From assembly GCA_902553145.1 (NCBI GenBank), contig CACDKD010000004.1, forward strand, positions 1-64,000: DNA of 64,000 nucleotides. The letters run 5' to 3'. The notes below the pieces were generated by a model. That model worked only from the letters and a program-made list of their open reading frames with translations. It was not told the DNA's origin and did not search any database. Both the position numbers and the translations under genes were made by a program. The stretch is from an uncultured Gammaproteobacteria bacterium. GTDB taxonomy: Bacteria; Pseudomonadota; Gammaproteobacteria; Steroidobacterales; UBA11654. Below, piece by piece: positions 1-64,000 of the stretch; within the stretch, counting starts at the first letter, position 1, and every line of letters starts with the position of its first letter.

Positions 1-327
1 TTTGTCATCAGGAACAAAAACGGTGTTGGGCATTTGTGTCACATTGTCGCCCTCTGCTTTGCTCACCTTGCTGACTCCTTGCTCATCGACTTCATCGATT
101 CTAAGCACAGAATGCATTGGGACATACGTCCTCTTAACTCCCTCAAACTCAGTTTTTATTTTTTCTTCTGACGGGTCTACAACCAATGACGTTTTTTCAC
201 CAAAAACCAAAGATTCGATTTCAATAAATCCAAGTAGATTGCTGTTAGAAACCTCTTTTGCATAGAGCTCATAGAGCTTCCCTTGATTGCTAAATGTTAT
301 CTTGTATAACTTTTTTTTCGAGGGCAT
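1..327 (-). CDS. DUF1820 family protein, cut at the window edge
   Basis: The reverse strand from an ATG at 327 stays open to base 1 (109 codons, no stop), so the C-terminus lies outside. Visible family marks are KITFSNQGKLYELYAKEV near the start, the central VVDPSEEKIKTEFEGVKRTY and PMHSVLRIDEVDEQG. These match the DUF1820 family of small proteobacterial proteins (usually about 110 residues), so little is missing. No signal peptide or membrane segment is seen, so it is probably cytoplasmic. The function of the family is unknown. It is divergent from the P19-like gene; the 148-bp gap between them is AT-rich without a clear hairpin. Confidence 0.8.
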   Translation of the reverse strand, partial: MPSKKKLYKITFSNQGKLYELYAKEVSNSNLLGFIEIESLVFGEKTSLVVDPSEEKIKTEFEGVKRTYVPMHSVLRIDEVDEQGVSKVSKAEGDNVTQMPNTVFVPDDK

Positions 328-475
328 ATGTCCGAATTTATTTTGGAAGAGATTCTAAATTATACCTTGATTATAAACTCGATGAAGAAATATCTTTTTA
401 AACAAGCTCCTCACTCTAAAAATATATTTAAACCAATAATGATTATCACTATGATGGTAATTCATTGAAATTTAT

Positions 476-1057
476 ATGGGCTTTTCTATGACAAAAATCA
501 CAGACTTTAAACCAAGAAACAAACTCATCGGTTTGTTTGCACTGCTTATCCTTTGTCAGCAACAAGAAACACGAGCTGAGATGATCATCGGAACTGGCTA
601 TATTAAGCCGGGTGTGGATTTAATTTTCGAAGGCGGAGTTAAAGACGAAATCATGCCTCAAGAATACTATTTAAGCGAAAATGAAACGGATGTTCATATC
701 GAAGTGTTGGCCAATTGGTCAAGCGAGGCGCCAAATGGTTCTCCAGAAGGTGGTCACGTTGCCTACCTCAATGTCAGTGCGACATTAATCAATGAGGTCA
801 CCGGTTCATCAGAAACTCACATCCTAACTCCTCATGTCAACATGGCAGACAATCTTCACTATGCCAAGAACATAAAGCTTCCAGGGGAGATTGATGAAAA
901 ATACACGGTCATTTTTGAAATTCTTCCGCCCAAGAATGATCAACTTGGAATGCATTATGATTGGAGAAATACAGTTGATGAGGAGCTCGTAGATCTTGGA
1001 AGATTTGAATTCAATAATCTTGACTTTAAAGAAATCGCTTTGTCCAAAAGACGATAG
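476..1057 (+). CDS. Periplasmic P19/Tp34-like metal-binding protein
   Basis: A secreted protein of 193 residues. A signal peptide covers about residues 10-34, with likely cleavage after ETRA. The rest resembles the P19/Tp34 family (pfam 'Fe2+ transport protein'), periplasmic copper/iron-binding beta-sandwich partners of iron permeases. Matching features are DVHIEV (His74, Glu76), EGGHVAYLNVSATL, DNLHYAKNIKLPG (His128) and a late GMHYDW (His160). The methionine ligand of P19 is not clearly in register: Met123 sits five rather than seven residues before His128. The usual partner FTR1 permease is absent here. The start could be 476 or 488, and neither has a strong ribosome site. The family call is from memory of motifs, so moderate. 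Confidence 0.65.
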   Translation: MGFSMTKITDFKPRNKLIGLFALLILCQQQETRAEMIIGTGYIKPGVDLIFEGGVKDEIMPQEYYLSENETDVHIEVLANWSSEAPNGSPEGGHVAYLNVSATLINEVTGSSETHILTPHVNMADNLHYAKNIKLPGEIDEKYTVIFEILPPKNDQLGMHYDWRNTVDEELVDLGRFEFNNLDFKEIALSKRR

Positions 1058-1075
1058 AATCAACAGATTGAGTTC

Positions 1076-2806
1076 ATGATCCAATTAAATGATGTCCACA
1101 TGCTTATGAAAAAATCTTGCTTGCTTGCAACGCTCTGCATTCTATCCGCATGCTCTGATTCTGGAGATGAACTAAATTCTGAAATTGATCCGGTCATCCT
1201 TGAAGATTTAATTCAACACACCGATGAATTTGAGAAGGAAGTTTACTCATTTGAAAATGGGCTTCATTTGGCAGTTGGTTATGGCATTGCAAATTCAATC
1301 ATGATTGAAGGCACCGATGGAAATATCATTGTCGATGCGTCTGATAGCGTGGCTGAAGCCGAGGAAGTTTATTCGCACTTTCGAAAGATCAATTCAAATC
1401 CAATCAAGGCAATCATATACACACATAATCATGGCGATCATACCTTTGGTGCTGCCTATTACTATAATCTAGAAGAAGAAAAACCCATGGTCATCGCTCA
1501 TGAATCAACCAGTGAATATGTTGAACGAATCATGGGTATTCTGAATCCGATTATTTCAAAAAGAAGCTCAAGAATGTTTGGAACGGAACTTCCCTCAAGT
1601 CAGGTCATAAATGTGGGGATTGGACCATACTTGGGTGTCTCACAAAGTCCAATTGGTTACATCAAACCGAACATTACTTTTTCCGATGAACTGAAAATTA
1701 ATATCTCCGGCATAGAGATCGAACTCTATCATGCGCCAGGAGAAACCAATGACCAATTATTTGTCTGGTTGCCCAAACACAGGGCACTCATGCCTGGCGA
1801 TAATATCTACAGGACATTTCCAAACCTTTATACAATTCGAGGAACCCCTCATAGAGATGTTAAAAGCTGGATCGAGAGTCTTGATCGTATGCGAGCTCTG
1901 AATCCTGATTACTTGTTGCCGAGCCATACTAAAGCACTGACGGGTGAGACAATTATGGAAACACTCACCATCTACAGGGATGCCATACAGTATGTTCACG
2001 ACCAAACCATTCGACTCATGAATAAAGGCCATTCTGCAGACGAAATATCCAACATGATTCAATTGCCACCTGAATTGTCTTCCTCTCCATTTGTAAGAGA
2101 GTTTTATGGAACCGTTCGTTGGTCAGTGAAGAGTATCTTTAATGGCTATCTTGGATGGTTTGATGGAAATGTTTCTAATCTTGATCCGTTACCATCCGAG
2201 GATTATGCAAAAAGACTTGCGGCCCTTTCAGGCGGCGAAAAGAAACTTTTTGAGGCATTAGAAAAAGCCATTCTTGATGAAGACATGCAATGGGGGTTGC
2301 AGCTGAGCGATAGTTTGCTTGCATTGAATTATGAAACTGAAGCCACAAATAAACTAAGACAAAAAGCAATACAGCACATCGGGGATCGAGCACTTAATCC
2401 AAATAAAAGAAACTACTTTTTAAGTTCAGCCAATGAACTAAATCCTAATTACCGGGCGCAACCGCTCCTCCCACAGACCAGTGAATTGTTGAGTGAGATT
2501 TCCATAGATATGTTTTTCGATATTCTCTCTGTAAGACTGAACCCAGAAGAAACAAAAGGAATTTTGCAAAGGGTATGCTTTGAATTTGACTCGGGGAACA
2601 TCAAAACAATAACTCTAAGAAACCGAATTGCAGAAATTTCATCTGAAAGTAAAAATTGTGATATTCGAGTAAAAACAAGCGAACAAATTTTCAAAGAGGC
2701 ACTAGCCGGTGTTCGCAACCCACTTATTGCTCTAGCCTCTGGAGACATTGATACTGGCGGTCAAAGAACAAATTTTCTGGCTTTTCTTTCTAAATTTGCC
2801 GAATGA
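1076..2806 (+). CDS. Alkylsulfatase-like metallo-beta-lactamase lipoprotein
   Basis: Resembles SdsA1-type linear alkylsulfatases, which hydrolyse primary sulfate esters with two zinc ions. The metallo-beta-lactamase domain has THNHGDH at residues 116-122, a following AH at 141-142, GETNDQLFVWLP, MPGDN, and PNLYTIRGTPHRDV ending in PSHT, all typical of this subfamily. A helical dimerisation domain follows (about 310-460) and then a shorter SCP2-like C-terminal domain. At 576 residues it is shorter than the usual 630-660. A lipobox (LSAC, Cys26) suggests a membrane-anchored lipoprotein. The start is uncertain: ATGs at 1076, 1100 and 1106 are in frame, and the 1106 start gives the cleanest signal peptide (MKKSCLLATL). 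The substrate is unknown. Confidence 0.85.
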   Translation: MIQLNDVHMLMKKSCLLATLCILSACSDSGDELNSEIDPVILEDLIQHTDEFEKEVYSFENGLHLAVGYGIANSIMIEGTDGNIIVDASDSVAEAEEVYSHFRKINSNPIKAIIYTHNHGDHTFGAAYYYNLEEEKPMVIAHESTSEYVERIMGILNPIISKRSSRMFGTELPSSQVINVGIGPYLGVSQSPIGYIKPNITFSDELKINISGIEIELYHAPGETNDQLFVWLPKHRALMPGDNIYRTFPNLYTIRGTPHRDVKSWIESLDRMRALNPDYLLPSHTKALTGETIMETLTIYRDAIQYVHDQTIRLMNKGHSADEISNMIQLPPELSSSPFVREFYGTVRWSVKSIFNGYLGWFDGNVSNLDPLPSEDYAKRLAALSGGEKKLFEALEKAILDEDMQWGLQLSDSLLALNYETEATNKLRQKAIQHIGDRALNPNKRNYFLSSANELNPNYRAQPLLPQTSELLSEISIDMFFDILSVRLNPEETKGILQRVCFEFDSGNIKTITLRNRIAEISSESKNCDIRVKTSEQIFKEALAGVRNPLIALASGDIDTGGQRTNFLAFLSKFAE

Positions 2807-2814
2807 GTTCTTTT

Positions 2815-3264
2815 CTATCTTCTTGATTTAAAGAAGTTTTGCATCAAAGCCTTGCACTCATTCTCCATGACTCCGCCCAACACATTGATTTTATGATTCA
2901 AATCAGAGGAATCAGAGAGATCGAATGCAGATCCAGCTGCGCCTGATCGTGGATCAAATGCTCCAAAAATCAATCTCTCAATCCGGGCTTGAATCATTGC
3001 TCCCATGCACATCACGCAAGGCTCCAAAGTAACCACCAATGTTCCACCAATCCTGTGATTCTTTTTTGCCTTTGCCGCTTTCCTCAAGACAATGATTTCT
3101 GCATGGCCGGTTGGATCATGATTTGCAATGCTCATGTTTCCAGATTCTGCAATGACTTGATTGTCATCAAAATAAACAGCACCGACTGGCACCTCGCCAT
3201 TTGATTCGCTGATCATTGCCTGATCATAGGCAAGTTTCATCAGGGCCTGTGGATCGATATACAA
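2815..3264 (-). CDS. tadA: tRNA-specific adenosine deaminase
   Basis: Converts adenosine-34 of the tRNA-Arg anticodon to inosine. The cytidine/deoxycytidylate deaminase fold is clear: the zinc ligand and catalytic Glu are in GHAEIIVLRKAA, and the two cysteine ligands in LEPCVMCMGAMI, followed by RIERLIFGAFDPRSGAAGS, a TadA signature. The length of 149 residues is normal for a short TadA. The start at 3264 is TTG; an ATG at 3240 is the alternative, but the residues before it resemble the N-terminal helix of TadA. It lies 5 bp after the DUF1330 gene, so it is probably cotranscribed with it. Confidence 0.92.
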   Translation of the reverse strand: MYIDPQALMKLAYDQAMISESNGEVPVGAVYFDDNQVIAESGNMSIANHDPTGHAEIIVLRKAAKAKKNHRIGGTLVVTLEPCVMCMGAMIQARIERLIFGAFDPRSGAAGSAFDLSDSSDLNHKINVLGGVMENECKALMQNFFKSRR

Positions 3265-3269
3265 AGCTC

Positions 3270-3686
3270 TTACTTGGTTACATCCATGGTTTCAATATTG
3301 AGCTGACCTTCAAGGCCAGCAGACCGATGCTTCTCAGACTCCCTGTAGTCTTTGTCTGATATCATCTTGAGCATTGCTTTTTTATTTGGGTACTCAGCTA
3401 TTGCAATCATGTCCCACATATCCTCGACCTCACCAATGAGGAGTCTGCTGACAATGCCTGAAAAAATAATCTTCCCGCCAACCTTCGGCAAGTGAATCGT
3501 GCTCACATCTTTGGCATAGATTGCGTAAGCTTCTCTGCCAGATAAATCTGTTTTTCGTCCATCTTCGTAAGAAGCTTTTTTTCTGAATTTTAACAAGTTC
3601 ACCATTCGTATCGTTGACTTGGTATCTCCAACCAGAAATCCTGCCATTGCCATAACGTTGGGTGTGAGTTTATTTTCTACCTTCAT
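3270..3686 (-). CDS. DUF1330 family protein
   Basis: A 138-residue protein without signal peptide. The segment IRMVNLLKFRKKASYEDGRKTDLSGREAY and the later VGGKIIFSG, WDMIAIAEYPNKKAMLKMI are characteristic of DUF1330, a small dimeric alpha/beta-barrel (ferredoxin-like) domain. Proteins of this family have no settled function and are common in marine proteobacteria. It sits between the amidohydrolase and tadA with short gaps (16 and 5 bp), suggesting one transcript. The DUF assignment is confident; no role should be inferred from it. Confidence 0.8.
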   Translation of the reverse strand: MKVENKLTPNVMAMAGFLVGDTKSTIRMVNLLKFRKKASYEDGRKTDLSGREAYAIYAKDVSTIHLPKVGGKIIFSGIVSRLLIGEVEDMWDMIAIAEYPNKKAMLKMISDKDYRESEKHRSAGLEGQLNIETMDVTK

Positions 3687-3702
3687 GCCTGCGCCTCAAT
3701 AG

Positions 3703-4989
3703 TCAATAGACAACGCCATCCTTGATAATGACCTCAATATTTTCCAGAATGCTTATGTCATCAAGAGGGTTGCCTTTAACGGCAATCATGTCTGCAAGCT
3801 TTCCTTCTTCAATAGAGCCTAGCTTGTCCTCAATACGGAGTAACTTAGCAGTCTCCATAGTGGCCGATTGAATGGCTTTCATTTCGGACATCCCATTCTC
3901 AACCATGTAAACGAATTCCTTCCAGTTCGTTCCATGTTTTTGAACGCCCGCGTCTGTCCCAAATGCAATCTTAACTCCCCTTTTATGTGCCTTCTTGAAA
4001 GTTCCACTGATTTGAGGTCCGACGCTTGCAGCTTTGGGTCTCACAATTTCAGGAAAGAAATTGTCTATTTTTGATTTTTCTGCAACCCATACACCGGCTG
4101 AAATTGTTGGCACATAATAAGTGCCATTTTCGATCATCAAATCCATGGCTTCATCGTCCATAAATGTGCCATGCTCTATTGAATCTACGCCTGCTTTGAT
4201 AGCTCTTTTCATTCCTTCAGCACCGTGTGCATGAACCGCTACCCACATTCCATAATCTTTTGCCGCGCTGACAACAGCATCGACCTCTTCTTGGGTAAAT
4301 TGTGGATTATCGCCTGACTTTGCTGGGCTCAATACGCCACCCGTTACAGTAATTTTAATGCCATCGGCACCATCCTTGTAACGCTGCCTAACTGCCGTAT
4401 AAACCTCATAGGGTCCATTCACAACGCCTTGTTCAGGCAATGGGTAGGCATAATCATCGAGTGCCTTTCCGTTTGTGGGATCAGCATGTCCTCCTGTTGT
4501 AGCAATTGTTTTACCCGCGGCAAATATCCTTGGGCCTATAACCTTGCCAGCGTTGATAGCATCTCTCAGACTAATTGCCACTAGACCACTGTCGCCGACT
4601 TGTCTGACCGTTGTAAAACCAGACTTGAATGTGACCAGTGCATGTTGCGTGGCAAGAATCGCTTCCATTTCACGTTCTACTTTCAGTGGAGCTTCAGCTT
4701 TAGAGAGATACTCACCGCCAAAATGAACATGCATATCCATTAAGCCAGGCAAGACAGTGTGGTTTCTTAAGTCAATATATTCTTCATACTCAGTTTGAGA
4801 TACATAGCCTTCTTTTACATCTATGATGAGACTTCCATCTATGACTATACTCATTTTTGATTGAATTCGATCAGATTTACCATCGATGAGTTTTCCTGCA
4901 TGAATAATTGTTCTTGCATCAATACTTAAGGAAATATTGCATATCAATAGCAATAGAAAAAAGCATTTATATCTAACTGAAGAAATCAT
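3703..4989 (-). CDS. Exported amidohydrolase (imidazolonepropionase/prolidase-like)
   Basis: A metal-dependent hydrolase of the amidohydrolase superfamily, subtype 'Xaa-Pro dipeptidase/imidazolonepropionase-like'. Visible are the N-terminal composite beta-sandwich, MDMHVHFGG (HxH metal pair), GIKITVTGG (bridging Lys region), AVHAHGAEGMKRAIKAG then DSIEHGTFM (two His ligands), and AFGTDAGV (catalytic Asp). A signal peptide covers about residues 1-24. The ATG at 4989 is preferred over a GTG at 5004 because an AGGGGG ribosome site lies 6-7 bp before it. Substrates of such exported enzymes include carboxypeptidase-like dipeptides and lactones; the substrate here is not predictable. Confidence 0.85.
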   Translation of the reverse strand: MISSVRYKCFFLLLLICNISLSIDARTIIHAGKLIDGKSDRIQSKMSIVIDGSLIIDVKEGYVSQTEYEEYIDLRNHTVLPGLMDMHVHFGGEYLSKAEAPLKVEREMEAILATQHALVTFKSGFTTVRQVGDSGLVAISLRDAINAGKVIGPRIFAAGKTIATTGGHADPTNGKALDDYAYPLPEQGVVNGPYEVYTAVRQRYKDGADGIKITVTGGVLSPAKSGDNPQFTQEEVDAVVSAAKDYGMWVAVHAHGAEGMKRAIKAGVDSIEHGTFMDDEAMDLMIENGTYYVPTISAGVWVAEKSKIDNFFPEIVRPKAASVGPQISGTFKKAHKRGVKIAFGTDAGVQKHGTNWKEFVYMVENGMSEMKAIQSATMETAKLLRIEDKLGSIEEGKLADMIAVKGNPLDDISILENIEVIIKDGVVY

Positions 4990-5055
4990 TGAGAGCCCCC
5001 TCACTTTTTCGTTTAAGAGTTTAAATAAAACATAAAGTAGTCAGTATAGCTATTT

Positions 5056-5481
5056 TTAGATGAAAGGATCATAGGCCCACTGAAGTAAAGCCTGTCTTTG
5101 TTTTGGTCGACACCAAATATCATTTTTTTCACAATTTTTTTTGATGGCACCAATATGTCTAGGTCCAAACGCCATCCAACGTTTGATCTGAAATTCATCA
5201 ACATCCTTGATTCTTCTGCCTAGTGAATATCTACAATACCATTGAAACCAGCCAAGTGGGTCTTCAGGAGTTATCCATTTTTTTTCCAACCAGACTGACA
5301 TTGGCTGACCTGAAGCAACCTCGAAGTAATTTAATTTTGCATCAAAACCCGATTCACTAATCTTTGCCTTCTCGAACCACTCAACTGGATATTCTGAAAT
5401 ATCGCCCTTAAAGTAATGGCCTCCAAAAACCCCCAGCTCAAGCATTTCTTGTGGGGAAAGTTGGGGATCGAATCCCTTCAT
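5056..5481 (-). CDS. Conserved tryptophan-rich protein of unknown function
   Basis: A 141-residue soluble protein without signal peptide. It is rich in Trp and charged residues, with blocks such as MLELGVFGGHYF, DPLGWFQWYCRYSLGRR, QIKRWMAFGPRHIGAIKKNC and RPKQRQALLQWAYD. I recall similar blocks in uncharacterised proteins of bacteria, algae and fungi, so it looks like a widespread orphan family, but this was not checked. The two late cysteines (CEKNDIWC) are spaced like a possible metal or disulfide pair. It lies 13 bp downstream of the frameshifted secreted gene. The gaps around it (50 bp downstream) show no terminator. Confidence 0.6.
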   Translation of the reverse strand: MKGFDPQLSPQEMLELGVFGGHYFKGDISEYPVEWFEKAKISESGFDAKLNYFEVASGQPMSVWLEKKWITPEDPLGWFQWYCRYSLGRRIKDVDEFQIKRWMAFGPRHIGAIKKNCEKNDIWCRPKQRQALLQWAYDPFI

Positions 5482-5494
5482 GAGAACCCCCTTT

Positions 5495-6071
5495 CTACTG
5501 AATAGGCTCTGTTACCTCTAGGGGTACCATTACATGGACAAATTCACTACCTTCCCACATCACATAGGGTCCTCCAGCATATGGATCCGTTGGTAAGTCT
5601 TTAAGAAGTTCTTGCGGAAGCAGAAGCATCAAATGAGGTCCTTCTGCGACCCAGACACCTTCGCTGGTGTCTGTATTGAATGGCACATTGTTATCAACCG
5701 GTATATCTCCAACAAGCATATAAGACATGCCGAAAGTGGCCTGATTTGGATCGTATTCATAAGACAATCCAAGAGATCCTTTCATATACTCTTGAAGCCA
5801 TTTTTGCCACGCAGGGTCTACGCACATTGGATTTACATTTTCATTGGGGGGGGGAACCAGGCATGCACACCCATCCATTTGATCCTTCTCTTAAAAGCGT
5901 GCCATCATGAGATATGATTGTGGCATCACCGCTCACATTCTCAGGTCCTGCTGACATAGCTATTTGTATGATTTGTTCTTTACCATATCTTTCGTGAGTG
6001 TGTCCTTCGTGTGAATAGACATCGATCGACATGACAAAAACAAACAATGAAATTAGTATTTTCATCTTCAT
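5495..6071 (-). pseudogene. Secreted protein interrupted by a frameshift in a C9 tract
   Basis: Two overlapping frames together make one gene. The first (6071 down to 5841) has a signal peptide (MKMKILISLFVFVMSIDVYS), HEGHTHERYG, and EGSNGWVCMPGSPPQ before a stop. The second (from 5853 down to 5495) continues with NENVNPMCVDPAWQKWLQEY and a C-terminal domain containing VWVAEGPHLMLLLP. The join falls in nine consecutive C on the coding strand (5846-5854). Removing one C gives an uninterrupted product of about 191 residues reading SPPNENVNPMC. It could be a real mutation, slippage-based on/off control or an assembly error. The function is unknown; the His-rich segment after the signal peptide may bind metal. 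Confidence 0.7.
5846..5854. repeat. Homopolymer of nine G (C on the coding strand)
   Basis: A run of nine identical bases sits exactly where the reading frame of the secreted protein breaks. It is the longest G/C run I noticed in this AT-rich window. Such tracts slip readily in replication and are also error-prone in sequencing, so the tract explains the frameshift either way. Confidence 0.95.
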
Positions 6072-6093
6072 TTATCATTCTCCATATTTAAAT

Positions 6094-6813
6094 TTATTCG
6101 GCCTTGTAGATCTGCTCGCATTCTTCAAATGTATCGCTTGTCACCTCTGACATCATTTGCGATTGTTCCCAAATACGCCCCCATGAAGCGCCTTTGAAGT
6201 AATTATCAACAAGCTCTCCAAATTCTTTTGCAGTTGGCATGATTGCTCTAATCATCAGAGTCTCTGATTCATGGACCCCTCCACCAATTGGGACAAAGAC
6301 ACCCATATTGAATGCTGGGTAACCACTGTCAATGATCGCCTTTTCTAGGTCTTTGATCGTTTGTACATATGCATTCATGTCCTCAGATTCCACTTTAACC
6401 CTAATCACTCTTTCCCAACCGGGATCAAGCCTGAAAGACTTCAATGGTCTCCATGTCACTCCATATTTCACCTTTCGAAGTTTTTTCATTTCTTTAGGCG
6501 CATCATATGGATTGTAGATTGTATTCGCATGCATTGCTGATGCTACGTCTGGATAGGCATTCCAAACAAACATTTCACCTTCATGATTGTTTCCAGATCT
6601 GGTTATGCAGACTCCTGCATCGGAAGTACCAATTGCCTTGAAAACAGTTTGATCAGACTTTAGTGTCGCAACATATTTCTCTATATCTTTTGATTTGACC
6701 ATTAGGGTGTTAAAGGCACCTTCGCCATTATTCGAAGCATGTCCATCTGCGTGGACTTCGATTCCCATAATGAAAAAAAATGTGATCATAGAGGGAAGTA
6801 TTAACTTTTTCAT
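6094..6813 (-). CDS. Secreted protein with two ferredoxin-like (ABM/NIPSNAP-type) halves
   Basis: A 239-residue protein with a signal peptide (residues 1-22, cleavage after VHA). The mature part looks like two related halves. The first has FNTLMVKSKDIEKYVATLK and EGEMFVWNAYPDVASAM; the second has RVIRVKVESEDMNAYVQTIK and SETLMIRAIMPTAKEFGEL. This is the pattern of a tandem dimeric alpha/beta barrel as in antibiotic-biosynthesis monooxygenase or NIPSNAP domains. The fold is inferred from the repeat pattern and no catalytic residue is evident. A strong ribosome site (AAGGAG) precedes the ATG. It is just upstream of the frameshifted secreted gene, 22 bp apart, so probably in one operon. Confidence 0.65.
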   Translation of the reverse strand: MKKLILPSMITFFFIMGIEVHADGHASNNGEGAFNTLMVKSKDIEKYVATLKSDQTVFKAIGTSDAGVCITRSGNNHEGEMFVWNAYPDVASAMHANTIYNPYDAPKEMKKLRKVKYGVTWRPLKSFRLDPGWERVIRVKVESEDMNAYVQTIKDLEKAIIDSGYPAFNMGVFVPIGGGVHESETLMIRAIMPTAKEFGELVDNYFKGASWGRIWEQSQMMSEVTSDTFEECEQIYKAE

Positions 6814-6902
6814 ATTTGTCTCCTTAAGTTGTATTTAACCCCCCGGTCATATGAAACTAATCGTTGAAATAAAAAAAATCAAATAAAAAATTCTTAAATC
6901 GT

Positions 6903-7685
6903 CTAAACCTCGATTTCACCACTGAAAAATACAGCCGTATGCCCCCCTATTCTGATTCTATCTTCCAAGACTTCACAGAATAATTCTCCACCTCTTTCCG
7001 ATAATTGTCTCGCATTGATTTTGGTCCTCCCAAGGACAGAAGACCAATAAGGGATGATGAGGGTATGGGCCGATCCTGTGACAGGATCTTCATTAATTCC
7101 ATATTTCGGATAAAAACACCGCGAGACAATATTCCCTTCAGAGTCTATTGCGCTGACAATCGCTCCCCTTGAATCGAGCTTTCTGACCTCTTCGTAATTG
7201 GCATTAATTGTCTTGATCTTCTCCTCTTGATCAAAAATAAAAAGGTAGTCATCGGTGCCCTGAATAACTCTCTGAGGGGCATAATCAAATAGATTGTTCG
7301 AGAATACATCTTCAACTATCTGTGGTTTATCTGATGGAAAATCGAGAAAAATTAAATCCCCTTCTTTCTGAGCTTTGAGGAGACCTCTCTTTGATTCAAA
7401 AACTATTTCTTCAGAATCTTTTAATTTTGATTGATCAATTAAAACCCTTGCAGAAGCAAGTGTCGCATGACCGCATAAATCAACTTCCCTTTTAGGTGAA
7501 AACCAGCGTATACCAATTGGATCAGTTGATAAATTTAGGAACGCTGTTTCTGATAAATTATTTTCAGATGCAATTGAAAGTAGAAGATCATCTGACAGCC
7601 ATTCATTCAATATACATACAGCTGCCGGATTGCCAGAAAATAAATTACTGCTAAACGCATCCAATTGAAACATTTTAATCTTCAT
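6903..7685 (-). CDS. PhzF family isomerase/epimerase
   Basis: A 260-residue member of the PhzF family, with two diaminopimelate-epimerase-like halves. The diagnostic N-terminal FQLDAFSSNLFSGNPAAVC is followed by ENNLSETAFL, whose Glu is the proposed catalytic acid/base, then RWFSPKREVDLCGHATLA and, in the second half, YGINEDPVTGSAHT. No phenazine genes are near, so it is best treated as a generic PhzF-like protein of unknown substrate rather than a phenazine enzyme. It follows the NTF2-like gene by 18 bp and probably belongs to the transcript running down from the TauD-like gene. Confidence 0.9.
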   Translation of the reverse strand: MKIKMFQLDAFSSNLFSGNPAAVCILNEWLSDDLLLSIASENNLSETAFLNLSTDPIGIRWFSPKREVDLCGHATLASARVLIDQSKLKDSEEIVFESKRGLLKAQKEGDLIFLDFPSDKPQIVEDVFSNNLFDYAPQRVIQGTDDYLFIFDQEEKIKTINANYEEVRKLDSRGAIVSAIDSEGNIVSRCFYPKYGINEDPVTGSAHTLIIPYWSSVLGRTKINARQLSERGGELFCEVLEDRIRIGGHTAVFFSGEIEV

Positions 7686-7703
7686 AGCGAAATCAGCGAT
7701 TAA

Positions 7704-8147
7704 TCAAATGGGTGAAGAATGGTGTACTTTTATTTTAAGAGAGTCGTCCGTATCAATCAGCAAGAATGTAAAAGCTATCAAGGTATTTTCTTTGAGGTTG
7801 AGGGGTTTAAAATTTAATGTACCCATCGCAACCATTAAATTATCTTGTTCAATGATGTTAAGCTCCTCTAATCTGATTTCTTCCCATGGCTTTAGAGCGA
7901 AACCTTTGTCTTCGTCAACTTCACCACCGATAAAATAGGACAAAGCTAAGTCTTTTGAATTTCTGAATATGACTTCTTTAGTGAAGGTAGGCTTAAATAA
8001 GACCTCTTCGCTATCAAAGGCATAATGTGTTGATACAAAAAGTTCAGCAGATTTTTCATAATCTCCCCCTTCAAGATGGATTCTTCCTATCTCTATGACG
8101 CCATCTTTCCAAGAATTTAAAAAATGCTGTATTTGATTCGAACTCAT
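7704..8147 (-). CDS. NTF2-like (CaMKII-association-type) protein
   Basis: 147 residues, no signal peptide. The blocks SWKDGVIEIGRIHLEGGDYEKSA, EVLFKPTFTKEVIFR, LSYFIGGEV, GFALKPWEEIRLEEL and a C-terminal LKIKVHHSSPI match small NTF2-fold proteins that are often mislabelled phosphoribosyl-AMP cyclohydrolase. The fold is a cone-like pocket that in relatives binds small molecules. The start codon overlaps the stop of the carboxyltransferase gene (TAATG), so translation is probably coupled. The role is unknown; the coupling hints at a link with acyl-CoA metabolism. Confidence 0.65.
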   Translation of the reverse strand: MSSNQIQHFLNSWKDGVIEIGRIHLEGGDYEKSAELFVSTHYAFDSEEVLFKPTFTKEVIFRNSKDLALSYFIGGEVDEDKGFALKPWEEIRLEELNIIEQDNLMVAMGTLNFKPLNLKENTLIAFTFLLIDTDDSLKIKVHHSSPI

Positions 8148-9679
8148 TAAGTATTGTTTCCTTTTTTATAATTATTACATGCTTTTAGAATTATTTTTCT
8201 TGTGTCTGCTGGATCTATCACGGCATCGATTTCTAAGTGTGCTGCTGCTTCAATTGCTTTTCCTTTCTCGTATGCAGATGCAACCAGTTGATCAAATAGA
8301 AGTTCGCGTTCTTTTGAGTCCTTAACCGCTGCAAGCTCTCTTTTAAAACCAAGATGAACTGCGCCTTCCAACCCCATCCCACCAAACTCACCTGTTGGCC
8401 ATGAAGCAGAGTAGATTGGCTCATGAAAACTACCCCCTACCATCGCCATTGCTCCTAAGCCATATGCTTTTCTGAGGTAAATAGCTACCAGAGGCACAGA
8501 CAATTTGGCTCCCGTTTTAAAGAGTTTGCTCATCCTAGTGACTGCAGATTCTTCTTCACTCTCAGGGCCCACCATGAATCCAGGTGTATCGACCATAGAA
8601 ACAATTGGGATATTGTGCTCATCGCACAATGTCAGAAATTCTGATGACTTCTCTGCTGACATCGCATCGATAGCACCACCCAATTGCTGGCAATCGTTTG
8701 CTAAGATTCCAAAAGGCTTTCCTTCCAATCTAAAAAATCCAGTCACAACGCTTCTGCCAAAATTTCTTCTCAGTTCCAAGAAGGATCCTTGGTCGCAAAT
8801 TACTTCTATAATGTCTCTGATTGGGTAACCCCATTTTCTATCCTCGGGAATCAATTCTCTCAATCGATTTTGATCAGATGTTTCAAAGGACTCCTTTTTT
8901 CCTTGAAAATAAGACAATAATTTTTTGGCAACATCTGTTGCTTCCTTTTCATCTTTAGCTAAAAAATCGATGGTGCCATTCATTTCATGCATCGAAGAGG
9001 GTCCGATATCTGTTGGCTCATATTTACCCAGACCTCCGCCTTCGATCATTGCGGGACCAGCCATTCCAATCCATGAGTTTTCAGTGGCTATTCTAAAATC
9101 GGCAGTTCCAAATAATGCAGCATTGCCAGCAAAGCAATACCCATTGCTAACCGCGATTCTCAGAGAAGAGCCTGTCAAACTTGCCCACTTTGAAAAAGTT
9201 GGCACATTCAGTCCTGCTATCTGTGTGCTGACATCGACATCTCCGGGTCTGCCTCCTCCTCCTTCGGTGAAAATCACCACGGGCAAATCATATTTTTTTG
9301 CCTTGTCTATGATTCGATCAAGTTTCTGATGGTGAAAGTAACCCTGCGTTCCAGCAAGAACTGAATAATCATAGATAATGGCAGCTGCATGAGAATTTTC
9401 TGTGCCGATTTCATTGGAATTAATTTCACAAAATCCAGTGATGACTCCATCAGCAGGCGTCTCTTTTTGTAAAGCATCGTATTCCTTCCTTGATCTCTGA
9501 GCTGCAACAGCAAAAGAGCCGAATTCAACAAAGCTGTCTTCTTCAATTAAATGATGAAGATTTTCCCTTGCGGTTCTATTTCCAGACTGATGTCTCCTTG
9601 ATGTAGCTTCTTTTCGATTTTCATCGCTCAGCTTCTCAAGTCGTGATAAAAAAATTTTGAATTCTTTGTTTTCTGTCAT
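8147..9679 (-). CDS. Acyl-CoA carboxylase, carboxyltransferase (beta) subunit
   Basis: A 510-residue biotin-dependent carboxyltransferase of the propionyl-/methylcrotonyl-CoA carboxylase beta type. The N-terminal half has VEFGSFAV, ADGVITGFCEI and EGGGGRPGDVD followed by a GNAALFG oxyanion region. The C-terminal half has FGILANDCQQLGGAID, VDTPGFMVG and RKAYGLGAMAM, the usual second crotonase-like domain. The biotin carboxylase/carrier alpha subunit is not in this window, so the substrate cannot be set from context. It follows the TauD-like gene by 3 bp and overlaps the NTF2-like gene. Confidence 0.88.
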   Translation of the reverse strand: MTENKEFKIFLSRLEKLSDENRKEATSRRHQSGNRTARENLHHLIEEDSFVEFGSFAVAAQRSRKEYDALQKETPADGVITGFCEINSNEIGTENSHAAAIIYDYSVLAGTQGYFHHQKLDRIIDKAKKYDLPVVIFTEGGGGRPGDVDVSTQIAGLNVPTFSKWASLTGSSLRIAVSNGYCFAGNAALFGTADFRIATENSWIGMAGPAMIEGGGLGKYEPTDIGPSSMHEMNGTIDFLAKDEKEATDVAKKLLSYFQGKKESFETSDQNRLRELIPEDRKWGYPIRDIIEVICDQGSFLELRRNFGRSVVTGFFRLEGKPFGILANDCQQLGGAIDAMSAEKSSEFLTLCDEHNIPIVSMVDTPGFMVGPESEEESAVTRMSKLFKTGAKLSVPLVAIYLRKAYGLGAMAMVGGSFHEPIYSASWPTGEFGGMGLEGAVHLGFKRELAAVKDSKERELLFDQLVASAYEKGKAIEAAAHLEIDAVIDPADTRKIILKACNNYKKGNNT

Positions 9680-9682
9680 TTT

Positions 9683-10498
9683 TTAAATTACTTTTTCTCC
9701 TGCAACTGCAGCTCTTTTCAATCTTCTTGTTTGTGGATAATAATCTGCGACAGCATAGTGTGAAGTGCATCGATTATCCCAAACGGCGATTGTTCCAGAC
9801 TCCCATTTAAGTCTCACACAATACTCAGGTTTCTCAATTACACCATATAAAAAACTCAATAATGCTTTGCTTTCATCCTCTTCTAAACCATCAACAGATT
9901 CCGTAAAAAACTTGTTTGCAAAAAGACATTTCCTACCCGTATGAGGATGCGTTCTTACAAGCGGATGAGATATCGGTGGAAAATCCTTTTGAAATTCTAA
10001 TTTCTTTTCTTGGCCATGTTCCCATTTAGAAAAGATTGGCTCATAGTAGTAGAGCAGACTGTGTTTGCAATTTAAAGTATTAAGGAATTCTTTCATCGAT
10101 GCTGACAAGGACTCGTATGCGCTTTCATTGCAAGACCATATGGTGTCGCCTCCACCATCCGGAATAATCACCCCTTTAAGAAAGAAAAGTGCCGGAGGCT
10201 CCTCTAATCCTGTCATGTCTTGATGAAAAGTATTGAGATAAGGGGGTTTCTCGCTGTTTGTTTCAATCACCAATAGATCTTGATATTTCTCTGATAATGC
10301 TGGCTGCACAAAAGGAGGACCAAACTCTTTTGCAAGGTTAGTTAACTCATCGCCATCAAGATTCTGATCCCTGAAAAAAAGGACCTTGTATTTATCAATT
10401 GCATCTTGAATCTCTTGAACAGAACTCTTGCCAGACAATGCTTTAAGGTCAACATTGCTGACCTCAGCACCTAAAACATTTAATGGCTTAATGTTCAT
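9683..10498 (-). CDS. TauD/TfdA family Fe(II)/2-oxoglutarate dioxygenase
   Basis: A 271-residue dioxygenase. The iron triad is visible: His and Asp in NTFHQDMTG and the distal His in CTSHYAVADYY, followed by the 2-oxoglutarate-binding Arg in PQTRRLKRAAV. HPLVRTHPHTGRKCLFANKFFTES and GTIAVWDNR are typical of the TauD clade. Members hydroxylate taurine, alkylsulfates, phenoxyacids or carnitine precursors; the substrate here is unknown. It is the first gene of a run of four (dioxygenase, carboxyltransferase, NTF2-like, PhzF). An alkylsulfatase lies 7 kb away, but a sulfur-related role is only a guess. Confidence 0.9.
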   Translation of the reverse strand: MNIKPLNVLGAEVSNVDLKALSGKSSVQEIQDAIDKYKVLFFRDQNLDGDELTNLAKEFGPPFVQPALSEKYQDLLVIETNSEKPPYLNTFHQDMTGLEEPPALFFLKGVIIPDGGGDTIWSCNESAYESLSASMKEFLNTLNCKHSLLYYYEPIFSKWEHGQEKKLEFQKDFPPISHPLVRTHPHTGRKCLFANKFFTESVDGLEEDESKALLSFLYGVIEKPEYCVRLKWESGTIAVWDNRCTSHYAVADYYPQTRRLKRAAVAGEKVI

Positions 10499-10546
10499 TA
10501 TTTTTCTCTCAATCTCTGAATATTATTCTAGCCGACAAATAAGATA

Positions 10547-11245
10547 TCAATCTTTTGAAACCATATCCTTTATCCAAAATGGGATATAAAGCAGATAAAA
10601 AATTGCTATCGCTATCGGAATTACCACAGTCATATGAAAAGGGGGATCGGGAAAGAAATTCATCACAGAATCTCCGTCCGGTTTATCCATGAGATACCAG
10701 AAATTTGACCCCTCACCCAGCAAAAGATTAATGAAATAGATTATTACCATGGCGATTATGCTTATTCCGATCACCCTATGAACATCTGTGAAAAAGGGTC
10801 GTTCTTTGAGTGCAATAATGGCATAAAATACCGCCAGTAGGATCAAGGTATGGCCCCAAAAAAAAGGGAAAAATACTCCACTAGGAAAAGCAAAATCAAC
10901 GTCAGGCGTTAACAGTGCCATTGATGCGCCACCTAATCCCCAGAAATAGGCGCAATTGAAATACATCTTTTCTCCTGAAATAAAGTAATAAGCAATGCAA
11001 AGTGCTGATAAATCGCACATATGCAATGGGAAGGCTTCTTGCCAAGCATGATTGAATGTAAATGTGTTCAAGACTGAATCAAAGGTGTGTACCAAAATTA
11101 ATGCAGACAATGAAACACCCATAATCTTTTTAGCTTCCGATGACTTTCCCTTAAAATAGACAGGCAGGAGGACAATCAAAGAAAAACACACAAACAAAGT
11201 AAAAATATGCTGGACACCAAATAGTTGAAAAGGCTCTTGATGCAT
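10547..11245 (-). CDS. TIGR02206/YwaF-like integral membrane protein (copy 1)
   Basis: A 232-residue protein with about six hydrophobic segments. Signatures of the YwaF/TMEM164-like family include HAWQEAFPLHMCDLSAL, a mid-protein TPDVDFAFPSG and LLGEGSNFWYLMDKPDGDSV near the C-terminus. The function in bacteria is unknown; eukaryotic TMEM164 has been linked to lipid acyl transfer, which may or may not apply. A second copy lies at 13800-14492 with the same motifs. It is transcribed away from the small secreted gene at 11507, with a 261-bp intergenic region between them. Confidence 0.85.
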   Translation of the reverse strand: MHQEPFQLFGVQHIFTLFVCFSLIVLLPVYFKGKSSEAKKIMGVSLSALILVHTFDSVLNTFTFNHAWQEAFPLHMCDLSALCIAYYFISGEKMYFNCAYFWGLGGASMALLTPDVDFAFPSGVFFPFFWGHTLILLAVFYAIIALKERPFFTDVHRVIGISIIAMVIIYFINLLLGEGSNFWYLMDKPDGDSVMNFFPDPPFHMTVVIPIAIAIFYLLYIPFWIKDMVSKD

Positions 11246-11356
11246 TGTTATTTTCCTCCCCTGCTATGATTTGATCGACAATAAACCGCAACTGCTATCA
11301 GAATACATAATATTGATCAAAAACTTCATAATTCTTTCATAAATTATGGGGGAAAA

Positions 11357-11366
11357 TGTATATAAT
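11357..11366 (+). promoter_or_regulatory. Candidate -10 element for the small secreted protein gene
   Basis: TGTATATAAT ends in a perfect TATAAT at 11361-11366. The TG is one base out of register for a strict extended -10, and no good -35 sits upstream. Transcription from here would give a leader of about 130 nt ahead of the ATG at 11507, containing the inverted repeat described at 11412-11466. Confidence 0.45.
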
Positions 11367-11411
11367 GAATATCGAGAAATTTGCAGCAAGTAGCTAAACA
11401 GTCTCTCAATA

Positions 11412-11466
11412 CTCCAAATAGAAATTCTAAATCCAGATTGCGCTGGAAGCAGAAGTATATTTGGAG
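11412..11466 (+). promoter_or_regulatory. Structured 5' leader (9-bp stem with inner hairpin)
   Basis: CTCCAAATA at 11412-11420 is the exact reverse complement of TATTTGGAG at 11458-11466. Between them CCAG (11433-11436) and CTGG (11443-11446) form a second short stem. The element lies between the candidate promoter and the ribosome site at 11495-11500. I cannot match it to a known riboswitch. It may be a stability or control element, or chance. Confidence 0.35.
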
Positions 11467-11506
11467 AAACCAACCCCTAAAATCTAACTTAATTAAGGAG
11501 CTAAAT

Positions 11507-11788
11507 ATGAAAATTTTCACAAGATTAAATCTTGCTCTAATACTTCTCGTGCCAGCATTTGTTTCAGCAGATAACTGGACAGATATTGAAGCCGATACTG
11601 CTATGTATGGAAGAATCGTAAAGGTAAAAAATACAACTTCAACTGATAAATGCAAAAAGCTTGCAGACAAATACGGTGCAGTCGCCTACAGCATCGATTC
11701 GAAGAAAGGCAAATGCAGTGTGCTCAAATCAGTAAGAGCAACCACAGGTAAGGAAGGGTTTACCTCTCAAAGAAGAGCAAGCAATTAA
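11507..11788 (+). CDS. Small secreted protein, two cysteines, PAN-like pattern
   Basis: 93 residues from an ATG with a strong ribosome site (AAGGAG, 6 bp before). The frame is open further upstream but lacks signals there. The signal peptide is MKIFTRLNLALILLVPAFVSA, cleaved before DNWTD. The mature part has TDKCKKLADKYGAVAYSID and KKGKCSVLKSV; the two Cys probably form a disulfide, and the Cys-loop-Tyr-Cys pattern faintly recalls PAN/Apple domains. It is monocistronic: promoter candidate and structured leader upstream, strong terminator downstream. The function is unknown, and the signals suggest high regulated expression. Confidence 0.65.
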   Translation: MKIFTRLNLALILLVPAFVSADNWTDIEADTAMYGRIVKVKNTTSTDKCKKLADKYGAVAYSIDSKKGKCSVLKSVRATTGKEGFTSQRRASN

Positions 11789-11805
11789 CCTATTCTTTTC
11801 AATAT

Positions 11806-11835
11806 AAAAAACCCTCCAAACGGAGGGTTTTTTTT
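11806..11835 (+). terminator. Rho-independent terminator after the small secreted gene
   Basis: ACCCTCC (11811-11817), a four-base loop AAAC and GGAGGGT (11822-11828) followed by a run of T, with an A run before the stem. It begins 18 bp after the stop codon. The A run preceding the stem would also let it act on the other strand, but the nearest reverse-strand gene is far off. Confidence 0.92.
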
Positions 11836-11901
11836 AGAATTTTATCATTGATTTTTCATGTAATCTGCTTCAGTGTTTGTAGAATAATTTTTATTGCATG
11901 A

Positions 11902-12642
11902 GTGAAAATCAAACTTAAAAAATATCTCTCCAATGCCGGTTATTGTTCCCGTAGAAAAGCAAAAGATTTCATTGAGAATAATGCGGTTACAATCAACGGA
12001 AAAAGGGCTTCTAATGATTCAATCCTTCAGGACAGAGATGTACTCATCATCAATGAAAAAAAAGAAATAGTAAATCTTGAAATCAACACAGACATTTTGA
12101 TTTATCACAAACCAACCGGTGAGATATGCTCATCAACAGGCACGGATAGCAACAAAAGTGTTTTTGAATCAATCCCTAAAAGAACTCAAGGCAAATGGAT
12201 TATGGTTGGCAGGTTAGATGTCAATACCTCTGGATTGCTCATATTTTCAAATAACGGCGATTTGGTTCAGAAATTGTCCCATCCAAGTTCAGCGATAAAG
12301 AGATATTACCTATGTCGAGTATTCGGAAATCCAAAAAAATCTCAGATAAAAAAATTATTGAATGGGGTTGAAATCGATGGGAACAACTCATGCTTTGACG
12401 AAATAATCCCAATGAAAAAGAAAACAAATGCAAAAAACAACTGGTTCAAAGTGAGTCTGCATTCTGGAAAAAATAGGGAAGTGAGAAAACTATGGGAGAC
12501 CGAGTCTCTTCAAGTCAGTCGACTTATACGAATCGGTTTCGGCCCAATAGAACTCCCGGATAATCTCAAAAAAGGGCAATATCGATGCCTTGAAAAGAAT
12601 ACGGTCGAGAGAGTGATTAAACTTACTGGAATGGAAGGCTAA
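11902..12642 (+). CDS. rluB: Pseudouridine synthase, RsuA/RluB family
   Basis: Isomerises uridine to pseudouridine in rRNA. It has an N-terminal S4 RNA-binding domain (KLKKYLSNAGYCSRRKAKDFIENNAVTING split over residues 3-33), then the catalytic domain with GRLDVNTSGLLIFSNNGDL, whose Asp is the catalytic residue, and SGKNREVRKLWE. The architecture fits RluB (23S U2605), although RluE/RluF/RsuA relatives are not fully excluded. The start is GTG at 11902, and the S4 domain begins immediately. At 246 residues it is slightly short because it lacks the basic C-terminal tail. It converges on the TM2 gene with a 4-bp overlap at the stops. Confidence 0.85.
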   Translation: MKIKLKKYLSNAGYCSRRKAKDFIENNAVTINGKRASNDSILQDRDVLIINEKKEIVNLEINTDILIYHKPTGEICSSTGTDSNKSVFESIPKRTQGKWIMVGRLDVNTSGLLIFSNNGDLVQKLSHPSSAIKRYYLCRVFGNPKKSQIKKLLNGVEIDGNNSCFDEIIPMKKKTNAKNNWFKVSLHSGKNREVRKLWETESLQVSRLIRIGFGPIELPDNLKKGQYRCLEKNTVERVIKLTGMEG

Positions 12643-13040
12643 ATCTTTGAAATAGACTTGAGGATTTCCTTTGATAAATGGTTATTGTGGTTCATCACTA
12701 TCACTTGTGATCTGAAAAGCGCAAGAAGCTCCACGATCAGTATAAAAAAAATAATGAGCGTTCCAACAAAAACATATTTTGAAAAGAAAATCAGCGAGGT
12801 CCCTGTAAGTAAAATAATCAAGTTGAGAGATCCTCTTAAAAATTTACCAAGATAAAAATGATGAAGCCCGGGTAGTAACAAATAATTCAAAACAGCATAT
12901 GTGTCATGGTCTTTTAATGCAGGCTCTAAGAGATTAAAGTAGTGCCTTCTTTGGTCATCATTTAATTCTCTTACTCTTTCTTTTAGGCGTTGGCTTTCAT
13001 ATTCAACCAAGTCTTTCTTTAGATTCAATCCCTCGAACAT
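12639..13040 (-). CDS. TM2-domain membrane protein
   Basis: 133 residues. A charged N-terminal region of about 45 residues precedes two transmembrane segments: YLLLPGLHHFYLGKFLRG then LNLIILLTGTSLIFF and VFVGTLIIFFILIVELLALF. The GLHHFYLGK loop is the TM2-domain hallmark. The function of bacterial TM2 proteins is not settled. The stop overlaps that of rluB convergently. A weak ribosome site (AAGGG) precedes the start. Confidence 0.7.
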   Translation of the reverse strand: MFEGLNLKKDLVEYESQRLKERVRELNDDQRRHYFNLLEPALKDHDTYAVLNYLLLPGLHHFYLGKFLRGSLNLIILLTGTSLIFFSKYVFVGTLIIFFILIVELLALFRSQVIVMNHNNHLSKEILKSISKI

Positions 13041-13070
13041 GCTCTAACCCTTCATTAAAAATAGTTTTAG

Positions 13071-13286
13071 CTATCTACCCAATGTCACAATGACAGTTTC
13101 ACGATTCCAAAACAGTAAGAATCTTCTGTTCTCAATGACTTGAAAAACAACCTGCCATCCTTCGGCTGCTTCCCTATTGAGTGTGACCTCTAGCTTTTCA
13201 AGTGGCAATCCAGAACTTCCAAGGAAAACAGTGCCTAATCCCCCTTCCATGACATGAATCACTTTGTACTCTGTGTAAGCCATCAT
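13071..13286 (-). CDS. DUF4177 small protein
   Basis: About 70 residues. EYKVIHVMEGG, PLEKLEVTLNREAAEGWQVV and RRFLLFWNRETVIVTLGR form the beta-alpha-beta-beta pattern of DUF4177. The start was set at ATG 13286/13283 because GGAG lies 3-6 bp before; the longer frame begins with TTG. No signal peptide. The function is unknown. It is divergent from rraA across 39 bp that contain a perfect 16-bp palindrome. Confidence 0.7.
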   Translation of the reverse strand: MMAYTEYKVIHVMEGGLGTVFLGSSGLPLEKLEVTLNREAAEGWQVVFQVIENRRFLLFWNRETVIVTLGR

Positions 13287-13309
13287 ATTCTCCAAAAAAA
13301 TCTATATTC

Positions 13310-13325
13310 TTGATAATATTATCAA
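13310..13325. promoter_or_regulatory. Perfect 16-bp palindrome, possible operator
   Basis: TTGATAATATTATCAA is its own reverse complement. It fills the bases immediately before the ATG of the RraA-like gene (13326) and lies 23 bp from the divergent DUF4177 start. Sub-elements such as GATAAT/TATTAT resemble -10 boxes in both directions, so it could be a two-way promoter core, a dimeric repressor site, or both. Confidence 0.4.
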
Positions 13326-13799
13326 ATGTTATCTACTCCCGACATACTTGATACTCATCCTGACCTTGAAACACTCATTGAGTTTAAACATTTTGGTGGC
13401 GAGAACTCATTTCAAGGACAAATTCAGACCATTCAATGTTTCGAGGACAACAGCTTTGTGAAAAAGGAACTCAGTAAAAAATCGCATTCGGGTGTATTAA
13501 TTGTCGATGGTGAGGCTTCAAAAAATTGTGCGCTCCTAGGAGATCTTCTGGCTCAAATGGCCAAAGACAATGGGTGGTCAGGAATTATTATTAATGGTTT
13601 TGTAAGAGACGTTGAAATACTAAGAGGGATCGACATTGGCATTATGGCTCTTGGTTCTTGCCCAAGAAAAAGTGAGAAAAAAAATCAAGGCCAAAGTAGT
13701 TTAGAAATCAATATCAATGGCATCGTCATTAATCCTGGAAATTGGTGTTACGCAGACGAAAACGGTGTTTTAATTTCTGAGAAGAAGCTCGAGATATAA
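13326..13799 (+). CDS. RraA family protein (RNase E inhibitor / HMG-aldolase fold)
   Basis: 157 residues. The family pattern is clear: STPDILDTHP at the start, FGGENSFQGQIQTIQCFEDN, GVLIVDGEAS, ALLGDLLAQMAKDNGWSGIIINGFVRDVEIL, and late INPGNWCYADENGV. The GDLLA.. and GxVRD segments form the substrate/metal site in aldolase relatives. It could be true RraA (modulating RNase E) or a 4-hydroxy-4-methyl-2-oxoglutarate aldolase; sequence alone does not decide. The ATG abuts the 16-bp palindrome, leaving no standard ribosome site, so a leaderless message is possible. Its stop is adjacent to the convergent TIGR02206 gene. Confidence 0.85.
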   Translation: MLSTPDILDTHPDLETLIEFKHFGGENSFQGQIQTIQCFEDNSFVKKELSKKSHSGVLIVDGEASKNCALLGDLLAQMAKDNGWSGIIINGFVRDVEILRGIDIGIMALGSCPRKSEKKNQGQSSLEININGIVINPGNWCYADENGVLISEKKLEI

Positions 13800-14492
13800 T
13801 CAAGTTTTTGAAAATCTATCTTTCAGTTCATATGGCAAATATGTCAGGTAAAAAGCCAGAATAGCAGCTGGTATCAATCCCAAAATATGAAATGGAGCCG
13901 AAGGAAAGAAATTAATAATAGTATCGCCATCTGGTTTGTCTTTTAAATACCAGAAATTTGCACCCTCTCCTAAGAGGTGATTCAAGACAAAGATTAATGC
14001 AGTCATTGCCAATGTAATCTTAGTCACCGAAAGAAAGTCTTCAAATTTCGGCCTTTCTTTTAAAACAAAAACAGGCAGTCCCAAACCCAAAAGAATCAAA
14101 CCATGCCCATAATAAAAATTGACGTATTCTGGATGAGGATAAGCGTAAGTCAATGCGGGCGTTAAAAGCGCCATACTCGCGGGGATTATTCCCCAAAAGA
14201 ATGCGCAGTGAAAATATCGTTTCCCATATCCCAATAAGTACAGCCCAATCGACAGCTTTGAAAAATCACACATATGGAGAGGGATGATCTCTTGCCAAGA
14301 CAATTCAAAACTTATGGCATGAAAAAACTGCATAAAATAGTGAGTGATCAACAATACTCCGATGGAAACCTCCGCATTCTTTTTGATCGGTTTGGATTGA
14401 TAGCTGACCCAGACTAGTATCAAGGCAATAATCAAATAGGTACTGACGATACTGATTATGTGTGTCGAATTGAACAGCGTGAAAGGTTGCAT
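13800..14492 (-). CDS. TIGR02206/YwaF-like integral membrane protein (copy 2)
   Basis: 230 residues and about six membrane segments. It shares with copy 1 the blocks LSWQEIIPLHMCDFSKL, LLTPALTYAYPHPEY and LLGEGANFWYLKDKPDGDTI followed by NFFPSAPFHI. The pair probably arose from a duplication, with RluB, TM2, DUF4177 and RraA now between them. The function is unknown. It lies 8 bp downstream of the DUF3429 gene in the same direction. Confidence 0.85.
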   Translation of the reverse strand: MQPFTLFNSTHIISIVSTYLIIALILVWVSYQSKPIKKNAEVSIGVLLITHYFMQFFHAISFELSWQEIIPLHMCDFSKLSIGLYLLGYGKRYFHCAFFWGIIPASMALLTPALTYAYPHPEYVNFYYGHGLILLGLGLPVFVLKERPKFEDFLSVTKITLAMTALIFVLNHLLGEGANFWYLKDKPDGDTIINFFPSAPFHILGLIPAAILAFYLTYLPYELKDRFSKT

Positions 14493-14500
14493 CGAATCCT

Positions 14501-14920
14501 CTAATTAATGATCAACATACCGATGTGTGAAATGATAACAATGTTTGTGAGCCTAAATCTCATTTGTTTGTAAAAAATATCCTGTTCAAAAGCGATCCTT
14601 TCATAAAAAAAAGCAACGAAATACGACAAGATCAAAGAAAGCAAAACAGAAAATTCTGCATTAGCATAAGAGTTAGCAAAGACGCCTAAAGGAAAAGGAA
14701 GAAAAAATAAAAGAATGGCATAAATAGGCTCTTTCTCTTGCTGAATACTCATCGCCCAAAAGCTTCCTGTCAAAAAAACATAAATGCACAAACTGTATAA
14801 AACAAAGAGGTTAAAAATGGTTTGATTATTTCCCACCGCTAGCAAATCAAAGAATGGCAATGAAACAAAAGGAATCAAGCCAGAGTATCCGAGCAATTGA
14901 ATCTTGGTTTTCTGAGTCAT
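14501..14920 (-). CDS. DUF3429 membrane protein
   Basis: 139 residues from the ATG at 14920 (MTQKTKIQLLGYSGLIPFVS). The frame extends upstream but only into the overlapping peptidase gene. About five hydrophobic segments and a FLTGSFWAMSI motif (the GxxW element) fit DUF3429, the TMEM69-like family. The start lies 7 bp after the peptidase E stop, so the two are likely cotranscribed. Function unknown. Confidence 0.75.
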   Translation of the reverse strand: MTQKTKIQLLGYSGLIPFVSLPFFDLLAVGNNQTIFNLFVLYSLCIYVFLTGSFWAMSIQQEKEPIYAILLFFLPFPLGVFANSYANAEFSVLLSLILSYFVAFFYERIAFEQDIFYKQMRFRLTNIVIISHIGMLIIN

Positions 14921-14927
14921 TTGAATA

Positions 14928-15626
14928 TTAAAAAATATCGATGGAAGGGTATGGCGACTCATCAATGACGTCATTTTCCATTGATACGCAATAAGCATTT
15001 TTATTTTCTGAGAAAACAATTGAGCCATGAGGTGCCTCATTAATAAGATGCAATGCACAACCGCCATCAATCGCTATACACTCAGAAATATCTTTATCCT
15101 TAATCATTCGATGGACAGTTGGTCTTCGCTCAGGCTCTTCATCAAAATGAGGGCAGCAGGCTCCCTTTGTGAAAGCAAGACAGTTCATTAATCTTAGGTC
15201 ACTAGACCAAGAATCAGTAATGCCTGAATCAAACCAACAAATGGCTCCTGCGCTGACTCCACACATAATCGTTCCTTTTTCATATGCCCTTTTTAGCAAT
15301 TTATCCAAACCCCAGTCTCTCCAAACAGCCAACATACTTTTGGTATTGCCGCCTCCCACAAAAACAATGTCTTGTTCCAAGATCAGTTCTTCCAAGTCTG
15401 GAGTTCTTTTGAAAAAATCTAAGTGCACTGGTTTGCAATCGAACATAGAAAAAGTAGAGTAATAACTTTCCTTATATCCCTCGTCGTCTCCCGTTGCAGT
15501 CGGAATAAAACAGATTTTGGGTTTTTCGCTTTTCGATTGATCAAGAATGTAATTCTCGATGATGCCCTCACCGGGATTTCTTCCAAAACCTCCGCCACCA
15601 ATGGCAATAATTTGTCTTTGGGTCAT
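14928..15626 (-). CDS. Peptidase E-like serine peptidase (family S51)
   Basis: 232 residues. IIAIGGGGFGRNPGE at the start, ICFIPTATGDD, DIVFVGGGNTKSMLAVW and GVSAGAICWFD, whose Ser is the nucleophile, mark family S51, the cytoplasmic Asp-X dipeptidases with a flavodoxin/class-I amidotransferase-like fold. CPHFDEEPERRPTVHRM carries the His region. Substrate specificity may differ from Salmonella PepE: this is the variant common in Actinobacteria and marine bacteria. It lies 19 bp after glutamate dehydrogenase and before DUF3429. Confidence 0.85.
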   Translation of the reverse strand: MTQRQIIAIGGGGFGRNPGEGIIENYILDQSKSEKPKICFIPTATGDDEGYKESYYSTFSMFDCKPVHLDFFKRTPDLEELILEQDIVFVGGGNTKSMLAVWRDWGLDKLLKRAYEKGTIMCGVSAGAICWFDSGITDSWSSDLRLMNCLAFTKGACCPHFDEEPERRPTVHRMIKDKDISECIAIDGGCALHLINEAPHGSIVFSENKNAYCVSMENDVIDESPYPSIDIF

Positions 15627-15645
15627 TGCTTTATCTATTTGAAAT

Positions 15646-17046
15646 TTAAATTCCGAGGTAATTATATGCTTCAGAGACCTTTCTTACAGCAATCACCATA
15701 GCTGCCGTTCTAAAATCTTTGATTTTCTTATCAGAATGGTAGACCTCATGAATGGATTGATAACCTTGTCTCATCTTTTCTTCCAAGCCGGATCGAACTA
15801 GGTCAATTTCGCTTGAGCCTTTAATATAATCATCTTTGAAATCTGAAGGAAATGTAGAACTTGTCATTGCTTCCAAAGTATTCACTAGATTCTCACTCCT
15901 CTTCTCTACTTCCCTCTCCTGCATCAATCCGTAACGCATTTTTGACAGGTTTTTCACCCATTCAAAATAAGACACTATGACACCGCCTGAATTAGCATAG
16001 AAATCTGGTATGACCGTGATTCCTTTTTTTATCAGAATTTTATCCGCATCTGAAGTTACTGGGCCATTGCCACCTTCAACAATTAATTTTGCTTTGATAT
16101 TGCTTGCATTATTCTTGTTGATAACTCCCTCTGTAGCCGCCGGTATAAGAATATCGCAGTCTTTGGTTAAAAAACGCCCTCTGACTTTCGAGTATCCGTC
16201 GTATCCCTCAAAGGATCTCTTTTTTGTAAAATATTTTTTCAATGATTCAACGTCAATGCCATCTTGATTGACCACAGACCCGTCCCTTTCAATGATCGCT
16301 ATGATCTTTGCGCCAGATTGATGCAAAAGACTTGCCACATGGTAACCAACATTCCCAAAACCTTGAATGATGACCTTTTGATCCTCAAGTCCTTGTCTCA
16401 ATTTTGACTTCTGACGATCTTTTTTATTCTTCAAGAACTCCAATATTGAATAATAAACACCTCTCCCTGTGGCTTCAGTTCGACCATCAATTCCTCCAAC
16501 GGCTATTGGTTTTCCAGTCACTGCTGCCATCGCATCAATTTCAGTGGGATTGAGCCTTCTGTACTCATCGGCCATCCAAGCCATGACGTTTTCATCTGTT
16601 CCCATATCTGGTCCAGGAACATTTTGTGAAGGATGTATTAAATCTCTTTTAGCCAGCTCGAAAGTGAAGCGCCGAGTAATCCTCTCAAGTTCTTCATTTT
16701 TCCATCGGTAAGGATCTACGATTAAGGCTCCTTTTGAGCCACCAAATGGTAAATCCATCAGAGAGCATTTGTAAGTCATCAAAGCAGCTAGTGCTTCTAC
16801 CTCATCTTGTGTTGCACTCAGGGAATATCTAATGCCCCCTTTCACCGGCTCAACATGCTCAGAATGGACGCATCGATATCCAGTGAATGTATACAATGTC
16901 TTTCTCAATCGAACACCAAAGTTCACCTGATAAACAGAATTTGCTAATTTAATTTTTCGAGCGAGATCTTCAGGAAGAGAAAGAAGCGAAGAAGCTTCGT
17001 CAAAAACCTGATTGACAGAGTTTAAAAACGTAGAGTTATTTGCCAA
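15646..17046 (-). CDS. Glu/Leu/Phe/Val dehydrogenase, probably glutamate dehydrogenase
   Basis: 466 residues. The dimerisation/substrate domain contains VKGGIRYS, ALMTYKCSLMDLPFGGSKGAL (the catalytic Lys region) and VPGPDMGTDENVMAWM. The Rossmann domain starts near residue 230 with IIQGFGNVGYHVA and continues with IPAATEGVINKNNA and YANSGGVIVSYFEW. It reversibly deaminates glutamate to 2-oxoglutarate, probably with NAD. Choice between glutamate and branched amino acids is not firm from motifs. It is divergent from the DUF305-LVIVD gene across 138 bp. Confidence 0.88.
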   Translation of the reverse strand: MANNSTFLNSVNQVFDEASSLLSLPEDLARKIKLANSVYQVNFGVRLRKTLYTFTGYRCVHSEHVEPVKGGIRYSLSATQDEVEALAALMTYKCSLMDLPFGGSKGALIVDPYRWKNEELERITRRFTFELAKRDLIHPSQNVPGPDMGTDENVMAWMADEYRRLNPTEIDAMAAVTGKPIAVGGIDGRTEATGRGVYYSILEFLKNKKDRQKSKLRQGLEDQKVIIQGFGNVGYHVASLLHQSGAKIIAIIERDGSVVNQDGIDVESLKKYFTKKRSFEGYDGYSKVRGRFLTKDCDILIPAATEGVINKNNASNIKAKLIVEGGNGPVTSDADKILIKKGITVIPDFYANSGGVIVSYFEWVKNLSKMRYGLMQEREVEKRSENLVNTLEAMTSSTFPSDFKDDYIKGSSEIDLVRSGLEEKMRQGYQSIHEVYHSDKKIKDFRTAAMVIAVRKVSEAYNYLGI

Positions 17047-17150
17047 CTTTTTTCTTGGTTAATGTATATTTTTTTTAGTATAACAGAGGTGTCTATTGAA
17101 ATATTAATACTATTTATTTCTATCTTAAAAGGCGAAAAAATAATAAAAAC

Positions 17151-17175
17151 GATAAATGTTTATCACATTTGATAA
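17151..17175 (+). promoter_or_regulatory. Two overlapping inverted repeats before the DUF305-LVIVD gene
   Basis: GATAAA-TG-TTTATC (17151-17164) and TTATCA-CATT-TGATAA (17160-17175) are both perfect inverted repeats and share five bases. The second ends next to the GAGG ribosome site (17176-17180 region) of the gene starting at 17185. The location suits a repressor that blocks transcription or translation start. No regulator gene is adjacent. Confidence 0.35.
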
Positions 17176-17184
17176 TGAGGTTTT

Positions 17185-19605
17185 ATGAAATTTAGATTCA
17201 GAAGATTAATAGCTATTACTTTAATGATCGGTTACGCGAGCGTGAATGCTGAAGTGCCAATACTGCAACCGGGAGCACCAGGAAATCCAACAAAAGAATT
17301 GGATCCTGAAACAGCCATTGCCATTGCCGACTCATCCTACACAGCTGCAGACGTTGAATTCTTACAAGGGATGATAGTTCATCACTACCAAGCCTTTTTA
17401 ATGTCAGAAATGGCGCCTTCAAGAACGAATAACCAAACGATTCTAGACCTAGCAGGCCGAATTGATGCTTCTCAAATAGATGAAATTGACTTCATGGAGA
17501 ATTGGCTCACAGAAAGAGGGAAAAGCGTCCCTGATCCAACTCAGACGGGACACTCGCATCATCACAAGATGATGGGTATGGCTACTCCAGAACAAATGAA
17601 TAAACTCGAAGCATCCAATTCTACTGATTTTGATAGATTGTATTTAAATCTGATGATCAGACACCACGATGGTGCAATCGACATGGTGGATAGATTAAAT
17701 GAATTCCCTGGCTCTGCTTATGATCCTCAATTATACGAATTTGTCACAGATCTTGAAAATGACCAAGCTGTTGAAATTGAAAGAATGAATGGCATTCTCA
17801 TCAGTCTTTCTGATGATCCTAGAGCAGGGTTGAAGCCAGGAGTTTATGACGCAGGTATAGCAATCCTTAACATGGAACTAACCGCTTCACTGAAAAAACC
17901 CATAGGTTTTTTTGATCCTGAGAATCCATTGGAAAGAGGAGTTGTTGAGCCAGATGAAGATGATGAAAGTGGTGAGTCCGAAGAGGAAAGATCAATAGAA
18001 TCAATAGCCTCGAGCCAAAGATATCCAATGCTGAGCTTCTCCAATACAGACATGGCATTCACCGAAGACATGTTGGTGGCAGGAAGCTATCACGGATTCA
18101 ATATATATCGATTAGAGGAAGATGGGTTTCCCAATCTAATAACATCGGTGGTCTGCCCGGGAGGACAAGGGGATGTTTCTGTTGTTGGCGATCTGCTCAT
18201 TATGTCCGTTCAAGATACACGAGGGAGATTGGATTGTGGATTGGAAGGTGTGGATCCTGAGCCCAATGATGAGCGCTTCAGAGGAATCAGGCTATTTGAT
18301 ATCTCCAATCCTGAAATGCCGGTTCAAGTTGGTGCTGTTCAAACTTGTCGAGGATCTCACACTCATTCAGTAGTAGAAGGCCCTACCTCAGATGGAAAAA
18401 TAATTGTATTTAACTCCGGGACATCGAGTATTCGAGATCAAGAAGAGATGGGGGATTGTTTTGAGGATATTCCAGGAGATGACAGGACCGCTCTTTTTAG
18501 AATAGACGTCATTGAGATACCCATCGATAATCCTTCGAATTCAAAAATAATCGATAGCCCAACCGTTTTCGCAGACCTGGAAACTGGAGTAATTGCTGGA
18601 TTATGGAGAGGCGGTGATCACGGAGATGAGACCCAAGAAACAGAGATTACTGATCAGTGTCATGACATCACTGTTTTTCCCTCTGCTTCCTTAGCAGCAG
18701 GGGCATGCTCTGGTAACGGAATACTTTTTGACATCACTGACCCAACTAAACCCAGAAGAATCGATGATGTAACTGATACGGGTTTTGCGTACTGGCACTC
18801 GGCAACATTTAATAATGATGGAACAAAAGTATTATTCACAGATGAGTGGGGTGGCGGTGGAAGAGCTCGCTGCAGAGCCTGGGATCCAATGAATTGGGGA
18901 GCGAATGCAATTTATGACATTGTTGAAGGTAAATTAGAGTTTCGAAGTCATTTCAAAATGCCAGCTCCACAAAAAGAAACGGAAAACTGTGTGGCTCACA
19001 ATGGTGCTATTATTCCAGTGCCGGGCAGAGATATATTTGTCCAAGCATGGTACCAAGGAGGGATTTCAATTATCGATTTCACCGATTCATCAAATCCGGT
19101 TGAAATTGCATATTTTGATAGAGGGCCTATTTTAGAAGATGAACTTATCACTGGAGGCTTCTGGTCAGTTTATTATTACGAAGGAACAATTTACGGGACG
19201 GAAATTACAAGAGGACTAGATGTTTTCAAACTCCTACCAAGTGAGTTTCTTTCAGCAAATGAGATTAAAGCTGCTGAGTTAGCCTATCCCAAGATTGGAT
19301 CTAAACGATTGTTTAATCCACAACAGCAAATACCAATGGCATGGCCCTCTGATCCGGCTGTTGCTCTTTCATATGTGGATCAATTAGAAAGAATGGGAGC
19401 AATTGAAAACAACGATATGGAAAATATTAGATCGCTTCTATCATCCTATGATGATGCGATGTCTAAAGGTGGAAATAATCGACTGTCTAGGAAAATAAGC
19501 AGTATTTCTTTAGAAAACATTGGAAGAGAAAATAAAGCGTTCAGGATTCAAGCCCTTCTTAAGGAAAACTTAAAAGAGATTTCAGAGAAATTGAGGCGCC
19601 GGTGA
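17185..19605 (+). CDS. Exported DUF305-LVIVD repeat fusion protein
   Basis: 806 residues. A signal peptide occupies residues 1-22. A DUF305 four-helix domain follows, with MIVHHYQA (His66-67), DFMENWLTERG and MIRHHDGAIDMV (His160-161); the paired His are the conserved metal-candidate sites of this family. A His cluster (HSHHH, 123-127) sits between the helices. After an acidic linker (about 245-265), residues 275-700 form a beta-propeller of LVIVD-type repeats such as GIRLFDISNPEMPVQVG, LFDITDPTKPRRI and ISIIDFTDSSNPVEIAYFD. A helical tail follows. It is probably periplasmic or outer-surface. Metal (copper?) handling is a guess from DUF305. GAGG precedes the ATG. Confidence 0.8.
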   Translation: MKFRFRRLIAITLMIGYASVNAEVPILQPGAPGNPTKELDPETAIAIADSSYTAADVEFLQGMIVHHYQAFLMSEMAPSRTNNQTILDLAGRIDASQIDEIDFMENWLTERGKSVPDPTQTGHSHHHKMMGMATPEQMNKLEASNSTDFDRLYLNLMIRHHDGAIDMVDRLNEFPGSAYDPQLYEFVTDLENDQAVEIERMNGILISLSDDPRAGLKPGVYDAGIAILNMELTASLKKPIGFFDPENPLERGVVEPDEDDESGESEEERSIESIASSQRYPMLSFSNTDMAFTEDMLVAGSYHGFNIYRLEEDGFPNLITSVVCPGGQGDVSVVGDLLIMSVQDTRGRLDCGLEGVDPEPNDERFRGIRLFDISNPEMPVQVGAVQTCRGSHTHSVVEGPTSDGKIIVFNSGTSSIRDQEEMGDCFEDIPGDDRTALFRIDVIEIPIDNPSNSKIIDSPTVFADLETGVIAGLWRGGDHGDETQETEITDQCHDITVFPSASLAAGACSGNGILFDITDPTKPRRIDDVTDTGFAYWHSATFNNDGTKVLFTDEWGGGGRARCRAWDPMNWGANAIYDIVEGKLEFRSHFKMPAPQKETENCVAHNGAIIPVPGRDIFVQAWYQGGISIIDFTDSSNPVEIAYFDRGPILEDELITGGFWSVYYYEGTIYGTEITRGLDVFKLLPSEFLSANEIKAAELAYPKIGSKRLFNPQQQIPMAWPSDPAVALSYVDQLERMGAIENNDMENIRSLLSSYDDAMSKGGNNRLSRKISSISLENIGRENKAFRIQALLKENLKEISEKLRRR

Positions 19606-19696
19606 AGTTTTCTACCAAGTTAATTCTTAGGCATCATAGGTCGATCACTAAAAAAGTATGACTAACCTAAACTGGAACTGATTTATATCTTGTTCA

Positions 19697-20239
19697 TTAA
19701 TAACTCACAAGAGTTTCAATTTCATATCCTTGATTAGCGATCAGTTTGCTCCCCCCTAAATCAGGTAAATCAATAACAGCAAGAATCAGAATATTTCCTT
19801 TTTTTACATTAAAGTTCTCTGCAAGAAGCTCCGCACAGGCAATAGCTGTGCCACCAGTTGCAACTAGATCATCGATGATTACAACCCTATCTGATTCATT
19901 CACAATGGTATTTTTTTGAATTTCAATTGAGGTACTGCCATATTCGAGGTCAAAGTCTTTTATAAAAGTCTCATTGGGCAATTTTCCTGGCTTTCTAGCA
20001 AGAATAAATGGCAAAGATAAATCTTTGGCTATGGAGCCTGCAAATATAAATCCTCTGCTTTCTATGCTTGCAATTGAAGTGGCATTAAATGATTTAGAAA
20101 TTCTTGTAAGTTCTTCACAGGTTTCAACAAAGGCAACAGGCGTTTCGATTAGACTAGTAATATCCCTAAAAGCTATACCATCAATTGGAAAATCATTAAC
20201 AGTCCTGATGTATTGTTTAAGTTTAAACGGGTCACTCAT
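19697..20239 (-). CDS. apt: Adenine phosphoribosyltransferase
   Basis: Salvages adenine to AMP using PRPP. 180 residues with FPIDGIAFRDITSLIE at the N-terminus, SIESRGFIFAG, KPGKLP, and the PRPP-binding loop VVIIDDLVATGGTA, all typical of Apt. A strong ribosome site (AAAGGAG) lies about 8 bp before the ATG. The 91 bp between it and the convergent DUF305-LVIVD gene holds no clear terminator. Confidence 0.93.
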   Translation of the reverse strand: MSDPFKLKQYIRTVNDFPIDGIAFRDITSLIETPVAFVETCEELTRISKSFNATSIASIESRGFIFAGSIAKDLSLPFILARKPGKLPNETFIKDFDLEYGSTSIEIQKNTIVNESDRVVIIDDLVATGGTAIACAELLAENFNVKKGNILILAVIDLPDLGGSKLIANQGYEIETLVSY

Positions 20240-20285
20240 TTACTAATCTCCTTTAAAAAATATATAACTCAATTACTTCTTATCA

Positions 20286-20687
20286 TTACTGCAAGTAATG
20301 AGGTCTTGTTACTGAATATGCCCAATATATGAATAGGAATTGCAACGGAAGTCTAAAATAAAGCAGACCTTTAGATATGTCCGGGAAAGTCTCAGGTGTA
20401 ATGGCCATATAAATATTGGCGGGATAAACGCAAATCAATAAAACAACCAATCCCCACCCTGCTATCTTTCTAAGTGGAGCTATCAATACTGACATACCGC
20501 CCAATATTTCAAAAAAACCACTGATGTAAACTGCTTCCGCATGCAATGGAAAAGCTGGGGGCATAATAGAAAGATAAAACTCAGGATTGATGAAGTGATC
20601 AATGCCAAAATATATAAAAAATAAAGAAAGCCCAATTAGAGACAACTTTCTCCACCATTTGGTGGGTAATTTTAATGCTTTCAACAT
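20286..20687 (-). CDS. DoxX family membrane protein
   Basis: 133 residues from the ATG at 20687; the frame opens earlier with TTG at 20711, inside the dehydrogenase gene. Four transmembrane segments are apparent, with LIGLSLFFIYFGIDHFINPEFY, VYISGFFEILGGMSVLI, WGLVVLLICVYPANIYMAI and LRLPLQFLFIYWAY, the DoxX/DoxD-like pattern. Such proteins are membrane partners in redox or respiratory processes; the role here is undefined. It follows the exported dehydrogenase directly and could act with it. Confidence 0.8.
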   Translation of the reverse strand: MLKALKLPTKWWRKLSLIGLSLFFIYFGIDHFINPEFYLSIMPPAFPLHAEAVYISGFFEILGGMSVLIAPLRKIAGWGLVVLLICVYPANIYMAITPETFPDISKGLLYFRLPLQFLFIYWAYSVTRPHYLQ

Positions 20688-20701
20688 ATTAACTGTCAGA
20701 C

Positions 20702-21724
20702 TTACTCCCAATCAATCAAATAGCCTTGAGCCATCTCTTCACTGGTGGACCAAAGACTCTCAGCCATTGGCTTATCGAATAAAAAATGATCGCCACTCAC
20801 GCTCACTGCATTGCAATCCTCAAAAAATGCACCACTGACTTCCTTCAGGACTGGGTTTGTCGCCACATAAACTTGCGTAGCTGCTCCCTGCTGAGGTGTT
20901 TTTGCAATGAGATCACCAAACCAATCGAAAGCTTTTCTAAGCAAGACAGGTGCATTCCGAGCAATGTTGGTTTGAACCAATCCAGGATGAAGGGCATTTG
21001 AAGTAATATTGGAGTCTTTGAGTCTGGAAGCAAGCTCTATGGAGAATAGGGCATTCGCTAACTTTGATCGGCCATATGCAGCCCAATAATCAAATTCTCC
21101 CTCGCCTCTGAGATTATCGAAATCTATTCCCACTTTGGGAGCCTGTACATATGCAGACTTACTGCTTACATGAACAATCCGACTCTCTTTAGACTTTTTT
21201 AATAAGGGCATCAAACGATTAACCAATACAAAGTGGCCCAAATGATTGACGGCAAATATTCTCTCGACACCGTTTACTAAATCCAATTCGTCAAATGTAT
21301 TTATTCCAGCATTGCATACCAAAATATCAATGGGATAGCCCAGCTTTTTGACTGTATCACTGCATTCAATAATTGAATCAAAGTCTGATAACTCAAGGGC
21401 CACGGGTGTCGTTTTTCCAGACACGCTTGAGCAGGCTTTGCTGGCTTTTTCAAGATTCCTCCCCGTGCCAATGACGTGTGCTCCTCTCATTGCTAAAACT
21501 CGCATTGTCTCGAAACCCAAACCGGAATTACAGCCTGTGACCATTGCAGTCTTTCCTGTTAAATCCAATCCAACAGTGACTTCCTCGGCTGTGGATGTCG
21601 CACCAAAAGGTCCGACGGGATAGTTTTCATCAATGCTTACAATGGGTTCATCATCATTATCGCAGCCCACTAATACTGGAACTGCAACTGCTGCTGTCCC
21701 ATAAATAAATTGCCTCCTATTCAT
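20702..21724 (-). CDS. Tat-type lipoprotein short-chain dehydrogenase
   Basis: 340 residues from ATG 21724 (GGAG upstream favours it over 21739). MNRRQFIYGTAAVAVPVLVGC combines a twin-arginine motif with a lipobox Cys, predicting folded export and lipid anchoring. After a short linker comes a classical SDR: VTGCNSGLGFETMRVLA (NAD(P)-binding TGxxxGxG), LVCNAGIN (NAG), VHVSSKSAYVQAP (Ser) and AYGRSKLANALFS (YxxxK). The domain resembles retinol dehydrogenase/WWOX-like SDRs. Export through Tat would fit an enzyme carrying its nicotinamide cofactor, though SDRs outside the cytoplasm are unusual. Its stop lies 14 bp before the DoxX start. Confidence 0.85.
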   Translation of the reverse strand: MNRRQFIYGTAAVAVPVLVGCDNDDEPIVSIDENYPVGPFGATSTAEEVTVGLDLTGKTAMVTGCNSGLGFETMRVLAMRGAHVIGTGRNLEKASKACSSVSGKTTPVALELSDFDSIIECSDTVKKLGYPIDILVCNAGINTFDELDLVNGVERIFAVNHLGHFVLVNRLMPLLKKSKESRIVHVSSKSAYVQAPKVGIDFDNLRGEGEFDYWAAYGRSKLANALFSIELASRLKDSNITSNALHPGLVQTNIARNAPVLLRKAFDWFGDLIAKTPQQGAATQVYVATNPVLKEVSGAFFEDCNAVSVSGDHFLFDKPMAESLWSTSEEMAQGYLIDWE

Positions 21725-21745
21725 TTCATAACACTCCATTAATCC

Positions 21746-22753
21746 TTAAAAATCTTGACACTTTTTGCCGCTTAACATTGCTTTAAATAAGTCTAACTGA
21801 TTTTGATCCAAACTCCGACCCGTCCACCAAGAGGCATGCTCATCCATATTTTGATTTTTATCAATAACTATTCCCCACATTGGCGCTATTTGATTTGGAA
21901 GCATTGAATAACGAATATCTGTAACAAGGCTATTCTTTTCGTCGTAACCCAGATAGTCCTGTGAAAACCACCTAAATCTTTCAATATCGATGGCTTGTTG
22001 ACTGCTTCTATCAAGATTTGGAAGATGATCTTGATAATCAAACTTCTTAATGCTCTCACCGGAGCACCAAGTTGATGAATAGACTGTACGAATTGCATCA
22101 ACAAAATAAATGCCGTCATGTTCATAAATGGATTTCCATAAAATTAAATTTCCAAAGGAAGGCTTTAAAGTCAGACGCTCCGAATTATGTCCTCTAGAAT
22201 CTGCCAACTGCATTGCTGCTGAAAGAGTTCTTTCATATTGCACAAAGCCTAGAGACAGATAGAAAACAATCCATCCAATGGCTATGAAACTAAACATTTT
22301 TCTTCTTGTTATTAAGGCAATTACCAAGAGAGCTGCAATCGGCAAGGTAAACACTGGGTCGACAATGGATATATTGTTCCAAGTGACTCTCTCGTCTGAA
22401 AAAGGCCAAAAGAGTTGAGTGCCATAGGAAGTGCAGGCATCAAGCAATCCATGGGTCGCATATCCCAAAAAACTTGCAACATATACAGTCTTCATGCTCA
22501 TCGATCCCTTAAAAAAAGGAAAAAGAAAAAGAGCGACAAACAATGATCCAAAGGGGATAAAAAATAGCGAATGACTGAACTGTCTGTGGTATTCGAGAAA
22601 CAATATTGGATCATCCGATGATCGAATCAAAACATCTAGATCCGGGGCTAAACCGGCAAGAAAACCAATGAATCCGATACGGATAATATTATTTTTTGAA
22701 GCGCTTGATTGTGCAAATGCTGCACCAACTGTACCTTGAGATATTGGATCCAT
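21746..22753 (-). CDS. YdjM/YbcI-like membrane-bound metal-dependent hydrolase
   Basis: 335 residues. The N-terminal part matches the DUF457/YdjM family: MDPISQGTVGAAFAQS, LAGLAPDLDVLI, FLEYHRQFSHSLFFIPFG and GYATHGLLDACTSYGTQLFWPFS give the conserved His/Asp set, and membrane segments alternate up to about residue 170. The C-terminal 160 residues are soluble and lack a recognised domain. The family is annotated as membrane-bound phospholipase-like hydrolases, but biochemical proof is thin. The 6-bp spacing to the dehydrogenase suggests an operon. Confidence 0.82.
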   Translation of the reverse strand: MDPISQGTVGAAFAQSSASKNNIIRIGFIGFLAGLAPDLDVLIRSSDDPILFLEYHRQFSHSLFFIPFGSLFVALFLFPFFKGSMSMKTVYVASFLGYATHGLLDACTSYGTQLFWPFSDERVTWNNISIVDPVFTLPIAALLVIALITRRKMFSFIAIGWIVFYLSLGFVQYERTLSAAMQLADSRGHNSERLTLKPSFGNLILWKSIYEHDGIYFVDAIRTVYSSTWCSGESIKKFDYQDHLPNLDRSSQQAIDIERFRWFSQDYLGYDEKNSLVTDIRYSMLPNQIAPMWGIVIDKNQNMDEHASWWTGRSLDQNQLDLFKAMLSGKKCQDF

Positions 22754-22786
22754 ATTGATTTATTAAATAAGGCTTAAAAATTTAAA

Positions 22787-23596
22787 TTATTTATCTTTCC
22801 AATTGGGTGATCTTTTTTCTATGAAAGCATCAATGCCCTCTTTGGCATCATCGTTCAATAAATTATCTTTCATAACTTGAGAGGTGTATTTATATGCTTC
22901 AGATAAATTCATTTCCGCTTGAGCATAGAAAGCCTTCTTTCCAATTGAAACTGTGATTGATGACTTGCTGGCAATTTTTTCTGCCAATTCTTGAACTTCT
23001 TCTGATAGATCTTTCTTCTTGGCTACATTATTTATTAGACCTATCTCTTTAGCCTTTTCAGCATCGATAAAATCGCCGGTAAGCAGCATTTCCATGGCAT
23101 TCTTCTTGTGAACATTTCTTGTCAGAGCAACCATAGGTGTTGAACAAAAGAGGCCGATATTCACCCCAGGTGTTGCAAACTTAGATTCATTTGAGGCAAT
23201 TGCCAGATCACAACTTGCAACCAATTGACAGCCTGCTGCTGTAGCAATTCCATCCACTTCAGCTATAACTGGTTGCGGTGTATTAACAATTAATTCCATC
23301 ATTGTTGAGCAATGATCAAAAAGTTTTTGGAAGAAGACTGCACCGCTATCCTCATTTTCTCTTGCGGCTGTGATTTCTTTTAAATCGTGCCCTGAACAAA
23401 ACACATTCCCATTTGCAGCTAAAATAATAACTTTGATCGATTTATCCTGACTTGCATTTCTGATCTCACTCATGACTTCGCTCATCATCCTCTCGGACAA
23501 AGCATTTTTTTGATCTAAATTGTTCATCGTAAGACGCAAAACGCCATTATCGGACTTATCACTGGTTAAAATTTTTGAACTTTCACTCATTTCCAT
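22787..23596 (-). CDS. Enoyl-CoA hydratase/isomerase homologue (ECHDC3-like) lacking catalytic Glu
   Basis: 269 residues of crotonase fold. The oxyanion loop is present (FCSGHDLKEI) and the second motif reads IATAAGCQLVASCDLAIAS. In classical crotonase this segment is GGGCEL and the next PEIxLG; here both glutamates are replaced (Gln in AGCQL, Gly in PGVNIGLF). The C-terminus has AKEIGLINNVAKK and AYKYTSQVMKDNLLNDDAKEGIDAF. The pattern recalls ECHDC3-like proteins. It probably binds an acyl-CoA but may not hydrate enoyl-CoA. It lies 33 bp upstream of the YdjM-like gene. Confidence 0.85.
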   Translation of the reverse strand: MEMSESSKILTSDKSDNGVLRLTMNNLDQKNALSERMMSEVMSEIRNASQDKSIKVIILAANGNVFCSGHDLKEITAARENEDSGAVFFQKLFDHCSTMMELIVNTPQPVIAEVDGIATAAGCQLVASCDLAIASNESKFATPGVNIGLFCSTPMVALTRNVHKKNAMEMLLTGDFIDAEKAKEIGLINNVAKKKDLSEEVQELAEKIASKSSITVSIGKKAFYAQAEMNLSEAYKYTSQVMKDNLLNDDAKEGIDAFIEKRSPNWKDK

Positions 23597-23635
23597 AAAC
23601 GATATTGTGGATTCAACTCAAATAGTAATAAATTC

Positions 23636-24295
23636 TCATGCATCATTCTCTATGAAATTCATAAAGAACATTGCCAAATTAGCGCCGATCAACTGAAAAA
23701 TAATAAAAGGCAATATAAAGTCTGGGTTTATTCCGGTAAAAGTATCGCTGAATCCCCTAGCAAAAGTTACTGCTGGATTTGCAAAAGATGTAGAAGAAGT
23801 AAACCAATATCCAGCTGAAATATATAATCCAACAGCTGGTCCAACAGCAAGAATGCTCATTTTTCTTACTCCAAGAATAGTGATAATGAGACCAAATGTT
23901 GCTATTAATTCGCTGAAATATATATTGAATCCGCTTCTTTCATTTTCAGAAATCTGTAGGGGCTCTAAACCAAACATTATATTAGCTATAATGGCCCCAG
24001 AAAATCCTCCCATCAACTGAAAGCAACTAAAGCAAGAGAACTCCTTCAATGTTAATTCTTTCTTTAAAAACATAATTAAGCTAACAGCGGGATTAAAGTG
24101 AGCTCCAGAAATCGAAATAAATATCCAGATTAAAGCAGTAAGACCTGCTCCTGTTGCTATGGTATTTGCCAGCAGAATAGACAGTTGGTCTGATGATATA
24201 TTCTGAGCCATAATTCCAGAGCCAATAACAATCATTACGAGAAAGCATGTCCCAACAAATTCTGCTAAAAGTTTTCTTATTAATCTTTTATTCAT
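23636..24295 (-). CDS. Aquaporin/MIP family channel
   Basis: About 219 residues, six membrane segments and two half-helices carrying [13 protein letters not shown] and [12 protein letters not shown], the two NPA motifs; the Arg after the second NPA fits the selectivity filter. It passes water, glycerol or small neutral solutes such as arsenite; the permeant is undetermined. The start was set at ATG 24295, which overlaps the guaA stop as ATGA, rather than GTG 24301. The overlap implies translation coupled to guaA, an unusual pairing. Confidence 0.9.
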
Positions 24296-25836
24296 TCCCA
24301 CTCAATAGTTGAAGGTGGTTTTGAGGATATATCTAAAGTAACTCTCGATATTCCTGGGACTTCATTGATGATTCGTGTTGATACATGATCTAGAAATTCG
24401 TATGGCAATTTAGCTGAATTTGCAGTCATAAAATCGGTTGTCTCTACTGCCCTTAAAGCAATGACATATTCATATTTTCTTCCATCACCCATGACGCCTA
24501 CAGATTTTACTGGAAGAAAAACTGCAAACGCCTGACTTACCTTATCGTATAGATTCTCTTTATGTAATTCTTCTATAAAAATATCATCAGCTAATCTCAA
24601 TAAATCGGCATACTCTTTTTTAACTGCTCCCAATATTCTGACTCCTAGACCAGGTCCTGGAAATGGATGTCGATCAACCAACTTTGAGGTTAAACCAAGC
24701 TCTTTACCAATTTTTCTCACCTCGTCTTTAAATAGATCTCTCAGCGGTTCGATCAGCTTTAACTTCATGTCTTCAGGAAGACCTCCAACATTATGATGCG
24801 ACTTGATTACATGCGCCTTACCGGTCTTTGATCCTGCAGACTCAATAACATCTGGATAGATAGTTCCTTGAGCCAACCATTTCACATTTTCTAACTTTGA
24901 TGCCTCGTCCTCAAAAACTTCTATAAACGTTCTACCAATTATTTTTCTCTTTTCCTCTGGGTCATTAACACCTTTGAGCCTTTTTAAGAAAGCTTCCTCG
25001 GCATCGACTCTGATGACGTTAAGATTCATATGCTCTGAAAATGTTTCCATAACCTGATCGCCTTCATTCAAACGAAGCAGTCCGTTGTCTACAAAAATAC
25101 AGACCAATTGATCGCCAATCGCTTTGTGCAAAAGGGCAGCAACGACTGAGGAATCCACACCGCCCGATAATCCCAGAAGAATCTGGTCATTGCCAACCGC
25201 CTCCTGAACTTTTTTGATGTGTTTCGCAATGATGTTTCCTGGATTCCAATCGCTTGCGCACCCACAAATATGATGCAAAAAGTTTTCGATGATTCTTTGC
25301 CCGCAAATTGTATGCGTCACTTCAGGATGAAATTGAAGCCCATAAAATGATTTATCCTCACTCGCCATTGCCGCTGAAGGCGAGTTTTGACTGGTACAAA
25401 TTGTTCGAAACCCCTCAGGCAAAGATTCAACTCTGTCTCCGTGACTCATCCAAACTGTTTGTTCAGCAGAATGCTCGATGCCCTCTAAAAGACGACTATT
25501 TGATTCTATCTTTATATCTGCATGGCCAAATTCTCTATGACTTGAAGGGGAAACTTTTCCACCGAGCTGTTCTGACATCACCTGCATCCCGTAACAAATG
25601 CCTAAAATCGGAAGACCCAATGAATAAATCTCTTGAGATGGTTTGATAGCATCATCAGTGAATGCAGATTCCGGTCCACCCGAGAGTATTAAACCAGATG
25701 GCTGAAATGATTCAATGGCTTCTACACCAATGTCACCGACATAAATCTCGCTATAAACACCCGCCTCTCGAACTCGTCTTGCAATCAGCTGGGTATATTG
25801 TGAACCAAAATCGAGTATGAGAATTCTGTCTTGCAT
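24292..25836 (-). CDS. guaA: GMP synthase (glutamine-hydrolysing)
   Basis: Makes GMP from XMP, ATP and glutamine. 514 residues: the class-I amidotransferase domain (nucleophile Cys in LGICYGMQ, His/Glu in QFHPEVTHT), the ATP-pyrophosphatase P-loop [16 protein letters not shown], and the C-terminal dimerisation domain with [13 protein letters not shown] and GKRYEY-like [16 protein letters not shown]. The length is normal. It lies 6 bp after guaB, the conserved guaBA pair. Confidence 0.97.
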
Positions 25837-25842
25837 TAAGGG

Positions 25843-27321
25843 CTAATCGACAGAGTAATTGGGTGCTTCTTTTGTAATACTGACATCATGGACGTGCCCT
25901 TCTCTTTTTCCCGAGTCAGTAATTCTCACAAACTCAGTTTTGGTTTGAAGCTCAGAGATGTCTTTACAGCCTGTATATCCCATAGACTGGCGTAAACCGC
26001 CAACAAGCTGCTCAATAATTTTTGAAAGTTTTCCTTTATAAGGAACCCTTCCCTCAATGCCTTCAGGGACGAGTTTTTCTGGTTCTTCAACATCGCTTTG
26101 AAAGTATCGGTCTTTGGAACCATGTTGCTGAGACATTGCTCCAATTGAACCCATGCCACGATACGATTTAAAACTTCTGCCCTGATACAGCTCAATCTCA
26201 CCTGGAGACTCTTCTGTTCCAGCAAATAGACTGCCTAGCATGATGCTATTAGCACCAGCTGCTATGGCTTTTGCGATGTCTCCTGAATAACGAATGCCTC
26301 CGTCTGAGATTATGCATGTATCGGTTCCCTTAAGCTGATTTGCGACATCAGTAATTGCTGTGATTTGTGGCATCCCAGCTCCTGCAACCACCCGAGTGGT
26401 ACAAATTGAACCCGGGCCAATTCCAACCTTTACCGCATCTGCTCCTGCATCAGCAAGCGCTTTTGCAGCCTCTCCCGTGGCGATATTGCCTGCGATCACC
26501 TCAAGATCAGAATGCATTTTCTTGATTGATTTAACCTGATTGATAACACCTTCCGTATGCGCATGAGCTGTGTCTACGACAATGACATCTACGCCAGCAT
26601 CCTTAAGCGCCTCTATCCTTTCTTCTGAGCCATCGCCAACGCCAACAGCTGCTCCAACTAAAAGTGCTCCGTTCCCATCTTTTGATGCCAGAGGGAAATC
26701 CGTTGCCTTTTGAAAATCCTTGGCGGTCACCATTCCTTTTAAATGAAAGGAATCATCAACCACGAGTACTTTTTCAATTCTGTGCTGATGAAGCAATCTT
26801 AGAACCTCTTCTTCGCCTGCGCCCTCTTTAACAGTGACAAGTTTATCCTTAGGCGTCATGACACTACTCACCAATCCATCAAGATTGGTTTCAAATCGAA
26901 GGTCACGATTGGTCACAATGCCGACTGTTACGCCATCATCTACAACTGGTACGCCGGAAATATTATTGAATTTTGTAATTTCCAAAACTTCTCTGATGGT
27001 GATGTCTGAACTGACGGTAACGGGATCTGAGATAATCCCACTTTCGAACTTTTTTACTCTGTTAACTTGTGATGCTTGATCATCGACACTGAAATTCTTA
27101 TGAATGATACCTATTCCGCCCTCTTGTGCAATTGCAATTGCCAGCTGGTATTCTGTGACGGTATCCATGGCTGCAGACAACAATGGGATCTGTATGGAAA
27201 GATTTTTGGTGAGTCTTGTTGAGAGATTTGTTTCGCGTGGGAGTACATCCGAGTAATTCGGTTTGAGAAGGACATCGTCGAATGTTAAAGCAGTTTTCTC
27301 TATCGTCATTGACATTTCCAT
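25843..27321 (-). CDS. guaB: IMP dehydrogenase
   Basis: Oxidises IMP to XMP with NAD, the committed step of GMP synthesis. 492 residues: [15 protein letters not shown] at the start, a CBS pair inserted at about 95-205 ([18 protein letters not shown]), the catalytic loop [16 protein letters not shown] with its nucleophilic Cys, [20 protein letters not shown] and the [10 protein letters not shown] flap. In-frame ATGs at 27321, 27315 and 27309 leave the exact start open. The promoter candidate is at 27346-27373. It shares its upstream region with divergent xseA. Confidence 0.97.
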
Positions 27322-27345
27322 TTATATGATGGATTTGTCAATGGA

Positions 27346-27373
27346 ATTTTACACTGCTTAAGTTATTTGTAAA
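27346..27373 (-). promoter_or_regulatory. Candidate sigma-70 promoter for guaBA
   Basis: On the reverse strand, TTTACA (27373-27368), a 16-bp spacer and TAAAAT (27351-27346) lie 25 bp before the first guaB ATG. Match to consensus is 5/6 and 5/6. The short leader leaves no room for a riboswitch. Confidence 0.45.
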
Positions 27374-27405
27374 CTGAAGCCTCTTCAATTTTGTATAATT
27401 TTTTT

Positions 27406-28755
27406 ATGGATCCATTTGAAAATCAAGAACACATATACAGCATTTCTGAGTTGAATGACGAGGTCGCTTCCACTTTGACTCAAGCCTTTGGTGTCATTTG
27501 GGTCGAAGCAGAAATATCAAATCTAATGAAGTCAGCGGCGGGTCATGTTTATTTCTCACTCAAGGACGAATCGGCAAGTGTTAGATGCGCCATGTTCAGA
27601 ATGCAAAATCAATCTTTAGATTTTTCTTTAAAAGATGGGATGCAAATACTCGCAAGAGCAAAAGTTGGGCTATACAAGCAAAGAGGCGAGTTTCAACTGA
27701 TCATAGAGTACGCAGAAGAAAGCGGAGAGGGTTTGCTTAGGCAAAGATTTGAACTCCTAAAACAAAAGCTTCAGAAAGAAGGGTTATTTGATGAGCGACA
27801 TAAAAAATCACTTCCAGAAATACCAGAATCAATTGGGCTGGTCACCTCACCGCAAGCAGCAGCACTGCAAGACATTTTAAAAACAATCAAAAGACGTTAC
27901 CCATTGGTAAAAGTTGTTCTTTACCCCACTCCGGTTCAAGGCAATGATGCAACTGAAAAAATCGCATCAGCAATTGATATTGCGAATCTAAGGGAGGAAT
28001 GCGATGTCATAATCATCGCGAGAGGTGGCGGCTCCCTAGAGGACCTTTGGTGTTTTAATGAAGAGTTGGTTGCACGCTCAATTTTTAAGTCGAAGATTCC
28101 CATTGTTTCAGGCGTTGGCCATGAAACAGATTTCACGATAGCAGATCTTGTTGCCGACCTAAGGGCAGCTACCCCGACTGCTGCAGCGGAAATTGCGTTG
28201 CCTAGTTCGAGTGAAATAATGGATCAGTTAAATCGGATAATCTTTGATATGAATCAATCTACAGATCGAACAATTAGCGATTTCAAACACCAACTAAAAT
28301 CGGCATCACTTCGAATGCGGGCAACTCATCCAAAATCAAAATTACAACTCAATATGCAAAGACTTGATCACATGAATGAGAAGATTGAGCAGTTGCCTTT
28401 GGCTCAATTAAACCAGTTGGGCAACACGTTAAAAGTTTATTTTTCAAAACTCCTTATATCGAATCCTAATATAGATATTGAGACTAATAGAGAAAACCTT
28501 CTGAGAAAAAATACAGCGCTCTCAAATGCCATGATGGCTCTCATTGGTAATAAAAAAAATCAATTCAATCTTCTCACAGCTCAATTGGACGGAGCATCGC
28601 CACTTCAAGCATTGAACAGAGGTTATGCACTGATCACAACCGAAGATGACAGAGGCATAAAGTCTGTCAAAAAAATTAAAAAAGGAGCATCTGTGAAAAC
28701 AAAATTATCGGACGGTTTTTTTATATCCAAGGTTGAGAAAATCGATTCAGATTGA
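27406..28755 (+). CDS. xseA: Exodeoxyribonuclease VII large subunit
   Basis: 449 residues. The OB-fold DNA-binding domain begins with IYSISELNDEVASTL and GVIWVEAEISNLMKSAAGHVYFSLKD. The catalytic core shows IGLVTSPQAAALQDILKTIKRRYP, DVIIIARGGGSLEDLWCFNEE and PIVSGVGHETDFTIADLVADLRAATPTAAAE. A coiled-coil region and small C-terminal domain (LNRGYALITTEDD) follow. The ATG at 27406 is preferred to TTG 27391. A TATAAT at 27394-27399 would put the RNA start at or very near this ATG, suggesting leaderless expression. The small subunit xseB is not in the window. Confidence 0.95.
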   Translation: MDPFENQEHIYSISELNDEVASTLTQAFGVIWVEAEISNLMKSAAGHVYFSLKDESASVRCAMFRMQNQSLDFSLKDGMQILARAKVGLYKQRGEFQLIIEYAEESGEGLLRQRFELLKQKLQKEGLFDERHKKSLPEIPESIGLVTSPQAAALQDILKTIKRRYPLVKVVLYPTPVQGNDATEKIASAIDIANLREECDVIIIARGGGSLEDLWCFNEELVARSIFKSKIPIVSGVGHETDFTIADLVADLRAATPTAAAEIALPSSSEIMDQLNRIIFDMNQSTDRTISDFKHQLKSASLRMRATHPKSKLQLNMQRLDHMNEKIEQLPLAQLNQLGNTLKVYFSKLLISNPNIDIETNRENLLRKNTALSNAMMALIGNKKNQFNLLTAQLDGASPLQALNRGYALITTEDDRGIKSVKKIKKGASVKTKLSDGFFISKVEKIDSD

Positions 28756-28757
28756 GA

Positions 28758-30158
28758 CTACTTTTTTTTCTTTCTGATTCGAATGATTCGCCTTCTTTTT
28801 TTCCACTGACGCATGCTCAGCTTGTTTTTCTTTCCTGCGAATGGATTGTTCCCGTCTTTGAATATTAGCCGGATAGGCGTTCCTTTGAACTTGAATGCTT
28901 TACGAATCTGAGATTCTAGAAATCTTTTATAGTTGTCCCTGAGTTTACTTGTCTGTGTTCCATAAACAATAAACGTTGGAGGCTGATGATTCACCTGTGT
29001 CGCGTACTTAAGCTTGATCCGTCTCCCTTGTACATAAGGCGGCGGCTTGGTCTCCGTTAGATTTTCAATCAAACTGGATATCTTGGAAGTTGGAACATCT
29101 TGCATAGAACTTTTTGCTGACTCAATAGCCGAATCGATCGCTTGATTGAGTTGCATGGATTTCAATGCAGATATTTCAATGGTTTCAATAAAACTAGCAA
29201 ATTTTAGCCTTCGATTGATTTGTCTTTCCAATTGACCTTTTGCCTCATCATCCAAAAGATCGTATTTATTCAATGCAATGCAGAAAGCCCTTCCCGAATT
29301 AATCACCAATCCAATCAACGAAAGATCCTGATCGGTAATGCCTTCAGAGGCATCAATAATCACGATGACAGAATCAGCAAGATCAATGGCTTGAAGCGCT
29401 TTGACAACGCTAAACTTCTCAATGGTTTGATCAACTTTTTTCTTCTTCCGAATGCCAGCAGTATCAATCAGTACGAGCGGTGTTCCTTTGTAATTGAAAT
29501 CAATGAATATACTGTCACGCGTTGTTCCCGGTCTATTCTGAGTCAGCAATCGATCCTCTTTGATAAAAGAGTTTATAAATGTTGATTTTCCAACATTGGG
29601 TCGCCCAACTAATGCAATTGACATCTCGTTATCGGAAAGCTCACGATCAGTTGAATCAAAACTGGAGCGATCAATTTTTTGCTCAATCAGATCAATCAGG
29701 TCATCGCATTGATCTCCTCGCTTGGCTGAGATTGAAATCATTTCCTTAAAACCCAAGCTGAAGAAATCAGCCTCTAAGTTTTCACTCTTCATGCCTTCAG
29801 TCTTATTCACAACTAAAATCGTGTCTTTGTTTTTTTTTCTAAGATCGAGTGCAACTTCAAGATCACTGTTTGCAAGACCGTCTCGACCATCGACCACAAA
29901 ACAGATTAAATCGGCTTCATCTATTGCTGTCTCAGTTTGTTCTTGAATCGTCTGAGATAATTCACCGTGATCGAAGTCCAACCCGCCAGTATCGATGACA
30001 ATGACGTCATTCGCTTCAGACTGAATATGGCCGTATATTCGATCACGAGTCAGTCCCTCAACATCAGCCACTAATGCAGCTTTGGTTCCTGTTAGTTGAT
30101 TAAATAGAGTAGATTTTCCGACGTTCGGTCTTCCGACTATGGCAACAATTGGTAACAT
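28758..30158 (-). CDS. der: Ribosome biogenesis GTPase Der (EngA)
   Basis: 466 residues with two tandem GTPase domains, each with a P-loop (AIVGRPNVGKSTLF near residue 5; ALVGRPNVGKSTFI near 180), switch-II DTGG and DTAG, and NKTE/NKYD base-recognition motifs. A C-terminal KH-like domain begins near 355 (PPPYVQGRRIKLKYATQ). It ends in a strongly basic tail. It is required for 50S subunit maturation. It is 15 bp after bamB, the usual bamB-der neighbourhood. Confidence 0.97.
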   Translation of the reverse strand: MLPIVAIVGRPNVGKSTLFNQLTGTKAALVADVEGLTRDRIYGHIQSEANDVIVIDTGGLDFDHGELSQTIQEQTETAIDEADLICFVVDGRDGLANSDLEVALDLRKKNKDTILVVNKTEGMKSENLEADFFSLGFKEMISISAKRGDQCDDLIDLIEQKIDRSSFDSTDRELSDNEMSIALVGRPNVGKSTFINSFIKEDRLLTQNRPGTTRDSIFIDFNYKGTPLVLIDTAGIRKKKKVDQTIEKFSVVKALQAIDLADSVIVIIDASEGITDQDLSLIGLVINSGRAFCIALNKYDLLDDEAKGQLERQINRRLKFASFIETIEISALKSMQLNQAIDSAIESAKSSMQDVPTSKISSLIENLTETKPPPYVQGRRIKLKYATQVNHQPPTFIVYGTQTSKLRDNYKRFLESQIRKAFKFKGTPIRLIFKDGNNPFAGKKNKLSMRQWKKRRRIIRIRKKKK

Positions 30159-30173
30159 ACTACAGCCCTCATC

Positions 30174-31373
30174 TTATCTAGAAGATTGGTTAGGGGCTTT
30201 TACGGAAAAGAGATTACCGCCGTCCGTTTGCACATATATTGAGTCGCCTATAACCAACGGTGACGACGTAATCTTATCTGATCCAATGCTGATTCTTTGA
30301 AGAACCTCTCCATCTTCTTTGCTTAGCCAATGAAGATATCCTTCCAGATCCCCAATGACAATTGCATCGCCTACAATTGCGGGTGCGCTCGGATAACGAT
30401 GAAGAAGGGTCTCTTTTTTCCAAACTTCTCGTCCAGTGAATCTTGAAAAGGCTCTGATTGTTCCATCTGCTTCGGATGCATAAACAATATCATCATCAAC
30501 ATCCATTCCGGAATACAAAGAGGCTTCGGTTGACCAAATGATATTTCCGCTCTCAATTGCCAAGGCTGTCAATGCACCTTGATAGCTTCCAGCATAAACT
30601 TCATTTCCAAAAATCACGAGTGGGGCATCGATGTCGCTGACTTTTTCAATCTCCGTTCTGCCACCAGGAGGAGTCAGCATGGTCTCCCAAAGAAGACTTC
30701 CGTCCGTTAAATCATAAGCAGTGACCTTGCCATCGTCAAAGCCGCATATCACTGCATTTGATATCACTACAGGAGCCGATGTTCCTCTTAAACTTAATCT
30801 TGGGACATCGTGAGAAGAAGTCCATTCAACAGTGCCATCGCTTGCTGAATAAGAAGCAAGGTTTCCATCCACTGAGCGAACAAATATCGAATTGTCTTTG
30901 ATGGCAACAGGGGCAAGCACTTCACTTGTCACTTCACTCATCCAAATGATCTCTCCTGTCATTGAATCAAGACTGAGAAGCTCACCATCATTGGTGCCAA
31001 GAACCAGTATCCCATTGCGGTAAGTCGGTCCGGCTGTAAAAGCCATGTCAAAATTCTCTCTCCACAACCTTTTTCCGCTCTTCATATTGATGGCCATGAC
31101 ATTTCCATCAAAACTCGCAGCATAAATCGTTTCCCCGTCCGTATCCGGTCTGAGCATAAGATCTTGTCCTTCATGCCCCTTTCCAATCGAGGTTTTCCAT
31201 ACACGATTTACATCCAGCATAGGTGTGAAATCAACTAACTCCGCTGGAACATCAAATGCTTCCTCTTCGTCACCACCAAAAAATGAACATCCCTGAATAA
31301 ATAGAAATAAACAAAGTGCCGTAGAAAGCCTATTTGAAAAAAAGGATGTTTGCATTCTAACTTTCATGATCAT
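30174..31373 (-). CDS. bamB: Outer membrane assembly lipoprotein BamB
   Basis: 399 residues. A signal peptide ends in a lipobox (LFIQGC, Cys about residue 29), then an eight-bladed PQQ-type propeller with repeated blades such as GKRLWRENF, GEIIWMSEV, GTVEWTSSHD, GSLLWETML, GNIIWSTEA and GREVWKKET. It is a scaffold subunit of the BAM complex that inserts beta-barrel proteins such as the TonB-dependent receptor in this window. The start overlaps the yfgM stop (TAATG). Confidence 0.95.
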   Translation of the reverse strand: MIMKVRMQTSFFSNRLSTALCLFLFIQGCSFFGGDEEEAFDVPAELVDFTPMLDVNRVWKTSIGKGHEGQDLMLRPDTDGETIYAASFDGNVMAINMKSGKRLWRENFDMAFTAGPTYRNGILVLGTNDGELLSLDSMTGEIIWMSEVTSEVLAPVAIKDNSIFVRSVDGNLASYSASDGTVEWTSSHDVPRLSLRGTSAPVVISNAVICGFDDGKVTAYDLTDGSLLWETMLTPPGGRTEIEKVSDIDAPLVIFGNEVYAGSYQGALTALAIESGNIIWSTEASLYSGMDVDDDIVYASEADGTIRAFSRFTGREVWKKETLLHRYPSAPAIVGDAIVIGDLEGYLHWLSKEDGEVLQRISIGSDKITSSPLVIGDSIYVQTDGGNLFSVKAPNQSSR

Positions 31374-32029
31374 TATGATTGAGTGTCTTCGGCCTCATTT
31401 GGCTGATTAATCTGCTCAAACTTCATCTTTGTAAAATCATAAGAGAAGGAACCCGGTGAAAGCAATTCCAGAGCAATTTCATATGAAGCCTTGGCATTGC
31501 TCATATCCCCAATTCCCATATATGCATCGCCTCTAATGATTTCATATTGTGCAGTAAATGCTTCCGACACATTGTCTCCGAGAATATCAAGTGCCTCTTG
31601 GTACTGGCTTTTTTCAATGTATATTCTTGCAATTCTTTGTCGCGCAACCATTGTGAAGGTTTCATCCTCGGATTGCTCTAAAACAAATTCAAGTTGAACA
31701 ATTGCATTGTCATAGTCCAGAGAATCCATAAAAAGCTTCGCCATGGATAAATGACTTTGTATCTGGTAAGCCGATCCTGAAAAATCATTGTCCATCTGTT
31801 GAAGAATTGTTTGGGCCTGAGACAGCCTCTGTTGCCTGACGGCAAATTCCATTTCAGCATACAGTCTCGAAGCACTCTCAGCTTGTTTTAGATTGGTTTC
31901 CTTAAAGTACTGCAACCCAAACACTCCAGATATTGCTATACCGAATGACGCAACAATGAAAAGGCCATTGTCTTTCAACCATTTCTTTACAATTTCTGCT
32001 TGTTGTTGGTCTGTTAAATTATCATTCAT
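31373..32029 (-). CDS. yfgM: YfgM-like Sec translocon accessory protein
   Basis: 218 residues: a short cytoplasmic N-terminus (TDQQQAEIVKKWLKDNG), one transmembrane helix (LFIVASFGIAISGVFGL) and a periplasmic TPR-like region with YQIQSHLSMAKLFMDSLDYDNA, ARQRIARIYIEKSQYQEAL and IRGDAYMGIGDMSNAKASYE. The family links the SecYEG translocon to periplasmic chaperones. Position between hisS and bamB is the standard order and supports the call. Confidence 0.92.
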   Translation of the reverse strand: MNDNLTDQQQAEIVKKWLKDNGLFIVASFGIAISGVFGLQYFKETNLKQAESASRLYAEMEFAVRQQRLSQAQTILQQMDNDFSGSAYQIQSHLSMAKLFMDSLDYDNAIVQLEFVLEQSEDETFTMVARQRIARIYIEKSQYQEALDILGDNVSEAFTAQYEIIRGDAYMGIGDMSNAKASYEIALELLSPGSFSYDFTKMKFEQINQPNEAEDTQS

Positions 32030-32047
32030 TTTATTTCTTTCCTGATC

Positions 32048-33322
32048 TTAGATTCCTATCTTTTCAGATATGCTATCTAAAAGCTTGTGTTGCGAGATTG
32101 TTTCTTGCTCACCGCCTTCTTTCATTGCCTTTATGCCAATTGTCTCATTCTCGATCTCTTCATCTCCTAAGATCAGTGCAATATCAGATTCTGAACGATC
32201 GGCACGTTTAAACTGCTGCTTGAAACTACCACCATCTTGGTTGAGCTCAACTACGCAGTCCTCAAATCGATCTCTAATCAATTCTGCGAGCTCTGAGGAT
32301 TTTGCTTCTGCCTGATCACCAACAGCAACGAGATAAATTTTCGGCTGACTATTCTGATCTTTTTTATCCGATAGTTCAACCAGTTCCACAAGTCTTTCAA
32401 AGCCAATGGCGCATCCAATTCCGAAGACATCCTTTCCGCCCAATTGTTTCACTAAATCATCGTATCGACCTCCACCACAGACTGTGGCCTGAGCACCGAG
32501 CTTGTCTGTTGTCCATTCAAAGACTGTTTTTGTGTAGTAATCAAGTCCTCTGACCAAGCGTTGGTTGAGTCTATAATTGATTCCATGACTATCAAGTCGC
32601 TCTAATAAATCAGTGAAATGGTCTCTGGATTCTTGATCCAAATGATCATTCATTTTTGGTGCAGAATCAATAAGAGCAGACATCTCTTGGTTTTTACTAT
32701 CTAGAATCCGCATTGGATTCTTTTCCAATCTCAACAAAGAATCCTCATCCAATGAGTCAATGTGGTCTTTAAAATACTCAACAAGAGTTGCTCGATAGTT
32801 TTTTCTTGATTGCGACGTTCCCAATGAGTTCAGCTCTAGTTGAATGGCATCAATGCCGAGATTTTTCCATATTCTTGATGTCATTATGATGAGTTCAGCA
32901 TCAATTCCAGGTCCCTCATACCCAAACGCTTCCATATTGACTTGATGAAATTGTCGATAACGACCCTTTTGTGGTCTCTCGTAACGGTACATTGGCCCCA
33001 TTGACCAGAATTTTTGTGTTTGGTTATAAAAAAGGCCATGCTCGATTCCAGCTCTGATAACACCAGCTGTTGCTTCTGGTCTAAGGGACAAGGATTGATC
33101 TTTGCGGTCAAGAAATGAATACATTTCTTTAGAGACAACATCTGTCTGCTCGCCAATGGTTCTTTGAAAGAGTTCTGTTCTTTCTAATAATGGAGTCCGA
33201 ATCTCTTGGTAAGCATAGCTTGATAAGATTTTCTTAATTTCAGATTCGACAGATTGCCAAAGCTTTAACTCTGCCGGTAGCAGTGTTGGCATTCCTCTGA
33301 TGGATTTGATTTTCTCAGTCAA
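32048..33322 (-). CDS. hisS: Histidyl-tRNA synthetase
   Basis: 424 residues of class-II synthetase. It shows IRGMPTLLPAELKLW, motif 2 in YRYERPQKGRYRQFHQVNMEAFG, the histidine-specific RGLDYYTKTVFEW and TVCGGGRYDDLV, and motif 3 GIGCAIGFERL, then an anticodon-binding domain from about 330. The length is normal. It is 18 bp upstream of yfgM in the same operon. Confidence 0.97.
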   Translation of the reverse strand: MTEKIKSIRGMPTLLPAELKLWQSVESEIKKILSSYAYQEIRTPLLERTELFQRTIGEQTDVVSKEMYSFLDRKDQSLSLRPEATAGVIRAGIEHGLFYNQTQKFWSMGPMYRYERPQKGRYRQFHQVNMEAFGYEGPGIDAELIIMTSRIWKNLGIDAIQLELNSLGTSQSRKNYRATLVEYFKDHIDSLDEDSLLRLEKNPMRILDSKNQEMSALIDSAPKMNDHLDQESRDHFTDLLERLDSHGINYRLNQRLVRGLDYYTKTVFEWTTDKLGAQATVCGGGRYDDLVKQLGGKDVFGIGCAIGFERLVELVELSDKKDQNSQPKIYLVAVGDQAEAKSSELAELIRDRFEDCVVELNQDGGSFKQQFKRADRSESDIALILGDEEIENETIGIKAMKEGGEQETISQHKLLDSISEKIGI

Positions 33323-33328
33323 AATTGA

Positions 33329-33439
33329 TTAGTTATGGGACATATACATACCAACCAAAGTCAGCAGAAATAGTCCTACGCAGACAAGTCCTATGACCCT
33401 AAGTGCAACCAAATGCTCTGTTTTTCCATCATTTGACAT
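33329..33439 (-). CDS. 36-residue single-helix membrane protein
   Basis: The reading frame MSNDGKTEHLVALRVIGLVC... ends YMSHN. A polar N-terminus is followed by one 18-residue hydrophobic helix (VIGLVCVGLFLLTLVGMY). A CGGAG ribosome site lies about 8 bp before the ATG, and the frame exactly fills the gap between rlmN (21 bp away) and hisS (6 bp). In other gammaproteobacteria this gap carries pilF, rodZ and ispG, none of which is here. I do not recognise a family. The signals make a real small protein likely. Confidence 0.55.
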   Translation of the reverse strand: MSNDGKTEHLVALRVIGLVCVGLFLLTLVGMYMSHN

Positions 33440-33460
33440 ATGTTTTCTCCGTTAAAGATA

Positions 33461-34543
33461 TTAATGTAATGTTTTTTTTAATTTTTGTCTCAGTGTTTTC
33501 TTTGCAAGGTTCATCACTTGCCCTGATAATTGCCCACAAGCAGCTTGGATATCATCGCCTCTTGTTTTTCTCGTGGTTGTCATTATCCCAGATTCCAAAA
33601 GGATATTCCTAAAATCATTGATCTTGTTTTGATCGGTTGGTTTGAATTTTACACCTGGAAAAGGATTGAATGGAATCAGATTAACCTTGGCAGGTTTATT
33701 CTTTAGAAGTTTTGAAAGCTGTTTTGCATCTTTTGCTGAATCATTCACGTCTTTGAGCATCGTGTATTCAAATGTTACCGATCTCAGATTCTGACGATCT
33801 GCATAATGCCAGCAAGCATCCAATAATTCCCCGATGGGATGTTTGCGATTGATGGGCACTAACTCATCCCTCAACTCATCATTTGCCGCATGGAGAGATA
33901 CTGCCAGCGATACTCCTACTTCCTCTGAGAGCTTATATAGCTGTGGAACCAAACCCGATGTGCTGACTGTGATCCTGCGTCTGGAAATATTACAACCGTG
34001 AGGATCATTCAATATTTTAATTGCCTTAATCACCTCTGGATAATTTGCAAGCGGTTCGCCCATGCCCATAAAGACAATATTCGTAAGCCTGCCTTCATCT
34101 AGCTCTTTTCTGGCCAATAAGACTTGGCCAATGATTTCACTCGAGCTCAGGTTTCTATTAAATCCTTGATGTCCTGTTGCACAAAATGGGCAGTCAATCA
34201 GACATCCGACTTGGCTAGAGATGCAAAGCGTTCCTCTTTTTTCCTCAGGGATAAAGACTGTTTCAATGATTTGATTGTCTTTCTTTCCGATCAACCACTT
34301 TTGTGTACCGTCTTCAGAAATTTCATTGCGTATGGCATTGTCAAAATCCAAGCTACAGTTCTGATTCAGATGGCTTCTGAGCTCTAAATTAAAATTAGTC
34401 ATGAGATCAAAGTCATAAATATGCTTGGAATAAATCCATTGCATCAATTGTTTTGCCCTATAGTCTTTTTCCTTAATCTCATTAAAAAAGGTGACAAGAT
34501 CCTCTAGAGGCATGCCTAGGATATTTTGACGCTTTATTGTCAA
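33461..34543 (-). CDS. rlmN: 23S rRNA (A2503-C2)/tRNA (A37-C2) methyltransferase
   Basis: Radical-SAM enzyme of 360 residues. GTLCISSQVGCLIDCPFCATG contains the CxxxCxxC cluster motif, preceded by a Cys of the family pattern. NIVFMGMGEPLANY, RRITVSTSGLVPQL, SLHAANDELRDELVPINRKHP and the C-terminal AACGQLSG (second catalytic Cys) complete the signature. The ATG at 34543 has an alternative internal start at 34513. It lies 12 bp after ndk. Confidence 0.97.
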   Translation of the reverse strand: MTIKRQNILGMPLEDLVTFFNEIKEKDYRAKQLMQWIYSKHIYDFDLMTNFNLELRSHLNQNCSLDFDNAIRNEISEDGTQKWLIGKKDNQIIETVFIPEEKRGTLCISSQVGCLIDCPFCATGHQGFNRNLSSSEIIGQVLLARKELDEGRLTNIVFMGMGEPLANYPEVIKAIKILNDPHGCNISRRRITVSTSGLVPQLYKLSEEVGVSLAVSLHAANDELRDELVPINRKHPIGELLDACWHYADRQNLRSVTFEYTMLKDVNDSAKDAKQLSKLLKNKPAKVNLIPFNPFPGVKFKPTDQNKINDFRNILLESGIMTTTRKTRGDDIQAACGQLSGQVMNLAKKTLRQKLKKTLH

Positions 34544-34555
34544 TTTATTCTGGTA

Positions 34556-34954
34556 TCAACCGAAGAAATATTCGATCTCGATAGATGCCGTGTCTGGCCC
34601 ATCTGAACCGTGAACCGTATTTCTTTCTATGCTGTCAGCAAAATCTTTTCGAATGGTCCCTTCATCGGCTTCTTCAGGGTTCGTTGCACCCATGAGCTTG
34701 CGATTAAGATTGATTGCGTCTTGGCCTTCAAGGACCTGAACCATAACTGGTCCGGAAGTCATATAGTCAACCAAGTCATTAAAAAAAGGCCTTTCTTTGT
34801 GCACGGCATAAAATCCTTCTGCTTGTTCTTGGCTCAGATGCAACATCTTTGCCTCAACGATTCGAAGACCTGCTTTTTCAAAACGAGAATAAATCTTGCC
34901 TATGATATTCTTTTCTACACCGTCTGGTTTAATGATCGATAATGTTCTTTCCAT
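34556..34954 (-). CDS. ndk: Nucleoside diphosphate kinase
   Basis: Transfers phosphate between nucleoside di- and triphosphates. 132 residues; [37 protein letters not shown] and [17 protein letters not shown], whose His is phosphorylated. It is slightly shorter than the usual 141-143 because the C-terminus ends at EYFFG. It lies between iscA and rlmN, the conserved gammaproteobacterial order. Confidence 0.97.
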
Positions 34955-34972
34955 TGCGCTTGCCTTTATTAA

Positions 34973-35296
34973 TTAGATACTGAAGCTTTCTCCGCATCCA
35001 CATTCTCCAGTGGCATTCGGATTTGTAAACTTGAATACTTGATTAAAACCTTCCTCGATGAAGTCAATTTCCGTTCCATCAATCAATTGCAGACTCTCAT
35101 TGTCAACTACAACTGACACGTCTGAGAAAGTCATGACCTGATCGTCATTTGAGATGTCCGATGCGTAATCCAAGACATAAGAATAGCCATTGCAGCCGGT
35201 GGGCTTAATGCTGATTCTTAGGCCCTTGGCATCGGGGTTATTCGAAAGATTTGCTTTAAATCTTTTGATTGCATTGTCTGTAATTGATAGTTCCAT
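34973..35296 (-). CDS. iscA: A-type Fe-S cluster carrier (IscA/ErpA family)
   Basis: 107 residues. KGLRISIKPTGCNGYSYVL contains the first cluster-ligand Cys, and the C-terminal ATGECGCGESFSI the CGC pair. ITDNAIKRFKANLSNNPDAKG at the start is usual. It delivers Fe-S clusters to target proteins. It follows the IscU-like gene by 4 bp. IscA fits the isc context better than ErpA, but the names are hard to separate by sequence. Confidence 0.88.
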   Translation of the reverse strand: MELSITDNAIKRFKANLSNNPDAKGLRISIKPTGCNGYSYVLDYASDISNDDQVMTFSDVSVVVDNESLQLIDGTEIDFIEEGFNQVFKFTNPNATGECGCGESFSI

Positions 35297-35300
35297 AAAT

Positions 35301-35657
35301 TTAATCCTTCTTGAGATGCTTTATACATCCTTTTAAAGCATCTTCCAACAAAAAAAGACGGTCTTTCTTTGTTTTTGGAAGATCAATGCTATCTGCATAC
35401 TCATTGATATTAAGACTTTCAAGCTCTTGGATGGTTTTTTTCTGCAAATCACCGATGACGATTGATGTGATTGCAATCAAATGTGGGCAGCCATGCACAT
35501 TGTAATGCACTTCAGATTTTCCATTGGAATCCAATCGAGAAAATAGCTTCAACCACATTCCATTTGAACTCGACGTTTTCTCTTCAATGAGTCCATCTTT
35601 CATGTTTGAATCTTTCATCACATACTTGGTATCAAAAAAAGCATCTTTTTGATTCAT
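35301..35657 (-). CDS. Divergent IscU-like scaffold protein missing one Cys
   Basis: 118 residues. The position between iscS and iscA and the motif VHYNVHGCPHLIAITS (Cys57) plus ALKGCIKHL (Cys111) indicate an IscU/NifU-N-related fold. Canonical IscU has a third ligand Cys early in the chain (GAPACGD); here that region reads SSNGMWLKLFS with no Cys. A similar short variant exists in other gammaproteobacteria, from memory. It could be a sulfur or cluster adaptor rather than a full scaffold. Its start overlaps the iscS stop by 4 bp (ATGA). Confidence 0.65.
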   Translation of the reverse strand: MNQKDAFFDTKYVMKDSNMKDGLIEEKTSSSNGMWLKLFSRLDSNGKSEVHYNVHGCPHLIAITSIVIGDLQKKTIQELESLNINEYADSIDLPKTKKDRLFLLEDALKGCIKHLKKD

Positions 35658-36814
35658 TGAGAACCTCCCTTGAGTTTCCTCAGATGCAATACTGCATTAA
35701 TCAGTTCGGATGCTGCTAGCTCGGCTTGCTCAATTGATGTAGTTCTTCCAAAACTGATACGAATGGTTCCATTGATCTCATCATCGACCAAGCCCATGCT
35801 TTTTAAAACATGCGAGGGCTCATCATGATCCGAAGAACAAGCCGATCCTCTTGAGATTGCAAAATCTTCCATGGCATAAATCAAACTTTCGGAATATAAA
35901 TCCGGAAAACAGATGCTCAATATTCCTGGATAACTGTGCTCTTTCGAGCCATTGATCTTCCAATCATCCAGATTCGAGAGCTTTTTCAAAAATGAATTCT
36001 GGCATTGCGTGATGTGCTCTAAATCTTCATGCATTCTTTGTTTTGAAAGCTTATAGGCCGTTGCCATTCCAACAATTTGATGAGTTGGAAGAGTGCCTGA
36101 CCGCATCCCCCGCTCTTGACCTCCTCCGACAATGATTGATTTGACTCGACCAATGCTCTTTTTATTGATGTATAGAGCGCCAACTCCTTTAGGGCCATAA
36201 ACTTTATGGGCAGACATGGACATCAGATCAATACACATGTCGTCAACATCGATGGGTATTTTTCCAATGCTTTGGGCTGCGTCCACATGAAATACAATTT
36301 CATTCTCTCTGCAATATTTTCCAATCTTTTCAATATCATTTATGATTCCAGTCTCATTATTGACATGCATGCAACTCACAAATACGGCATCTTCGTCCAC
36401 TTGATCTGAAAGTGTTTTCAGGTCTATTCGACCTTTTTCATTGGGTTTAATAAAGCTCACTTTTGATCCCAGTGCCTCGATTGAGTCCATACACTCTATG
36501 ACTGATTTATGTTCGAGGTGAGACGTAAAAAAACTCATTGCTTGGTTTTTATATTGAAATTGATGAAAACCCACAATGGCCAAATTATTGGACTCAGTTG
36601 CCCCAGAAGTCCAGAGAATCTCATCAGGATTTGCATTGATTAGATCGGCTACCTCGGCTCTGGATCTTTCCACAATTTTGTTTGCTGCGAGTCCAAATTC
36701 ATGATCCAGGGATGAAGGATTGCCGAATGAATCCTCTTTCATTACGGCGTGCATCTTTTCAATGACCTCTGGCGCCATTGGTGTCGTAGAAGCAAAATCT
36801 AGATACGTTGTCAT
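35654..36814 (-). CDS. iscS: Cysteine desulfurase
   Basis: A PLP enzyme that frees sulfur from cysteine for Fe-S clusters and tRNA thiolation. 386 residues with YLDFASTTPMAPEVIEKM, TSGATESNNLAI, SHLEHKSVIE (His), FHVDAAQSIGKI, MSMSAHKVYGPKGVGAL (PLP Lys) and SRGSACSSDHDEP, which carries the active-site Cys. It starts 2 bp after trmJ. The IscR repressor normally between trmJ and iscS is absent. Confidence 0.95.
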   Translation of the reverse strand: MTTYLDFASTTPMAPEVIEKMHAVMKEDSFGNPSSLDHEFGLAANKIVERSRAEVADLINANPDEILWTSGATESNNLAIVGFHQFQYKNQAMSFFTSHLEHKSVIECMDSIEALGSKVSFIKPNEKGRIDLKTLSDQVDEDAVFVSCMHVNNETGIINDIEKIGKYCRENEIVFHVDAAQSIGKIPIDVDDMCIDLMSMSAHKVYGPKGVGALYINKKSIGRVKSIIVGGGQERGMRSGTLPTHQIVGMATAYKLSKQRMHEDLEHITQCQNSFLKKLSNLDDWKINGSKEHSYPGILSICFPDLYSESLIYAMEDFAISRGSACSSDHDEPSHVLKSMGLVDDEINGTIRISFGRTTSIEQAELAASELINAVLHLRKLKGGSQ

Positions 36815-36816
36815 AT

Positions 36817-37536
36817 TTACTGTTTTAACCTTGGTTTCTGATATGAAGTAAGAATCCCTCTCATGATGTTAACCTCATTGTCATCAAGTTCAGCACGATT
36901 AAACAGGGCCTTTAATCGCCTCATCAACTGCTTGGGGTTATTCGGATTGAGGAAGCCTGTCTGCAACAGAACCTCTTCCAAATGCTCATAAAATAATTCC
37001 ATTTCTTTGCCTGATGCCAACTCTCTTTGCGATTGGTCTTCGCTAAGTCCAAAAAAAGATAAATTGATCTGATAAGCAATAACCTGAACCGCCATGGCCA
37101 AATTCAAAGACGAATACATCTCTCCGGTCGGAATATAAACAAGGCGGTTGCATCGATCGATGTCGTCGTTAGACAGACCCGAGGTCTCCGGACCAAAAAC
37201 GATTGAAACTTTCTGGTTCAAACTGGTCTTAAAGATGCCCTCTGTGCTTTCATGAATTGAATCAATGGGTACGCTGATCCTTCTCTCTCTTGCGGTTGTC
37301 CCAATCACAAGGCTCGAATCTGCAACTGCCTCATCGAGTGTTTCAAATACCTTAGCATTCAGCAAAATTTCAAGCCCTCCAGAGGATCGAGCTCTCGATT
37401 CAGGATGTGGATGTTTAGTGGGTTTAACAAGAGAAAGATTCTTAAAGCCCATGGTCCCAATGGCTCTTGCAGCTGCGCCCACATTACCTGGATGAGAGGG
37501 CTCAACTAAAATAAATTCTACATTATCGTGACTCAT
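36817..37536 (-). CDS. trmJ: tRNA (Cm32/Um32) 2'-O-methyltransferase
   Basis: 239 residues of SPOUT fold. FILVEPSHPGNVGAAARAIGTMGF near the N-terminus, LVKPTKHP, VSIVFGPETSGLSNDD and PTGEMYSSLNLAMAVQVIAYQ form the knotted SAM site. A C-terminal helical extension carries NPNNPKQLMRRLKALFNRAEL. It is divergent from suhB and upstream of iscS, as in Escherichia coli apart from the missing iscR. Confidence 0.95.
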   Translation of the reverse strand: MSHDNVEFILVEPSHPGNVGAAARAIGTMGFKNLSLVKPTKHPHPESRARSSGGLEILLNAKVFETLDEAVADSSLVIGTTARERRISVPIDSIHESTEGIFKTSLNQKVSIVFGPETSGLSNDDIDRCNRLVYIPTGEMYSSLNLAMAVQVIAYQINLSFFGLSEDQSQRELASGKEMELFYEHLEEVLLQTGFLNPNNPKQLMRRLKALFNRAELDDNEVNIMRGILTSYQKPRLKQ

Positions 37537-37546
37537 AAATATGAAA

Positions 37547-37576
37547 TTGACTCAAATATTGAAAAGTTCTGATATT
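37547..37576 (+). promoter_or_regulatory. Candidate promoter for suhB
   Basis: TTGACT (37547-37552), an 18-bp spacer and GATATT (37571-37576) lie 34 bp before the suhB ATG. The -35 matches 5/6 and the -10 4/6. The intergenic region with trmJ is 74 bp, so both genes share it. Confidence 0.4.
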
Positions 37577-37610
37577 CTACACTCATTTCAGATCATATTT
37601 TTATTTAAAC

Positions 37611-38432
37611 ATGGACCAAAAAGACCAAATAGCTTTTCTAAACTCGGCAGTGAAAGCGGCTAGAAAAGCAGGCGATATTGCTCAAATTAATTTTGATCGA
37701 GTAAGCTCGAGCGATGTCAGAACAAAGGGGCACAATGAGTTCGTTACCCATGTCGATGAACAGGCTGAGAAAGCCATCATTGAGATTCTACGATCCAGAT
37801 ATCCGGAACATTCAATTTTGGGAGAGGAGCATGGATTGCAAGACAATGATTCTGAGTTTCTATGGATCATCGATCCCATTGACGGCACCACAAATTATAT
37901 CCATGGTTTTCCCGTCTACTGTGTTTCCATTGCTTTGAAGGTCAAAGATAGACTAGAAGTTGGGGTTATTTACGATCCATCGAGACAAGAATTATTTACC
38001 GCAATCAGAGGCATGGGGAGTCAATTGGATGGCCGAAAAATTAGAGTGAGCAAACATACGCAATTGCCAGGCTGCCTATTGGGCACTGGATTTCCATACA
38101 GAGATCAAAAGGATTGGTTAGAACTCTACCTTGATATCTTTACGGATTTCACAAAGATTGTGGGTGCAATCAGAAGACCCGGCTCGGCAGCATTGGATCT
38201 TGCATATGTTGCAAGTGGCAGATACGACGGTTTTTGGGAATTTGGCTTAAAACCCTGGGATGTTGCTGCAGGGGTGCTCTTGATTCAAGAGGCTGGGGGC
38301 ATTGTTCAAAATATCATTCCTGGTACAGACCCTGTTGAAAGTGGAAGTCTATTGTGTGGGAATCCAAAAATTTTTGAAGGCATGAAAGAAATTGTCAGTC
38401 AATACGACAAAAGACTGAAAGCCTTTGCCTAA
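37611..38432 (+). CDS. suhB: Inositol monophosphatase family protein SuhB
   Basis: 273 residues. The metal-binding motifs are all visible: ILGEEHG (Glu), WIIDPIDGTTNYIHGFP (DPIDGT) and LKPWDVAAGVLLIQEAGG (WDxAAG). AARKAGDIAQINF begins the domain. In gammaproteobacteria SuhB also works as a ribosomal antitermination factor with NusA; whether that applies here is inferred from orthology. It converges on secF with a 4-bp overlap. Confidence 0.95.
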   Translation: MDQKDQIAFLNSAVKAARKAGDIAQINFDRVSSSDVRTKGHNEFVTHVDEQAEKAIIEILRSRYPEHSILGEEHGLQDNDSEFLWIIDPIDGTTNYIHGFPVYCVSIALKVKDRLEVGVIYDPSRQELFTAIRGMGSQLDGRKIRVSKHTQLPGCLLGTGFPYRDQKDWLELYLDIFTDFTKIVGAIRRPGSAALDLAYVASGRYDGFWEFGLKPWDVAAGVLLIQEAGGIVQNIIPGTDPVESGSLLCGNPKIFEGMKEIVSQYDKRLKAFA

Positions 38433-39346
38433 GGCATTCCGTCATCAACCTCTTCTCGTTTAACCGGAATAAGATCAGTGGTTGAAATATCCAGATAGAA
38501 GATCGAGGTCGAGGCCACAAAGATTGAAGAGTATGTTCCAATCAAAACGCCGACAATCAGAGCAATTGAAAATCCCTCCAGTGAGGATCCACCAAATACA
38601 AATAATGACAACAACACAAGCAATGTTGTTGAACTTGTGATGATGGTTCTTTTGATCGTTTGCGTTATCGCTGAATTTAGAATATTTAGGGTCTCCGCCG
38701 TTCTCATTGATCTAAAGTTTTCTCTGATTCGATCATAAATAACAATGGTGTCATTGAGCGAATAACCAACAACCGCAAGAATAGCTGCAAGGACAGAGAG
38801 ATCAAAGGTCAGTTGGAAAAATGAAAAGATGCCCAATGTAATCATGACATCATGAATCAAAGCCAATACGGCACCGATTGAGAATTTCCACTGAAAACGA
38901 AAAACGATGTAGATCATGATCATAATCAATGCAAATATCATCGCCAAACCACCCTGTTCTGTGAGCTCTTCTCCAACTTGGGCGCTTATGTATTCTGAGC
39001 TTTTCAGCGTAACGGAATTATCAGAAGCTTGAAGCATGCCAATAACATCCTCGCCTACTTTCTTATTGGTAATTCCATCTCTCGGAGGAATTCGAACCAT
39101 GAGATCTTGGGAAGAGCCAGAGTTTTGAACAATGGCATCGTCATATCCACCTGAGCCGAGATTGCTTCGAACGTTTTCAATATTGGGTGCGTTCTCAAAG
39201 CTAATCTCAATCTGTATCCCACCAGTAAAATCAATTCCAAGATTGAGCCCCTTAGACATCAGAGAAAAAGTAGAAGCCAAGATTAAGACAATTGACATAA
39301 TTGTCGTAAATTTTCTGATGGATAAGAATTTTATGGTCTTCATCAC
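38429..39346 (-). CDS. secF: Sec translocase subunit SecF
   Basis: 305 residues, six membrane segments. GLNLGIDFTGGIQIEISF follows the first helix, a periplasmic domain spans about 45-125, and the conserved GYSLNDTIVIYDRIREN and FVFGGSSLEGFSIALIVGVLIGTYSSIFVAS lie in the C-terminal membrane half. With SecD it uses proton motive force to pull proteins across the inner membrane. It starts 5 bp after secD. Confidence 0.96.
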   Translation of the reverse strand: MMKTIKFLSIRKFTTIMSIVLILASTFSLMSKGLNLGIDFTGGIQIEISFENAPNIENVRSNLGSGGYDDAIVQNSGSSQDLMVRIPPRDGITNKKVGEDVIGMLQASDNSVTLKSSEYISAQVGEELTEQGGLAMIFALIMIMIYIVFRFQWKFSIGAVLALIHDVMITLGIFSFFQLTFDLSVLAAILAVVGYSLNDTIVIYDRIRENFRSMRTAETLNILNSAITQTIKRTIITSSTTLLVLLSLFVFGGSSLEGFSIALIVGVLIGTYSSIFVASTSIFYLDISTTDLIPVKREEVDDGMP

Positions 39347-39351
39347 AGCAA

Positions 39352-41196
39352 CTATATCCTCAGTTTTTCAATTGTCTTGCCGCCATATACTAAATTCACA
39401 ATTGCTCTAGAAGCAATGATGGCGGTGAATAAGGATGTAAGGATGCCGATTGATAGTGTTATGGCAAAGCCTTTGATTGGGCCCGTGCCAAACGTAAAAA
39501 GAACCAGTGAGGCAATCAACGTCGTAACATTGGCATCTGTAATTGTTGCAAAAGCTTTCTGATAACCCGCGCTAATGCTTGCTTGAGGTGAATTGCCGTT
39601 ATTGATTTCTTCTCTGATTCTCTCAAATATCAAGACATTTGCATCAACCGCCATTCCAACCGTTAAAACAATTCCAGCAATACCTGGCAATGTAAGCGAT
39701 GCCTGTAGCATTGAGAGAATGGCAACTATAAAAGTCAGATTGACCAATAAACCAATATTCGCAATCAGACCAAAGCCTTTGTACCACATGATCATGAAGA
39801 CGATTACCGCCATGAGCCCGTAAAGAATTGCTGCAAAACCTTTGTCAATGTTGTCTTGCCCAAGACTTGGACCAACTGTTTTTTCTTCAATCTTAAATAT
39901 AGGTGCGGCCAAAGCGCCTGCTCTGAGAAGAATTGCCAAGTCTTTTGCTTCAAATACAGTCAAACCTGTGATTTCAAACTGACTGCTGAATATGCCTCTG
40001 ATTGTGGCAATATTGATAACTTCCTTATCCAAGATGGTCTTGTTGACAAACGCTCCATCCTGCTCAGAGGTTTCTTGCCTTTGTTGGACGAATAATACAG
40101 CCATCGGTTTGTTGAGGTTCTTCTTGGTGGTTTCAAGCATTGATTTTGAACCCTTGCTGTCAAGACGTATTGAAACTGCCGGCCTGCCTTGCGAGAAGGA
40201 TTGCGATGCATCGATGAGCTGATTTCCAGTAACAATTGCTTTCTTTTTTAATAAAACAGGTGTTCCTGCTCGATCATTAAAAAGTTCACAGCCGATGGGA
40301 GCCCTGCCCTTTTCTTCTGCTTCAAAAGCATTCTCGTTTTCGCATACCAATCTAAATTCCAAGGTTGCAGTAGCGCCAAGAATCCTTTCAGCTTGAGTGG
40401 GATCTTGAACGCCTGGGAGTTGAACAACAATTCGGTCAAGACCTTGTCTCTGAATGATTGGCTCAGCAACTCCCAATTCATTGACCCGATTCCTCATGGT
40501 CAATATATTTTGTTGAATAGCAAAATCTCTTCTTTGTTTTAGTTGATCGTCTGTCATGGTAATTAATACTGCAGTCTGTGACTGCGTTGAGACATTCTCA
40601 AAAGCCAAAAGATTATCCAGCTCTCTTACAATTCTTCTGGTGGCATTGAAATCGTCAGCATTCACCAACTCAATCCTGATTGAGTTTCCTTCTTTTCTAA
40701 TGGTGCGTCTGATTCTTTGATCAATAAGCTCCTTGTTTATATCGGTGACATATTGATCCAGTCTTTGCTGAACTGCTGCATCAAGGTCGACTTGAAATTG
40801 AAAATACACACCGCCCCTCAGATCAAGACCCAAGCTCATTGGCTTCATATCCAATGCATCGATAAAACCTGGGACATTGGGTGCAAATGATAGAGCTACA
40901 GTTGAAAACCTACCGAGAAACGCTCTGACTTTATCGCTGGCTTGAATTTGATCTTCTACGTTATCAAAGCGAATCAGCACATCGCCGTCTTTGCCTTCAA
41001 TAGATTTGAATGCAGAATTATCTTCATTCAGAAATTTGTCTATGTCTTTAATCTCTTGCTCAGAAAATGTTAAACCATTTTCTTTTGCAATCATCAGTGC
41101 CGGATCTTCCCCATAGAAGTTTGGCAATGCAAAACCTATGCCAACGATTACACAAATCAAGACGAGCAGATTTTTCCATGTGGGATATTGATTCAT
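39352..41196 (-). CDS. secD: Sec translocase subunit SecD
   Basis: 614 residues. One N-terminal helix, a large periplasmic region with LGLDLRGGVYFQFQVDL, NELGVAEPIIQRQGLDRIVVQLPGVQDP and the TATLEFRLV section, then five helices with GMAVDANVLIFERIREE and FGTGPIKGFAITLSIGILTSLFTA. The length matches the E. coli protein. It is 9 bp downstream of yajC, the usual yajC-secD-secF order. Confidence 0.97.
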   Translation of the reverse strand: MNQYPTWKNLLVLICVIVGIGFALPNFYGEDPALMIAKENGLTFSEQEIKDIDKFLNEDNSAFKSIEGKDGDVLIRFDNVEDQIQASDKVRAFLGRFSTVALSFAPNVPGFIDALDMKPMSLGLDLRGGVYFQFQVDLDAAVQQRLDQYVTDINKELIDQRIRRTIRKEGNSIRIELVNADDFNATRRIVRELDNLLAFENVSTQSQTAVLITMTDDQLKQRRDFAIQQNILTMRNRVNELGVAEPIIQRQGLDRIVVQLPGVQDPTQAERILGATATLEFRLVCENENAFEAEEKGRAPIGCELFNDRAGTPVLLKKKAIVTGNQLIDASQSFSQGRPAVSIRLDSKGSKSMLETTKKNLNKPMAVLFVQQRQETSEQDGAFVNKTILDKEVINIATIRGIFSSQFEITGLTVFEAKDLAILLRAGALAAPIFKIEEKTVGPSLGQDNIDKGFAAILYGLMAVIVFMIMWYKGFGLIANIGLLVNLTFIVAILSMLQASLTLPGIAGIVLTVGMAVDANVLIFERIREEINNGNSPQASISAGYQKAFATITDANVTTLIASLVLFTFGTGPIKGFAITLSIGILTSLFTAIIASRAIVNLVYGGKTIEKLRI

Positions 41197-41205
41197 GAGA
41201 ATAAT

Positions 41206-41520
41206 TTAGCCTTTTCTGATTGTTCCTTTTGGAAGCAATGATGAGATGGTCTGTCTTTGAATTTTGATCGTGACGTTTTCTGAGATCTCAAGTTGAACAT
41301 AATTCTCATTCATCTCTTGAATTTTTCCCAAAATACCGCCAGCAGTCACCACTTCGTTGCCAACCTCAAGAGCGTTGACCATCTCTTGATGCTCTTTTTG
41401 TTTCTTGGTCTGTGGTCTGATGAGAACAAAGTAAAAGACGACAAAAATAAGTATTAGCGGAAGAAAACTCAAAAATGGGTCCCCTCCTCCAGCATTCTGT
41501 GCCCAAGCATTTTGTATCAA
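41206..41520 (-). CDS. yajC: Sec translocase accessory subunit YajC
   Basis: 104 residues: one membrane helix (LPLILIFVVFYFVLIRPQ) with the conserved RPQTKKQKEHQEMVNALEVGNEVVTAGGILGKI just after it, the YajC signature. It binds SecDF in the inner membrane. It lies 59 bp after tgt. Confidence 0.95.
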   Translation of the reverse strand: MIQNAWAQNAGGGDPFLSFLPLILIFVVFYFVLIRPQTKKQKEHQEMVNALEVGNEVVTAGGILGKIQEMNENYVQLEISENVTIKIQRQTISSLLPKGTIRKG

Positions 41521-41579
41521 AATATTTACCTTTTTAGTTAGTTCAAAATTTTTTCTGGTGCAATTATGACATATTCCAA

Positions 41580-43708
<2,129 letters not shown>

Positions 43709-43809
43709 TGATGTATTGTACTCGATTAACCCGTTCTTAAAATGATTGAATAATCGACTAGTTTTATAGACTGAATACATAACAAAAGGTATTCTTCATT
43801 TATTATTTA

Positions 43810-43891
43810 GCCGGGATGGCGGAATTGGTAGACGCGCCGGATTCAAAATCCGGTGGGGCAACCCGTGAGAGTTCGAGTCTCTCTCCCGGCA
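43810..43891 (+). tRNA. tRNA-Leu(CAA)
   Basis: The acceptor stem GCCGGGA (43810-43816) pairs with TCCCGGC (43884-43890), followed by discriminator A; CCA is not encoded. The D arm has GGCGGAATTGGTAGACGC, the anticodon stem-loop CCGGATTCAAAATCCGG with CAA, a class-II variable arm TGGGGCAACCCG and the T arm GAGAGTTCGAGTCTCTC. It reads UUG codons. The nudix gene starts 12 bp downstream, so the mature RNA must be processed from the same transcript or terminated just after it. Confidence 0.96.
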
Positions 43892-43903
43892 GAAGAAATT
43901 ATT

Positions 43904-44428
43904 ATGAAATACTGCAATCAATGTGGCAACGATTTGGAATTCAAAATTCCAAAAGGCGATAACAGAGAAAGATACGTATGCTCTGTATGCGGTTATATTC
44001 ACTATGAGAATCCAAAAATAGTCGTTGGAACCGTTCCAATGCTTGGCGACGAAGTGATGCTATGCCTAAGAGGCATCGAGCCAAGAATGAACTTTTGGAC
44101 TCTGCCAGCCGGCTTTCTTGAGAACGGTGAAAGTATGGCAGATGGTGCTAGAAGAGAGTGTGAGGAAGAGGCGCTGATTACACCCAATGTACAATCATTG
44201 ATTGCTGTCGTAGATGTTGTCCATGCCGATCAAGTCCATGTATTCTATAGAGCAACCATTGAAGACGATAGTTTTGGGGCAGGAGAAGAATCATTGGATG
44301 TGAAATTATATCGGCTCGATGAGATACCATGGGATCTGATTGCCTTTGAAACGGTTGAAATTGCTTTGAAGGCGCAAATTGAAAAAGAGGCGAATGATGA
44401 AAGTCCGATCTATCAAACAATTCAATAA
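43904..44428 (+). CDS. NUDIX hydrolase with N-terminal zinc ribbon
   Basis: 174 residues from ATG 43904; the frame is open back into the tRNA but a start there is not credible. The zinc ribbon MKYCNQCG and YVCSVCGYIHYENP supplies four Cys. The Nudix box is GFLENGESMADGARRECEEEA, ending in Ala-Leu where the usual motif has Gly. NFWTLPAGFLE gives the substrate-side loop. Relatives hydrolyse NADH, ADP-ribose or FAD; the substrate is not assigned. It is followed 15 bp on by fdxA. Confidence 0.88.
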   Translation: MKYCNQCGNDLEFKIPKGDNRERYVCSVCGYIHYENPKIVVGTVPMLGDEVMLCLRGIEPRMNFWTLPAGFLENGESMADGARRECEEEALITPNVQSLIAVVDVVHADQVHVFYRATIEDDSFGAGEESLDVKLYRLDEIPWDLIAFETVEIALKAQIEKEANDESPIYQTIQ

Positions 44429-44443
44429 CCGAGGTGAGACTGC

Positions 44444-44767
44444 ATGACATTTATAGTGGGTGAAAGTTGCATTAAATGTAAGCTCGGAGATTGTGTTGAG
44501 GTATGCCCTGTAGACTGTTTTCATGAGGGTCCAAATATGCTCGTGATCAATCCTGATGAATGCATTGATTGTGCTTTATGTGAACCTGAATGTCCTGTTG
44601 ATGCAATATTTGCAGACGATGAGATACCTGAAGGACAAGAGGCTTTTGAAGACCTTAATCGAGATTTGAGTGAGACTTGGCCTGTTATTTCCGAGCCTCC
44701 TGAACCGCCACCGGATGCGGATGAGTGGAGAGAGATCAAAGATAAAATTCAGTATTTGGAGAAGTAA
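44444..44767 (+). CDS. fdxA: 7Fe ferredoxin
   Basis: 107 residues. [18 protein letters not shown] and [16 protein letters not shown] provide the ligands of one 3Fe-4S and one 4Fe-4S cluster, the FdxA pattern in which an Asp-type spacing separates the first cluster's cysteines. The C-terminal extension [15 protein letters not shown] is usual. The electron partner is unknown. It ends 6 bp before the convergent dsbC stop. Confidence 0.95.
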
Positions 44768-44773
44768 TTAACT

Positions 44774-45502
44774 TTATTCATTCAATCGAACCAATAATGA
44801 CTGGGGCGGCAAATAGCCAACAATAATCTTGCCTTTATCAGTCACAATGGTTGGCGTTCCTGAAATGTTAAAGACCGATCCCAAGTTATAATGAGCCTCA
44901 ACGGGGCTGCTTGGACAAGCATCGGCATCCACTTTCTTGCCTTGTTTGGCAAGATCAAGTGAATCGGTTCTGTCTTTGCTGCACCAAACAGCATCGGCTT
45001 TTTCCCAACTCTCTGTATTTGGGCCCGTTCTTGGAAAAGAGAGATACCTGACTCTAATGCCCAAATCTAAATAATCATCGATTTGCTGATGAAATTTTCT
45101 ACAATAACCGCAATCGATGTCGGTAAAAATTGTGACGGTGTGTTTGATTTGATCGGGCTCATAAATAATCATTGTATTCTCATCCATGCCTTGCATCACA
45201 TCGAGCCTTCCAAGAATTCGCTTTTCCTCAGTGATATTTACACTGTTTTGGAGATCAAATATTTCACCGCGAATTAAGAATTTGCCATCTTTTGAGATAT
45301 AAATCACCTCTGATCCGATGCTCACTGCATAGAGACCATCCACCAATGAATCATCCAGAACATAATCGTTTGCACCGGGAAATACTTCTAGCAGTGCTTG
45401 CAGGACGAGATCGATCTCTTTGAGACTGTCTTGTTCATCATTTGATAAAACCGGAGTTGAAAAAAACAGCAAGCACAGCGTTACAATTTGGAAAATTTGC
45501 AT
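44774..45502 (-). CDS. dsbC: Thiol:disulfide interchange protein DsbC
   Basis: 242 residues, periplasmic. The signal peptide is MQIFQIVTLCLLFFSTPVLS. A dimerisation domain follows, with DSLVDGLYAVSIGSEVIYISKDGKFL, then a thioredoxin domain with TDIDCGYCRKFHQQI (CGYC active site) and GTPTIVTDKGKIIVGYLPP (cis-Pro). It isomerises wrong disulfides in exported proteins. It lies 9 bp after xerD, the common xerD-dsbC pair. Confidence 0.93.
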   Translation of the reverse strand: MQIFQIVTLCLLFFSTPVLSNDEQDSLKEIDLVLQALLEVFPGANDYVLDDSLVDGLYAVSIGSEVIYISKDGKFLIRGEIFDLQNSVNITEEKRILGRLDVMQGMDENTMIIYEPDQIKHTVTIFTDIDCGYCRKFHQQIDDYLDLGIRVRYLSFPRTGPNTESWEKADAVWCSKDRTDSLDLAKQGKKVDADACPSSPVEAHYNLGSVFNISGTPTIVTDKGKIIVGYLPPQSLLVRLNE

Positions 45503-45511
45503 CTGACTATT

Positions 45512-46426
45512 TTAGCCTCTTGGATGGTGTTTTTCATGCAGATCTTTTAAACGATGCTGTGCAATATGTGTGTATATCTGCGTCGTTGAAAGATCGCTGT
45601 GGCCAAGCAACATCTGAACAACTCTTAAATCAGCGCCATGATTGATGAGATGTGTGGCAAAAGCATGTCGCAAGCTGTGCGGCGATAATTTGGCACTGAT
45701 TCCAACTTTCATTGCATACTTTTTAATGATTTGCCAAAAAGCTTGCCGACTGATAGATGTTGATGTTCGAGTTGGAAATAAGCAATCGGATTGCCGATCA
45801 TTTAATATTTCCTGAATAGGTCCATTGAGGTAATTTTTCATCCATCGCTTGGCCGTTTTCCCCATTGGAACCAAACGTTCCTTGTCCCCTTTACCCATAA
45901 CTCTGAGGTAGCCCTGATTTAAGTTCACTTGATTGACTTCGAGCTTCACCAATTCAGATACTCTTAAACCAGTGGCGTAAAGCAACTCGAGCATGACTCT
46001 GTCTCGAAAGCCCAATGGCTTTTTTGTATTGGGTGCCTTGATTAGTTTCAATACCTCATTCTCTGTCAATAAAACCGGGAGAGATCTTCCAATTTTAGGC
46101 ATTGAGATTTTATCTGTTGGGTTGGTTGATATGATTTCTTGTTGCATGAGGTATGTGTAAAATCGCCTGAGGGACGAAAGCATTCTAGCTGATGTTCTTG
46201 CACTGGAACCTTGTTCGGCTTTGAATGCTATAAACTCTAGCAAATCAGGCCTAGAAATTTCATCCATTTTCAATTCTCGATTCTTTGCCCAAACCTTGAG
46301 TAATTTCAAATCCGAACGATACGCATCCAAAGTGGACTTGGAAAGGCCCTGCTCAAGCCAAAGCGAGTCGAGAAAAGAATCGATCATCTTGGATTCTTTA
46401 TTTTTCTGATCGTCAGATGTTTTCAT
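45512..46426 (-). CDS. xerD: Site-specific tyrosine recombinase XerD
   Basis: 304 residues. The N-terminal SAM-like domain has FLDSLWLEQGLSKSTLDAYRSDL and the catalytic domain shows LLYATGLRVSELVKLE (Arg), HSLRHAFATHLINHGADLRVVQMLLGHSDLSTTQIYTH with His, Arg, His and the nucleophilic Tyr. With XerC it resolves chromosome dimers at dif. The neighbouring dsbC and absence of mobile-element signals support a housekeeping recombinase rather than an integrase. ATG 46387 is an alternative start. Confidence 0.93.
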   Translation of the reverse strand: MKTSDDQKNKESKMIDSFLDSLWLEQGLSKSTLDAYRSDLKLLKVWAKNRELKMDEISRPDLLEFIAFKAEQGSSARTSARMLSSLRRFYTYLMQQEIISTNPTDKISMPKIGRSLPVLLTENEVLKLIKAPNTKKPLGFRDRVMLELLYATGLRVSELVKLEVNQVNLNQGYLRVMGKGDKERLVPMGKTAKRWMKNYLNGPIQEILNDRQSDCLFPTRTSTSISRQAFWQIIKKYAMKVGISAKLSPHSLRHAFATHLINHGADLRVVQMLLGHSDLSTTQIYTHIAQHRLKDLHEKHHPRG

Positions 46427-46480
46427 AAAGTTTAATTGTGTATGATATCGATAGAAGTATACAGCGATTTTAAATTTCGA

Positions 46481-47209
46481 ATGAAAACGATAACAATGTA
46501 TTTATTTGGCTCTTGGGCATGGTTTATTTTTACCGTGATCCTCTTAGTCATGCTGTGTGCTTATCCTTTCACAAGATCCATTCAATCAACCAGAAAATTG
46601 GCGAAGAAATGTTCCGAATGGATCATCCGACTGACGGGTTTGGAGTTGGTAGTTGAAGGCGAAGAAAATCTTACCGATGGTTCGTCAATCTTAGTTGCCA
46701 ATCATGCAAGTTATGCCGATCCAATGATTCTTGCCGCTGCATTGCCCGCTAATTTTGCTTTTGTCGCAAAAAAAGAACTGAAATATATCCCGTTTGCGGG
46801 ATACGTTTTAGGAAAACTGGGCACCCACTTGGTTGACAGAAGAGATGCCAAGAAAGGAGCGGATGATTTCAAAAAGATCATGAGGAGCTCAAAAGAGAAC
46901 GATTCCATTATATTCTTCCCGGAAGCTACGTTTCTAAGAGAAGAAGGGCTTTTGAAATTCAAAAAAGGTGCTTTTCTGACTGCAATTAGAAACCAGGTTC
47001 CCGTTGTCCCAGTTACAATAAATGGCTCAAGAACATTTCTTAGATCGGAAAGCTGGTTGCCTGAAAAGGTTCAGCTTAAAGTGACGATACATCCATCCAT
47101 TCCAACCGATAATACGGATTATGGAATCAAAGAGATCATGGCTGAAGCCAGACAGAAAATGCTCAGTACTCTTGGTGAGCCTGATCTGAGTACCAAGTCT
47201 TTTCAGTGA
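46481..47209 (+). CDS. plsC: 1-acyl-sn-glycerol-3-phosphate acyltransferase
   Basis: Adds the second acyl chain to make phosphatidic acid. About 242 residues: a transmembrane helix (WFIFTVILLVMLCAYPF) at the N-terminus, then the acyltransferase motifs NHASYADPMIL (HX4D), VDRRDAKKG, FFPEATFLRE and VPVVPVTINGS. The start is uncertain; the frame opens at 46436 with TTG and contains ATGs at 46442 and 46481, none with a clear ribosome site. It is divergent from xerD. Confidence 0.88.
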   Translation: MKTITMYLFGSWAWFIFTVILLVMLCAYPFTRSIQSTRKLAKKCSEWIIRLTGLELVVEGEENLTDGSSILVANHASYADPMILAAALPANFAFVAKKELKYIPFAGYVLGKLGTHLVDRRDAKKGADDFKKIMRSSKENDSIIFFPEATFLREEGLLKFKKGAFLTAIRNQVPVVPVTINGSRTFLRSESWLPEKVQLKVTIHPSIPTDNTDYGIKEIMAEARQKMLSTLGEPDLSTKSFQ

Positions 47210-47210
47210 A

Positions 47211-48476
47211 TTAGCTGCCTCTTCTATCGGCTACGTAATCAATCCAAGCCTCGGCATTTTTCTTATTGGTTTCTGTGCCAATTTCCATGGCCTGAGTGAA
47301 CGACTCAATCGCTTCATCATATTTACCCAATTCCGTCTCAGCCATGCCTCTGAGGATATAAACATCGCCAGGGTTTTCGAGTTCTTCGTCGATAAGCGCT
47401 TTTGCGGTTGCATCCTGCACGCCTTCCCAATCACCATTCTCATTCAATAGCATTGCTTTTTGTATATAAAGTTTTCCCTCGCCAGTGAGAGGCGCAAGGA
47501 CATCAATCACCTCAATTGCTTTGTTGAACTCTCTCGCTGCAGTCCATGCCCCAAGAAGCAGTCTCAAATTCTTTTCAGAATTTTCAATGTTGCCTTCCTG
47601 AAGGTTTTTTTCAATCAATGATGCTGCTTGAAATGGAATTTCCAGAAAAAGATTAAGCCTCGCAAGATTTTCCAATGTTTCTGCTTTTGATATTGCATCA
47701 TACTTATAGCCTAAGTTCAGTGCTGCTAGAGCATCGGTATCTTTTTGCATTTCCATGTAAGTGCCGGCCATTGTTTCCCAATACCTTTCTTTCTCAGGCC
47801 AATACGTTGAAAGCTGCTTCACCACATCAATCGCCTCATCGTATCGTTTGTTCAAAAATAAAATAGCAAGCTCAAGCTGCAACCACGTTTCTTTTGGCTT
47901 TATTGCTTTTACATTGGCGATATGAATGTAAGGAAGGGCTTCCAGTGGTTGACCTTTTTGAAAGTAGGCAATGCCGGTCATGATATACGACTCCGAAACA
48001 GGCTCTTTCTCAAACTTAAAAAACGTCATCAAGGTTTCTATGGCAAGATCCCATCTTTCTTGGGATCCATACAGGCTCGCTAAATTGAATTGCGTGCTTT
48101 GATGTTGACTGTTTGATAACACATCCAAATCAACGACTTGTTTAAATACTTTGATTGCCTCATCAATCTTATCTTGCTGAACAAAAATAAAGCCCATGAA
48201 CTGATACACAACGGCCCTTTCGTATTTGGATATATTCCATCCCAACATGGACTCTAAACTTTCCATCGCTCCAACCAAATCTCCCGATCCAAATCGATCA
48301 GAAATGCCTTGAAATTTCTTCTCAACGTTATATGAAAACTGCCTAGACGAGTTGGGTCTTTCAATGGCTACACGATCCGCCCTTAATGGGTGATGAATGG
48401 GTAAATTCGAAGCCGCATCGGCAATGGCAGAGAAACCAATGAACAATACAACCATGACTTTCAAATGAAGATTCAT
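47211..48476 (-). CDS. Secreted TPR protein of the TonB operon
   Basis: 421 residues with a signal peptide (cleavage near ADA). Several tetratricopeptide repeats are visible: VVYQFMGFIFVQQDKIDEAIKVF, TQFNLASLYGSQERWDLAIETL, MTGIAYFQKGQPLEALPYI, LELAILFLNKRYDEAIDVV and ILRGMAETELGKYDEAIESF. It is the last gene of the DUF3450-ExbB-ExbD-TonB operon and overlaps tonB by 4 bp. In related gammaproteobacteria such a TPR partner always accompanies this Ton variant, perhaps as a periplasmic organiser; its actual role is not known. Confidence 0.85.
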   Translation of the reverse strand: MNLHLKVMVVLFIGFSAIADAASNLPIHHPLRADRVAIERPNSSRQFSYNVEKKFQGISDRFGSGDLVGAMESLESMLGWNISKYERAVVYQFMGFIFVQQDKIDEAIKVFKQVVDLDVLSNSQHQSTQFNLASLYGSQERWDLAIETLMTFFKFEKEPVSESYIMTGIAYFQKGQPLEALPYIHIANVKAIKPKETWLQLELAILFLNKRYDEAIDVVKQLSTYWPEKERYWETMAGTYMEMQKDTDALAALNLGYKYDAISKAETLENLARLNLFLEIPFQAASLIEKNLQEGNIENSEKNLRLLLGAWTAAREFNKAIEVIDVLAPLTGEGKLYIQKAMLLNENGDWEGVQDATAKALIDEELENPGDVYILRGMAETELGKYDEAIESFTQAMEIGTETNKKNAEAWIDYVADRRGS

Positions 48477-49132
48477 CGTAGACTATCCAAATTGAAATCC
48501 AGTCTTTGTATGGCCCGCCTTTCAACCGGTACACCATTCACAATTCTAGGTTTAAATTTCCATTTCAAAACTGCTCGAATGACATTCCTATCAAACATCC
48601 TTCTGGGTTCAGACTCAAGAACAACCGCACTTCTGACCGAGCCATCGGATGCAATCAAGACCTCAACAATCACATATCCTTCTATGCCCTCTACCAATGC
48701 TTCCCTGGGCCATTGAGGATCGATCCTAACTATGGGCAATACATCGCCTTCAGCAAGTGGATTGCCTGCCCAATTGCCAAGGAATGGGCCTCCTCCTGCA
48801 ATGGTCGGAAGATCGATGTTGGGTATTTCAATCTTAATTTTATTCATCGTTGGTTTGGCTTGCTTTTCAACAATCATCTTGGGTGGAGGTGGTGGCTCTT
48901 TAGGAGGTTCCGGCTTTTTAGGCTTTCTTCTGTCTTTAAAACTTAAACTCTCATCATCCTTTATCCTGACAAATTCCATAATCTGTCCATCCGAATCGGA
49001 ACGGTACTCCTGATCGCCTGAGTCAATCAAAGCCTGCATAATAAAGAAAAGGATTAAGGTGATTCCAATGCCAATAAGTAAAGCACTCAGATAGCGTGAT
49101 TCGTTTTGAATATTGAATGAAATCGCAGACAT
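48473..49132 (-). CDS. tonB: TonB family energy transducer
   Basis: 219 residues. One N-terminal membrane helix (LSALLIGIGITLILFFIMQAL), a Pro/Lys-rich spacer (KKPEPPKEPPPPPKMI), and a C-terminal TonB domain with YVIVEVLIASDGSVRSAVVLESEP and AVLKWKFKPRIVNGVPVERRAIQ. It transmits inner-membrane proton motive force to outer-membrane receptors. The spacer is short, so its reach is limited. It overlaps or abuts both neighbours. Confidence 0.92.
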   Translation of the reverse strand: MSAISFNIQNESRYLSALLIGIGITLILFFIMQALIDSGDQEYRSDSDGQIMEFVRIKDDESLSFKDRRKPKKPEPPKEPPPPPKMIVEKQAKPTMNKIKIEIPNIDLPTIAGGGPFLGNWAGNPLAEGDVLPIVRIDPQWPREALVEGIEGYVIVEVLIASDGSVRSAVVLESEPRRMFDRNVIRAVLKWKFKPRIVNGVPVERRAIQRLDFNLDSLR

Positions 49133-49134
49133 CT

Positions 49135-49536
49135 TTATTTCTCTCTCGCGGCAATGGAAACTTTTGAAATACCGCTTAATCTTATTTGATCCATCACGTC
49201 AATGATTATGCCGGTCGAAGCCAATTCATCTGCCACTATGACAACACTGCTTTCTGGGTTTTCAGCGTGAGCTGCTTCCATCAATATCCGAACTGATTGG
49301 AGCTCCACTGGGTTTTTATTCATCCAGATCTGATCACTTGGAGTGACTGCAATAAGAATATTACCTTGTTCGGCACGTGCAGCTGTTTCTGCCTCCGGTC
49401 TGGAGGGGTCCACACCGGTTTCTTTGATGAATGATGTGGTAACAATAAAGAAAATAAGCATGATGAAAACAATGTCCATCATCGGAGTGATATTGATCTC
49501 ACTCTCTTCTTCCATTCTTTTTCTTTTTCTTAACAT
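49135..49536 (-). CDS. exbD: ExbD/TolR family protein (first copy next to tonB)
   Basis: 133 residues. A short basic N-terminus, then the membrane helix MDIVFIMLIFFIVTTSFI with the conserved Asp in NITPMMDIVF that carries protons, then a periplasmic domain ending in ISKVSIAAREK. It is the proton-channel partner of ExbB. The neighbouring second copy has the same helix almost unchanged, so the two probably arose by duplication and may form a heteromer. Confidence 0.93.
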   Translation of the reverse strand: MLRKRKRMEEESEINITPMMDIVFIMLIFFIVTTSFIKETGVDPSRPEAETAARAEQGNILIAVTPSDQIWMNKNPVELQSVRILMEAAHAENPESSVVIVADELASTGIIIDVMDQIRLSGISKVSIAAREK

Positions 49537-49538
49537 AA

Positions 49539-49940
49539 CTACTTTTGAGCCGCCAAAGATACACTGCTGGCACCGGCAAGCCTGGATTGATCGATTACTC
49601 TGACAAGCAATCCAGCATCGGCATCTCTATCAGAAACCACGACCACACTTGCTTGAGGTTTCAATGCGAGGCTAGATTCAATATTCGCTCTAACTGCATC
49701 AAGAGAAATCAGTCTTTCTTGTATTAAAATTTGTCCGCTGTCTAATATTCGCACTGAAATCACATCCGATTTCTTTTGTTCCTTGATCGGAGACTTTGTT
49801 GGGCGATTGACGTCAATGGAGATCTCCTTCACGAATGAAGTAGTCACAATAAAGAAGATCAGCATAATAAATACAATATCCAGCATTGGTGTGATATTGA
49901 TCTCGCTCTCTTCGTTCTTCTTTTTGATGCGTCTTTTCAT
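49539..49940 (-). CDS. exbD: ExbD/TolR family protein (second copy)
   Basis: 133 residues, equal in length to its neighbour. NITPMLDIVFIMLIFFIVTTSF holds the proton-carrying Asp. The periplasmic domain differs more: SVRILDSGQILIQERLISLDAV and RDADAGLLVRVIDQSRLAGASSVSLAAQ. Only 2 bp separate it from the first copy and 6 bp from exbB, implying tight coupling. Confidence 0.93.
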   Translation of the reverse strand: MKRRIKKKNEESEINITPMLDIVFIMLIFFIVTTSFVKEISIDVNRPTKSPIKEQKKSDVISVRILDSGQILIQERLISLDAVRANIESSLALKPQASVVVVSDRDADAGLLVRVIDQSRLAGASSVSLAAQK

Positions 49941-49946
49941 GATCCT

Positions 49947-50567
49947 CTATTCATGGATAATCAATTGATCAGCAACTTTATTGATTTCATCTTCTGCCTT
50001 TCTTTTCAATAAATTAGCAATATAGACTCCAGAAATTGCGGCCACTAAACCAGCCATTGTTGGTATGGTGGCTTGTGAAACTCCGCTTGCCATCAGTCTG
50101 GCGTTTCCTGTTCCAAAAAATGTCATTACATCGAATACTTTAATCATGCCAACCACTGTCCCCAGCAAACCAAGCAAAGGAAGTATTTGCATCATGGTTT
50201 CTATGGTGAGTAGAAATTTTCTTGTTTCTCCAGAAACTTCCGAAATAATCTGATCCCTGATTCTCATAGAAAACCAATCGCCCTTATTTGAAATATTGCT
50301 CCATTGATTAAGAGCTTTATCGGAGAGCGCGGGCATCAAATTTTTAAAATACCAAAATCGTTCTATGATCAATGTCCACATAATCATTGTGACCAAAAGA
50401 ATACCCCAAAGGACGGGGCCACCGGCTTCAAAAAATTCTCTCAATTCCCCTGCGATGAGAAAAAATATGATAAGAACTAGTCCCGATAAAATAGAGAGAG
50501 GGAGTGCAGACTGCTTGAGATCAGTTTCTGTTCCAATGATTGAGGAAATCTTGTTTAAAATTGACAT
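49947..50567 (-). CDS. exbB: MotA/TolQ/ExbB proton channel protein (short form)
   Basis: 206 residues with three membrane helices: VLIIFFLIAGELREFF region, GPVLWGILLVTMIMWTLII, and the paired C-terminal helices MMQILPLLGLLGTVVGMIKVFDVM and TIPTMAGLVAAISGVYIANLL. The LLGLLGTVVGM and the small-residue helix are the channel signature. It energises TonB with ExbD. It lacks the N-terminal periplasmic extension of its larger neighbour. Confidence 0.92.
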   Translation of the reverse strand: MSILNKISSIIGTETDLKQSALPLSILSGLVLIIFFLIAGELREFFEAGGPVLWGILLVTMIMWTLIIERFWYFKNLMPALSDKALNQWSNISNKGDWFSMRIRDQIISEVSGETRKFLLTIETMMQILPLLGLLGTVVGMIKVFDVMTFFGTGNARLMASGVSQATIPTMAGLVAAISGVYIANLLKRKAEDEINKVADQLIIHE

Positions 50568-50576
50568 GGATCAAAA

Positions 50577-51980
50577 TTAACTCTTTCCGGCATTTTTCGC
50601 AATCAGCCCGGCGCTTTGTTCTTCGAGAATTTCGATCAAAGAAGTACTCCAACTTGTGAGTATGCTATGAAGGAAAACCAAAGGAATGGCAACGATCAAT
50701 CCCAGCATGGTTGTAACCAGTGCTTGAGATATTCCACCAGCCATTAGCTTAGGATCGCCCGTGCCAAAAAGAGTCAACGCCTGGAAGGTTACAATCATCC
50801 CTACAACGGTACCCAAGAGACCAAGCAGAGGTGCTACCGCTGCAAAAACTTTAATAATGCTGTGGTATTTTTCCAGCTGAGGAACTTCTCTTAGGATCGC
50901 TTCATCAATCTTCAGCTCAAGAGTTTCTGGATCCACGTCTGCATTTTCTTTTTGAATCATAAGGATTCTGCCTAAGGCATTGTCCTTGGATGGTTCACTT
51001 GATGAGAGTTGACGATTAATTGCATCCCCTTCCTCTTTCAAGTACTTCATTCTCCAAAGCGACATGGCTAAACCTAAAAGTCCGATGAGGATGATAATGT
51101 ATCCGGGCAATCCACCTTGATTGATTCTCTCTCCGATACCCGGAGTTTGAATCAATAAGCCCAATATTTGCCCTTTGCTTGGATCAACAGCCATAGCGGT
51201 ATAACCGTCTTCAAGATCAAACAAGTCATCAGCCATGGATCGAAATCTTCCAGCAGGCTGTCTAGCAAGGACCTGCAATGATTGGGTTTCTGGAATAAAT
51301 TTAAGGAAATAATCTTCCGTGATTGCATTGAATACCCCTACCCTTACAATCTCGGCATCCGAAATACTGCCGCCAGGTAAAATTACTTCGCTGTCAAACC
51401 GCTCCACATTACCCGACTTCGTCATCTCCTCCAGCAGAATGACCAAAAGATTCTTCATTTGATCGATGCTGGGTAAATTTCTGGTTTCTGCCAGTTCCGC
51501 AAGTCCCTCGCCTCTTCCGGGATACTGAATCGATACCAAAGAGTTCTTCAATGTTGCAATCGCCTCTCCTGAGACTTGTCTTACAACGCCAAACAATTCG
51601 CCAAAATTACCGATTCTAATTCTCAGCGTTTCAGATATTTCTTCTAGAATTTTTTCATTTTCTTCAAAATTTTTCTGGAGTCGAACGGCTCTCTCTTCTT
51701 CAAGCGTCAATCTCGCTTTGGCCTCCTCAAGCAAAGCCTTTTGACGGTCTCTTGCATCGATGAATTTTTTCTCACGTTCCACATTCATTGCGCCTGTTGT
51801 GATGCTGTCCGATTTAGTAATTTCAAGCAGCTTTTCCATGGTGTCTATTTGCTTGAGCTTTTCAAGCAAGACAGGATCGGTAATCGGGTTCTCCTCATCA
51901 TCAGAATCCGACTGCGTATAGCCAATAGACAGAGGCACAAGGAGCAAACTCATAATTAGTATCTTTCTAAGCTTCAGCAT
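50577..51980 (-). CDS. MotA/TolQ/ExbB proton channel with periplasmic extension (long form)
   Basis: 467 residues. A signal peptide (MSLLLVPLSIGYTQS) leads to a coiled-coil region of about 45-135 (EREKKFIDARDRQKALLEEAK, NEKILEEISETLRIRIG) and a soluble domain up to about 275. Then come GYIIILIGLLGLAMSLWRM and the channel helices VAAPLLGLLGTVVGMIVTFQAL and ALVTTMLGLIVAIPLVFLHSIL. This extended ExbB is usual in Ton systems with DUF3450. The periplasmic part may contact DUF3450 or the TPR protein; that is inference. Confidence 0.9.
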   Translation of the reverse strand: MLKLRKILIMSLLLVPLSIGYTQSDSDDEENPITDPVLLEKLKQIDTMEKLLEITKSDSITTGAMNVEREKKFIDARDRQKALLEEAKARLTLEEERAVRLQKNFEENEKILEEISETLRIRIGNFGELFGVVRQVSGEAIATLKNSLVSIQYPGRGEGLAELAETRNLPSIDQMKNLLVILLEEMTKSGNVERFDSEVILPGGSISDAEIVRVGVFNAITEDYFLKFIPETQSLQVLARQPAGRFRSMADDLFDLEDGYTAMAVDPSKGQILGLLIQTPGIGERINQGGLPGYIIILIGLLGLAMSLWRMKYLKEEGDAINRQLSSSEPSKDNALGRILMIQKENADVDPETLELKIDEAILREVPQLEKYHSIIKVFAAVAPLLGLLGTVVGMIVTFQALTLFGTGDPKLMAGGISQALVTTMLGLIVAIPLVFLHSILTSWSTSLIEILEEQSAGLIAKNAGKS

Positions 51981-51982
51981 GG

Positions 51983-52801
51983 TTAATCCCTCTCCTTTGG
52001 AGCTTCTATGGGAAGCTGAATGAGATCAGGAGTAATTTGTTTGTTGGCAATTCTAAGGCCTTCTTTTACATAATCAGTGTACTTTCTTGGCAAAGACTCC
52101 CATGCACCAGTCTGTTTATTCCAAAATCCAGTTTCATCCTGATCAGGCGTTTGATACGTCAAAGACGTTCTGCCAACCCTTAAAAAATCAACTTGCCTTG
52201 TCTCTCCATCAATCTCAAGAAATCCTGTGTATGACTCGATGTCTGAGCTGTAGCTGGTTTCAATCTGATAGGCATCCATGATTTGTCGATATTTCTCCGA
52301 AACCGTGATATCGGCCTGATCCATGATTGTTCTCAATCGGGCGACTCTCGCCTTTCTTTCCTCAAGCAAGAACGGGACATCGAGATCGATGAACTTATCG
52401 ATCGTCTCGATGCTGTCAAGCATGAGCGGGACAATCCCTCGCTCAATCAAAGCGAACTCCTCGAGTTGATTGTTGATATCAATTATTTGTGACTCCTGGT
52501 CTTCAATGAGTCTTTCGACGTAATCGTTGTATGCAATCAAACGATCTATTTGCTGCAGAACCAGACGGTATTCGCCAAGCAATTCTTGTGTTTCATTTGA
52601 CAAGTCACTGATCTTTTCTTGCGAGCCGACTGAACTTTTGTCGCTCTGGTTTTGAACGACCAGCGTGTCTGACAAGATCTCGATTGGATCCGGCAGAATA
52701 ATTTCTTCATCGGCATCTTGTGCAGCAATGGTCATAACTGCCATTGCCATTGGGACAAGAGCGCATGCACAGAGAAGTCTATAAACTTTGTGTATCATCA
52801 T
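51983..52801 (-). CDS. DUF3450 periplasmic coiled-coil protein
   Basis: About 272 residues from the ATG pair at 52801/52798, preferred over 52834 because CAGGA lies just before it. A signal peptide (LLCACALVPMAMAVMTIAA) is followed by a long coiled coil with ETQELLGEYRLVLQQIDRL and EDQESQIIDINNQLEEFALIERG, then FLRVGRTSLTYQTPDQDETGFW, the DUF3450 C-terminal mark. The protein opens the operon DUF3450-ExbB-ExbB-ExbD-ExbD-TonB-TPR. Function unknown; always found with this Ton variant. Confidence 0.9.
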   Translation of the reverse strand: MMIHKVYRLLCACALVPMAMAVMTIAAQDADEEIILPDPIEILSDTLVVQNQSDKSSVGSQEKISDLSNETQELLGEYRLVLQQIDRLIAYNDYVERLIEDQESQIIDINNQLEEFALIERGIVPLMLDSIETIDKFIDLDVPFLLEERKARVARLRTIMDQADITVSEKYRQIMDAYQIETSYSSDIESYTGFLEIDGETRQVDFLRVGRTSLTYQTPDQDETGFWNKQTGAWESLPRKYTDYVKEGLRIANKQITPDLIQLPIEAPKERD

Positions 52802-52952
52802 ATAATTCCTGAGGATTCCCCCTACAGAGTCCAAAAAAATACCACTGCAACTTATCAGATCAAAGCCTGAAATAAAAGCGGTTTATGGCTTCTCTGAAGA
52901 CAACCCAAAATGGTTTAAAAATTGTTTTTTTCAAATTCGGTTAAAAAAGTAG

Positions 52953-54584
52953 CTACATATCAGTGTAATTGGGGCCTCCAGCGCCTTCTGGGCAATCCCA
53001 ATTGATATTCTGGCTTGGATCTTTGATGTCGCAAGTTTTGCAATGTATGCAGTTTTGGGCATTGATTTGAAAATATGGCTCGCCGTCACCGCCATCGACT
53101 ACTTCATAAACGCCTGCAGGGCAATAAAGCCTAGCCGGTTCGCCATAAAGAGGCAAGTTGGTAGCAATGGGAATTTCAGGATCGGTTAACTTCAAATGGC
53201 AGGGCTGATCTTCTTCGTGATTGACGCCAGAAAGATAAATCGAGGAGGTTCTGTCAAACGTGACGACGTTGTCGTATTTTGCATATTCTATTGGCTCTGC
53301 CTCACTTTGCTTTTTTAATTGTTCATGATCTTTTGATGCCGCCGACAAGGTGAAAGGCAGCCTGCCCCTTAAAATATTTTGATCGATCCACACCAACGGC
53401 GAACCAATCATGAGTCCATACTTTTTAAGCAATGGTGAGAAATTTCTGGCCTGATAGAGCTCGCTCATCAGCCAAGTCTTATCAAGCTCTTCTTTATAAT
53501 TCTCTATTTCATCTTCAGGATTGTCTCTTTGAAGCTGTGATGCAATGACCTCTGCTGCTGTGATACCAGATTGCATCGCAGTGTGAGTGCCCTTGATTTT
53601 TGCCCCGTTCATAAAGCCTGCTTCGCAGCCAACCATTATCCCTCCTGGAATCGTCAACTTCGGTATTGACTGAATACCGCCTTTATTTAGCACTCGGGCA
53701 CCATATGAAACCCTTTCAGCACCTTTTAAAAGCGATGAAATCTTTTTATGAGTCTTCCATTTCTGGAACTCATTGTAGGGGCTCATGTTGGGATTTTTGT
53801 AGTCCAGTGAAATGATAAGACCGATATAGAGTTGGTTGTTGGGTGCGTGATAAACAAACCCACCTCCCTCAGTATGATTATCGAGTGGCCACCCTGCCGT
53901 ATGCAAAACAAGTCCTTCCTGGTGAAGTTCAGGATCAATGCTCCATACTTCTTTAAATCCAATCCCGTAGTGTTGAGGATCGCAGTCTTTGTCCAACTCA
54001 AACGAGGCGATGATCTTTTTCCCCAAGCTGCCTCTACAACCTTCAGCAAAAACAGTTTGCTTTGCCCTCAATTCATAACCCAGTTCATGACCGTCTTTGG
54101 GTTCGCCATTCTTATCGAGACCCATGTCACCGGTGATCACACCCTGTATCTGATCGCCTTCCATAATCAGATCAACGGCTGGAAAACCAGGGAAAATATT
54201 CACGCCCATGGCCTCTGCTTTATCTCCAAGGTATTTGCAAAGAGAGCCAAGACTGATGATTCGATTGCCATGGTTCATGAGTGTTCTTGGCATTAAAAAA
54301 TTTGGAACATTGATGGCACTGCTCTCTCCACTCAAGAATAGCATCTCATCTTTTTTTACTGGTGTTTGAATGAACGCATTCTCGGTTTCCCAGTCCGGCA
54401 AGAGTGTATCAAGAGACCGAGTGTCTATGACGGCTCCCGATAGGATATGAGCTCCAATCTCTGACCCCTTCTCTAAAAGGCAAATGTTGAGATCCAGATT
54501 TTTTTCTTGAGAGATCTGCATGAGTTTTATAGAAGTTGAAAGACCTGCGGGCCCTCCACCAACAATCACAACATCAAAATCCAT
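52953..54584 (-). CDS. Electron transfer flavoprotein-ubiquinone oxidoreductase
   Basis: Passes electrons from ETF (fatty acid and amino acid oxidation) to ubiquinone. About 543 residues: FAD-binding VVIVGGGPAGLSTSIKLMQ, IGAHILSGAVIDTRSLD, FAEGCRGSLGKK, GGIMVGCEAGFMNGAKIKGTHTAMQSG and the 4Fe-4S site NAQNCIHCKTCDIKDP with DCPEGAGGPNY. The start at 54584 has an AGAGAG site; 54599 is the alternative. The ETF subunits are not in the window. A 16-codon frame (54609-54659) with a good ribosome site precedes it. The 118 bp downstream, before DUF3450, contain no clear terminator. Confidence 0.95.
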   Translation of the reverse strand: MDFDVVIVGGGPAGLSTSIKLMQISQEKNLDLNICLLEKGSEIGAHILSGAVIDTRSLDTLLPDWETENAFIQTPVKKDEMLFLSGESSAINVPNFLMPRTLMNHGNRIISLGSLCKYLGDKAEAMGVNIFPGFPAVDLIMEGDQIQGVITGDMGLDKNGEPKDGHELGYELRAKQTVFAEGCRGSLGKKIIASFELDKDCDPQHYGIGFKEVWSIDPELHQEGLVLHTAGWPLDNHTEGGGFVYHAPNNQLYIGLIISLDYKNPNMSPYNEFQKWKTHKKISSLLKGAERVSYGARVLNKGGIQSIPKLTIPGGIMVGCEAGFMNGAKIKGTHTAMQSGITAAEVIASQLQRDNPEDEIENYKEELDKTWLMSELYQARNFSPLLKKYGLMIGSPLVWIDQNILRGRLPFTLSAASKDHEQLKKQSEAEPIEYAKYDNVVTFDRTSSIYLSGVNHEEDQPCHLKLTDPEIPIATNLPLYGEPARLYCPAGVYEVVDGGDGEPYFQINAQNCIHCKTCDIKDPSQNINWDCPEGAGGPNYTDM

Positions 54585-54673
54585 TGACTCTCTAACCATT
54601 CGGCTATTCTAACAATTTTTATTTTTGATTTCTAAACTCAAGTCTAAAACTTTTTTCATAAATTCCTTCGTGA

Positions 54674-55780
54674 TTATTTATCAAGAAGATTGCTAATGAC
54701 TTTCTCAAAGGATACAAATTTGAAGTTTTGATTAATCATTCTTCCATCCAATGATTTATTTTCTCCGTCTTGTACAACCAAAAGTCCCTTCGGATAGCCT
54801 GGGAGTGGCTCTGATGTGACTGCAATTCCATCGGTGTCTTGGACGCCATCAATTGCATCTGTGTCAGCAATTGCAAAGGTCCCTATGAACTCATAAGGAT
54901 TAAGTCTTTCATAAATCTTAAACTCAGAACTACCTTGTGAAGATAGAATAATAAATCCATCCTTTTCTGTGTTTTTGTATATGGCGACGCCTTCGGGATC
55001 GCCAACGATATTCCCTTCCCTTGAGTCGACCTCGGCAATTAAATCAAAAGTCTCTGCTTGATATGCTTTTAAGATGCCTTTATCTCCCTCTCTAGAAATG
55101 AATATTGTTTTGTTTTCATCATCGTATACACAACCCTCTGCTTCGTTGCCAATGACCTCTGGAGGCAACTCATATTCTGTAATATCAATTTGATGGGTTT
55201 TAACTGAAGCATTTAAGTTCCACTGCTGAACCGACACGCCCTCTTCTTCTGTAATCGCTGCATGCAATTCATTATTGATGATTCCCACGCAAATTCCATA
55301 AACACTCATTCCAGTATCGATTTGTTGATGCTGTATTTCTTCTGAAAATGAGTCAACGGGTTTAGATTGAAAATAATCATGCAAACCATTTGTGTCAAAT
55401 ACCCAGTAATCAATACTCCCCTTTGTTCGATTTGACATCACCAAATGAAGCTTATTGTCTTTTTCTCTTAGATCGACATTGTTAACTTTACCAAGCTTTG
55501 AATAACTCAGTTCTTCTCCATTGATGTCATAAACATAGATACCAGATTTTTTATCTGTACCAAAGATAAGCGAGAGAGCAGGATTTGCTCGATTGACCCA
55601 AATTGCCGGATCGTCTGCAGCATCATCCCCTGTAACAACAGGCGGTGTTTCAGCATTTGGAGTGACTCCAAAAGTAGGGTTTGCAAATGCAAGATCTGAA
55701 ATAAAAATAGTCAGCAAGAAGCTGACTATTTTTAAAAATTCTATTTTCCTAATTATTTTTGTAGGTAAAGCCAAGAGCAT
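54674..55780 (-). CDS. Beta-propeller phytase (3-phytase family)
   Basis: 368 residues from ATG 55780, chosen for the GGAAC site 7-8 bp before; the frame is open upstream to 55852 inside the receptor gene. A long signal peptide (h-region IVSFLLTIFISDLAFA) is followed by TGDDAADDPAIWVNRANPALS, FGTDKKSGIYVYDINGEEL, NNVDLREKD and EGCVYDDENKTIFISREGDKGI, then DPEGVAIYKN, the calcium-binding acidic motifs of beta-propeller phytases. It releases phosphate from phytate in the periplasm or outside. It overlaps the receptor stop by 32 bp; a terminator-like hairpin lies within its signal-peptide codons. Confidence 0.92.
   Translation of the reverse strand: MLLALPTKIIRKIEFLKIVSFLLTIFISDLAFANPTFGVTPNAETPPVVTGDDAADDPAIWVNRANPALSLIFGTDKKSGIYVYDINGEELSYSKLGKVNNVDLREKDNKLHLVMSNRTKGSIDYWVFDTNGLHDYFQSKPVDSFSEEIQHQQIDTGMSVYGICVGIINNELHAAITEEEGVSVQQWNLNASVKTHQIDITEYELPPEVIGNEAEGCVYDDENKTIFISREGDKGILKAYQAETFDLIAEVDSREGNIVGDPEGVAIYKNTEKDGFIILSSQGSSEFKIYERLNPYEFIGTFAIADTDAIDGVQDTDGIAVTSEPLPGYPKGLLVVQDGENKSLDGRMINQNFKFVSFEKVISNLLDK
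55703..55733 (-). terminator. Terminator-like hairpin inside the phytase signal sequence
   Basis: AAAAATAGTCAGC and GCTGACTATTTTT form a perfect 13-bp inverted repeat around a 5-base loop; on the reverse strand the 3' arm ends in a T run. It begins 16 bp after the stop of the TonB-dependent receptor, where a terminator would be expected, but it also encodes the hydrophobic core of the phytase signal peptide. Translating ribosomes could keep it open, so it may act as an attenuator. The A/T-rich arm ends make it symmetrical, so it could work on both strands. Confidence 0.7.
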
Positions 55781-58352
55781 AGGTAGTTCCGTATTCATCA
55801 TATTGTGAAAGTCGGTCATTATAACCCCAATAGTAGAATTCTGGCCTATCATTTATATTCGTGATTTCAAACGAAAATGTCAGGTTATCAGAATACTTGT
55901 ACTTAGCTTTTAGATCCCATTGCCTGTGTGGTGCAACGAATCTAGAATTTTCAACTGAGACAGTATCAATATCGTCCTCTTCATCCGCCAACCAATCGAG
56001 ATATTCGTCGCGATAGTTCATGGCGAGCCTGATGTCGAATTTGCCTTTATCGTATCCAATTGATAGGTTTTGTTGCTGATCAGATAGTTTCCTAAATGGC
56101 GTCGTAAAGGTTGAATCGTCTTCAAAGCTGAACGTGCTGTCTCCATCTGTGAATGTCAGATTCAAGGCAACATAGAATCCTTCCCAGGCTCCATCGAATT
56201 CCTGCTGGAAATTTAACTCCAGACCAGTGATGTCTGATTCATCAGCATTAATCCATGTCGTTACACCGTCATTGAACGAAATTCCATTGATCGTTGCATT
56301 CTTTTGAATCGTTTTATAAATCGCCCCGTCTATTTGTTTCAAGAACGCTCCAATGCTGAAGAAGGACAGATTGTCACCATAATATTCGTATGAAATATCA
56401 AAATTATTTGACTCATACGGGTCCAAATCTGGATTACCATACGATCCAGAAATATCTGTACCATTTATGTCGAGCTCCAAGACCGGAGCGGTTGCATTGA
56501 AAGACGGTCGTGAAAGCGATCTCCACAGCGATGCTCTCAAAATTGAGTTGTCGTCGATGAAGAACTTGTAGTTGATGCTTGGAGACACAAATGTGTGATC
56601 TTCATCAGCCATTGTGGGATTCCCATCCTGATCATATGCATTTGAATCCATCGTCATTCTTTCAATCCTCACACCCGCTGTAAGCAAGGCATTATCCATT
56701 TCCATAGAGACCATGCCGTAAGCAGAAAGAATGTCTTCCTCTGTCACATAATCCTCAACGAAAGTTTCTTCGTCATCAAGAGACAATGACCCTGTTTGAT
56801 TTCTTAATGCATAGATCATTGCAGGGTCGGCTTGTGGGCTAAAAGTTTGCCCATCAAATGGCCAGTAACCCAATGTCGTTGGACCAAAATCTGCAAGGGT
56901 TCTTTCTTGAGGATCTTCATAAAACTGCTTGTTTTTATCCACGTTCACTTCGCGTGATCTATACTTTATTCCAAATTTAACCTGAGCATCATTCCCACTG
57001 ACAATGGTGTCTTTTTCAAAGTTCATTGCGAAAGCTGCTTCAGTGTCTTCGATGACAGAATTTTCCAATTCAAGCTCTTTCCATTCGAGTTTAGAGGGAT
57101 CATAGATCTGACTGTATGAGGTGGATAGATATGGAGCCGTATTACTAGCAAACACAATCTGGCCTACAGGGTCTTTATTACCTTTTAAATTAATGCAAGA
57201 GTCTTTGTTCGCTCTAACTTCACATCTAAACGTAATGTCAGCATTTTTTGAATCGTCTTCTTCAGCGAATGAATAGGTCAATTGGTAGTCCGTTCTCCAA
57301 TCCCCAAGAAGAGTTTCTCCGCCAAAGTTTAGTGCAGTGATTGTTCTGGTTTCTTCTCTAAATCTTGTTTCAGCATCGTGGCGAATCCTGTCAGTCAACA
57401 TTGAGTCAGCCGTTGTTACCCCTGTGGCGCCCAGCTTTCCGTATTCATCTTTGTATCTTAATTCTTCATCGATGTATTCATTATGGAGTGCGCTGAAGTA
57501 GTAAGAGGTGTCGTCATCGACATCATAGCTGTAATCATAGGTCAACCCTACTCTTTCTCTGGTGAGATCATAAAACCTCATCTCCCAGTCATCATTCATT
57601 TCCTTGAGGCCTTCATCGTTGGACTCCCAACCATACCCTGTCTCATTATTGTAGGTGACAATTTGCTTTGATGAGTAAGTCACGCCTAAAACATGTCCTG
57701 AATTGTCTGAGAGAAGATCGCCGTATGTAAATGCCATTCTAGGATTGTCCTCTGATTTGGCTTGGGTGTTGTATTGAGTATCAAATTTAAATTTTAGTAA
57801 ACGATCTTTTAGCTCAGATGGTCTTTTAGTTTTAAAATCTATTCTGCCACCAATGGAATCTGCATCCTGATCAGGCGTTAAACTTTTTGAGACTTCTATT
57901 GAATCCAAAAGCTCTGTAGGCAAACCATCCAACATCACACTTCTATTACCTTCTGGCGCAGGCATTAAAGCGCCATTGATTGCAACCGAATTGAGGTCTG
58001 AACTCATCCCTCTTATTGATACATATCTTCCCTCTCCTTGATCGTTTTCAATGGAGATGCCAGATAATCTTCGAATAGATTCAGCCGCTGTCGTATCTGG
58101 AAAATTTCCGAGTGCATCAGAATCCACTACGGATAATATTCTGGCGCTCTCTCTTTGCTTATCAATTGCAGATTTAAGGCTTGCAATCGCTCCAGTTACG
58201 ACAATTTCCTCAACAGAATTGTTTGCAGCACTTGTGTCGCTTGCGACCACAGCTTCATCTGTTTCATCTATTGGATTTTCTTGTGCATTTAAGGGGTTGG
58301 ATAGAAATACTAAGATAAAAATGCTTAGAACTCTTTGTTTAGATAGTCTCAT
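55749..58352 (-). CDS. TonB-dependent receptor, phytase-linked
   Basis: 867 residues from ATG 58352 (AGGTG upstream; GTG 58364 is weaker). A signal peptide (LSIFILVFLSNPLNA) and a TonB-box-like EEIVVTGAI lead to the plug domain with ALGNFPDTTAAESIRRLSGISIENDQGEG and RYVSIRGM, LDSIEVSKSLTPDQDADSIGGRIDF, the TIGR01782-type clade. About 22 beta strands follow, ending YGTTYALGFTYKNN with a weak terminal aromatic signature. It imports a substrate across the outer membrane with the TonB operon 3 kb away. The phytase neighbour suggests phytate or other inositol phosphates; substrates of this clade vary widely (often sugars). Confidence 0.93.
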   Translation of the reverse strand: MRLSKQRVLSIFILVFLSNPLNAQENPIDETDEAVVASDTSAANNSVEEIVVTGAIASLKSAIDKQRESARILSVVDSDALGNFPDTTAAESIRRLSGISIENDQGEGRYVSIRGMSSDLNSVAINGALMPAPEGNRSVMLDGLPTELLDSIEVSKSLTPDQDADSIGGRIDFKTKRPSELKDRLLKFKFDTQYNTQAKSEDNPRMAFTYGDLLSDNSGHVLGVTYSSKQIVTYNNETGYGWESNDEGLKEMNDDWEMRFYDLTRERVGLTYDYSYDVDDDTSYYFSALHNEYIDEELRYKDEYGKLGATGVTTADSMLTDRIRHDAETRFREETRTITALNFGGETLLGDWRTDYQLTYSFAEEDDSKNADITFRCEVRANKDSCINLKGNKDPVGQIVFASNTAPYLSTSYSQIYDPSKLEWKELELENSVIEDTEAAFAMNFEKDTIVSGNDAQVKFGIKYRSREVNVDKNKQFYEDPQERTLADFGPTTLGYWPFDGQTFSPQADPAMIYALRNQTGSLSLDDEETFVEDYVTEEDILSAYGMVSMEMDNALLTAGVRIERMTMDSNAYDQDGNPTMADEDHTFVSPSINYKFFIDDNSILRASLWRSLSRPSFNATAPVLELDINGTDISGSYGNPDLDPYESNNFDISYEYYGDNLSFFSIGAFLKQIDGAIYKTIQKNATINGISFNDGVTTWINADESDITGLELNFQQEFDGAWEGFYVALNLTFTDGDSTFSFEDDSTFTTPFRKLSDQQQNLSIGYDKGKFDIRLAMNYRDEYLDWLADEEDDIDTVSVENSRFVAPHRQWDLKAKYKYSDNLTFSFEITNINDRPEFYYWGYNDRLSQYDEYGTTYALGFTYKNN

Positions 58353-58520
58353 TTTTATGTACACCTAAATTATATTTAATGACAGGTGTAATTCTCCCTA
58401 AAAACTATTAAAGATTTGTTACAACCGGACAAAAAATATTTTTTGGCATTACCGGAAGAAAGATTTTTATAAATTCAATTGAAATTTTGTTGATAGCATT
58501 ACATCAGAAGGAAGATCATT

Positions 58521-58526
58521 TATAAT
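58521..58526 (+). promoter_or_regulatory. Candidate -10 box before gpmA
   Basis: A perfect TATAAT lies 28 bp before the GTG start of gpmA. No convincing -35 is seen at 16-18 bp; TTGATA at 58490 is too distant (25 bp). The leader would be about 20 nt. Confidence 0.4.
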
Positions 58527-58554
58527 CACACATCACAACTAAATGGAGATACCT

Positions 58555-59298
58555 GTGGCAGGCAAACTAGTCTTATGCAGACATGGTCAAAGTAAGTGGA
58601 ATTTAGAAAATAAATTCACTGGCTGGGAGGATGTTGATCTAACCCAATTGGGAGAAGAAGAAGCACAAAAAGCAGGCATGGAATTAAAGTCCACTGGAAT
58701 TGCTTTTGATATTGCATTCACATCTCTATTGAAAAGAGCGAACAAGACATTATTTATAATTCTCGAGAAAATGGATTTAACCTGGATCCCCATCACTCAT
58801 GCATGGGAGCTGAATGAGAGACACTATGGTGCTCTGCAGGGAAAAAATAAAGCTGAAGTTGCAAAAGAATTTGGTGATGAACAGGTTCATATATGGAGAA
58901 GAAGTTATGATATTCCTCCGCCATCAATTGATAATGAAGACCCATCACACCCAAAATTTGATTCTAAATATGATGGAATTGATGAATTGCCATCTGGAGA
59001 AAGCTTGAAAGACACTCTATCAAGAGTGAAGACTTACTGGGAAAATCAAATACTGCCAGAACTATTGGGAAATAAGAATGTTTTGGTTGTCGCTCACGGA
59101 AACAGCTTGAGATCAATGATTAAAATCATCGAGAAAATTGATGATGAGTCGATAGTGGGGCTTAACTTACCTACTGGCATTCCAATTGTTTATGAATTCA
59201 ATGAAAATTTAGAGCCTATCTCAAAAGATTTCTTGGCTGATTCTAAATCACTTCAAGCAGCTCAAGATGCTGTGGCTAATCAAGGCAAGTCTGAATGA
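58555..59298 (+). CDS. gpmA: 2,3-bisphosphoglycerate-dependent phosphoglycerate mutase
   Basis: Interconverts 3- and 2-phosphoglycerate in glycolysis. 247 residues from GTG 58555: the GGAG at 58546-58549 fits as its ribosome site, while an ATG at 58543 would put that GGAG inside the gene. Key elements: KLVLCRHGQSKWN (phosphohistidine), ERHYGALQGKNKAEVAKEFG (ERHYG catalytic Glu) and VVAHGNSLRSMIK (second His). FTSLLKRANKTL is typical. It overlaps the next gene by 4 bp. Confidence 0.94.
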   Translation: MAGKLVLCRHGQSKWNLENKFTGWEDVDLTQLGEEEAQKAGMELKSTGIAFDIAFTSLLKRANKTLFIILEKMDLTWIPITHAWELNERHYGALQGKNKAEVAKEFGDEQVHIWRRSYDIPPPSIDNEDPSHPKFDSKYDGIDELPSGESLKDTLSRVKTYWENQILPELLGNKNVLVVAHGNSLRSMIKIIEKIDDESIVGLNLPTGIPIVYEFNENLEPISKDFLADSKSLQAAQDAVANQGKSE

Positions 59299-59813
59299 TC
59301 TATAACCTGGATAATCAATCTCCAATTTTTAATGAGACAAACTTTATTGCTCCCGATGCATCAGTCATTGGAAATGTTGAGTTGAAAGACAATGCGAGCA
59401 TATGGTTTAGTGTAGTAATTCGAGGAGACAATGATCCAATTATAGTCGGTGAGAATTCAAATGTTCAGGATGGATCTGTGCTTCATACTGACGTTGGAGC
59501 CCCGCTTTCAATTGAATCGGGTGTGACCATTGGCCATAAGGTCATGCTTCATGGCTGCACCATTGAAGCTGATTCATTGATTGGAATTAACTCAACCGTA
59601 CTCAATCATGCTGTGATTGGAAAAAACTCAATAGTTGGGGCAAACTCATTGATCACAGAGGGAAAAGAATTCCCAGAAAACTCTCTCATCATGGGGTCAC
59701 CAGCAAAAGTGGTCAGAGAGCTAAAGGCTGAAGAAATAATGATGATTAAACTGTCCGCTCAACATTATGTTGAGAATGCCAAGCGATTTCAGAAAGATCT
59801 CACTGCTCTCTAA
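59295..59813 (+). CDS. Gamma-class carbonic anhydrase-like protein (YrdA family)
   Basis: 172 residues of left-handed beta-helix with hexapeptide repeats. The three metal His are in SVLHTDVGAPL and IGHKVMLHGCTI; the substrate-side IWFSVVIRGDNDPI is present. LIGINSTVLNHAVIGKNSIVGANSLI is the repeat region. Many members lack proven activity, so function is moderate. It starts within the gpmA stop (ATGA) and overlaps the convergent tesB gene by 14 bp. Confidence 0.9.
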   Translation: MIYNLDNQSPIFNETNFIAPDASVIGNVELKDNASIWFSVVIRGDNDPIIVGENSNVQDGSVLHTDVGAPLSIESGVTIGHKVMLHGCTIEADSLIGINSTVLNHAVIGKNSIVGANSLITEGKEFPENSLIMGSPAKVVRELKAEEIMMIKLSAQHYVENAKRFQKDLTAL

Positions 59814-60681
59814 GTCGCATTAAACCCTCTTGAGTTGTTGATGCAACCAACTCTCCGTCTCTTGTAAATATTTCAGCTCTTGTGAAGCCTCTTGAGCCAG
59901 ATGATCTTGTGCTTTCATAGGAAAATAGATGCCACTCATCAATCTTCACAGGTTTATGAAACCACATGGCATGATCAAGGCTTGCCATTTGGAATCTGTT
60001 TTGAAGAAGATTTGTTCCATGAGGCAATATTGCAGTGGTCAATAAATCGTAATCAGAAACATAGGCTAATAATGCTTGATGAAGCTCAGTGTCATTTGGT
60101 ACTTCGCCTTTTGCACGAATCCAACTCTGCTTCACTGGTTCGCTGGTTTTATTTGTCAAAAAATGTGGAATCTGAACGGGCTTTGACTCAAAAGGTCTTT
60201 CCCTTGTCAGCATTCTTTTAATTCTGAGTGGCAATTGCTCGACCCACTCAGGTTTTATTAAATCCACGATATCTTCAAGGTCCTCGGGCTCCTTCACTTT
60301 TGGCATTTCTGATTGATGCTCCAAGCCCTGCTCTGGTTTCTGAAAAGATGCTGTCATGTTGAATATTTGGTGTCCGTGTTGTACAGCAATCACTCTTCTA
60401 TTTGAAAAACTCCCTCCATCTCTCGCTCGATCAACCTCATAAACAATTGGTGCCTCAAAGTCTCCTCTTCTAAGAAAGTAGGCATGCAAGGAATGGACCA
60501 TGCGGTCTTCGACTGTTGAAGATGCTGCTCTGAGGGCCTGACCTAAAACTTGACCACCAAAGACTTGCGGGCTTCCTATGTCTTGACTCTCGCCTCTGAA
60601 AATATTTTTCTCAATCATCTCTAGACTGAGAATTTCAATCAAACGCTCAATTGAAGTATCGAGTGAGTTTTCCTGTGACAT
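59800..60681 (-). CDS. tesB: Acyl-CoA thioesterase II
   Basis: 293 residues of double hot-dog fold. The N-terminal hot dog carries FRGESQDIGSPQVFGGQVLGQALRAA and HSLHAYFLRRGDF; the C-terminal one has LASLDHAMWFHKP with the catalytic Asp, followed by WHLFSYESTRSSGSRGFTRAEIFTRDG. It hydrolyses a broad range of acyl-CoAs. Only 1 bp separates it from the MaoC gene upstream, forming an operon with folE. Confidence 0.94.
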   Translation of the reverse strand: MSQENSLDTSIERLIEILSLEMIEKNIFRGESQDIGSPQVFGGQVLGQALRAASSTVEDRMVHSLHAYFLRRGDFEAPIVYEVDRARDGGSFSNRRVIAVQHGHQIFNMTASFQKPEQGLEHQSEMPKVKEPEDLEDIVDLIKPEWVEQLPLRIKRMLTRERPFESKPVQIPHFLTNKTSEPVKQSWIRAKGEVPNDTELHQALLAYVSDYDLLTTAILPHGTNLLQNRFQMASLDHAMWFHKPVKIDEWHLFSYESTRSSGSRGFTRAEIFTRDGELVASTTQEGLMRLREQ

Positions 60682-60682
60682 A

Positions 60683-61144
60683 TTATTTCAAATAATAAAA
60701 TGAGACGGTTTCTGCAACACACGCAGGCTTATCCATATTCTCAATCTCAACAGTTGTTTGAGCAGTCACCTGAATTGCTCCTGCTCTTTGTCTGACTTTT
60801 AAGATTTCTGTTCTTGCACGAACACGACTGTCAACCGGGACCATGTTCATGAACCTTACTTTATTGACGCCATAGTTGATGGCTCTTTCCAGATTTGTAA
60901 ATTGTACAAATTGTGCCGTCATTGCTGGTGTCATTGAGAGCGTCAAATAACCATGCGCGATCGTTTTAGAATCGGGCATTTCCTCTTTTGCTCTATCTAC
61001 ATCGGTATGAATCCACTGATGATCATGGGTCGCGTCAGCGAAAATATTGATTTGCTCCTGATTTATCTGATACCAATCTGAAACACCAATCTCTTTGCCC
61101 TCGAGAGCCTTGAAATCGTCATAAGATGAAATTGTGTGTGTCAT
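60683..61144 (-). CDS. MaoC-like (R)-specific enoyl-CoA hydratase
   Basis: 153 residues from ATG 61144; the TTG at 61168 lies inside folE and is not favoured. The hot-dog fold has IGVSDWYQINQEQINIFADATHDHQWIHTDVDRAKE, whose Asp and His are catalytic, and TIAHGYLTLSM. It hydrates trans-2-enoyl-CoA to the (R)-3-hydroxy form. The neighbourhood with tesB suggests acyl-CoA turnover. Confidence 0.88.
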   Translation of the reverse strand: MTHTISSYDDFKALEGKEIGVSDWYQINQEQINIFADATHDHQWIHTDVDRAKEEMPDSKTIAHGYLTLSMTPAMTAQFVQFTNLERAINYGVNKVRFMNMVPVDSRVRARTEILKVRQRAGAIQVTAQTTVEIENMDKPACVAETVSFYYLK

Positions 61145-61157
61145 TTGTTGAGTGCAC

Positions 61158-61736
61158 TTAAAGAGCAATCATGTTCATGAATTCTTCTCTTGTTTGAGCA
61201 TTCTCCCTGAAAGCGCCTAGCATGCTTGATGTAACCGTAGAACTTTCTGTCTTGTGTATGCCTCGAGTTGTCATGCATTGATGCTTTGCATCCATTACTA
61301 CTGCAACTCCTTTCGGTTCTAAAACCTCATTAATTACATTAGCAATCTGAGCTGTCATGACTTCCTGTGTTTGGAGTCTTTTCCCAAAAATATCTACAAC
61401 CCTTGCGAGTTTACTGATGCCAACAATTCTTTTGTTTGGAAGGTATCCCACATGAGCCCATCCAAGAATTGGAACAATGTGATGCTCACAATGAGATTCT
61501 ACTCTTATATTTTTCACAATGACCATCTCATCATAGCCTTCGACTTCTTCGAAAACCTTTGAAAGGACGTCTTTGGGTTCAATATCATAGCCAGCGAAAA
61601 ACTCATTGTACGCATTAACCACCCTTTTAGGGGTTTCTATGAGTCCTTCTCTGTCAGGATCATCTCCTGCCCATTGTATTAGAGTTCTTACAGCGCTTTC
61701 TGCTTGGTCTCTAGTGACTTTGTCTTTTTTGCTCAT
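61158..61736 (-). CDS. folE: GTP cyclohydrolase I
   Basis: First step of folate (tetrahydropterin) synthesis. 192 residues: [37 protein letters not shown] (two zinc ligands), [23 protein letters not shown] and [15 protein letters not shown] (zinc Cys). ATG 61736 is preferred to TTG 61748. The start lies 63 bp after mobA's end in the same direction; no terminator is seen between them. Confidence 0.95.
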
Positions 61737-61799
61737 TTTTTTGTCCAATTATGATTTATAACCGAGAAACTATCGAAATGAAGCAAATTATGCAAGTTT

Positions 61800-62372
61800 T
61801 CATTCGATATCAATAACATTCGCAATTTCAGGTGTGATCCGATTCAAGTTATAAAGAGCTTTATCTCTTTTGGGTTTGACGATATTGATTTTCATTTTTT
61901 TTAATGTCATTTGAGGGCTCATTTTTTCAATGACTTCAGGGTTCTCTTTCAAATTTTTCAATAAGCTTGGTTCATATATTGCACATAGAGGCTCTATTCC
62001 GGTCTCATGATTGAAAAAGGCAGTTGCATCTTTGTCTTTTGCTCTCTTGTCTAGTAATTGCTTAATTGTTTCGTCGTCTAGCAATGGAAGATCGCATGAA
62101 ACAATAATCCAAGGCGACTCAGCCTCATGCTTGGCAGCACTCATGATTCCTGCCATCGGGCCCTTTAGGTTAGGGTCATCGAAGAGCATTTCATACTTTG
62201 ATCGATTCAATTCTTGTGCCTGATCCTCTCTAACAGAAACAAAAACCTGATTTGAATATGAACTCAGTAAATCAATTGTTCGATCAAGAATGGTTCTGCC
62301 ATCAACCTTGATCAATGCTTTATCTGTGCCCATGCGAGTACTTAGACCGCCTGTGAGAACTAGTGATAACAT
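61800..62372 (-). CDS. mobA: Molybdenum cofactor guanylyltransferase
   Basis: 190 residues. SLVLTGGLSTRMGTDKALI is the nucleotide-binding loop (family usually LAGGxxxRMGxDK), with LFDDPNLKGPMAGIMSA and PWIIVSCDLPLLDDETI for metal and nucleotide. A variant Thr replaces the Ala in LAGG. It adds GMP to molybdopterin; the similar CoxL/MocA transferases cannot be fully excluded. It is 12 bp after moaC. Confidence 0.85.
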   Translation of the reverse strand: MLSLVLTGGLSTRMGTDKALIKVDGRTILDRTIDLLSSYSNQVFVSVREDQAQELNRSKYEMLFDDPNLKGPMAGIMSAAKHEAESPWIIVSCDLPLLDDETIKQLLDKRAKDKDATAFFNHETGIEPLCAIYEPSLLKNLKENPEVIEKMSPQMTLKKMKINIVKPKRDKALYNLNRITPEIANVIDIE

Positions 62373-62384
62373 GAGAGAATCTTC

Positions 62385-62849
62385 TTAACTGATGTCAGAT
62401 TTTCCACCAGACTTTTCCAATAACTCAATATCGGAAATAACAATGCCGTGGCTGACTGACTTGCACATATCATAGATTGTCAGCGAGGCGACCGATACTC
62501 CTGTGAGTGCCTCCATTTCAACACCCGTCTTGCCATCTATGCTCACAGTGCATGTTACTACAAGATTAGATTCGTCATTAAAATCGATCACAATGTCGCA
62601 TGCATTAATTATCAAAGGGTGGCAGAAAGGAATCAGGTCATGAGTCTTTTTGACCGCTTGTGTGCCTGCAATGATTGCGGTTGTTAGCACAGGCCCTTTC
62701 TTTGATTCTATCTCGCCATCTTTGACAAGATTTTTAATTTCATTGGGAAGCTTAATCAAAGCAGATGCCTTGGCGACTCTGTGTGTAATATCTTTTTCAG
62801 AGATGTCTACCATTCCCGGCTGATTATCTTCTTTTATATGGCTGAACAT
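62385..62849 (-). CDS. moaC: Cyclic pyranopterin monophosphate synthase accessory protein MoaC
   Basis: 154 residues. MVDISEKDITHRVAKASALIKL, KGPVLTTAIIAGTQAVKKTHDLIPFCHPLII with the catalytic Lys and His residues, and GVEMEALTGVSVASLTIYDMCKSV are MoaC marks. It acts with MoaA in molybdopterin synthesis; no moaA is in the window. The 51 bp between it and the next small frame are AT-rich and empty. Confidence 0.95.
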   Translation of the reverse strand: MFSHIKEDNQPGMVDISEKDITHRVAKASALIKLPNEIKNLVKDGEIESKKGPVLTTAIIAGTQAVKKTHDLIPFCHPLIINACDIVIDFNDESNLVVTCTVSIDGKTGVEMEALTGVSVASLTIYDMCKSVSHGIVISDIELLEKSGGKSDIS

Positions 62850-62900
62850 ACTTAATTATTGCTAGTTAAGAATTAACCAGCAAGTTTTATTGGAAATTAA

Positions 62901-63023
62901 TTAATAAAGATATAGGAGAACAAGAGAGAGGATGATTGCAATGAGAGATAAGAATTTAATCTGATTTGCAATCATTCCTCCTGTGGCTATTAAGCCCAAT
63001 TGTTTTAACTCATTCTCGAACAT
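62901..63023 (-). CDS. 40-residue single-helix membrane protein (tentative)
   Basis: The frame begins MFENELKQLGLIATGGMI and ends in one strong hydrophobic helix (FLSLIAIILSLVLLYLY). An AGAGAAAG stretch is a weak ribosome site. It lies 17 bp after the secreted small protein and 51 bp before moaC, with no other gene in this gap. It could be a genuine short membrane protein or a chance frame; no family is recognised. Confidence 0.35.
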   Translation of the reverse strand: MFENELKQLGLIATGGMIANQIKFLSLIAIILSLVLLYLY

Positions 63024-63040
63024 ATCTTTCTCTGAAAAGA

Positions 63041-63358
63041 CTATTGAACTTTGGCTAGCGAAATGATTCTACAGCTCAAACTCTCACTTCCAGAATGGAC
63101 GATAAGTGGCGTTGAGCTTTTCACAACGTTTCTACCTGCAAATGTAATGACTGAATCATTATTGGCTTGAACAAAATTACTAAAAGTAGCTTCACAATCA
63201 CTCTCCACATAGAACTTGTTGTCATTCCTATCATGAAAGTATATGTTGCCAGCAGTTGTCAGGTCCCATTTGACCAAATCATCACTGCTTATTTTCTCAG
63301 CAGCATTCAGATTGAAAACCATCAAAACGCTTGCTGTAATTAATATTAATTTTTTCAT
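63041..63358 (-). CDS. Small secreted protein, unknown function
   Basis: 105 residues from ATG 63358. AGGAGG lies 6 bp before, one of the best ribosome sites in the window. The signal peptide is MKKLILITASVLMVFNLNAA. The mature part of about 84 residues has two Cys (SDCEATF and LSCRII) that could form a disulfide, YFHDRNDNKFYVESDCEATF and a Ser-rich C-terminus. No family is recognised. A good promoter lies upstream, so it is probably well expressed. Confidence 0.65.
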   Translation of the reverse strand: MKKLILITASVLMVFNLNAAEKISSDDLVKWDLTTAGNIYFHDRNDNKFYVESDCEATFSNFVQANNDSVITFAGRNVVKSSTPLIVHSGSESLSCRIISLAKVQ

Positions 63359-63401
63359 TTTAACCTCCTGCATATATATCATGTATATATTTTATATATA
63401 T

Positions 63402-63431
63402 ATAATATATTTATTCTATATATAAAGTCAA
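63402..63431 (-). promoter_or_regulatory. Promoter for the small secreted protein gene
   Basis: On the reverse strand, TTGACT (63431-63426) is followed after 16 bp by TATATT (63409-63404), or after 18 bp by TATTAT (63407-63402). The surrounding 63370-63425 stretch is almost pure A/T (repeated TATA). A leader of about 40 nt reaches the AGGAGG site. Confidence 0.5.
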
Positions 63432-63506
63432 GTTTTTGTAATATTACTGTCATATATCTCTAATAGTATTGATCGTTCGCTTGCTAAATATTGGGGGAAT
63501 TTGAAT

Positions 63507-63659
63507 ATGAAAAAAGATACTCATCTACTGGTAAAGATGAACAAGGAAATGAAAAAAGAATTCATTTCTATGTGTGAGACAGACGACACCACAGCATCCA
63601 GAGAGGTAAGAAGATTTATCAAGCGATTCATCCGAGAAACCAAAGCCCTTAGAAAATAA
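63507..63659 (+). CDS. 50-residue ribbon-helix-helix DNA-binding protein
   Basis: The frame starts MKKDTHLLVKMNKEMKKEF and continues with TASREVRRFIKRFIRETK. A short strand (THLLVKM), a helix (NKEMKKEFISMCETDD), a turn and a helix (TASREVRRFIKRFIRE) form the ribbon-helix-helix pattern of CopG/Arc-type repressors. GGGGGAA lies 7-12 bp before the ATG. It is followed after 14 bp by leuC, so it is probably cotranscribed, and could be a transcription regulator of this region or a stand-alone antitoxin. No toxin partner is seen. Confidence 0.6.
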   Translation: MKKDTHLLVKMNKEMKKEFISMCETDDTTASREVRRFIKRFIRETKALRK

Positions 63660-63673
63660 GCAAAGAAAAAGTA

Positions 63674-64000
63674 ATGGGACGAACTCTATTTGAAAAAATA
63701 TGGGACAAACATGTTGTCGAATCTTTTGATGACGGCAACGATCTAATATATATCGATAGAATATTTCTTCATGAAAGAACAGGTAGTATTGCACTTCAAA
63801 ACTTGCATGATCGAAACATTGCTGTCAGAAATCCAAAACAAGTATTTGCAACAATAGATCATATTGTCGACACGATACCAGGAAGAGATGATGAAACTCT
63901 GATGCCAAGCGGAAAAGAGTTCATCAAATCACTCAGGTCTTCCGCAATCAGAGAGAATATCAATTTCTTTGACCTGAATACTCCAGAGCAAGGCATTGGA
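63674..64000 (+). CDS. leuC: 3-isopropylmalate dehydratase large subunit, cut at the window edge
   Basis: The first 109 codons of a longer gene. RTLFEKIWDKHVVESFDDGNDLIYIDRIFLHE is the LeuC N-terminus, with the central VFATIDHIVDTIPGR and the end NINFFDLNTPEQGIG. The Fe-S cysteines lie further on, outside. It isomerises 2-isopropylmalate in leucine synthesis with LeuD. The match to LeuC is by N-terminal pattern, with homoaconitase-type relatives possible. Confidence 0.85.
   Translation, partial: MGRTLFEKIWDKHVVESFDDGNDLIYIDRIFLHERTGSIALQNLHDRNIAVRNPKQVFATIDHIVDTIPGRDDETLMPSGKEFIKSLRSSAIRENINFFDLNTPEQGIG

Follow-up and report, generated by a model that had tools for sequence, protein, structure and literature searches.

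Leaky intrinsic terminators within operons set unequal expression of neighboring genes, and in Escherichia coli the terminator of the frd operon serves as the ampC attenuator, which lies in a non-coding leader. A different kind of dual use has emerged from 3'-end mapping in the same bacterium, where 3' ends and RNAs were found inside ORFs, most of the tested cases being processed RNAs (PMC7815308). For marine bacteria, the accessible part of a report on Citromicrobium describes a TonB-dependent transporter adjoining a phytase gene (PMC3400609). Hence, leaky intra-operon terminators, functional RNA ends inside ORFs and the receptor–phytase pairing are all already known. A literature search, with most subscription journals outside its scope, found no conserved, terminator-like hairpin doubling as the code for a signal peptide and covarying in the wobble register. 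The hairpin between a receptor and a phytase gene described here is, as judged from the genomes compared, a rare and well-conserved dual-use element of this kind.

The receptor–phytase junction and its hairpin

The window, i.e., the whole stretch of 64,000 nucleotides that was analyzed, carries the following features around this junction:

55749–58364, minus strand: TonB-dependent receptor gene, with its stop codon TAG at 55751–55749
54674–55852, minus strand: beta-propeller phytase frame from the ORF list, open across the hairpin and reaching into the receptor gene
55796–55801, minus strand: ATGATG, most likely the phytase start region, lying about 50 nt ahead of the receptor stop where the receptor codons read Gln-Tyr-Asp
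55682–55801, minus strand: phytase signal-peptide codons (MMNTELPMLLALPTKIIRKIEFLKIVSFLLTIFISDLAFA), with cleavage expected, by eye, after AFA
55735–55748, minus strand: 14-nt spacer from the receptor stop to the hairpin, open in the phytase frame
55702–55734, minus strand: 14-bp hairpin with loop TTCTT (55720–55716) and a U-rich 3' arm, probably an intrinsic terminator of the receptor mRNA or else a 3'-end element of that mRNA

The product of the upstream gene is a TonB-dependent receptor (Pfam TonB_dep_Rec_b-barrel, 8.6e-31; Plug, 2e-14), whose substrate is presumed to be phytate or an inositol phosphate, and the downstream gene matches the Pfam family Phytase (PF02333) at 4.4e-56, with 190.9 bits against a curated cut-off of 21. 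The phytase frame is +1 relative to the receptor, has no in-frame stop and has its ATG inside receptor codons, a layout found in all 15 distinct sequences of the nested type defined below; by this layout the two would form an overlapping (translationally coupled) gene pair, with initiation predicted at the internal ATG. At least one ATG is present at the ATGATG position in each of the 15 distinct nested loci, and also in L152, a locus without the receptor. The start-codon inventory gives an ATG at 55780–55778 and a TTG at 55774–55772 as later in-frame options, while L120 and L121 have a TTG right after the receptor stop as an alternative phytase start. From the hairpin to the mature enzyme, the sole in-frame ATG, GTG or TTG in the inventory is a TTG in the loop, and a start there would leave no usable signal peptide. 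The sequence-only reading had maintained that there is no phytase start downstream of the hairpin, and its description holds. Since no useful in-frame start exists past the hairpin, the h-region of the signal peptide is read from the hairpin's own bases: the most hydrophobic 11-residue N-terminal stretch is IVSFLLTIFIS (mean KD 2.60), and the hairpin encodes IVSFLLTIF, flanked by the basic stretch TKIIRKIEFLK and the cleavage motif LAFA.

Read along the minus strand from 55734 to 55702, the hairpin is TAAAAATAGTCAGC-TTCTT-GCTGACTATTTTTA, followed by TTTCAG, with the U-rich tract TATTTTTATTT on the 3' side of the stem. It has 14 perfect pairs including the outer U–A, 4 of the 14 being G–C in this AT-rich genome, and with its short loop of 5 nt it has a stability of −17.5 kcal/mol. 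The perfect 13-bp core, 5-base loop and T run pointed out earlier are indeed there, though the core starts 15 nt rather than 16 nt past the receptor stop. RNA folding places the hairpin in both the MFE and the centroid structures, and a 130-nt stretch has a z of −3.4 against dinucleotide shuffles. A stock consensus terminator scan of the window missed it, probably because the 3' Us pair into the stem, and an Rfam covariance-model search of the region gave only a chance match (13.7 bits, E 0.9).

A scan of 464 kb of this genome, made up of the window and another 400 kb in stretches, recovered equally strong hairpin-plus-T sites at 0.63 per kb of intergenic versus 0.009 per kb of coding DNA, a 69-fold difference, with a concentration 10–30 nt past stop codons, where the window hairpin, at 14 nt, also falls. 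This intergenic density and the peak after stops suggest that the organism uses such hairpins as terminators. The terminator identity proposed by the sequence-only reading is thus well supported by position and by the genome-wide pattern, from which we infer termination itself. The window hairpin exceeds chance expectation and is the only truly nested one at a gene start in the sample; two other hairpins near predicted gene starts proved to be start-codon mispredictions, with an ATG just past each hairpin.

Conservation and covariation of the stem

MED656 (99%) and SAR86 genomes (about 39–61% for the phytase) are the nearest relatives. Among 107 genomes of one SAR86 family, 78 have the phytase and 40 the receptor, which adjoins the phytase in 39 of these, the contigs of the 40th breaking at this point. 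All 39 assembled junctions have the hairpin, 11–19 nt past the receptor stop. The hairpin of 17 junctions lies nested within the phytase signal codons, like that of the window (class A). In the remaining 22 (class B), it comes after the receptor stop and ahead of a separate phytase ATG, which by eye is about 10–35 nt past the hairpin. The hairpin depends on the presence of the receptor: no such element accompanies phytases with another upstream gene in the SAR86 genomes examined. Receptors lacking a phytase neighbor were sought in the 107 genomes, and none was found. Most copies, nested and un-nested alike, have T-rich 3' arms or tails, with a nested pair (L141 and L143) having a poor U-tract, GTTAGTCTTAAT. 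Outside SAR86, six loci (L028, L030, L032, L045, L051 and L056) have a long upstream ORF ending 140–205 nt before the mature phytase, and in two of these (L030 and L032) a hairpin of at least 10 bp, as judged by its stem, just past the stop is followed by a separate phytase start.

Two further observations concern the arrangement of these loci. Where SAR86 genomes lack the receptor (L124–L139, as well as L022, L112 and L145–L156), the phytase lies behind other genes, which encode either a ~310-aa protein ending in FSIGIEHKF or a ~200-aa protein ending in LNWINQSS. In the MED656 assembly (G002), the phytase junction is present in two near-identical copies (L008 and L009), each on a contig of its own, perhaps reflecting a strain mixture rather than a duplication.

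Across the 15 distinct class A sequences used for covariation, 92.8% of the stem cells are paired and both partners have changed in 8 of 13 pairs, yielding a covariation score of 0.415 versus 0.137 ± 0.025 for shuffles and at most 0.097 with slid partners. Four wobble–wobble pairs hold 20 of the 28 double-change cells. All 15 share one codon register, with the five-base loop beginning at a codon boundary; as a consequence, third positions pair with third positions and the stem can drift by paired synonymous changes—e.g., GCA...CTT versus GCC...CTG, synonymous on both sides. When the same peptides are recoded synonymously, an equally strong stem arises with p of 0 to 0.003 per locus; for nine signal peptides of receptor-less phytases, taken as a control, the corresponding p is 0.13–1.0. 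The conservation and covariation in SAR86, the rarity of such a stem under recoding and its absence or weakening where there is no receptor together indicate that the stem is selected in addition to the protein. The alignment of orthologous loci proposed in the sequence-only reading thus finds a stem conserved far beyond what the signal peptide needs, and bears out the dual use claimed there: every related receptor-bearing locus keeps it, with compensatory and largely synonymous changes, so that the contrary case of the same overlap with no conserved stem does not occur.

In two separate lineages, namely the window (55734–55702) and L013/L094, an Ala..Ala combination in the signal peptide has jointly become Val..Thr, because a middle stem pair changed from C–G to U–A. 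Here, the pairing of the RNA appears to dictate which residues of the signal peptide change together.

Selection on the coding side is visible in the spacing. In class A, 13 of 13 distinct junctions place the mature phytase at a distance of 1 mod 3 from the receptor stop, although five lengths occur; none of them has an in-frame stop, and the five-base loop keeps one register in all 13. The 14 class B junctions occupy all three residues mod 3, 12 of them contain stops, and their loops vary between 4, 5 and 7. A complementary case is L152, whose genome (G095) has no receptor; what is left of the receptor's last codons, broken by receptor-frame stops, persists upstream of the phytase frame at about 3000–3150. 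The phytase frame itself is unbroken above the hairpin (MINNEPLMKLDSPMTTYKNSKKIAISLLAIFLSF) and retains the signal peptide and an ATG that corresponds to the first one in the relatives of L152, and the hairpin of this locus is weaker (−11.0 versus −15.9 kcal/mol in L010), with a loop of 9 instead of 5 and a recoding p of 0.026. This single lineage supports the view that the phytase may initiate independently upstream of the hairpin and that the hairpin would serve the receptor.

Mechanism, alternatives and history

The explanation that we consider probable is that the hairpin, 14 nt past the receptor stop, would form the 3' end of the receptor mRNA, most likely by acting as a leaky intrinsic terminator. 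Some RNA polymerases would read through it to give a receptor–phytase mRNA, on which the phytase would be translated from the ATG in the last codons of the receptor gene, and ribosomes crossing the hairpin would translate it into the hydrophobic core of the signal peptide. Termination and its leakiness, the ratio of the two products, the exact start codon and export of the phytase are all predictions from comparative data, as is the suggestion in the sequence-only reading that most receptor mRNA would end here. In class B, the phytase ATG is too near the hairpin for a promoter between them, and hence read-through or an internal promoter further upstream would be needed there too. A Shine–Dalgarno-like sequence for the phytase start was not demonstrated, which counts against this explanation, as do the low number of G–C pairs in the window stem (4), the poor U-tract of L141 and L143 and the alternative TTG start in L120 and L121.

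Its main rival, which we regard as unlikely, is that the stem is a 3'-end stabilizer or processing boundary, with a longer RNA being trimmed to the hairpin such that receptor mRNA exceeds phytase mRNA. This accords with the invariable position of the stem just past the receptor stop and with its retention in L141 and L143 despite their poor U-tract; nevertheless, the prevalence of T-rich arms or tails and the terminator positions occupied by such hairpins in this genome speak for termination. Less probable still is the translation-dependent switch put forward in the sequence-only reading, wherein ribosomes at the phytase start melt the hairpin and block termination, making phytase expression dependent on translation. 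The nested lineages do have the phytase start ahead of the hairpin and a frame open through it; however, 22 genomes hold the hairpin ahead of the phytase start, implying that its retention is independent of phytase ribosomes, and RNA polymerase would usually have passed the hairpin before a ribosome that initiates ~81 nt upstream could get there.

Two other accounts have very little to commend them. A phytase made as a +1 frameshift product of the receptor, with no start of its own, would fit its constant +1 frame in nested loci, but no conserved slippery sequence is seen by eye, a signal peptide fused onto the end of a receptor makes no sense, and the same phytase N-terminus in the receptor-less L152 rules such a fusion out; we accordingly hold it to be highly improbable. 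The chance that the hairpin is an unselected by-product of signal-peptide codons, the upstream Lys AAA/AAG being complementary to the downstream Phe/Leu TTT/CTT, is smaller yet and practically nil. The encoding of KK...FF by A- and T-tracts does aid the outer pairs, but receptor-less phytases with ordinary signal peptides have no stem and un-nested hairpins persist where nothing is encoded, and the synonymous recoding and third-position covariation rule this origin out.

As for the history of the nested state, class A lies on both sides of class B in the phytase and receptor trees, and the nested L021, in the same register, falls inside or beside class B. On the simplest reading of these trees, nesting would be ancestral and have been lost twice, the hairpin being retained both times. 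In the class B locus L100, the phytase frame continues uninterrupted across the hairpin in the old register (NKARLLLALLFKKMK), and this stretch is probably what remains of a former signal peptide. In L121 and L122, the receptor clusters with class B, and the junction and phytase N-terminus resemble those of L120; these two loci are likely to represent a recombinant operon with a breakpoint near the conserved RLSQYDEYG codons. A terminator of the A-tract/stem/U-tract form, if in the right frame, reads Lys-Lys...hydrophobic...Phe-Phe and thus amounts to a ready-made signal peptide. We therefore raise, as a tentative and rather doubtful scenario, that the phytase signal peptide arose from the receptor terminator, with nesting being ancestral, pairing steering the peptide, and two later lineages escaping as the start moved downstream.

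Dual use in relation to known systems

These observations offer a clear comparative case of a single stretch of DNA under two kinds of selection, one for a hairpin at an RNA 3' end and the other for the export signal of a protein. Its synonymous base pairs covary throughout a major marine clade of small-genome ocean bacteria. The observations also indicate that RNA-level selection can act on synonymous sites within signal peptides, and suggest a general rule that terminators and signal peptides share an A-rich/T-rich code, such that a terminator can be co-opted as a signal peptide by a gene that comes to lie behind it.

The locus resembles leaky intra-operon terminators in having a U-rich-sided hairpin just past the upstream stop of a two-gene unit, whose downstream gene presumably needs read-through; it differs from them in that the SAR86 element lies inside the downstream coding sequence, encodes a functional protein segment and shows paired conservation. 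As in the ampC/frd case, the terminator of one operon takes on a second role in the next gene, but unlike the ampC attenuator with its non-coding leader, the SAR86 hairpin is translated. The Citromicrobium locus (PMC3400609) has the same gene pairing and the same presumed substrate, while gene overlap and a nested hairpin are not described in the accessible part of that report. With the ORF-internal 3' ends of E. coli (PMC7815308), the SAR86 element shares the principle of one DNA encoding a protein and a functional RNA end; in contrast to them, it would end the upstream gene, and its conservation is manifested in covariation.
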